Part shown: piece by piece, positions 1-27,294 of the stretch
How positions within the stretch are numbered: the stretch's first letter is position 1
Layout of the letters: the number at the start of each line of letters is the position of its first letter
Origin: a virus
Virus record (IMG/VR): IMGVR_UViG_3300021085_000169
Location: 1 to 27,294 of that record
Length of the DNA stretch: 27,294 nt
Reading direction: 5' to 3' (one strand)
Position numbers and translations under genes: made by a program
The notes under the pieces: generated by a model
The model's input: only the letters and a program-made list of their open reading frames with translations
What the model was told of the DNA's origin: nothing
Databases searched by the model: none

Positions 1-210
1 AGTTGTAGATATATCTTGTTTATTGTAGATAAGATCTAAACTTCCTTCCCAACTCTTCAGAGTAGCAACATGCGTTCTGCTTGACGTTGTGCCTGTTCCA
101 AAGCTAGTTGTTTCTGCTGTTTCAGCCGTCTCAGTTAAAGAATAAGATGTGATTTGCGCCACATCCGCTGCTTCAAGACTTAGGACACCTGATTTACCTT
201 TTATCGCCAT
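1..210 (-). CDS. Major tail tube protein, N-terminal part (duplicate of the right-end gene)
   Basis: This is the first 70 codons of the tail-tube gene that is complete at 26871-27272. It is repeated here because the contig ends overlap. It begins at an ATG at 208-210 behind an AGGAG ribosome site and runs off the left edge. The only difference from the right-end copy is position 106 (A here, G at 27168). This changes a threonine codon from ACC to ACT, so it is silent. It is not a second gene; on the circular map both copies are one locus between the tail terminator and the gp10-like gene. Confidence 0.9.
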   Translation of the reverse strand, partial: MAIKGKSGVLSLEAADVAQITSYSLTETAETAETTSFGTGTTSSRTHVATLKSWEGSLDLIYNKQDISTT

Positions 211-232
211 TATATTTCTCCTAAATAATGAT
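1..232. repeat. Terminal direct repeat, left copy (contig overlap)
   Basis: Bases 1-232 match 27063-27294 at a constant offset of 27062, with one mismatch (106 A versus 27168 G). The repeat lies within the tail-tube gene and its ribosome site. That position argues for assembly overlap of a circular or circularly permuted genome rather than a physical terminal repeat. Confidence 0.95.
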
Positions 233-234
233 TA

Positions 235-666
235 TTAAATAGTATATACATATGATACTGTAAACACTACTCTGCTTGAGCTATATGGACTCATGTCACC
301 TGCTTCAAGCTGTTCTATTCTCGTAAGAGAACAATCTTTTGCCTTACCACCTAATGTTCTATCTACATTAACAGTGTCTTCCATAGCCTTGATAGCAACA
401 TTAAGTTGGGTATTTCGTTTCTTGCCTGATATTACTACCACACAATCAACTTCCATAACTCCCTCTCTGATGTGTTCTACACCAAATGCTAAATCTTCTC
501 TATCTTCATCACTTGCTTCTATATAGACAGCCGGAAAAGCAGTGCGTGGTAGTTCCTCAGGAATGATTGGATCCCTGACTACTCTACCAAACTTTACTGT
601 GCGTTGCTTCTTAAATAAATCAACAAGCTCTACACATATGCTTTCTCTATCGCTTACCGTAGCCAT
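235..666 (-). CDS. Tail terminator / tail completion protein
   Basis: A 143-residue protein between the head-tail connector and the tail tube gene, where siphophages encode the tail terminator that caps the tube and joins it to the head. Size and alpha/beta character fit that family: an N-terminal helix with LVDLFKKQ, the segment FPAVYIEAS, alternating strands around VMEVDCVVVISG and a strand-rich end FTVSYVYTI. The start ATG overlaps the stop of the upstream connector gene as TAATG, so translation is probably coupled. No strong ribosome site of its own is visible. The tail tube gene follows across the contig joint. The function rests on gene order and general fold features, not on a diagnostic motif. 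Confidence 0.7.
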   Translation of the reverse strand: MATVSDRESICVELVDLFKKQRTVKFGRVVRDPIIPEELPRTAFPAVYIEASDEDREDLAFGVEHIREGVMEVDCVVVISGKKRNTQLNVAIKAMEDTVNVDRTLGGKAKDCSLTRIEQLEAGDMSPYSSSRVVFTVSYVYTI

Positions 667-1079
667 TATCTGTATAACCTAGTTTGAGCGTATTTGTATG
701 TTTCAGCGTCAGTAACACTTCCGTCACCATCGTCGTCATACTTTATACCCAATGCGAATTGCATATCTAATTCATCCTTCAAACGGTCCTGATAGAACTT
801 AATTTGTTCAATGAATGTATCTTCAACTCTAAAGGTAGACATTTTTGGAAGCACATAAGCAACCAATGTCTGATATACAGTAGCCTTAGTCCACTGTGCG
901 CCAGTTAATTTAGATGCATCAAAGTCTTTGTTACCCTTTACTTGATCATACCACTTAACTTCAATCTTGTTTTTGATATCAGTTTCAGCTAATGCAAGTT
1001 CTGAATCCCAATCCTCTGTGTCACCTTCATATACTTCTGGTGCATAAAAGTTTAAGTTTTCTGCTGTTGCGTAAGACAA
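666..1079 (-). CDS. Head-tail connector (head completion) protein with an EF-hand-like loop
   Basis: A 137-residue, helix-rich, acidic protein directly after the major capsid gene, the usual place of the gp6/gp15-type adaptor that sits under the portal. It begins at TTG (1077-1079), with AGGAG eight bases upstream; no closer ATG exists. Near residues 114-125 it has DDDGDGSVTDAE, a complete EF-hand calcium loop (D1, D3, D5, G6, V8, E12), followed by a tyrosine-rich helix. The loop suggests Ca2+ binding that could stabilise the connector; this is inferred from the motif alone. Its stop overlaps the start of the tail terminator gene by one base. The connector role rests on position and length. 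Confidence 0.7.
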   Translation of the reverse strand: MSYATAENLNFYAPEVYEGDTEDWDSELALAETDIKNKIEVKWYDQVKGNKDFDASKLTGAQWTKATVYQTLVAYVLPKMSTFRVEDTFIEQIKFYQDRLKDELDMQFALGIKYDDDGDGSVTDAETYKYAQTRLYR

Positions 1080-1094
1080 TTTATTTCTCCTATT

Positions 1095-1124
1095 AAAATA
1101 ACTAGGGGATTAGCTCCCCTAGTT
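1095..1124 (-). terminator. Hairpin terminator after the major capsid gene
   Basis: On the minus strand a perfect 9-bp stem, AACTAGGGG/CCCCTAGTT with a seven-base loop, is followed by ATTTTAATA. It lies 14 bases beyond the capsid stop and just before the connector's ribosome site. It probably gives partial termination or 3'-end protection, raising capsid mRNA over the downstream connector and tail genes. Confidence 0.7.
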
Positions 1125-1138
1125 TTAGTGTTTACTTC

Positions 1139-1957
1139 TTATGCTGCTGTAATTACAACACCACGCTTTTCGTCTATGACTGCTGCGCCCTGGTAAAGTG
1201 AACCTACGATGTCTACACCTAATTTAGTTGGTGCTTCAGTAACCGTAATCTTCATTGGAGAGAACTGTGCTTGTCTGGCACAATCTGCACCAAATACAAC
1301 ACCGTTTGTTGCTGCATGTGAGCTTTGGAATAATTGAATTCCTGCTGCTGAACCTACAAAACCGTTTCTTAAAGCTTCACCCTGGTAGTCACCACCGGCA
1401 AAGTTTGCACCTGCAACTGTTGTCATCAACTGATGCGCCATTGCTGGTGTAACGATACCATATAGTTGGCCTGTTTCGCCTCTATCTCTGATTGCCTCAA
1501 CTGCTTCAAACAATTTGTCCATTGTTAAAGCGCCGCCTGTTGCAATTGCAGTGTTGTCGTCCATTGCCAATAGTGCTGTCATAACGTCAGCATCATATGC
1601 CGCCGAAATAGCTTGACCAATGTGCGTTCCTAGATTGTTTGCGTCTGGTGAACCAATGTCTCTCATAACCGCTCTTGCGCCATATGTTGATGCAACAATG
1701 TTTGTTCCTGCTGCAGTGATTGTAGATAATGATAGTTCTTCATTAGCCAAATCTGCACCTGCTGCCGGATTATCAACAGTAACAGTGCCACTCATTAGTG
1801 GAACTTGTGCTGAAGTTGATCCTGCTGGAACTGAAATTGTTGGAATTAATTGTCCTGATAAGAACAATGATTTTTCAAATGCCGCATAAATTGCCGCGGC
1901 CTGCGTTGGGACTACTAGTCCCGATAGCGTTGAATACGCTGATGATGTGTTAGCCAT
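1139..1957 (-). CDS. Major capsid protein (HK97-fold)
   Basis: A 272-residue protein downstream of the scaffold, in the standard major-capsid position. It has the expected features: an N-arm with AAAIYAAFEKSLFLSG, a beta-rich P-domain segment (SVPAGSTSAQVPLM), a long central helix region (GQAISAAYDADVMTALLAM) and a C-terminal part (VDIVGSLYQGAAVIDEKRGV) typical of HK97-like coat proteins. No separate delta domain or protease is evident; instead a scaffold gene precedes it. The ATG follows a good AGGAG site. The terminator just downstream suggests that it is the most abundant message of the late operon. Family assignment is by pattern and context; I cannot name the capsid subgroup. Confidence 0.85.
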   Translation of the reverse strand: MANTSSAYSTLSGLVVPTQAAAIYAAFEKSLFLSGQLIPTISVPAGSTSAQVPLMSGTVTVDNPAAGADLANEELSLSTITAAGTNIVASTYGARAVMRDIGSPDANNLGTHIGQAISAAYDADVMTALLAMDDNTAIATGGALTMDKLFEAVEAIRDRGETGQLYGIVTPAMAHQLMTTVAGANFAGGDYQGEALRNGFVGSAAGIQLFQSSHAATNGVVFGADCARQAQFSPMKITVTEAPTKLGVDIVGSLYQGAAVIDEKRGVVITAA

Positions 1958-1985
1958 TTTAATTTCTCCTAATAATGGTTATTAA

Positions 1986-2672
1986 TTAAACCTTGCCCGC
2001 CAGCTTCATCTTTTTATAGATTTCTCTGTGCTCAGCTCGGCTTAAGTCAAGTTGTGCAATATCCAAACTCTGTGGATCTGCGTTATTTGTATTACCCGTA
2101 GAGCCTGCACCACTAGGTCCGGCACTTTTGAAATACGTGTTACCTGATAGGAACTCCTCAACTAGATTAGCTACTGACATTGGATCAGCTGAATCCGTAT
2201 ATCTTTGTTTACCTTCAGCATCAGTAACTATTACATTACCGTCTGAGTCTAGTGTAATGTTCTTTCTCAGTAATTGAGCTACATGATCAGGTGCAACACT
2301 TTTAGCTTTAGATGCCGCATCAATTAATGCTCCATCAATTTTGATACTCTCAAGTTCAGTTCTAAGTCTAGTGATTTCACTATCTGACTTTTCTTTCTGC
2401 TTCTTAAGAACACCCTGAAAGTCTTCCTTCTTGATCAGTGTCTCTTCCTCAACTTGCTCTTTCAAGCTCTTGAGTGCGTTGTATTCATTCAAATCAACAT
2501 TTTCAAACTTCTTGTTAACTTGGGCAATACGCTTGCCAATAAGATCATTTACTTCTTCTTGTGTAAAAGTCTTAGAGGCTTCAACCTGGGAGTCTGTATT
2601 TTGGCCTGTTGCTGTATCCCCAGTGTCTACAGTTTCAGTTTGTGTTTCCACACCATGATTATCAATTGTCAT
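1986..2672 (-). CDS. Capsid scaffolding protein
   Basis: A 228-residue, charged, largely helical protein between the Mu F-like gene and the major capsid gene. Residues 1-35 are a low-complexity, Thr/Gln-rich acidic leader. Then comes FTQEEVNDLIGKRIAQ, a pattern I recognise from phage scaffold/GPO-like proteins. Residues about 48-110 form a long Lys/Glu coiled coil (KKQKEKSDSEITRLRTELES), and a Gly/Ser/Asn-rich linker follows near residue 190. The end is basic and helical (EIYKKMKLAGKV), as in scaffolds that bind coat protein through a C-terminal helix. It has no protease triad that I can see, so it is a pure scaffold rather than a fused protease. The start ATG has AAAGGA about nine bases upstream. 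Confidence 0.8.
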   Translation of the reverse strand: MTIDNHGVETQTETVDTGDTATGQNTDSQVEASKTFTQEEVNDLIGKRIAQVNKKFENVDLNEYNALKSLKEQVEEETLIKKEDFQGVLKKQKEKSDSEITRLRTELESIKIDGALIDAASKAKSVAPDHVAQLLRKNITLDSDGNVIVTDAEGKQRYTDSADPMSVANLVEEFLSGNTYFKSAGPSGAGSTGNTNNADPQSLDIAQLDLSRAEHREIYKKMKLAGKV

Positions 2673-2732
2673 GTCAATATTCCTTTATTAAGTTTAGGGT
2701 TGGATACTAAAGTATCAAACTTGTTTATAGCT

Positions 2733-2742
2733 TTATTTATCC
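2733..2742 (-). promoter_or_regulatory. GGATAAATAA motif, copy 1
   Basis: The minus strand reads GGATAAATAA in the 75-bp gap between the Mu F-like and scaffold genes, about 60 bases before the scaffold start. A small hairpin (GATAC-TTTA-GTATC) lies between the motif and the gene. The same ten bases occur in two other late-region gaps. Role unknown: a late promoter element or an RNA-processing site are the options. Confidence 0.4.
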
Positions 2743-2747
2743 TTTTA

Positions 2748-3608
2748 TTATTCCTCTACGGGCACCCAATAGTGTCTGCAATTGTATCCGCCTCTTACAA
2801 CAAACGGATCGCCTGGTTCTTTACCAGCCCAGCCACTACCATCCCATAGATTTTGTATATCTTCGGCATTCATAATACTGCCTACCATTGATACACAAAA
2901 GGGTCTACTTGTTGCCATAACGCCACCTACATATTCAAAGTTCTCAACACCATTTCGTGTTGCTTGAGCTTTTGCATAAGTGCCATTAAAGCTACCTACA
3001 ACGTTATCTACACCAGTGCTTAACTTGACAGCAATTGAACCTGCTGTGTTAACACTTCCTGGTAGCTTACGCTTTAGTTTGTTTGTTGCTTGTGTGACAA
3101 CTGCCGCACTTGCACCATCCTTTACTAGTTTGCGTAAATTACGTTGATCGCGTCTTACATCTGGATCTGTTGAATCCATATGCACTCCGCTAATTCTTCC
3201 TCTTGCTTGATTTATTAATGCTGCACTTGATAATCCTGCAACACTTCCAAGCACTACTGTTTTTACAATATCTTCACCTGAACCTGACATTGCATTACTA
3301 AGTTCTTCACTACTTAAATCTAATAACTGGCTTTGTGATACAAAGTCTTCAGGACTAGTTGGCGCTTTAGTTTGAGCCATAAAGTCTTCGCTAATAGATG
3401 TTAATGTTTGTGCCGCACTCTTAACAGTCTGACTGTGTTTTTCAACTGCTGCAAGTATTTGCGGTCTTACCAACTCAGGACTTTGGTTTAGAGCAATTAT
3501 ATCAGCTACTTCATTTTCCAATGCTTTGACAATATCAAACACATCAGCCTTCATATTAACCAAGGCTTTGTCTACAATCTTATCGTGCTTCTTTACATTG
3601 AAAGCCAA
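2748..3608 (-). CDS. Mu F-like minor head protein
   Basis: A 286-residue protein directly after the portal. The N-terminal 100 residues are helical (HDKIVDKALVNMKADVFDIV). The C-terminal 60 residues carry the hallmark of the phage Mu F / SPP1 gp7 head-morphogenesis family: SRPFCVSMVG, a WDGSGWAGKEPGDP segment and the terminal GGYNCRHYWVPV. These cysteines and histidine are the conserved core of the family. Such proteins bind the portal inside the head and are thought to accompany DNA during ejection. It starts at TTG (3606-3608), two bases past the portal stop, with GAGGGTGAG upstream inside the portal's last codons. The next Met is at residue 19, which would cut a well-formed helix, so TTG is preferred. 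Confidence 0.8.
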   Translation of the reverse strand: MAFNVKKHDKIVDKALVNMKADVFDIVKALENEVADIIALNQSPELVRPQILAAVEKHSQTVKSAAQTLTSISEDFMAQTKAPTSPEDFVSQSQLLDLSSEELSNAMSGSGEDIVKTVVLGSVAGLSSAALINQARGRISGVHMDSTDPDVRRDQRNLRKLVKDGASAAVVTQATNKLKRKLPGSVNTAGSIAVKLSTGVDNVVGSFNGTYAKAQATRNGVENFEYVGGVMATSRPFCVSMVGSIMNAEDIQNLWDGSGWAGKEPGDPFVVRGGYNCRHYWVPVEE

Positions 3609-3610
3609 TT

Positions 3611-5089
3611 TTACTCACCCTCGTGTTTGTAACCCAATGCACTTAGTTGTAAATGTTGTTCTTCAGTTGTTACAACTGTGACTGCTCCAGTTTCTGGGTT
3701 AGTCATTTCGTGCGGTTCAAACTCTACTTTGTCCATGTCTGCTAAGATTTTACTTTGTAGTTCATCATCATCTACAGTTAATGCAACTACTTGTTTGCTT
3801 ATTTCAGTTTGGAACATTTCATTACTAACACCAGCACTGCGTGCCTTCATTAGGAACTCTAGTTCTAACATCTCATCTCTCATATCAAATGTTTCAGGAT
3901 ATTCTAACTGGAAGTCTTCTGGCATACCTAATGCTTGCCAATCTAACCAAGTAATCCACATTTGATATTCTGTTTCTTTAAGTGTGTCAGCCATGTCCGA
4001 TAGCTTTGCATTTAATAACTGTCTTTCCGTTTGTAATGCAACACCACTCATTGGTGATCCGTTTGTTGCCTGTATTGCACTTGTATGTGTCATACGCTTA
4101 ATACTTGCAACACTGTTTTCAATTGTTTTAAGTATACTGTCTGTTGTGCTTAGTGTTGGTTGTAACAAATATGGTTTCAATGCACCATCTGTTGACTCGT
4201 CAAGATTAAGTATACTACCAGCACCTGCAACTGCGTCTGTGCTTGTTGGCTTAACTAATGTTGGGTGCGAACTAATTCTTAAATGTTGTTCTACTTCACT
4301 TAAACAGTTGTAAATAAACTTCTGTTGATTAGCTACATCTGCCACCATACTAAAGCCTATACCTTTCATTGGTGACTTTAATGGTGCGTGAAATATAAAT
4401 GGAATGTAACCCAAAGGATTATCGTGTTGTGTATGTTCAACTATCTTCTCATAATCACCTTGATCATCTTTGCTTACTTTGTATTTTTCTACTGAGTCTT
4501 TGTGCCAACAAGTAAATGTAACATACTGATCATTCTCAGATTCTCTTACTTTGATGTATTCAAGTTCCATCTTGCCCGCAATGTTGCGTTCATAATACCA
4601 ATCTAAAACATTTTGTGGAGTGTAAGCAGCCGCATAAGCACGAATGCCTAATTCAACTGCTTCAGCTTCTGTTTCTACTTTGTATGCTGGTTTGTCAATT
4701 AAGATCCAAGTTGATCCATGCACCATAGCCAAGTCATTAGCAGTTTTTAAGAAACTGTCTATGCTTTGTCCTTCTTGGTCAGTGTCATACAACCACGCAT
4801 TAACTAATGGGTTGTTGATTAACAGTCCTAATTCACGTTTGGGAAGTGTTCTAAATAAGAAACTTCTGTATATATCTACGGTTGTTTGCACATGGTTATC
4901 TAATGGAGTTGAGCTTAATCTCTTTCCATATTGGTCTCCTGGACCAGTATTCTCTCCAATGTATTGTGTTAAGTAACTACCACTTTTATACAATTCACCA
5001 CCTACATATGATTTGTAATGATAGTTAGCCTGTTTGGCTACTTCAGGGTAGCTAGGGTGTGTTTGTTCTATTTGTTCTAATGTTAACAT
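3611..5089 (-). CDS. Portal protein
   Basis: A 492-residue protein between the large terminase and the Mu F-like gene, the canonical portal position, and of normal portal length. The early segment (TTVDIYRSFLFRTLP, about residues 70-85) and the central MVADVANQQKFIYNCLSEVEQHLRI region, followed by an SGVALQTERQLLN-type helix, match the clip/wing/stem layout of dodecameric portals such as SPP1 gp6 relatives. It forms the DNA channel at one capsid vertex and docks the terminase motor. ATG at 5087-5089 with AAGGA upstream. The 76-bp leader holds the GGATAAATAA motif and an inverted repeat (TCAACA/TGTTGA). I see no fused protease or other domain. Confidence 0.85.
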   Translation of the reverse strand: MLTLEQIEQTHPSYPEVAKQANYHYKSYVGGELYKSGSYLTQYIGENTGPGDQYGKRLSSTPLDNHVQTTVDIYRSFLFRTLPKRELGLLINNPLVNAWLYDTDQEGQSIDSFLKTANDLAMVHGSTWILIDKPAYKVETEAEAVELGIRAYAAAYTPQNVLDWYYERNIAGKMELEYIKVRESENDQYVTFTCWHKDSVEKYKVSKDDQGDYEKIVEHTQHDNPLGYIPFIFHAPLKSPMKGIGFSMVADVANQQKFIYNCLSEVEQHLRISSHPTLVKPTSTDAVAGAGSILNLDESTDGALKPYLLQPTLSTTDSILKTIENSVASIKRMTHTSAIQATNGSPMSGVALQTERQLLNAKLSDMADTLKETEYQMWITWLDWQALGMPEDFQLEYPETFDMRDEMLELEFLMKARSAGVSNEMFQTEISKQVVALTVDDDELQSKILADMDKVEFEPHEMTNPETGAVTVVTTEEQHLQLSALGYKHEGE

Positions 5090-5151
5090 AATTATATTTC
5101 CTTTTTAAGGGTAGCACTTTCAACAGTGATCAATTGTTGATACTATACTGC

Positions 5152-5161
5152 TTATTTATCC
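5152..5161 (-). promoter_or_regulatory. GGATAAATAA motif, copy 2
   Basis: Same ten minus-strand bases as at 2733-2742, here immediately after the large-terminase stop and about 62 bases before the portal start. It is again followed by an inverted repeat, TCAACA-(9)-TGTTGA. The near-equal distance to the next start codon in both copies is why I list it. Confidence 0.4.
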
Positions 5162-5165
5162 TTTT

Positions 5166-6413
5166 TTAATAATGGCCAAACAGCTGCGGACTAGTGTCTG
5201 CATGTTTTGGTTTATCTATTCTTATCGGGTTAATCCAATGCACTAAGTATCCCAATGCATCGTTCATGTGATCTAAGTTACTGTTCTTATCTGGTATCCT
5301 AGTTCCTTCTTTGTAAGTCTGACCACTTATACACTTGATTAAATGTTTGCATTTTGGATCAACTGTAAGTTTTACACTTCCATCAACAGCTTTAAGACTT
5401 GTGTTCACTGCTGCAATTCTATCTTTTACCGGTGGGTTGATACTCTTTACTTTTAGTATAAATCCACTGTTTCTTAATATGTGATGATCACTTGTATTTG
5501 AACTGGTTTTGCGTGCCTGTCCTGACGCATCTGGATAAATCCACATCCTGTTGTTTGGATATCGGTTTAACAATTCCTCTGCCATTTCAAATGTATTTGA
5601 TCCTTCCATAGTAATTTCATCTATAACGCTTATTTCATTTCCATTTACTCTGCATATCATTGCACAAATTGGCGTGACGTTAAAGTCAAGCCCAACATGT
5701 AGTATTTCATTCTTCTTAAATTCTACATCTTGTTTCTTAATATGAACACTGCTGTCCCAATTATAATAAATTGCACCAGCATAAGTTTCAAAACTTGCTT
5801 CATACTCTTGTCTAAATGATTTCTCATCTAATTCGTTTCGTGCTGCTTCAATCTCTTCTTCTGCAACATTACCACCTTGTATTGTTGTGTATTGAAACGC
5901 ACTGTAATTCTCTTGACCATGTGCACCTTGCCATAAGTCATATATCCAACTACCTTTGCCCTGTGGAGTTGTAATAAACATAGCTCCGCCTTGCCTATCT
6001 GACAATGCTGGTCTACATACTTCTGTCCACATCTTCTGGTCTATCATAGCTGCTTCATCCATTACCAAGTAATCCATACTAACACCACGCAAGTTATCTG
6101 GGTTATCACCACTGCGTAAGTATATTCTACTATTGTTAACTAATGTAATTTCTAAATTACTTTCATTAATCTTCTTAGCCCAACGGGCTCTTATAAATTT
6201 TTCCTTAATGTCATCCCATAATATTTGACGGCACATCTTGTATGTTGGTGCAACATAAAAGATCTTACTATTGGGAAACCTTGCATACTTGGCCATCTCA
6301 TGCATTGATAGCCAACTCTTCCCCCATCTTCTTCCTGCAACAACAACCTTAAATCTGCTTGGGTCGTCACTAACTTCTTTTTGAACATCACTTAGAGGCA
6401 TTGTTTTTTCCAT
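5166..6413 (-). CDS. terL: Terminase large subunit (packaging ATPase/nuclease)
   Basis: A 415-residue packaging motor. The N-terminal ATPase has a Walker A-like GRRWGKS at residues 27-33, Walker B YLVMDE at 115-120 with catalytic Glu120, and the coupling motif ITTPQGKGS near 148-155. The C-terminal RNase H-like nuclease has acidic residues at Asp243 (VGLDFN), Asp295 (YPDASG) and Asp385 (HMNDALGY). All catalytic elements are present, so the enzyme should be active. It pumps DNA through the portal and cuts the concatemer. The annotated ATG at 6413 overlaps the preceding two-TM gene by 26 bases. An internal ATG four codons later (GGA upstream) is an equally possible start. The packaging strategy (headful or cos) cannot be decided from this sequence. 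Confidence 0.95.
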   Translation of the reverse strand: MEKTMPLSDVQKEVSDDPSRFKVVVAGRRWGKSWLSMHEMAKYARFPNSKIFYVAPTYKMCRQILWDDIKEKFIRARWAKKINESNLEITLVNNSRIYLRSGDNPDNLRGVSMDYLVMDEAAMIDQKMWTEVCRPALSDRQGGAMFITTPQGKGSWIYDLWQGAHGQENYSAFQYTTIQGGNVAEEEIEAARNELDEKSFRQEYEASFETYAGAIYYNWDSSVHIKKQDVEFKKNEILHVGLDFNVTPICAMICRVNGNEISVIDEITMEGSNTFEMAEELLNRYPNNRMWIYPDASGQARKTSSNTSDHHILRNSGFILKVKSINPPVKDRIAAVNTSLKAVDGSVKLTVDPKCKHLIKCISGQTYKEGTRIPDKNSNLDHMNDALGYLVHWINPIRIDKPKHADTSPQLFGHY

Positions 6414-6600
6414 TTACATAAAGTCCAAACCAAGCTGCACCTGCACCAATCATTGTGCTAGTAAATGCTGCTTGAGCATTGTTTGGATCTGGTAAATCCA
6501 TAAACCAAGTTATAACCAAATAGAAACATATCATGTATGTTAGTATAAGCATCCTTGGTATTACTCTCCAAGCGTCTAATTGTTCTGGGGTTAGTTTCAT
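6388..6600 (-). CDS. Small two-TM membrane protein, holin-like
   Basis: A 70-residue protein starting at MKLTPEQLDAWRVIP. It has a first hydrophobic segment around residues 14-32 (MLILTYMICFYLVITWFM), a short loop (LPDPNNAQAA) and a second segment (STMIGAGAAWFGLYV), ending in a short basic tail NGKNNASK. Size, two membrane spans and charged tail fit a small holin. I also recognise the WFM-LPDP-NAQAAF pattern from marine phages, where it sits next to terminase genes. I chose the ATG at 6598-6600, one base after the stop of the upstream 13-codon gene (TAATATG). The longer open frame would overlap two genes and add a basic stretch. The end overlaps terL by 26 bases. Holin function is inferred; no endolysin is recognisable to pair with it. 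Confidence 0.65.
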   Translation of the reverse strand: MKLTPEQLDAWRVIPRMLILTYMICFYLVITWFMDLPDPNNAQAAFTSTMIGAGAAWFGLYVNGKNNASK

Positions 6601-6601
6601 A

Positions 6602-6643
6602 TTACTTGCCGTATTTCTTTTTGCCTTTTTTCTTCTTAGCCAT
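6602..6643 (-). CDS. 13-residue lysine-rich microprotein (MAKKKKGKKKYGK)
   Basis: A complete micro-gene: AGGAG, six bases, ATG, thirteen codons (MAKKKKGKKKYGK), TAA. Nine of the thirteen residues are lysine. It is packed tightly: the upstream gene stops one base before its ATG, and the next start follows its stop by one base (TAATATG). Its near-ideal ribosome site lies in the last codons of the upstream gene. It is probably translated and couples ribosomes to the two-TM gene. The peptide itself could bind nucleic acid or membrane phospholipid; I do not know. It would be missed by usual gene-length cut-offs. Confidence 0.65.
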   Translation of the reverse strand: MAKKKKGKKKYGK

Positions 6644-6644
6644 T

Positions 6645-6887
6645 TTATACTCCTATTCCACTTTTTACCATACTCATAACTAAACTTGCAACTAAAAGTC
6701 CAAGCACCCACCATATTCTATTGTCAATCTTTTCAATCTGTTTAGATTGTTTTTCCATATCTCTTTCGATGTGGTAAAGATGATTAGTCTTTATAGTATT
6801 GATGTCTTGTTTAATGTTTTGAATGTCTGCAATATTCTTGTCTGTGACTTCCATCCATTCTTTACATTTTTCTTTTGTTGCACTCAT
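6645..6887 (-). CDS. Coiled-coil protein with C-terminal TM anchor (XhlA-like)
   Basis: An 80-residue protein. Residues about 10-55 form an amphipathic coiled coil (IADIQNIKQDINTIK, HIERDMEKQSKQIEKID), followed by one membrane span (RIWWVLGLLVASLVMSMV) and a short end. This is the layout of the haemolysin XhlA family, which works with a holin in some Bacillus phages, and of spanin- or holin-accessory proteins. It lies between the small terminase subunit and the micro-gene/two-TM pair, so the three form a plausible membrane-lysis cluster inserted between the terminase subunits. Assignment is by architecture only. ATG at 6885-6887, two bases after the terminase stop. Confidence 0.55.
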   Translation of the reverse strand: MSATKEKCKEWMEVTDKNIADIQNIKQDINTIKTNHLYHIERDMEKQSKQIEKIDNRIWWVLGLLVASLVMSMVKSGIGV

Positions 6888-6889
6888 TA

Positions 6890-7246
6890 TTAATCACTCC
6901 ATGGTAGTATTTGATCAGCTTCTTCGTCCAATGGTGTATCTGTTTGATTAAGAATATTTTTACCTAGCCAAATTTGCATAGTTACATTATTCTTTTCAAT
7001 TGCGTTTCGCCATTGTGCTCTTCTCAATGCAACTTTACCAAGCGTCTTGCCTGTTGCAATTACATCCTTATAGTTCCTATTTAATGTATCTACACTCACG
7101 CCCAAAATGTAAGCCATTTCTTTGACTGTGCATTGCACTTCACAAAGCTTCTTAAGTATTTCTACATCAACTTCTTTTCGTGGTGCACCTTTCTTTGGTG
7201 CTGCTTTTTCCTGTTTGTCCTCAGTGTTGTCCGCATTTTCAATCAT
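6890..7246 (-). CDS. terS: Terminase small subunit
   Basis: A 118-residue protein. A charged N-terminal tail (residues 1-22, Lys/Pro/Ala-rich) is followed by a helix-turn-helix, LCEVQCTVKEMAYILGVSVD at about residues 34-53. Then comes the family's typical stretch of GKVALRRAQWRNAIEKN and MQIWLGKNILNQTD, near residues 75-103. This is the well-known small-terminase pattern in which HTH subunits form a ring that recognises the packaging site on phage DNA and recruits the large subunit. Start ATG has AAGGAG six bases upstream. It is separated from the large subunit by three membrane-type genes, which is unusual because the two subunits are normally adjacent. Confidence 0.85.
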   Translation of the reverse strand: MIENADNTEDKQEKAAPKKGAPRKEVDVEILKKLCEVQCTVKEMAYILGVSVDTLNRNYKDVIATGKTLGKVALRRAQWRNAIEKNNVTMQIWLGKNILNQTDTPLDEEADQILPWSD

Positions 7247-7261
7247 GGTAGATCTCCTTTA

Positions 7262-7849
7262 TTAGTTTACACTGGTCCACAAGTAGACTGAAGCATTGTA
7301 ATACATAATATTATTATTATCTGAATTAATTACAAGCATTCCATCAAAGTTATCTGATCCTGTTGAATCAAGTCCTATCCCTATCTTGCCTGTTGTTCCG
7401 CTTGGGCCAACTGCTGTGCATGTAAATACCACATTCTGATATGTTCCGCCGCCGCCAATGGTTGCACCCATGGCTGACCATTGTGCATTAGTTACATCAC
7501 CTACATCTTTAATTTTATATGTGTCTCCAACTATGGCATATTCTGGACTATATTCAACTAATGCGTCTGCTTCTGCATTAGTTATTATTGGAATTAAAGG
7601 TGGAACTCCAAATTTAATTGTTGCTGGTGCTATGTCATCTGAGTAACTGTCAGTAATTGTAAAATGATTTGTATCTAAGTCTTGTGACATTGGTGTTTGC
7701 ACACCGCCAACTCTTAGTATATTGTTTGCATCATCTCTAACATAGATACTAAAATCATGTGTGTTGATTGCAATTTCACCTTCAGCTAAATCACTTGTTG
7801 TTGGAACGCCTGCTGTGTGTCTACGTTTTGGTTTAATTATCTGGCTCAC
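7262..7849 (-). CDS. Tail appendage protein with Mtd-N-like domain
   Basis: A 195-residue protein. Its N-terminus, KPKRRHTAGVPTTSDLAEGE followed by IAINTHDFSIYVRDD, is the pattern of the major tropism determinant N-terminal domain, widespread in marine tail fibres and used for trimer attachment. The middle has a YKIKDVGDVTNAQWSAMG segment related to the VGTTDFT blocks of the giant fibre upstream. The C-terminus is beta-rich (GMLVINSDNNNIMYYNASV). I chose GTG at 7847-7849, which overlaps the upstream TGA as GTGA and has GAGGAG eight bases away inside the previous gene. An upstream GTG at 7858 sits too close to that site. Probably an accessory fibre or baseplate subunit; no reverse transcriptase or variable repeat is nearby. 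Confidence 0.65.
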   Translation of the reverse strand: MSQIIKPKRRHTAGVPTTSDLAEGEIAINTHDFSIYVRDDANNILRVGGVQTPMSQDLDTNHFTITDSYSDDIAPATIKFGVPPLIPIITNAEADALVEYSPEYAIVGDTYKIKDVGDVTNAQWSAMGATIGGGGTYQNVVFTCTAVGPSGTTGKIGIGLDSTGSDNFDGMLVINSDNNNIMYYNASVYLWTSVN

Positions 7850-8061
7850 CAAGGACACTCCTCTGTTAATGTTAATGCGATAAAATCTGGCACTGTGAAA
7901 GTTGTTAGACCTTCAGCCTTTTGAATTGCGTATTGATCACGCATTAGTTGTAATACCAACATTACATAATCTTTATGCTCACCGGTTAAGGCTGCATTTC
8001 TTTGTGTGTCAGCATCTACATAATTAAATATTGCTGCTTGACATTCTGTTTGTAAACTCAT
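7846..8061 (-). CDS. Small protein of unknown function in the fibre operon
   Basis: A 71-residue, mainly helical protein (DYVMLVLQLMRDQYAIQKAE) ending FIALTLTEECPW. ATG at 8059-8061 follows AAGGAG. It lies ten bases after the giant fibre gene, and its stop overlaps the next gene's GTG by four bases, so it is translated in the same late operon. The C-terminal Glu-Glu codons double as the next gene's ribosome site. I do not recognise a family. A fibre chaperone or a small baseplate part is possible by position only. Confidence 0.6.
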   Translation of the reverse strand: MSLQTECQAAIFNYVDADTQRNAALTGEHKDYVMLVLQLMRDQYAIQKAEGLTTFTVPDFIALTLTEECPW

Positions 8062-8071
8062 AATGTTCTCC

Positions 8072-11000
8072 TTATCCTACGTCAATAATACTGTTAGTTG
8101 CTAATTGAACTTGTTGAATATCTATTTCTTCACCAGTCCAAGCTCCTGTTGAACTTGCTTGTATCAAACAACCACTTTGAACAAAACTCTGTGTTTGTAT
8201 TCTGAAACTTTCAATTGGCTGAGCACTACCTAAATCAATAGCTAGATAATCTGTATTGCTTGTTCCTGATAAGTTCCACCAGCTATCGCCAGTTGCATTA
8301 TTGAATGCCTTCCATGCTTCATAAGTTCCATAGTGATAACTTTCTGATGCAACAAATGGTGTTGGTGCTGAGTTTGATGTCATTGCACTTGTTGGCCATT
8401 TAGTTCCACCTTGATTTGGATCTGTATACAGTCCAAATTCTTTAATTAATGTTCCATTACCAAGTGTAGCATTAAACAATAAACGGAAGTATCTGTAATT
8501 AAACGTATAATCATAACTTACCAAACTCTTTGTAACTGTCTCAGATTGTAAGTCACCAAAGTCTTGAACCTTCACTCTTATTTCATGTGTGCCAGTAGCT
8601 GGCACTGTAAATGTTAGTGTTCCATCTAAATTATCTGTAACCGCACTATTGGCTACAACTTTTGTAGTTCCTGTGTAAACTTCTACGTAGTATGCAGGGT
8701 CATCATATGTAGCATGATTTGAAATTGTTAATGTGTATGTTTGTGTTGCGTATGCATCCATGTTACCAGTTAATGTTGGATTAACACTTAGTCCTAAGTT
8801 AGTGTTTTGCCATTCACCGGCTGTTGAATTATACATAAGTAGATCATTGTTCTGAATGTTTGAAATATCAACATCAGTTAATCCACTTAGTGTTGAACTG
8901 CCGCCACCACTGTTTGTTACCCAGTCATAGTCTGTTCCATCCCAACTTAACACTTGGTTAGTTGTTGCAGTTGACGTGTTTAAGTGTGCATCAACATCAG
9001 TGTTAACTCTGCTTTCAAAATCAACTGGTTTATACCAACCGTTTCCGTTGTTGTCTGGGTCAAAAACTAATACAGCACCTGCAACATTTAATGCACTATT
9101 GTTATCTACATTGTCTAGATCTTGTGTTCCATTTGAATCAAAACTTATGGTTCCATTACCATCTGTTCTTAGGATTTGATTTGCTGTTCCGTCTGTAGTT
9201 GGGAACTTGTATTCTTCAAAGAACCTTATAGTTCCATCTTCAACTCTTAATGCTTCAGATATGTTATTACTACTATCACTAACCATAAGTTTAAACTTTT
9301 GAGTGTTTAAATGATAAGGTCTGTATGCATAATTTGAACTATAGTCACCAAATACACTTGTAGTAAAGTGATCTTCAGCACCAAATATTCTTTGACGCAT
9401 TGTAACATTACCGCCATTACTAAGGTCTCCCCAGTCTTTGGAGTAGTAGAATCCGTAATCACCCGTTAAAGCATTTGTATGATTATGATTACCTTCTGGG
9501 TCCATCATAAACACAAGTTTATCTAAATCATAATTTGGATCATTTTGTCCAAGTAGGGCAACTGCTTTACCGCTGCTGTCTTCTAATGTAAGTTGTGGTT
9601 TGCTCCATAAACTATTGTCTGTTTTAATATTAACAACAGCATCATCTGGTGCACTTGCAGTTCCTTCAATTAATAAATGATCACCATCATAAGTTAAATC
9701 ACTTTGACCGTTAAGTGTATTAGCAGTAGCTGAACCTGTGATAAGTCTGTTAGCATCATTGCCAATGATGTTAGTTGATCCACCACCACCACCTGATTGT
9801 GTAACCCAATCATAATCTGATCCTGTCCAACTTAATACTTGATTGGTTAATGCTGTTGACGTGTTTAAGTGATTGTCTACATCATCGTTTTCATATGGAT
9901 AATCAAAATACAATTGTCCACTACCGTCTGTAAGTAATACTTGTCCAGTGTTGCCATCACTGGTTGGGAATACATAACTATTATGGAAGCTAATAGTGTT
10001 AGCTTCAAAATCTAAATTAGTTGGCCACACATTTGGTTGTTGCGAAGCAGTGTAAGAACTAAATCTGTTTTTCTGTCCTTTGAAAGGTCTCATATCAATT
10101 GCTATACCTGTTCCACTTGAACCACTGGCATCACAAACAAATTCTGTGCCTACATTGTTGTCTGCTGAACCAACTGCTGTAAAGTCTGTGTTTCCAACAG
10201 TAAAGATCTTATACTTAACACCAATTATAAATCCGTCACTTGCTTTTTCAAAGCCAATGTCGTCTGCACCTTTCATACCAAATGTTGAAAAGTGTGAACC
10301 AGTGTCCCAAGCATCCGCTGTTCCTGTTCCACTACCTGCACCTGTGGCTACAAATACTGTGTTGACATTGTTATCAGCCGCACCAATTTGTGTAAAGTCT
10401 GTGGTTCCAACAGTTTTAATTTTAAATGTTTTGCCGGTTACAAAACTACCAGCAGCAGTCTCCCTGCTAGTTACAGTTCCATCATTGGCTACAAAATCTG
10501 TGTTGTCAATGTTAAGCCTAAACATGTTCGCTCTGTTTGGTGTTTGGAATTGTAAAACATTAATCCATTCTGAACTAGCTTGTGTATAGTTTTGAATATT
10601 GAATGCACCATTAAATGCACTGTAGTCTGGTGTTAAGGTTGAATCATATTCATTAACAATCTTTAATCCTTGGAAGTTATTACCACTTCCACTGTTAGCC
10701 ATGTATTTGATTTCATTAATAACTGGAGCTGTAATTGTTTTGTTGCTTAGTGTTTCTGTTCCAGTTAATGTAACACCATCTGTGATTCCGTATCCACTAA
10801 TTGTAGTTGGTGTTGAAGTGATTGCACTCCACGCCAAAGTTGATATGCCTGGTAAGTTTGTTAACTGTGAACCGTCAACTGCTGGTAGCTTTGCACTGCT
10901 ATCTAATTGAACAATCTTGTTTGCAGTTGTTCCAACATCAACGTTTAATGTTCCGCTTGAAGTAATTGGTCCACCTGTTAAGCCTGTTCCACTGTCAACA

Positions 11001-14000
11001 CTTGTAACACTTCCTGAACCTGTTCCAGTTGGTGCTGGTTTCCAGTATGAGTTTGTATTATCCCAAGTAAGAACTTGTCCATCAGTTGGTGTTGCACTGT
11101 TTACATTGTTTAAGTCTGCTAGTGCTAAACTTACTGCGCCTGTGGCACCGTTAACACTTGTAACTGGCGAGGTTGCTGCTGTAAAGCTAATAACACCTGT
11201 TGAATTATCATAACTAATATCGCCACTTGCACTAATACTAGTTCGTGCTCTCGCTTGTGTAAAGTATTCGTTAGTTGAACCTTCGGCAACTGTATCTGTG
11301 TTGCCTTGTGTATAAGTTATTGCACCTGTTGAATTATCGTAACTTAAACTACCACTCGCAGTTATGGCAGCTCTTGAACGTGCATCTGTGTAATAAAGGT
11401 TTGTTGTTCCTTCACTAAGATCATCTGTGTCTTTACTACTTAGATCGAGGTTGGCTCCTGTTTGTAAATTGATTCTGGCATCAGCTCTAGCATCAGTAAA
11501 ATATAAATTAGTTCCTTCAGTTAGATCAGTTGTTGTTGATGAAGTTTCATCTAATAGTTTAATCCAATTGCCACCGTGTGCAAAGTAACCTTTTCCTGTT
11601 GCATGAACATGAGCAAACATTCCGTGATATGTTGTTGCACTTGGTAAGTCACCTTCTGTTGCAAACATATTTGCAAACTTAACTATTTCACCATCTGTTG
11701 CTGCTAAGGCTCTTGCATCTGTAAAATATAAATTAGTTCCTTCTGACAAATTGGTTGTGCTTTTGGTTGCAAGGTCCGTGTCAAACTGTGCTGAGTCTCT
11801 GGCTGATGTGTAATATAAATTACTTCCTTCTGTTAAGTCACCTGTGTCTTTGGTTGCTAAATCAGTATCAAATTGTGCAGTATCTCGTGCCGCAGTATAA
11901 TAAAGATTACTTCCTTCAGTTAAGTCACCTGTATCTTTGGTAGCTAAGTCTGTATCAAACTGTGCTGAGTCTCTGGCTGCAGTATAATAAAGGTTAGTTC
12001 CTTCTGTTAAGTTTGTAGTTGATTTAGTTGCTAAGTCAGTGTTGAATTGAGCCGTATCTCTGGCGGCAGTATAATATAAATTACTTCCTTCAGTTAAGTC
12101 ATCTGTGTCTTTAGTAGCTAAGTCAGTGTTGAATTGTGCAGTGTCTCTGGCTGCTGTGTAGTAAAGGTTAGTTCCTTCACTTAAATTTGTAGTTGATTTA
12201 GTTGCTAATCTTGTATCAAAGTCTGTGTTGGCTCGTGTTGTTGTGTAATATAAATTAGTTGAACCTTCACTTAGATCGTCAGTATCGTGATTGCTTAAAC
12301 TTGTAACAGTTCCTGTAATATCACCTTCAATGTCTGCAATCAATGTGCCTTTGGTAACACTTATAGTTGATTGAGTTCCATCTGCTGTAGTTGTGCCTAA
12401 TGTAAACTTGTCTGCACTCTCATCCCAAATGAATGCTGCATTATCTAGATCGCCACGCTCAACAATCATTCCACTATCTTTGGTTGGTGTTGATCCTGTT
12501 TGATCTTTGTTTAATACAAATAAGTTATCTTTGATTAATAAGTTTTCTGTGTTAACAGTTGTGGTTGTTCCGCTTACAGTTAAGTCTCCTGTAATGCCAA
12601 CATCTCCACCAACAGTTAAATCGTTTGTTACAGTGATATCATTTGTTACAGTAACATCGTTGCCAACACTTAGATCGTTTGTGATTGTAGTATCGTTGCC
12701 AACAGTTAAATCATTTGCAACAGTGACATCATTTGGTAAGCCAACTGTAACGGCACTTGTTTCTGTTCCTGATCCTGTTATTGTTATTTCGTTTGCAGTT
12801 CCAGTTATAGTCGCAACATAGTTTCCAGTTGTGTCTGTTCCTAATGCAACACTGTTTGCTTGAACTGAAGCCGCAACAACGTTTAAGCCGTCAATGTAAT
12901 TCTTATCAATGTGTGCTCTAACTTCTGTAGTGCTTGGTCCAACATAAGCAAATTCGCCTGTTGAACTATTGTAAGTTAAACTTCCATCACCACTTGATGT
13001 TGCACTAAAATGTGCTCTGGCTTCAGCGGCACTTGGCCCAGTGTAACTAAACACACCTGTTGAATTATCATAACTAAAGGTTCCGTCTCCACCATTTTGT
13101 AATGCACTAATATGAGCTCTAACTTCTGTAGCGTTTGGACCTGTGTAAGTTATAACACCAGTGCTGGCATCATAAGTTAAACTTCCATCACCGCCTGAAT
13201 CAGTAACACTAATATGAGCTCGTGCTTCGCTTGGTGTTGGTCCATTATAAGTAAACACACCTGAGTTTGCATCATAGGCAAGACTTCCATCTCCACCTGA
13301 GTTTGTAACACTTACTGAGTTTCTTGCACGGGCATTTGTGTAATATAAATTACTGGTGCCTTCGCTTAGATCATCTGTATCAGCGGCAGCAATTCTGGCG
13401 TCAGCTCTAGCATCTGTGTAATATAAATTAGTTCCTTCTGTTAGATCAGTTGTGCTTTTAGTAGCTAACCTACTATCAAACCTTGCGTTTGTATAATAAA
13501 GATTGTTTCCTTCAGCAATGTCTGTGGTTGTAAATGCAGCTGAAATGCCGCTGATATCAACAGTGTTACCTGATGATATTGTTAAGTTTGGTGAGCTGAA
13601 TAACAACACCTGACTGTCTGATTGTGTTGTTAAGTATCCTGCATCGTTAGTAAACATACTAACATTACCTGACTTGTTTGTTAATGTGTCTGTTGAATTT
13701 GCTTTAATAAATTGTTCAGTGTTGTTTGTAACAATATTTTGAACTCTAGCGTTTGTGTAGTAAAGGTTTAATCCACCTTCTGTTAAATCGTTTGTTGACT
13801 TAGCTGCTAAGTCACTGTTGAATAATGTTGAACTATAATACTTTGCAGTTCCTTCTGGGACATCATCTGTGTCTAATGAAACTGATCCTGATTCACCATT
13901 AACTGATACAACAAGATTACCTGTTGCGTCAAAGCTAATAACACCTGTGCTTGAATCGTAAGCAATATCGCCTGTGGCACTTATTGCACTTCTGGCTCTA

Positions 14001-14272
14001 GCGTCTGTGAACCATTTGTTTGTCGGTGAAGCGTCTTCTTGAACATCGTCTGTGACCAACACAACATTGCCGTATCTTCCATTGACGCTTTCAACTGGAA
14101 ATCCACCGTAAGGTGGAATCAATGCTGGTGTAATATCTAACTTAACTGTATCGTTATCGGTGACTGTGACACCTGTTGCTGTATCAATAACAACAACTTG
14201 GTCGGTAGCAACTTCGGTAACAATGACATTAAGATTCTCATCATCTTTTGGTAATACCGTGTATGTTGACAT
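8072..14272 (-). CDS. Giant tail fibre / receptor-binding protein with C-terminal discoidin-like domain
   Basis: A 2066-residue protein taking nearly a quarter of the genome. The N-terminus (about 1-60) is a short beta attachment region. Residues about 60-1170 are repeats: blocks with EG-NLYYT-AR-RA, four to five VRAHIS-GGDGSLTYD blocks (about 327-457), a TVTNDLTVGND beta-helix-like stretch (about 504-570) and six tandem 29-residue units (about 677-850). A FATEGDLPSATTYHGMFAH module (about 860-910), two VGTTDFT-IGAADNNV blocks and two NTSTA-TNQVLSW modules follow. Residues about 1830-1919 look Ig-like. The last 147 residues look like a galactose-binding discoidin/CBM32 domain (YRYFRLLF, SWW, YLAIDLGS, IESFRIQ), probably contacting host glycans. 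Start has AGGAG; the preceding gene stops immediately before. Marine phage fibres share several of these blocks. Confidence 0.85.
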   Translation of the reverse strand: MSTYTVLPKDDENLNVIVTEVATDQVVVIDTATGVTVTDNDTVKLDITPALIPPYGGFPVESVNGRYGNVVLVTDDVQEDASPTNKWFTDARARSAISATGDIAYDSSTGVISFDATGNLVVSVNGESGSVSLDTDDVPEGTAKYYSSTLFNSDLAAKSTNDLTEGGLNLYYTNARVQNIVTNNTEQFIKANSTDTLTNKSGNVSMFTNDAGYLTTQSDSQVLLFSSPNLTISSGNTVDISGISAAFTTTDIAEGNNLYYTNARFDSRLATKSTTDLTEGTNLYYTDARADARIAAADTDDLSEGTSNLYYTNARARNSVSVTNSGGDGSLAYDANSGVFTYNGPTPSEARAHISVTDSGGDGSLTYDASTGVITYTGPNATEVRAHISALQNGGDGTFSYDNSTGVFSYTGPSAAEARAHFSATSSGDGSLTYNSSTGEFAYVGPSTTEVRAHIDKNYIDGLNVVAASVQANSVALGTDTTGNYVATITGTANEITITGSGTETSAVTVGLPNDVTVANDLTVGNDTTITNDLSVGNDVTVTNDITVTNDLTVGGDVGITGDLTVSGTTTTVNTENLLIKDNLFVLNKDQTGSTPTKDSGMIVERGDLDNAAFIWDESADKFTLGTTTADGTQSTISVTKGTLIADIEGDITGTVTSLSNHDTDDLSEGSTNLYYTTTRANTDFDTRLATKSTTNLSEGTNLYYTAARDTAQFNTDLATKDTDDLTEGSNLYYTAARDTAQFNTDLATKSTTNLTEGTNLYYTAARDSAQFDTDLATKDTGDLTEGSNLYYTAARDTAQFDTDLATKDTGDLTEGSNLYYTSARDSAQFDTDLATKSTTNLSEGTNLYFTDARALAATDGEIVKFANMFATEGDLPSATTYHGMFAHVHATGKGYFAHGGNWIKLLDETSSTTTDLTEGTNLYFTDARADARINLQTGANLDLSSKDTDDLSEGTTNLYYTDARSRAAITASGSLSYDNSTGAITYTQGNTDTVAEGSTNEYFTQARARTSISASGDISYDNSTGVISFTAATSPVTSVNGATGAVSLALADLNNVNSATPTDGQVLTWDNTNSYWKPAPTGTGSGSVTSVDSGTGLTGGPITSSGTLNVDVGTTANKIVQLDSSAKLPAVDGSQLTNLPGISTLAWSAITSTPTTISGYGITDGVTLTGTETLSNKTITAPVINEIKYMANSGSGNNFQGLKIVNEYDSTLTPDYSAFNGAFNIQNYTQASSEWINVLQFQTPNRANMFRLNIDNTDFVANDGTVTSRETAAGSFVTGKTFKIKTVGTTDFTQIGAADNNVNTVFVATGAGSGTGTADAWDTGSHFSTFGMKGADDIGFEKASDGFIIGVKYKIFTVGNTDFTAVGSADNNVGTEFVCDASGSSGTGIAIDMRPFKGQKNRFSSYTASQQPNVWPTNLDFEANTISFHNSYVFPTSDGNTGQVLLTDGSGQLYFDYPYENDDVDNHLNTSTALTNQVLSWTGSDYDWVTQSGGGGGSTNIIGNDANRLITGSATANTLNGQSDLTYDGDHLLIEGTASAPDDAVVNIKTDNSLWSKPQLTLEDSSGKAVALLGQNDPNYDLDKLVFMMDPEGNHNHTNALTGDYGFYYSKDWGDLSNGGNVTMRQRIFGAEDHFTTSVFGDYSSNYAYRPYHLNTQKFKLMVSDSSNNISEALRVEDGTIRFFEEYKFPTTDGTANQILRTDGNGTISFDSNGTQDLDNVDNNSALNVAGAVLVFDPDNNGNGWYKPVDFESRVNTDVDAHLNTSTATTNQVLSWDGTDYDWVTNSGGGSSTLSGLTDVDISNIQNNDLLMYNSTAGEWQNTNLGLSVNPTLTGNMDAYATQTYTLTISNHATYDDPAYYVEVYTGTTKVVANSAVTDNLDGTLTFTVPATGTHEIRVKVQDFGDLQSETVTKSLVSYDYTFNYRYFRLLFNATLGNGTLIKEFGLYTDPNQGGTKWPTSAMTSNSAPTPFVASESYHYGTYEAWKAFNNATGDSWWNLSGTSNTDYLAIDLGSAQPIESFRIQTQSFVQSGCLIQASSTGAWTGEEIDIQQVQLATNSIIDVG
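11720..12241 (-). repeat. Six tandem 87-bp (29-residue) repeats in the tail fibre
   Basis: Six in-frame units of exactly 87 bp. A typical unit reads AARDTAQFNTDLATK then DTDDLTEGSNLYYT. Units alternate between DT-DLTEGS and STTNLTEGT/SEGT versions, and only synonymous or conservative changes separate many of them. This is consistent with expansion by unequal recombination. They probably build a regular trimeric fibre shaft. Confidence 0.85.
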
Positions 14273-14602
14273 TTAACTTACTCCTGGACTTATATATGCT
14301 TTACCTTGTAGTAATCTTGTTTTAATTCCAGTGTCGTCAGTCATAACAACATCATACACCTGATCGCCTGGGGATAGTGCGCCTGTTTCAACATCAGTTA
14401 GTGTTATTGTAAATAATCCACTGGTTGCATTTTCAATTGAACAAGTAAAACTTTGTCCACTTGTGTCATTGTAATTCTTTTTTACTTTCGCTTCGAAACT
14501 ATATCCTGTGATATCTTTAATAGCACTGGCACTCTTTAATTGGAATGTCCTAACATAGTCTGCGTTTTGCGAAATGGTTATATTGTATTCTGCGGCTGCC
14601 AT
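14273..14602 (-). CDS. Small beta-rich virion protein upstream of the fibre (BppU/Ig-like)
   Basis: A 109-residue protein starting MAAAEYNITISQNADYVRTF. The body is beta-rich: ITGYSFEAKVKK, SFTCSIENATSGLFTITL and a final VYDVVMTDDTGIKTRLLQGK. The pattern of an N-terminal strand followed by D-TGYSFEAKV resembles the N-terminal domain of phage baseplate upper proteins, which anchor fibres. I chose ATG 14600-14602: it has AAGGAG ten bases upstream and overlaps the preceding stop as TAATG, whereas the longer frame would duplicate the small upstream gene. Its stop is followed directly by the fibre's ATG (TAAATG). Likely an adaptor between tail tip and giant fibre; the role is inferred from position and fold. 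Confidence 0.65.
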   Translation of the reverse strand: MAAAEYNITISQNADYVRTFQLKSASAIKDITGYSFEAKVKKNYNDTSGQSFTCSIENATSGLFTITLTDVETGALSPGDQVYDVVMTDDTGIKTRLLQGKAYISPGVS

Positions 14603-14724
14603 TAGTTTAATATACTCCTTAATATGAATTCTAATCCTGCATAACCCCACGTAATGGTAAGGTATATTAACACTAGATTAGAGAGGGCGGTTAAACTTTT
14701 GATTAACTTATCTAATTCGTTCAT
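14602..14724 (-). CDS. 40-residue single-TM protein, first gene of the late operon
   Basis: A 40-residue protein, MNELDKLIKSLTALSNLVLI then YLTITWGYAGLEFILRSILN. An amphipathic N-terminal helix runs into one hydrophobic segment (residues about 15-34). ATG at 14722-14724 has AAGGA nine bases upstream; the longer open frame lacks a site and overlaps a conserved hairpin. Its stop overlaps the next start as TAATG, which supports translation. Function unknown; a small membrane or lysis-timing protein is possible. Its ribosome site is the target of a complementary loop in the leader. Confidence 0.55.
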   Translation of the reverse strand: MNELDKLIKSLTALSNLVLIYLTITWGYAGLEFILRSILN

Positions 14725-14732
14725 AATATGAT

Positions 14733-14819
14733 TTCCTTGTTGTTTTACAATGTTATTTATCCAAATTAAAACCGTAAGAAATAGCTCAGAAGTCAACAAG
14801 GAATGTAACACTCCTGAGC
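14733..14819 (-). promoter_or_regulatory. Late-operon leader: hairpin whose loop is complementary to the ribosome site
   Basis: On the minus-strand RNA, a 10-bp stem with one G-U pair (GCTCAGGAGT/ACTTCTGAGC, 14784-14819) has a 16-base loop. The loop contains TTCCTTGTTG (14794-14803). This is the exact 10-base complement of CAACAAGGAA (14733-14742), which holds the ribosome site of the first late gene. Pairing would form a pseudoknot and block initiation. The plus strand would have an A-C mismatch in the stem, so the minus-strand RNA is the favoured folder. Regulation is inferred. Confidence 0.5.
14753..14762 (-). promoter_or_regulatory. GGATAAATAA motif, copy 3
   Basis: Third copy of the minus-strand GGATAAATAA, 28 bases before the start of the first late gene and between the leader hairpin and the ribosome site. 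All three copies lie in the few non-coding gaps of the late region and on the transcribed strand. Confidence 0.35.
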
Positions 14820-14899
14820 CAGCGTATTAGAGCAGAACCCCCACTGTCTAATAAGCGTTAGTATTTAGCCCTTTTTTGTTAGAATAATAGGCATTAAGG

Positions 14900-14927
14900 T
14901 GTATAGCAGTCTAAATTACGAAGTCAC
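14900..14927 (-). promoter_or_regulatory. Putative late promoter
   Basis: Minus-strand GTGACT, 16 bases, then TATACA preceded by TGC (extended -10). It is the best sigma-70-like match between the early terminator (14953-14993) and the first late gene. It is clearly weaker than the five early promoters, consistent with a need for activation or with read-through driving the late genes. Confidence 0.35.
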
Positions 14928-14952
14928 TTATAACGCAAGATTTGGCGGTCAA

Positions 14953-14993
14953 GAAAAAACCCACAAAGAGAAGCCATTCTACATTGTGGGTTT
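14953..14993 (-). terminator. Intrinsic terminator ending the early region
   Basis: A 10-bp stem, AAACCCACAA/TTGTGGGTTT, with a 17-base loop, followed on the minus strand by TTT and C. It lies 33 bases past the stop of the last early gene and separates early from late transcription. The run GTCAAGAAAAAA (plus strand, 14948-14959) is shared with two other terminators here. Confidence 0.8.
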
Positions 14994-15025
14994 AGTATAT
15001 TAACTTAAGATTAGCCTGTTTTATT

Positions 15026-15199
15026 TCATTCAGCTGCCTCCTTAATCAACATCATTAGGTGTTTCAACTTGTCACTAATCATCATATCTTCTGTAGCATA
15101 ATTCTTGCCATAAAACATCTGATTGGTTCTATCATAAAAGATGATAGTGTCGCCAAAGTCGTAGTAACCTTCTTCGTATAGTTTATCTTCAAAGTCCAT
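15026..15199 (-). CDS. 57-residue acidic protein, unknown function
   Basis: A short gene encoding MDFEDKLYEEGYYDFGDTII and a tail ending LKHLMMLIKEAAE. ATG at 15197-15199 overlaps the upstream stop as TAATG, with GGAGACAG as ribosome site. This junction is one of three near-identical junctions in the cassette, which is the main evidence that it is real. It is acidic at the N-terminus, tyrosine-rich, then helical and more basic. I do not recognise it. It is the last gene of the four-gene unit and is followed by an intrinsic terminator. Confidence 0.7.
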   Translation of the reverse strand: MDFEDKLYEEGYYDFGDTIIFYDRTNQMFYGKNYATEDMMISDKLKHLMMLIKEAAE

Positions 15200-15516
15200 T
15201 ACGCTGTCTCCTCACAATAACCTTCTAATTCAACATAGTATTGATCTATTGCATATTCAATATCATCTATGTTCCAAAACGGCAACATATCTGTCCAATC
15301 CCAGTCTAAACCTGGAAAGTTTGCTTCACATATGTTAGCGTGTATATCTCTAAAGGTAGTGTTGCCAGTTATGTCAACATATAAATCACTAGTCACACCA
15401 TACATTATAGTGTCTACACTGTCTAACCCGTTAAACAATTCTGTTGCTGTTTCCATATGAATTTCTTTTCTCCATATTTCAATAGTTTCTCTGGCTTCTT
15501 TTGATATAGTGTTCAT
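15199..15516 (-). CDS. 105-residue acidic protein, unknown function
   Basis: Third gene of the 15.0-15.9 kb cassette. It begins MNTISKEARETIEIWRKEIH, a charged helix, and is then strongly acidic and Tyr/Trp-rich (FPGLDWDWTDMLPFWNIDDI), ending YCEETA. It overlaps both neighbours by one base (TAATG). Such small acidic early proteins are often inhibitors or DNA mimics in phages, but nothing here proves that. The final Glu-Thr-Ala codons encode the next gene's ribosome site. Confidence 0.7.
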   Translation of the reverse strand: MNTISKEARETIEIWRKEIHMETATELFNGLDSVDTIMYGVTSDLYVDITGNTTFRDIHANICEANFPGLDWDWTDMLPFWNIDDIEYAIDQYYVELEGYCEETA

Positions 15517-15737
15517 TATGCTGTCTCCATTTCAGTAATCATATCTGGCATTTGATCAAACTCTATGCCAACACGCTCACAGGCTTGTTCCCATACAGCA
15601 GTGGCCTTGTCAAGCCATACTATGGAATCACCTATGTCTTTATACAGTTCAGTTTCAAGGGCAGTCATTTGGATCTCATAATTATCACCATTTGCGTCAA
15701 CACCCACCATTATAAAGTTTTTTAGTTCTGTAGTCAT
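15516..15737 (-). CDS. 73-residue acidic protein, unknown function
   Basis: Second gene of the cassette. It starts MTTELKNFIMVGVDANGDNY and has a helical acidic middle (ALETELYKDIGDSIVWLDKA), with an aromatic VWEQACERVG stretch and the end TEMETA. Overlaps on both sides are TAATG, and the ribosome site GGAGACAG lies inside the upstream gene. Its first twenty or so bases resemble the start of the 16701-17258 gene (ATGACTACAGAA then CTAAAAAA), hinting at exchange of gene starts between early cassettes. No family recognised. Confidence 0.7.
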   Translation of the reverse strand: MTTELKNFIMVGVDANGDNYEIQMTALETELYKDIGDSIVWLDKATAVWEQACERVGIEFDQMPDMITEMETA

Positions 15738-15898
15738 TACGCTGTCTCCTCATTAAGTTTGGTATACTGTAATAACACTTCTAACACTTCTTTTTTTGTG
15801 TAATCATGCTCTAAGGCTTGTATTTCTGTAGCTGGCACGTCAACAATTGATGTAAGTGCTTCAATCAATTCTTTTTTGGTTAATTTATTGTAATTCAT
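15737..15898 (-). CDS. 53-residue helical protein, SAP-like, first gene of the cassette
   Basis: I start it at MNYNKLTKKELIEAL (ATG 15896-15898) because GGAG lies six bases upstream; the longer start at 15919 lacks a ribosome site. It is two charged helices, LTKKELIEALTSIVD and DYTKKEVLEVLLQYTK, separated by a short loop. This resembles a SAP-type helix-extension-helix that binds DNA, though it is too short to be certain. It ends NEETA, whose codons carry the next gene's ribosome site. It is transcribed from the TTGACA/TATACT promoter 44 bases upstream, with a leader of about 37 bases. Confidence 0.65.
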   Translation of the reverse strand: MNYNKLTKKELIEALTSIVDVPATEIQALEHDYTKKEVLEVLLQYTKLNEETA

Positions 15899-15941
15899 AA
15901 TTTGCTCCATTTGTGTCATAAACTTTATTGTCTATACTTAT

Positions 15942-15970
15942 AGTATACACTAAGATGTCTTACTTGTCAA
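15942..15970 (-). promoter_or_regulatory. Early sigma-70 promoter P1
   Basis: Minus-strand TTGACA (15965-15970), 17-bp spacer, TATACT (15942-15947). The spacer holds the inverted repeat AAGA-TG-TCTT (15952-15961). A 59-bp block around it (15929-15987) matches the block around P2 at 50 of 59 positions without gaps. Drives the four-gene cassette 15898-15026. Confidence 0.85.
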
Positions 15971-15976
15971 CCTTTT

Positions 15977-16004
15977 AATTAAAATAAGGGGTTTCCCCCT
16001 TATT
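15977..16004 (-). terminator. Intrinsic terminator of the 16007-16630 gene
   Basis: Minus-strand stem AATAAGGGG/CCCCTTATT with a GAAA tetraloop, followed by TTAATTAAAAGG. It starts three bases after the stop codon and is followed seven bases later by the P1 -35. Sequence and design are shared with the 16674-16699 terminator. Confidence 0.8.
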
Positions 16005-16006
16005 GT

Positions 16007-16630
16007 TTATGCTGGCACTTGAACTTTACCATCTGGTGACTGTATGCTATGCGTTAACTTGTGATTTGCCATTACTTCTTTGGCATATTCACGCACCTCA
16101 TCAGCTGATCTCCACAATGGACCATCTGTTCCAGCACCTACACCCGGTGTCACTTCAAACTCAATCACACAACCCAAGTTGTCTAAGTCTAACTCATGTG
16201 GTCCTGTCTTACCTGACATTACTTTAAACAACTCTGAGCCTTGTTTTCTTACCATTTGCAATGATGGTGATTCAGCTAGATACATTGTGGCAAGTATTAT
16301 TGCTGTGTTATTGTGGCCCCATTTTCGGCCTAAACCACCAATTAACTCATCTCTGTTTTGTTTACACCTATTTGGGATTATAACTTCACCGTGTTGGAAC
16401 TCTCTGATTTTACCATCTTTTTTGCTGATGATTAGCAACGAACACGCATCACCGCCAGTTGATCCATTATACTTATGCCATTCTGGTGAGTCCCATATAT
16501 GATCTGGACCTTTGTCATACGCCTGTTGTAGTAGTTTCTGATCTATGTTTGATGATCTTTTCTTTGCATTGTAAGGATTAGTTTTCTTACGGGCTTTTTG
16601 TCTTGCTTTACCAATTAATTTCTTACTCAT
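16007..16630 (-). CDS. 207-residue protein with a basic N-terminus, unknown function
   Basis: The N-terminal 30 residues are strongly basic (LIGKARQKARKKTNPYNAKK) and probably bind nucleic acid. The rest is a mixed alpha/beta domain with SLLIISKKDGKIREFQHGEV, a cysteine (NRCKQNRDELIGGLGRKWGH) and helix NNTAIILATMYLAES, ending IEFEVTPGVGAGTDG and a helical tail. I do not recognise a family; the Cys/His pairs are not arranged as a zinc finger. It has the strongest ribosome site in the window (CAGGAGGT). It sits between two related hairpin terminators, with a leader that carries the TAAGCA-TTAT-TGCTTA hairpin. A separate promoter is not obvious, so read-through from P3 may express it. Confidence 0.75.
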   Translation of the reverse strand: MSKKLIGKARQKARKKTNPYNAKKRSSNIDQKLLQQAYDKGPDHIWDSPEWHKYNGSTGGDACSLLIISKKDGKIREFQHGEVIIPNRCKQNRDELIGGLGRKWGHNNTAIILATMYLAESPSLQMVRKQGSELFKVMSGKTGPHELDLDNLGCVIEFEVTPGVGAGTDGPLWRSADEVREYAKEVMANHKLTHSIQSPDGKVQVPA

Positions 16631-16655
16631 TGTGTGACCTCCTGGTCTTAGTTAT

Positions 16656-16671
16656 TAAGCATTATTGCTTA
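16656..16671 (-). promoter_or_regulatory. Leader hairpin TAAGCA/TGCTTA, copy 1
   Basis: The plus strand reads TAAGCATTATTGCTTA, a 6-bp stem with a four-base loop, 26-41 bases before the start at 16630. The identical 16 bases occur in the leader of the gene starting at 17676. Possible RNA-binding site for a translational regulator, or a 5'-end stabiliser. Confidence 0.5.
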
Positions 16672-16673
16672 GT

Positions 16674-16699
16674 TAAAATAAGGGGGAAGCCCCCCTTAT
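16674..16699 (-). terminator. Intrinsic terminator of the 16701-17258 gene
   Basis: Minus-strand stem ATAAGGGGG/CCCCCTTAT (9 bp) with a GCTT loop, followed by TTTAAC. It begins one base after the stop codon. The short T-run suggests incomplete termination, allowing the downstream gene to be read. Confidence 0.75.
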
Positions 16700-16700
16700 G

Positions 16701-17258
16701 TTAGTCCCACACTCTATACAATGCGTCACTATCTACACCTTCGTAGTAAGGTGTTTGACTTTCTGGTTTTGTTGTTTCGTATGCTATATGTGATGCAATG
16801 TATCCAATAACACTAGATGATGCATTTAACCTTAACGCTGCAATTGTTCTGTTTAGCACGTCATCTTTTGATATAACTGTTTCATTATTCCAGTTATGTC
16901 CTGCATCATCAAGTTGGTCTTGCTTAACTCCCATCATTAAGCTGCCTTTTTTAGTAAACAACTGCCACAACGCAACAAGTTTATCACCTGAGTGATCTGA
17001 TATAGCCTTTACAGCATTGTTATTGATGTGCAATGCAGCAGTCACACGTGATCCGCCAAATGTTAGTTGCTTAGTTGTAAGCGTTGGACTGTCTATCATG
17101 CTCATATCAATGTTAGCTTGATCACAAGCGTCAAGCAAGTGTGCCATTGCTTGTTTGTCTGCGTTTTGTTTAGCATCAAAGTAGTCATTCATGCTATCAT
17201 AACTTATAACACCGTTTGGTGTCCATGCTTCAACGCCTTTTTTAGTTTCTGTAGTCAT
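16701..17258 (-). CDS. 185-residue early protein, unknown function
   Basis: A soluble, mainly helical protein. It begins MTTETKKGVEAWTPNGVISY, followed by an acidic helical stretch (HLLDACDQANIDMSMIDSP) and a strand pair around KQLTFGGSRVTAALHINN. A helix then runs through DHSGDKLVALWQLFTKKG, and the C-terminal helices contain NRTIAALRLNASSSVIGYIA. I do not recognise a family, membrane span or catalytic motif. It is the only gene clearly under P3, which is a full-consensus promoter, so it is probably made early and abundantly. ATG at 17256-17258 has CGGAG upstream. Confidence 0.75.
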   Translation of the reverse strand: MTTETKKGVEAWTPNGVISYDSMNDYFDAKQNADKQAMAHLLDACDQANIDMSMIDSPTLTTKQLTFGGSRVTAALHINNNAVKAISDHSGDKLVALWQLFTKKGSLMMGVKQDQLDDAGHNWNNETVISKDDVLNRTIAALRLNASSSVIGYIASHIAYETTKPESQTPYYEGVDSDALYRVWD

Positions 17259-17306
17259 TGTATTTCTCCGTATTATTAAAAGATATAACTTAATTGTTAT
17301 ATGTAT

Positions 17307-17335
17307 ATTATAGCAAGACTTCTTGCTTTTGTCAA
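17307..17335 (-). promoter_or_regulatory. Early sigma-70 promoter P3 (full consensus)
   Basis: Minus-strand TTGACA (17330-17335), 17 bp, TATAAT (17307-17312). The spacer contains a 14-bp inverted repeat GCAAGA-CT-TCTTGC (17313-17326), the most complete version of the AAGA-NN-TCTT element. The -35 lies nine bases past the stop of the preceding gene. Drives 17258-16701. Confidence 0.9.
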
Positions 17336-17343
17336 CCTTTTTT

Positions 17344-17676
17344 TTAACTTAATGCTAAAGTTAAAGCATCATTGCGTTTAAGTTTCTGTAGTATTACCGC
17401 AGCCTTCTTAAAGCATATTTCTACTTTCTTACCTTCTGTCATAACACTGTATACCAAACCAGTTGCAATGTCAACAGCAATTACAACAGGTATTTTAGCA
17501 ATCATTAATACATAATCAACCATTGTAGTGTTATGAATATGATGTTTGTATTTCTGAACGTAAATAGCCTCACTAAGTGAAAGCGTGTAAGTCTTGTTAA
17601 AATCAACTTTAACACCCAATCTACTTTGTAAGCGTTGTCCAACATGTTGTCCTTGAAATTTTGCTGCTGTAATCAT
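17344..17676 (-). CDS. 110-residue basic early protein, unknown function
   Basis: Starts MITAAKFQGQHVGQRLQSRL at ATG 17674-17676, which has CGGAG seven bases upstream; a longer frame from 17703 would include the leader hairpin. It is basic, with several histidines (YVQKYKHHIHNTTMVDYVLM), a hydrophobic strand region IAKIPVVIAVDIATGLVYSV and a basic C-terminus (KKAAVILQKLKRNDALTLAL). The hydrophobic stretch is interrupted by charged residues and looks like buried strands rather than a membrane span. A small nucleic-acid-binding protein would fit its charge; I cannot name a family. It has its own full-consensus promoter P2 and a hairpin leader. Confidence 0.7.
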   Translation of the reverse strand: MITAAKFQGQHVGQRLQSRLGVKVDFNKTYTLSLSEAIYVQKYKHHIHNTTMVDYVLMIAKIPVVIAVDIATGLVYSVMTEGKKVEICFKKAAVILQKLKRNDALTLALS

Positions 17677-17696
17677 TGTTAACTCCGTTTGTGTTA

Positions 17697-17712
17697 TAAG
17701 CATTATTGCTTA
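17697..17712 (-). promoter_or_regulatory. Leader hairpin TAAGCA/TGCTTA, copy 2
   Basis: Identical to 16656-16671 in sequence and orientation. It lies 21-36 bases before the start at 17676 and about 16 bases downstream of the predicted P2 transcription start. Confidence 0.5.
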
Positions 17713-17734
17713 ATTTCTTACTGTCTATACTAAT

Positions 17735-17763
17735 ATTATACGGCAAGATGTCTCGGTTGTCAA
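17735..17763 (-). promoter_or_regulatory. Early sigma-70 promoter P2 (full consensus, second -35 upstream)
   Basis: Minus-strand TTGACA (17758-17763), 17 bp, TATAAT (17735-17740). A second TTGACA at 17781-17786 lies exactly 17 bp further upstream. The spacer has AAGATGTCTC (17745-17754), a one-base variant of the P1 inverted repeat. Drives 17676-17344. Confidence 0.9.
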
Positions 17764-17787
17764 CCTTTTAATGAAAATAATGTCAAG

Positions 17788-17813
17788 AAAAAACCCATAT
17801 ATTTCAATGGGTT
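17788..17813 (-). terminator. Intrinsic terminator after the 18404-17839 unit
   Basis: Minus-strand stem AACCCAT/ATGGGTT with an 8-base loop, followed by TTTT and C. It lies about 25 bases past the stop at 17839. The T-tract is followed by CTTGACA, as at the other terminators with the GTCAAGAAAAAA block. Confidence 0.8.
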
Positions 17814-17838
17814 AAAATTTATTTTAAATTAATTTGAT

Positions 17839-18156
17839 TTATTTTGCAAATTTTCTGTCTACACCCTTGCGTTGTTCTTCAAAAAACATGGCTGTTGCCA
17901 GTAATCTTTCACGTCTTTGGTTAATAGTAGGGTGTGTTAAGCGCCATAAGAACTCAGCATCTTTGGCATTTAAGCGTTTGTATTCACTTAAATTCCATCT
18001 TTTCATTACAGCCTTGCAATGATCAAACTGTTCTGGTGCTATATTGTAATTGTGCATAGTTCGTTTGCTGTGTTTAACCAACCAAGTGTGTGCTGGTGTT
18101 TTGTGGTGGTTAACACTCCACCATTTACGAAAATGTTTTAGTCTATCTGTATTCAT
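17839..18156 (-). CDS. 105-residue strongly basic helical protein, unknown function
   Basis: Rich in Lys, Arg, His and Trp: MNTDRLKHFRKWWSVNHHKT, HTWLVKHSKRTMHNYN, EYKRLNAKDAEFLWRLTHP and a C-terminal helix INQRRERLLATAMFFEEQRK. Its composition suggests binding to nucleic acid. I find no zinc-binding or HTH pattern. ATG at 18154-18156 has AAAGGAG and follows the upstream gene by eleven bases, so the two form an operon under P4. A terminator follows. Confidence 0.7.
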   Translation of the reverse strand: MNTDRLKHFRKWWSVNHHKTPAHTWLVKHSKRTMHNYNIAPEQFDHCKAVMKRWNLSEYKRLNAKDAEFLWRLTHPTINQRRERLLATAMFFEEQRKGVDRKFAK

Positions 18157-18167
18157 GTTTTTCTCCT

Positions 18168-18404
18168 TTAGTGTTTGCGTATAAACGCTTCTCTGTCAAA
18201 TACTGCTTTGCAGTTCATGTTGTTTCTTTGTGTTTGTGATAGTTTACTGAATTCCTTCATGCTCATATCATAGATTTTATGTCCAGTCCAAACATCACGA
18301 AACTTCATTATCATCCAATCTTTTTCCCATTCAGAATAATCCTTATATTCCTTTTGGTCTACATATCTCATGCCATCTTCATAGCTGTATATTTCTATTA
18401 CCAT
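18168..18404 (-). CDS. 78-residue early protein, unknown function
   Basis: Starts MVIEIYSYEDGMRYVDQKEY, acidic and tyrosine-rich, then EWEKDWMIMKFRDVWTGHKI, and ends in a basic stretch (CKAVFDREAFIRKH). ATG at 18402-18404 with AAGGAG upstream. It is the first open frame after a leader of about 400 bases from P4, so expression may be controlled by that RNA. No recognisable family. Confidence 0.65.
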   Translation of the reverse strand: MVIEIYSYEDGMRYVDQKEYKDYSEWEKDWMIMKFRDVWTGHKIYDMSMKEFSKLSQTQRNNMNCKAVFDREAFIRKH

Positions 18405-18428
18405 ATTAGTATTTACTCCTTTATAATC

Positions 18429-18812
18429 TGTTCCCTTTCAGGCAACAGAAAACATCAAAACTCTAAAGAGTTTTTTCTGTTTATTTTTTTCTCTTCTTAA
18501 GTGGAACATTAAACATTTATATGTGGTTTATATGATATAACTTAATTAGATCTTATTACTCACAAGTAGGCTATTACAGCCTAGGGTGTTTTTAGAGACT
18601 ATAAGACATTTGGCTCGTTCCTGCTTACCATACACCAGTGATTTTTAAGAATGCTTTCTGCCTACAGTTGCATTCATATGTCTAGTCAGTTTTCATTAGT
18701 TGGAAAACGCAACCCCTCAAGCAAGTTTCTAAACTAGTGTTTCTCTAGTCTTCAATGCTATGTTGTCAAGGAGGGTATGTAAGGGTTCTGTGTTAGTTTT
18801 GTATTAGCCATT
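18429..18812 (-). ncRNA. Candidate structured RNA or long regulatory leader
   Basis: A gap of about 400 bases in an otherwise dense genome, directly behind a full-consensus promoter (predicted start near 18812). On the minus strand it can form nested stems at its 3' end: TGTTCC/GGAACA (18503-18508 with 18429-18434) encloses AACAGAAAA/TTTTCTGTT (18473-18481 with 18444-18452), which encloses AACTC/GAGTT. An alternative stem CTGTT-CC/GG-AACAG competes with these. Further stems are TAGGCT/AGCCTA (18567-18583) and GTTTTC/GAAAAC (18689-18708), with possible long-range pairing GTAGGC/GCCTAC. The 5' part has ACCCTCCTTG, complementary to ribosome sites. The last stem ends nine bases before the SD of the 18404 gene. 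No open frame with a ribosome site is visible. Confidence 0.45.
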
Positions 18813-18818
18813 GTTAGT

Positions 18819-18847
18819 ATTATATGTTAGTTTTGTTTATTTGTCAA
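18819..18847 (-). promoter_or_regulatory. Early sigma-70 promoter P4 (full consensus)
   Basis: Minus-strand TTGACA (18842-18847), 17 bp, TATAAT (18819-18824). The -35 contains the stop codon of the preceding gene. The 12-mer ACAAAACTAACA lies in the spacer (18825-18836) and again at 18791-18802, just downstream of the start. P4 drives the structured leader and the genes 18404-17839. Confidence 0.9.
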
Positions 18848-19224
18848 CTTATATCAAACATATCATTATCAAAATGTTTCTCAAGTTTTTCAACATCACG
18901 CTTATGAATTAAATCATTTATATGATCATACATATCTTGCTTTGTAGGAAATAACTGTTCCGGTTGTGCTTGTCGTATACTGTCAGCATTAATAAGATGT
19001 TTCTTATTAGGCATTGACTTCAAATTACTTATTACAACACCTTCTTTGCATTGTAGTATATTAAGCCAAGTTGCTGCATTATGTATTTTCTTACCGTTTT
19101 TCTGAAAAGGATACACATATGTCCAAAACTCTTCTAAGTTCTCATTACATATATTTACGTGATAATAGTCATTACCATGACTAGCACTTGTTTCTGTTGT
19201 GTAATTTAAAATATAATATCTCAT
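18844..19224 (-). CDS. 126-residue early protein, unknown function
   Basis: Starts MRYYILNYTTETSASHGNDY, beta-rich and tyrosine-rich, followed by EEFWTYVYPFQKNGKKIHNA. The C-terminal part is helical and charged (KQDMYDHINDLIHKRDVEKL), ending FDNDMFDIS. No membrane span or family is recognised. ATG at 19222-19224 has AGGAG upstream, about 45 bases downstream of the predicted start of promoter P5. Its TGA is part of the P4 -35 box, so the end of this gene and the P4 promoter are constrained together. Confidence 0.7.
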   Translation of the reverse strand: MRYYILNYTTETSASHGNDYYHVNICNENLEEFWTYVYPFQKNGKKIHNAATWLNILQCKEGVVISNLKSMPNKKHLINADSIRQAQPEQLFPTKQDMYDHINDLIHKRDVEKLEKHFDNDMFDIS

Positions 19225-19275
19225 TGTCTCTCCTATAATGTGTAAAAGTTTATTCTTTTACTTAATGTATTTATC

Positions 19276-19304
19276 ATTATACAACAAAAAGACGCTTTTG
19301 TCAA
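19276..19304 (-). promoter_or_regulatory. Early sigma-70 promoter P5 (full consensus)
   Basis: Minus-strand TTGACA (19299-19304), 17 bp, TATAAT (19276-19281). The -35 directly follows the T-tract of the upstream terminator. The spacer lacks the AAGA-NN-TCTT element but has AAAAG-ACG-CTTTT. Drives 19224-18844. Confidence 0.9.
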
Positions 19305-19305
19305 G

Positions 19306-19332
19306 AAAAAAGACGCCTTTCGACGCCTTTTT
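19306..19332 (-). terminator. Intrinsic terminator upstream of P5
   Basis: Minus-strand AAAAAGGCG-(8)-CGTCTTTTTT: nine pairs with one G-U, ending in a T-run. It would stop transcripts arriving from the HTH gene and the gap below it. GACGC-TTT occurs three times here (19291, 19312, 19322). Confidence 0.65.
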
Positions 19333-19336
19333 AGAA

Positions 19337-19529
19337 TCATTGTATAAAGTATTGGGCAGTTCTGCTTTAATATATATGGCACTGTTTCCAGTTACATTTT
19401 GTTGGAGCTAGGCAATGAATCCTAGTATCACCCTTATACAACTGTAAGCTAAAATTGAACATTATTTGGAGAATGTCTGTAATCATTGATTATTTTTTTA
19501 ACTTACTATATATATTTATACACTATAAC
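19337..19529 (-). other. Non-coding gap with several small hairpins
   Basis: 193 bases between the HTH gene and the terminator, with no convincing open frame. Minus-strand stems: CTAGG-(8)-CCTAG, ACTG-GAAA-CAGT (GNRA loop), GCAG-AA-CTGC and GTAT-(7)-ATAC. I tested it by eye for a tRNA and found no acceptor partner. It may be a 3' UTR or a small RNA ending at 19306. Confidence 0.35.
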
Positions 19530-20081
19530 TTAGGTATTGTCAACCTCTAAGAACTCTTTAATATAATCTGGGTTGGCTTTTTTGTATTTCTTTATATGAT
19601 AATATACAGCCGCTGGTGTAACTCCCAATCGTCTGCTTATTTTTGCTGATGACAGTCCTGCACTGTGCCAACTCCATATGTTAGCAGTAAGATCTGCACT
19701 AGGATCAAAATTGTTTGGTATTCCTGGTTTGCGTCCTCGTTTGTTTTGCATGTTAACGCTTTCTTCAGTCCTGTTGTCTATTCTTTCGTCCTGGTTATGT
19801 AGTAATTTTCTTTGCACTGTGTAATCATTTATCTTTGGTCTAACTGGCATGTCGTGTAGTTTTAGCCATTCATTTATGCACAATGCATTTGTGGCAATTG
19901 CCAGTCCATCTTTGTGCATATGATACATGCAGTATGTTCCTGGTATTTCTTTTTTAAATTCTGTATGTAAGAAAACAAAGTGTGTTAGTTTCTTATAATC
20001 TTCTAAATCTAACACTCTTTGAAACATGGCTTTGAGTCTTTGCTTACCACCATATGTGGTATAATCTGTGGGGGTGTTCAT
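19530..20081 (-). CDS. DNA-binding protein with AT-hook-like motif and helix-turn-helix
   Basis: A 183-residue protein. The N-terminal half is a helical domain with several Cys and His (FVFLHTEFKKEIPGTYCMYH) that I do not recognise. Residues about 113-122 contain NKRGRKPGIP, an AT-hook-like core. Residues about 140-170 form a resolvase/MerR-type helix-turn-helix: LSSAKISRRLGVTPAAVYYH followed by a basic recognition-helix end. It is the only clear transcription-factor-like protein in the genome and opens the early region, so it is the natural candidate regulator of the repeated promoter elements downstream; that link is an inference. A small inverted repeat (ACGC/GCGT) lies 22-34 bases before its start. 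ATG at 20079-20081 has AGGA six bases away. It has no integrase or recombinase residues. Confidence 0.75.
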   Translation of the reverse strand: MNTPTDYTTYGGKQRLKAMFQRVLDLEDYKKLTHFVFLHTEFKKEIPGTYCMYHMHKDGLAIATNALCINEWLKLHDMPVRPKINDYTVQRKLLHNQDERIDNRTEESVNMQNKRGRKPGIPNNFDPSADLTANIWSWHSAGLSSAKISRRLGVTPAAVYYHIKKYKKANPDYIKEFLEVDNT

Positions 20082-20102
20082 AGTATATCCTGTAAATTAT
20101 CT

Positions 20103-20115
20103 ACGCTATATGCGT
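20103..20115. promoter_or_regulatory. Short inverted repeat upstream of the HTH gene
   Basis: ACGC-TATAT-GCGT, about 22 bases before the HTH start codon. A nearby GCGTT/AACGC pair overlaps it. It could be an autoregulatory operator. The repeat is short and may be chance. No good promoter is visible in this 60-bp gap. Confidence 0.25.
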
Positions 20116-20141
20116 TGATTTGATGTGTTTAACGCGGTGTT

Positions 20142-20348
20142 TTAGTAAGTGCCTCCGTCAATGACATTACTGTTTTCCCATACTGGGTCTGGTGTTGCAC
20201 TTGCATTATACTGTAATAAATGTCCAGTTGCAATGGTGGTTTGATCCACAACAATATCTTTCAATATGCCAACGGGTGCTTGTGATACAACATCTTCTTT
20301 TGTTGGAAGCATTACTATTGAACTGCCGTCTAATCTTATCTTACTCAT
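20142..20348 (-). CDS. 68-residue tail appendage protein
   Basis: Last gene of the late operon. Starts MSKIRLDGSSIVMLPTKEDV at ATG 20346-20348 with AAGGA upstream; the longer open frame adds a basic stretch that overlaps this site. Beta-rich, with DQTTIATGHLLQYNASATPD and the C-terminus NSNVIDGGTY. The terminal IDGG-Y sequence is one I recognise at the end of many marine phage tail proteins. It follows the J-like tail-tip gene by eleven bases and is probably a small tip or fibre-attachment subunit. No terminator hairpin is evident after it. Confidence 0.6.
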   Translation of the reverse strand: MSKIRLDGSSIVMLPTKEDVVSQAPVGILKDIVVDQTTIATGHLLQYNASATPDPVWENSNVIDGGTY

Positions 20349-20359
20349 ATTTATTATCC

Positions 20360-21886
20360 TTATATTTGTATACTTGATTCGTATTCTGTGCAAATAAATT
20401 CAAATTGATTACCTTTTTGAAATGTTATTTCTAATACTCTAAATAATTTATTTGCTGCACTAGTCCAACCAAGATCTTCTTGCACAATCTTTACAATGTC
20501 ACCACATTCAACTTTAAGAGCTTGGTGGTTTGCAATAAATGATGCTGATATTTGATGCCTACTGTTATCAATTCTGTATTTGTTTAGTCTGCTAACATAA
20601 CTTTGATCAGTTGTCATTTGATAATCTACTTTTGATTCTAATACTGTTCCATTGTCTTCGCTTAGATAATTTGTTCCATCGTTGCCTGTGTAAGTAACTT
20701 CAACGTTATCTACATAATTCAATGCAGTTGAGCTATCTACATATCCTGCTGTTATTTTGTTAAATAAACTTGACTTTGCTGGTCTAGTAACACTAACTGG
20801 TCCTAATATGTTATCTTTGTTAAATTCAAATACACTAGTTTCGTTTTGTTTGCGTGGCACAAGTCTATACTTTCCACCTGCAAAAACTAAACTACTATTA
20901 CATGAAAGTGTTAACATTTCTATATTATCATACAGTCTAGCAGCTGTTGGAATTACTCCATTAAATTTAATACCACTGCCACCATTAGCACTTGCATAAT
21001 GAGTTCTTGCTGATTGGAAACTATCTATATCAATATCTATTCCTGCTTGATAATTGCCACTTGAATCGTGGTCCATGCTTTTTCCATATCTTTTGTTTGT
21101 CATGTAATCGTATATAACATCAGCAGGGTTTTGTCCATCTCCAACTGTGTTACTAAAACTACTGCTTCCACTAGTTAATGTGCTAACATTTTTTATGTGC
21201 TTTCCTTCTACAACCACTGTAATTACAGGAACACCACCTGCATAAGCATCTGCATTTGCTTTTAATCTAATAGCAAAATAAGCCACGCCTCGCAATCTAG
21301 CTGTGCTTGGCCAATTGCTACTGCCAACACTGTTTTGTATTAATGTATCAACAGTTTGATCATCTCTTCCATCATGGTAATTAATGTTAATCTGTGCACC
21401 ACTGTATTCATTTCCTGATTCAAAATTATTTAATGTATAACGTCCACCTGATTCACTGTAACTTCCACTAGAATCATCATCCCAAATACGAACATCACCA
21501 AATAATACTTGCTTTGGTATGCCTGTTTGTCCTTCAGATACCACTATTATCATATTAAAGTATTCATTTCCAGTAGGTGTATCATTAACAGTTCCACTTC
21601 CGTTTGATGTTTCAACGTATACTCTTACTCCACCTATTCTATGCGTTCCATAAATTACTGGAATGGTTGCGTTGTTTGAACTTCTGTTAACTAATAATCT
21701 ACTTGCAACAGAGGCTGCAATACTGGCTTCTCTTGCATCTCTGGCTGCCTGTTCGGCAATTAATCTTTCTTGTTCTCTGGCTGCCTCTGCGGCTCTTTCT
21801 GCAGCGGCTCTGGCTGCTTCTTCTTGCCTTTGCCTCTCTGCTCTTCTTTTATCTTCTCCGGTAATCTTTCTAACAAAGCCGCCCAT
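20360..21886 (-). CDS. Tail-tip attachment protein, gpJ-like
   Basis: A 508-residue protein. Residues 1-60 are an alanine/arginine/glutamate coiled coil (RQEEAARAAAERAAEAAREQ). Then come tail-tip segments typical of the lambda gpJ core: TIPVIYGTHRIGGVRVYVET, a Thr/Gly-rich strand region with GVAYFAIRLKANAD, the NPADVIYDYMTNKRYG motif (about residue 260), a region of helices and a C-terminal fibronectin-like strand set ending FEFICTEYESSIQI. The NPAD-I-DY-TN-RYG signature is the best evidence. It is shorter than lambda gpJ (1132), having the hub but not the long receptor-binding extension, which here is supplied by the giant fibre. Its ribosome site is the Arg-Arg codons (AGGAGA) of the preceding gene, whose stop overlaps its ATG (TAATG). 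Confidence 0.8.
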   Translation of the reverse strand: MGGFVRKITGEDKRRAERQRQEEAARAAAERAAEAAREQERLIAEQAARDAREASIAASVASRLLVNRSSNNATIPVIYGTHRIGGVRVYVETSNGSGTVNDTPTGNEYFNMIIVVSEGQTGIPKQVLFGDVRIWDDDSSGSYSESGGRYTLNNFESGNEYSGAQININYHDGRDDQTVDTLIQNSVGSSNWPSTARLRGVAYFAIRLKANADAYAGGVPVITVVVEGKHIKNVSTLTSGSSSFSNTVGDGQNPADVIYDYMTNKRYGKSMDHDSSGNYQAGIDIDIDSFQSARTHYASANGGSGIKFNGVIPTAARLYDNIEMLTLSCNSSLVFAGGKYRLVPRKQNETSVFEFNKDNILGPVSVTRPAKSSLFNKITAGYVDSSTALNYVDNVEVTYTGNDGTNYLSEDNGTVLESKVDYQMTTDQSYVSRLNKYRIDNSRHQISASFIANHQALKVECGDIVKIVQEDLGWTSAANKLFRVLEITFQKGNQFEFICTEYESSIQI

Positions 21887-22320
21887 TATATTCTCCTAAA
21901 CCTTTTTGCATAGCCACTATCACTATAATCTAAGTCAGCATCATCAGGCAAATGTTTGATTAAGTCATTGTCAGCTGTAACAGTCCAAGCTAATCCTTGA
22001 AATATTATAAAACCAACAAAATTTGTGCCATTATAATGCCACCAAATATCTCCAGCCAATGGCATTTCATCTCTACTTATTTCTTTATACGCTGGATTAT
22101 TAACTTCAAATTCTTTTAGACTGTATTTTTTTGCAAACTTCAACATGTCTCTTTTACTAGCATATTTGCCTTTGATATCTTTAGTCCAATTGACTCCGGT
22201 TAATCTATCAATCCAGTCAGCAACAAATAAAACACAATCAAATTCTCCTAGACTGTATTTTTTAAATCTTAGCTCACTTAAATATTGTGCTAATAATAAT
22301 TTTTCTTCTGCTATTATCAT
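21886..22320 (-). CDS. C40 (NlpC/P60)-like tail-tip protein
   Basis: A 144-residue protein located between gpL-like and gpJ-like genes, the position of lambda gpK-type peptidases. It has YSLGEFDCVLFVADWIDRLT near residues 20-40, the Cys-containing motif of this fold, and a later GDIWWHYNGTNFVGFIIF segment where the family has its catalytic His. That His is not in the usual H-x-G-I context, so activity is uncertain and it may be a structural relative. It starts MIIAEEK at ATG 22318-22320, overlapping the preceding stop by four bases (ATGA). The longer frame would need TTG. It may cut cell-wall peptides during DNA entry, and is the only cell-wall-enzyme-like protein in the genome. Confidence 0.6.
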   Translation of the reverse strand: MIIAEEKLLLAQYLSELRFKKYSLGEFDCVLFVADWIDRLTGVNWTKDIKGKYASKRDMLKFAKKYSLKEFEVNNPAYKEISRDEMPLAGDIWWHYNGTNFVGFIIFQGLAWTVTADNDLIKHLPDDADLDYSDSGYAKRFRRI

Positions 22321-22961
22321 TTTGGCGGTTCCTGCCAAACTACGTCTTTCATTATTTTATCAGCATGAACAAATCCAGTATCACCACTAAATCCACTTAT
22401 ACTTTGTTGTGAGTTTGTATTTGATTTGCGTCCGTTGGTGCGTGTAAAAGTAACCCAATGTGAGCTTACATTCATTGAAACACTTACTGCTCCTTCAACG
22501 TCATTGTTAAGTGCTACTGAATTTATTTGACCTTCAAATACTTTTATTGAGCCTAATATATTAAATCCTAAATCAAAATATACTCTGTATCTATTAACTG
22601 GTTGATCAATATAAACAGTTGTAGATTTCATAAAAGTTTGCATAATTGATTCTGGTGGGCTATATCCACTTACATCATGTCCACCTATAGCATCTGATTC
22701 AAATGGTGCAATACCTGACAAATCTATATTCAAGTCTGGTATTGACATTTGCATGTTTTCTTCAATTTCACCTATTCGTAAGAATTGGCCAAATGAGTTA
22801 TAAGTGTTGCCATTAAGAACAACATTACGTGGTGCATCTGTGAATCTATATACAACATCAGTTCCGCTTTGAACAGTTGTAACATCTACACAATCATAAT
22901 ATGTAACTACTTGTTTGCTGATCTCGTCTAGCAATGCTGCTGACATTCCTCTGTTTGCCAT
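22317..22961 (-). CDS. Minor tail protein, gpL-like hub component
   Basis: A 214-residue beta-rich protein in the position of lambda gpL. Starts MANRGMSAALLDEISKQVVT, then VVYRFTDAPRNVVLNGNTYN, IGEIEENMQMSIPDLNIDLS and YFDLGFNILGSIKVFEGQIN, and ends DKIMKDVVWQEPPK. The FTDA-R-V-NG-TY pattern followed by I-EI-EN-Q-SIPDLN is characteristic of this minor tail family. Proteins of this type join tail tube and tip. It lacks an obvious zinc or Fe-S cysteine motif such as lambda gpL has. ATG at 22959-22961; the ribosome site is weak, so coupling to the upstream gene is likely. Confidence 0.7.
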   Translation of the reverse strand: MANRGMSAALLDEISKQVVTYYDCVDVTTVQSGTDVVYRFTDAPRNVVLNGNTYNSFGQFLRIGEIEENMQMSIPDLNIDLSGIAPFESDAIGGHDVSGYSPPESIMQTFMKSTTVYIDQPVNRYRVYFDLGFNILGSIKVFEGQINSVALNNDVEGAVSVSMNVSSHWVTFTRTNGRKSNTNSQQSISGFSGDTGFVHADKIMKDVVWQEPPK

Positions 22962-22964
22962 ACT

Positions 22965-24239
22965 TTATAATTTCCATTCGTCTAATTCAAATACAACTGT
23001 TAGATAATATAAGTTATCTAATCCAGTAGTATATAAGAATTCATTTTCATTTAGTGTCACAACAATATTATCTGGTGATGTAGTCCATGAATCACCTGTG
23101 TCTTGAGCTGTTTTAATTGGATAAGCTAATCTAACTTTTGCTTCACCAAAAACATTTGCATTTGCTGTGCTTATAATAGTATTTATGTTTCCGTTACAGT
23201 TGCCATCTTCGCCAGCAATTGTATCACCTGTGCTTAGTGTATCACCTACCGCTAATCCTTCTAACAATATAACTAAGTCACCTGCACTTACATTGTCTTT
23301 TAATTTTAACTTGTTTGCACTATTGCTACTGTTTAAGTTCTTAAATAAAATGTTCTTTCCATCTTGCACTAACTCTAATAAGAATGGAGTTGTTTGTCCA
23401 CGTGCCGCTTGGGCAATAGCAGCATATTCTTTGAATTGATTTGCTGTCATTGGTGGGTATTCTAATTCAACACTCCACTTTGTATAGCCTGAACTTTTAG
23501 CATACTTTATACCTGACTGTGATCTTGTTATTGCAGTTGGTTGTAAATATGTTATTTCTGCGGCAGCTGGTGCAACTGTTGATGGCCATTTCTTTAATGT
23601 ATCTTCACTTCCGTTTGTCCATCCATCATCTGTATCCCAAGTATCTGCGGCTTCTAATGCAGTTGGTGTTGGCGGGTATGTGTCTGCTGCGTCTTGTTCT
23701 ATTTCAAACAAAACATAACCTGTTCCGTTATCATCGTATCCACTGCCACCAGTTCCACTAGCACCTGTTATATATCCATCACTGTCTGTTGTTATAGTTA
23801 TACTTGCATCTGAAGTAGGAGTTAATGCACCATCTACACCTGGCTTCCAGTATTTTCCTGCTACAACTCTAGCTGAACCTGTGTAACTTGATGCACCTGT
23901 GCGTTGTCTAAATTGTTCATTGCCATTTGTAATTCGTTCCATACCAGTAATAACACCTGCGCCATTTACTTGACCTAATATCATTGGTCTATACCATATG
24001 TCATATATGCTTATGTTTCCACTGTATGATTTACTTTTAAGATAGTATTTAAACATACTGGTTGTTTCCATAATCTTGTCAACAGTTCCAGTTCCTACTA
24101 TCCACTTAGTAATATCTTTATAGTTTCCGTCTCTTAAACTTTTAATTCTTCCCTTATAGCCAGTAGTATTTGTTCCAATATAATCTGGATCAATCCATTC
24201 AGTGCTACTGTTACTTGGGTATGTTAATATGCTAATCAT
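22965..24239 (-). CDS. Minor tail protein (distal tail / tip region)
   Basis: A 424-residue beta-rich protein after the tape measure, in the gpM/distal-tail position. It begins MISILTYPSNSSTEWIDPDY. A glycine-rich insert (GYITGASGTGGSGYDDNGTG, about 152-171) suggests a carbohydrate-binding or fibre-like decoration. The C-terminal half (SGYTKWSVELEYPPMTANQF, then GQTTPFLLEL and the end NLYYLTVVFELDEWKL) matches the strand pattern of distal-tail proteins. One base separates its ATG from the tape-measure stop (TAAAATG), with GGGG upstream. It is longer than typical gpM (about 110), so the insert is an expansion. Exact homology is unproven. Confidence 0.6.
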   Translation of the reverse strand: MISILTYPSNSSTEWIDPDYIGTNTTGYKGRIKSLRDGNYKDITKWIVGTGTVDKIMETTSMFKYYLKSKSYSGNISIYDIWYRPMILGQVNGAGVITGMERITNGNEQFRQRTGASSYTGSARVVAGKYWKPGVDGALTPTSDASITITTDSDGYITGASGTGGSGYDDNGTGYVLFEIEQDAADTYPPTPTALEAADTWDTDDGWTNGSEDTLKKWPSTVAPAAAEITYLQPTAITRSQSGIKYAKSSGYTKWSVELEYPPMTANQFKEYAAIAQAARGQTTPFLLELVQDGKNILFKNLNSSNSANKLKLKDNVSAGDLVILLEGLAVGDTLSTGDTIAGEDGNCNGNINTIISTANANVFGEAKVRLAYPIKTAQDTGDSWTTSPDNIVVTLNENEFLYTTGLDNLYYLTVVFELDEWKL

Positions 24240-24240
24240 T

Positions 24241-26019
24241 TTATATCCCCGCTCTACCGCGTTTTCGATACGCTTGGTTAATCATTCCAACTATTTGTTG
24301 TTTTTGTCCTAGTATGAAATCAGTGCCCGTAGATGGATCTATCGCATTTATGTTGAAATTAACTGTTAATCCACCGCCACCTGAGTCGCCGTTGTTTCTT
24401 GCAATACGTCCATTGCCACTTGGTGTAAACATCTCGGGTCCGTTTTCACCAACCATATAACTTTTACCACCTGTAACTGGTCCACCACTTGCTCTAAATA
24501 GTCCGCTTAGGAATCCACCACCTGGTATAAAACTTAGTAATCCTTTTGCAACAGTTCCAAAGAGACTTCCGCCTCCTCCACCGCCGCCCATCATACCACT
24601 TATTATTCTTCCAACTGAACTTGAACTACTTAATGCATCAGTAACCATTTTACCCATAGTTGACTTAAAGAATCCACCAAAGCTACTTAGGTCCATTTTA
24701 CCTTTGTTTAATGAACTTGAAATAGTATTAACATATCCGTCCATTCCGTGATCCATTGTATTAAGAACTTCAGTATTCATTTGTGCTGTTTGTCTAGTAG
24801 TTTCAGTTTTCATTCTAACAAACTCATCAATGATTGCATCAACCATATCTGGAACAATTGAGTGATCAACTGCTTCATCTTTTGTTTTACTAAACACACC
24901 TAATACACTGTCTTTCCATTTAGACATTTTCTTTTTAGTTGAATCAACCATGTCACCTAACTTACCAGTGATAGCTTCTTTCATCTTCTTAACTTCTTCT
25001 GGTATTGCTTTAATCTTTTCAACTAAATCAACAAAGAAAGTAACAAGCCCTTCAATAGCTTTACCGGCAGTTTCAAAGCCGTCTTTTAATAATGGTATTG
25101 ATTTTTCTACTAATGGTGCAATTGCTTCAGCAACTGTGCCTAACACTTCAAATATGTTTTTTAACATTGGCCAAAGTATGTCACTTATTACTGTGCCAAC
25201 TAAACTTAATACTGGTTTAAGTGTTTCAAATGCATCTGTTACACCATCAATTATATCTGGCATTTTAGCCATTAACTTTTCTGCTAGTTCAACTAACACT
25301 GGTAGTATTGGTGTAATAGCATCAGTCATTAACTGACCCATGCCTTCTTTTAATCTACCTACAGTATCATTAAACTTCTCTGCGTTTTCGGCTGCACTTA
25401 CATCTACAATGTTTGTGTTTGCTGCAACATCATCAAGTGTAGCTTGTAAGTCTTCTGCAGTTGTGTTGATACTTGCAAACTGTTCTTGAATCAATGGACC
25501 TGCTCGTCCACCAACAACTTTTGCAAAGTCTTCTGTTGTAATTGTGCCTTCATTTAAGGCATTCATCATTGCTTGTAGCAGTTCAGGACCTGATTTTAAT
25601 TCACCATTTGAAGTTTTAATTGAGTCACCTAGTTTATCAGTAACTGCGGCAAATGATTTTTGTCCTTCTGTTCCTGCTTTAAGTCTTGAATTCGTTTGAA
25701 GCATAGCTCTATCAAATGTAGCAGCATCAATACCTGCTTCATTCATAGCTTGCTTCATTACTTGGAAGCCTTGGAAAGCTTCATTGGATCCTGCCGCACC
25801 TGCAGCCCTGGCACTTTTTGCTAAACTATCAAAGTTATCAATAGTAGTTTGTATTCCCTTAACCACACCAAATGCCGCAAGGGCCGTTCCTGCAACACCA
25901 AGTGCTGCTTTGAACTTATTTGATTTTGCTGTTAAGCCATCTAGACCGCCACCAACACTGCCAATAGCACCTTTGGTATTATCCTTTGCAGTAATATCTA
26001 TATTATAATTGTTACTCAT
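24241..26019 (-). CDS. Tape measure protein
   Basis: A 592-residue protein with the features of a tape measure: an N-terminal Gly/Ala-rich helical region (KFKAALGVAGTALAAFGVVK), a central heptad/hydrophobic helical zone (about 230-350, with VLVELAEKLMAKMPDIIDGV), a glycine-rich stretch (MMGGGGGGGSLFG, about 475-490) and a C-terminal GGLTVNFNINAIDPSTGTDF domain that ends in a helix. The segment GGPVTGGKSYMVGENGPEMF before it is a well-known tape-measure end module. It sets tail length; at about 0.15 nm per residue the tail would be roughly 90 nm. It is directly downstream of the gpG/gpGT chaperones, which chaperone its assembly. ATG with AAGGA upstream. Confidence 0.9.
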   Translation of the reverse strand: MSNNYNIDITAKDNTKGAIGSVGGGLDGLTAKSNKFKAALGVAGTALAAFGVVKGIQTTIDNFDSLAKSARAAGAAGSNEAFQGFQVMKQAMNEAGIDAATFDRAMLQTNSRLKAGTEGQKSFAAVTDKLGDSIKTSNGELKSGPELLQAMMNALNEGTITTEDFAKVVGGRAGPLIQEQFASINTTAEDLQATLDDVAANTNIVDVSAAENAEKFNDTVGRLKEGMGQLMTDAITPILPVLVELAEKLMAKMPDIIDGVTDAFETLKPVLSLVGTVISDILWPMLKNIFEVLGTVAEAIAPLVEKSIPLLKDGFETAGKAIEGLVTFFVDLVEKIKAIPEEVKKMKEAITGKLGDMVDSTKKKMSKWKDSVLGVFSKTKDEAVDHSIVPDMVDAIIDEFVRMKTETTRQTAQMNTEVLNTMDHGMDGYVNTISSSLNKGKMDLSSFGGFFKSTMGKMVTDALSSSSSVGRIISGMMGGGGGGGSLFGTVAKGLLSFIPGGGFLSGLFRASGGPVTGGKSYMVGENGPEMFTPSGNGRIARNNGDSGGGGLTVNFNINAIDPSTGTDFILGQKQQIVGMINQAYRKRGRAGI

Positions 26020-26033
26020 AGTTTAATTCCTTA

Positions 26034-26521
26034 TCAATTACTTTTTTGATTCTTTATAGTGTAATACTGCGTCCAACCTCTCAACTCTGTTGTAGAGATA
26101 TTGTTCATGATCCACTCTGCACTGCGTCCTAATTGTTCAGCTAAGAAAAAGATGAAATACAGATCTTTTTCTTTTACTGCTTTCCCACGTCTTCGTCTTT
26201 GATCTCTTGGTTCATTTCACCAACAACTCTAATAATAATATTAGGGTCTACTTCATTCATTAAACGTGTCTTTGACGCATGTGTAAATAATCTCTTTCCA
26301 TCTTTATCCAATGATCTAACTATTAGTGTTTCAATCATTGCTTCAACCATTTTACCATCGTTGCTTAGTTGAATAATCTTTTCTTGTTGTGCAAATGTAA
26401 ATGCTGGCTTGAACCAAATAGTTGCACTCCATTCAGGGACTTCAATACTTAGTAGTCCACCTGAAAGTTGATCTTTGAAATGCGCCGTAGCGTTTTCCAT
26501 AATATTAAATTTATCAGTCAT
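26034..26521 (-). CDS. Tail assembly chaperone gpGT, -1 frameshift product
   Basis: A fusion of the 114-residue gpG part with 48 residues from the -1 frame, giving 162 residues. The shift site is GGGAAAG, with zero-frame codons GTG GGA AAG, so both tRNAs re-pair after slipping (GGG AAA). The extension reads AVKEKDLYFIFFLAEQLG, then ISTTELRGWTQYYTIKNQ. FFLA-LG and ELRGW-YY are the family's T-part signature (DUF4035-like). Its stop is TGA at 26034-26036, just before the tape-measure start. The T-part has no ribosome site of its own. In lambda, the gpG:gpGT ratio is set by this same heptamer and is essential for tail assembly. Confidence 0.85.
26174..26521 (-). CDS. Tail assembly chaperone gpG (zero-frame product)
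   Basis: A 115-residue protein, MTDKFNIMENATAHFKDQLS, then LLSIEVPEWSATIWFKPAFT and helices EKIIQLSNDGKMVEAMIETL and RVVGEMNQEIKDEDVGKQ. The fold (strand-rich start with W-ATIWFKP, then alpha helices) resembles lambda-type gpG. It lies between the tail completion and tape measure genes. ATG with AAGGAG. The last four codons hold the slippery heptamer; most ribosomes stop at the TAA right after it. Confidence 0.8.
   Translation of the reverse strand: MTDKFNIMENATAHFKDQLSGGLLSIEVPEWSATIWFKPAFTFAQQEKIIQLSNDGKMVEAMIETLIVRSLDKDGKRLFTHASKTRLMNEVDPNIIIRVVGEMNQEIKDEDVGKQ
26180..26186 (-). promoter_or_regulatory. Programmed -1 frameshift site GGGAAAG
   Basis: Minus-strand G-GGA-AAG at codons GTG GGA AAG, the X-XXY-YYZ pattern identical to the heptamer in the lambda G-T overlap. 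It is followed by CAG and a stop in frame 0, and an open -1 frame of 48 codons. Confidence 0.9.
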
Positions 26522-26540
26522 AACTGTTTCTCCTTGTTAG

Positions 26541-26822
26541 TTATTTTTTTGTTTGCTTAAATGCATTGTCAACAATACCTTTAGGCTCTTGTCTTGACCA
26601 GCCATCATCTAAGATACTAGCATAGCCAACTGCGTTAGTAAGAATCCTCTTACTTAATCCGCTTCCAATCTTTAAGTCACCTACTTTAGACCAAGCCTTT
26701 CTCGCTGCACCTGTTCTAATTGGGGTTCTAACTCTTAGATTGCTCGTAAAATTAGTAACAAACTTGTCAAAGTCTTTTTGCATTTCTGTTTTCATATTTC
26801 TTATTGTATTATTCTTTGCCAT
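26541..26822 (-). CDS. HK97 gp10-like neck/tail completion protein
   Basis: A 93-residue protein starting MAKNNTIRNMKTEMQKDFDK. It has RVRTPIRTGAARKAW (about residues 30-45) and LTNAVGYASILDDGWSRQEP. The T-P-DTG-AR-W and N-YA--LE-G-S pattern is the signature of HK97 gp10-like proteins. In HK97-like phages this gene lies before the tail tube; here it lies after it, a local rearrangement. I chose ATG 26820-26822, with AAGGA seven bases upstream, over a longer frame that lacks a site and overlaps the tail-tube end. Basic C-terminus. Confidence 0.75.
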   Translation of the reverse strand: MAKNNTIRNMKTEMQKDFDKFVTNFTSNLRVRTPIRTGAARKAWSKVGDLKIGSGLSKRILTNAVGYASILDDGWSRQEPKGIVDNAFKQTKK

Positions 26823-26870
26823 TGTTTGTTCCTTTTGTAAAGTAAATAGGCTGGTCGCCCAGCCCATTCA

Positions 26871-27272
26871 TTAACTAGATGCTCTTCCGAGGTCTCCAGT
26901 TCCAGTAAAGTTAACTGTTGCTTGAACAACATCAGCTGTTTCACCAGTCATTTCAAAGCTAGTAATAATAATATCACCGCTTAAATTTGCGCCTGATCCT
27001 TCTGGGTAAAGAATCATCTGAATGTAATCTGCTGATCCGTCACCAACGCCGGGACGCAAGTAAGTTGTAGATATATCTTGTTTATTGTAGATAAGATCTA
27101 AACTTCCTTCCCAACTCTTCAGAGTAGCAACATGCGTTCTGCTTGACGTTGTGCCTGTTCCAAAGCTGGTTGTTTCTGCTGTTTCAGCCGTCTCAGTTAA
27201 AGAATAAGATGTGATTTGCGCCACATCCGCTGCTTCAAGACTTAGGACACCTGATTTACCTTTTATCGCCAT
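26871..27272 (-). CDS. Major tail tube protein
   Basis: A 133-residue protein, MAIKGKSGVLSLEAADVAQI, then SYSLTETAETAETTSFGTGT, a conserved WEGSLDLIYNKQD stretch, QMILYPEGSGANLSGDIIIT and the end QATVNFTGTGDLGRASS. The pattern -TS-SL-ETAE-TE followed by W-GS-D and a C-terminal VNF-GTG is the major tail tube family of TP901/HK97-type siphophages. It polymerises around the tape measure to make the tail tube. AGGAG upstream. This complete copy is the right-end occurrence of the terminal overlap; the real gene is unique. Confidence 0.9.
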   Translation of the reverse strand: MAIKGKSGVLSLEAADVAQITSYSLTETAETAETTSFGTGTTSSRTHVATLKSWEGSLDLIYNKQDISTTYLRPGVGDGSADYIQMILYPEGSGANLSGDIIITSFEMTGETADVVQATVNFTGTGDLGRASS

Positions 27273-27294
27273 TATATTTCTCCTAAATAATGAT
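27063..27294. repeat. Terminal direct repeat, right copy (contig overlap)
   Basis: Matches 1-232 with one silent difference (27168 G versus 106 A). Joining the ends at this overlap gives a circular map of about 27,062 bp with the tail-tube gene continuous into the tail-terminator gene. Confidence 0.95.

Follow-up and report, generated by a model that had tools for sequence, protein, structure and literature searches.

Behind a full-consensus promoter in a phage genome lie about 400 bases without a credible gene, and the question they raise is what, if anything, is made from them. They occupy positions 18429-18812 of the window, that is, of the whole 27,294-nucleotide stretch of DNA analysed here. 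The window represents a complete genome, about 27.06 kb long, with bases 1-232 repeated at 27063-27294 (99.6% identity). It is of the siphovirus type, with head, tail and terminase genes; no replication, integrase or clear lysis gene was recognised anywhere in it, and about ten small genes without assigned function lie between 14.6 and 20.1 kb. The best matches of the terminase are Pelagibacter and Vibrio phages (about 43% identity) and, together with the IMG/VR sample numbers of the relatives, which we take to be marine, they indicate that this phage is probably marine. Only a few large structured RNAs have been described from phages, and two of them, GOLLD and ROOL, are still without a function; in this genome of about 27 kb, complete but lacking any recognised replication gene, the two structured RNAs described here are prominent in the small non-structural region.

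Since the surrounding genes are all on the minus strand, the RNA reads from 18812 downward (minus strand, as for every window feature given below). Its promoter (18847-18819) matches the consensus at 12 of 12 positions, with TTGACA at 18847-18842 as the -35 hexamer, a 17-nt spacer and TATAAT at 18824-18819 as the -10 hexamer, and a start is expected near 18812. In L005/L114 both hexamers are unchanged, while the 17-nt spacer differs at many positions. The promoter adjoins a 126-aa gene (18844-19224), and the gap extends from there to a 78-aa gene of a 79-aa family (18168-18404), behind which lies a gene for a basic, all-helical protein of 105 aa (17839-18156); neither product has a known domain. 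The 105-aa protein gave a confident helical model (pLDDT 87) with no convincing match among solved structures, and its assignment as a known RNA-binding protein was rejected on these grounds. An intrinsic-terminator-like hairpin at 17813-17792 is the predicted transcript end. In the window, no terminator was recognised behind the RNA and ahead of the 78-aa gene, hairpin alpha (described below) included, so that the transcript probably continues to 17813-17792 with the RNA initially as its 5' part. In a positional sense the RNA may thus be called a leader, as it is probably on the same transcript as the following genes. The units that come after this operon have perfect promoters of their own; in all, the region 15942-19304 carries four perfect TTGACA-17-TATAAT promoters and one matching at 11 of 12 positions, mostly immediately 5' of small uncharacterised genes.

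An open frame conserved in relatives, named in the initial annotation as contrary evidence, was looked for on the RNA strand and not found, either across relatives or across the RNA types described below. A 17-codon frame at the 5' end begins with ATG, TTG or CTG and its stop shifts between copies. We regard it as virtually certain that the RNA is not a protein gene, and the gene-free gap behind a 12/12 promoter is confirmed. As to its folding, the whole 394-nt stretch was more stable than 100 of 100 shuffles (z -2.88), but the core alone was not (z -0.71). Stability was therefore rejected as proof of structure and taken as weak evidence, the strong evidence being the comparison with relatives.

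Among these, L002-L004 are identical and L005/L114 (also a complete genome, of 28,944 bases) shows 95% identity across it. Pattern scans with the 5' motif GGCTAAYACAA..CAGAACCCT and with the promoter start recovered a diverged copy of the window's own RNA type, here called A (L131), six copies of a type B (L106, L115, L117, L132, L144 and L146) and one of a type C (L110), and the same scans yielded a type D in another phage group (L108, L112 and L116). The RNA begins with a repeat-like, unstructured 5' leader (18791-18818, transcribed from about 18812), ACTAACA.TGGCTAATACAA..., which is common to types A, B and C, is present in type D from GGCTAATACAA on, and is missing in L144. The type A core follows at 18560-18790 and starts with CAGAACCC; it is 97% identical in L114 and 85% identical in L131.

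The helices of type A are those of the window's own minimum-energy fold, computed before L131 was found. Helix 1 (18714-18775) consists of CCCUC/GAGGG around AGCAUU/AA..UGCU and a hairpin AGACUAG/CUAGUUU; its inner hairpin shows one two-sided change from U-A to C-G, and its outer pairs are invariant. Helix 2 (18689-18708), GUUUUC/GAAAAC, is GUGUUA/UAACAC in L131, with two two-sided changes. A domain is closed by helix 3 (18597-18687), GACUAGACAU/AUGUCUUAUAGUC, which displays a two-sided A-U to U-A change, and within it helix 4 (18649-18675), GAAUGC/GCAUUC, becomes GAAUAC/GUAUUC in L131 by a two-sided G-C to A-U change. In helix 5 (18567-18583), a hairpin UAGGCUG/UAGCCUA, the change is one-sided, from G-U to G-C. 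Overall, L131 keeps 49 of the 50 predicted pairs with five two-sided compensatory changes. In the type A alignment, which holds three distinct copies only, 99.3% of cells are paired, and slid structures gave 0 or 1 two-sided pairs against these five; when the 13 paired-column substitutions of L131 were re-placed at random, five two-sided changes arose in none of 200,000 placements.

The RNA is also more conserved than its surroundings. Between the window and L131 its core is 85% identical in DNA, against 69% for the 78-aa gene, 74% for the 105-aa gene and 67% upstream, the two products being 56% and 71% identical as proteins; more generally, in comparisons between phages the RNA reaches 85-97% identity where the adjacent genes reach about 60-75%. 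Covariation and conservation are thus both present, and on this comparative evidence there is very little doubt that the stretch encodes a real, conserved, structured RNA, as the initial annotation had proposed.

Its 3' part consists of a tail motif GUUCCACUUAA (18497-18507), common to types A and C and to most type B copies, and of two hairpins. Hairpin alpha (18449-18483) has an AAACA/UGUUU outer stem, an internal loop and a variable inner stem, and its motif turned up solely in loci carrying the RNA; hairpin beta (18428-18448), CUGUU..AACAG, comes immediately after it and occurs with at least five stem sequences, all paired. The two are always adjacent, span about 55 nt and form the 3' end of the RNA, and they fold alike in types A and B despite differing stem sequences (in alpha, inner stems). 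The stems originally named by eye all exist in the sequence and the local hairpins are real, but the outer nested ones, TGTTCC/GGAACA and AACAGAAAA/TTTTCTGTT, are lost in L131, L106, L132 and L110. The hairpin CTGTT../..AACAG, described as competing with them, is kept with several stem sequences, although not as one of a competing pair; since L131 lacks the outer stems and has a CCUGUC/GACAGG hairpin of its own, the supposed competitor is the conserved element. The possible long-range pairing GTAGGC/GCCTAC occurs in all type A copies and is invariant. ACCCTCC, for which an anti-Shine-Dalgarno role had been suggested, is paired with GAGGG in helix 1 and is ACCCTCT in L131, and that role was rejected.

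Type B occupies the same slot behind the same promoter and has a related start CAGAACCC and the 3' two-hairpin module around an unrelated, larger core. In the alignment of its six copies 97.5% of cells are paired and 11 pairs have two-sided changes (0-5 with slid partners), a score flattered by the structure being the consensus of the tested alignment itself; one such change, from CAAGAG/CUCUUG to CAACGG/CCGUUG, is evident directly in the sequence. The 3' half, whose fold is a prediction, is almost invariant and so offers little pair variation. As in type A, the RNA (88-97% identical, one near-identical pair aside) is more conserved than the shared 78-aa and 105-aa genes (59-72%). In L115, L117, L106 and L132 the 5' end motif ACTAATATTGGCTAA is repeated in the middle of type B behind a promoter-like TTGTCT-17-TATACT, which is possibly a second start. 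Type C has a third core in the same slot. L110 and L132 share a motif, GCCAAGCTCAGA.TAACCG.AAGCAAT, downstream of hairpin beta and ahead of the gene that follows, perhaps another structured element. In type D, a fourth core lies beside terminase genes and is 94.6% identical between copies whose flanks are 84-86% identical; only the 27-nt 5' motif is shared with the other types. The type A covariance model detected nothing outside type A, and the type B 5' model gave a weak match at the correct place in type C (14.8 bits, E 0.26); any fold common to the cores of different types is accordingly hypothetical. Types A and B share only the 5' motif and the 3' module, and type D only the 27-nt motif, so that a single family is a hypothesis; we consider it likely that A, B and C form one modular family, and lean slightly towards including type D. 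No DNA relatives of types A-D were found among 50,697 records of isolated phages, a scan of bacterial genomes with the 5' motif gave four matches, all by chance, and the exact type A core pattern retrieved only the known copies and chance matches.

No Rfam family matched the RNA in the window or in the related loci, GOLLD, ROOL and group I introns included (for GOLLD the related loci gave nothing at E<=1), and permissive thresholds gave chance matches only; the search proposed in the initial annotation thus agrees with its view that the RNA is novel. A group I intron (RF00028) was rejected, there being no model match and GACUA..UAGUC being a simple continuous stem with covariation. By ARAGORN and Rfam, no tRNA or tmRNA was found in the window or in 12 related loci. 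The nearest in kind are GOLLD and ROOL, large cage-forming phage RNAs without known function that are often near tRNA islands (PMC12286853). GOLLD (RF02032) is likewise a large structured phage RNA found in marine samples and, like type B, combines a conserved 3' part with a 5' part that is less conserved, the two being joined by a linker of variable length; however, it exceeds 800 nt and often lies near or contains tRNA genes, whereas the present RNA measures about 400-520 nt, has no nearby tRNA genes and does not match the covariance model. ROOL resembles it as a phage RNA of several hundred nucleotides with an elaborate fold and without known function, and differs in the same two respects, covariance-model match and neighbouring tRNAs. 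The RNA fits no known family and is filed under neither.

The genomic context is that of an accessory slot in a recurrent order: upstream gene X, slot, 78/79-aa gene, 105-aa gene. In L122, L125 and L127-L130 the slot is without the RNA; it holds an MT-A70 DNA methyltransferase in L127 and other genes in L122 and L128. The slot proteins of L125 (1805-3259; 484 aa) and L129 (1564-3102; 512 aa) show by eye a polymerase-like HDG motif, with no Pfam or strong PHROG match. Where the RNA is present, the gene following it differs between phages, and its distance after hairpin beta ranges from about 25 to more than 80 nt, both of which speak against a switch that serves a single gene.

We believe that these results are best explained by a structured phage ncRNA that is accessory and modular, shares its transcript with two small genes and probably acts in trans, an explanation held at about even confidence. 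A strong host sigma-70-type promoter would drive synthesis from near 18812, and the RNA would at first form the 5' part of a longer transcript that also covers the 78-aa and 105-aa genes and ends at the 17813-17792 terminator. Hairpins alpha and beta may mark a site of trimming or of partial transcription stop. Once released, the RNA would work in trans as a putative early-expressed accessory factor, either through self-assembly or through binding to a protein or complex of the host or the phage. Action in trans, itself evenly balanced in our judgement, is thought likeliest because of the large conserved core, the exchange of cores, the accessory slot and the separate context of type D.

In the window no terminator stands between the RNA and the genes behind it, and this suits a cis-acting operon leader equally well. 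In such a leader the RNA or its 3' module would modify RNA polymerase or protect the transcript, and the invariably 3'-terminal pair alpha and beta recalls the put RNA of HK022, two stem-loops of about 70 nt that act on their own transcript, with putR about 270 nt from the start (PMC9378689). The likeness concerns alpha and beta only, which resemble put loosely in shape and, like it, are neighbouring stem-loops following a strong phage promoter. The stem-loops of put, which suppress termination in cis, are near the 5' end of an early transcript, and alpha and beta are preceded by a far larger conserved core that places them at a distance of more than 300 nt from the start. A conserved core of 230-430 nt would moreover be unnecessary for that role, and cores are swapped; the genes behind the RNA exist without it in many relatives, the next units have their own promoters, and type D is located apart from these genes. 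A cis-acting leader is possible but rather unlikely. The switching leader that had also been proposed, which would control the 78-aa gene as a riboswitch or translational switch, is much less probable still: the RNA precedes the ribosome-binding site and alternative stems can be drawn by eye, but the outer stems are not conserved, the competing stems are not kept as a pair and the anti-Shine-Dalgarno sequence is sequestered and changing, which leaves the idea without a basis, and the next gene and its distance vary while the 78-aa gene occurs without the RNA in relatives. Least credible of all is non-functional intergenic DNA made to look conserved by recent exchange. Some flanks do match the conservation of the RNA (in L114 the 78-aa gene is conserved as strongly), but compensatory changes do not arise from recent exchange, and the L131 RNA is 15% diverged with its fold kept.

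The CI immunity RNA of phage P4 is carried in a phage operon leader and acts in trans; the present RNA is far larger and more structured, and no antisense pairing was found for it. An immunity or exclusion RNA, with allele-like cores selected for different specificities and directed, as antisense or decoy, at host defence or at related phages, would suit the exchange of cores between conserved ends in an accessory slot and the strong early-type promoter. Nevertheless, antisense matches to the phage's own transcripts reach 12 nt, the same as in shuffles, and we consider this role improbable. More tentatively, types A-D may all be allelic forms within a new class of large, modular RNAs of phages, with constant ends (start motif, tail and two 3' hairpins) and swappable structured cores; such an accessory cassette, alternating with protein genes, would benefit the phage in trans, perhaps in its contest with competing phages or with host defence. 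The alternation with accessory genes such as the methyltransferase may point to a part in conflicts between phage and host or among phages, and the swappable cores constitute natural homologue sets for testing the role of each part.

Just upstream, a second new structured RNA of about 200 nt lies at 19300-19543. It has a separate promoter, TTGACA-17-TATAAA (19543-19515), and an intrinsic terminator, a strong one, is located near 19331-19306; an Rfam search gave no match for this RNA. At least nine related phages carry it too, behind the same HTH gene. Its hairpin P1 shows an A-U to C-G change, and its hairpin P2 occurs with about six different stems, a conserved UUCAU loop and a CUCC 3' flank.
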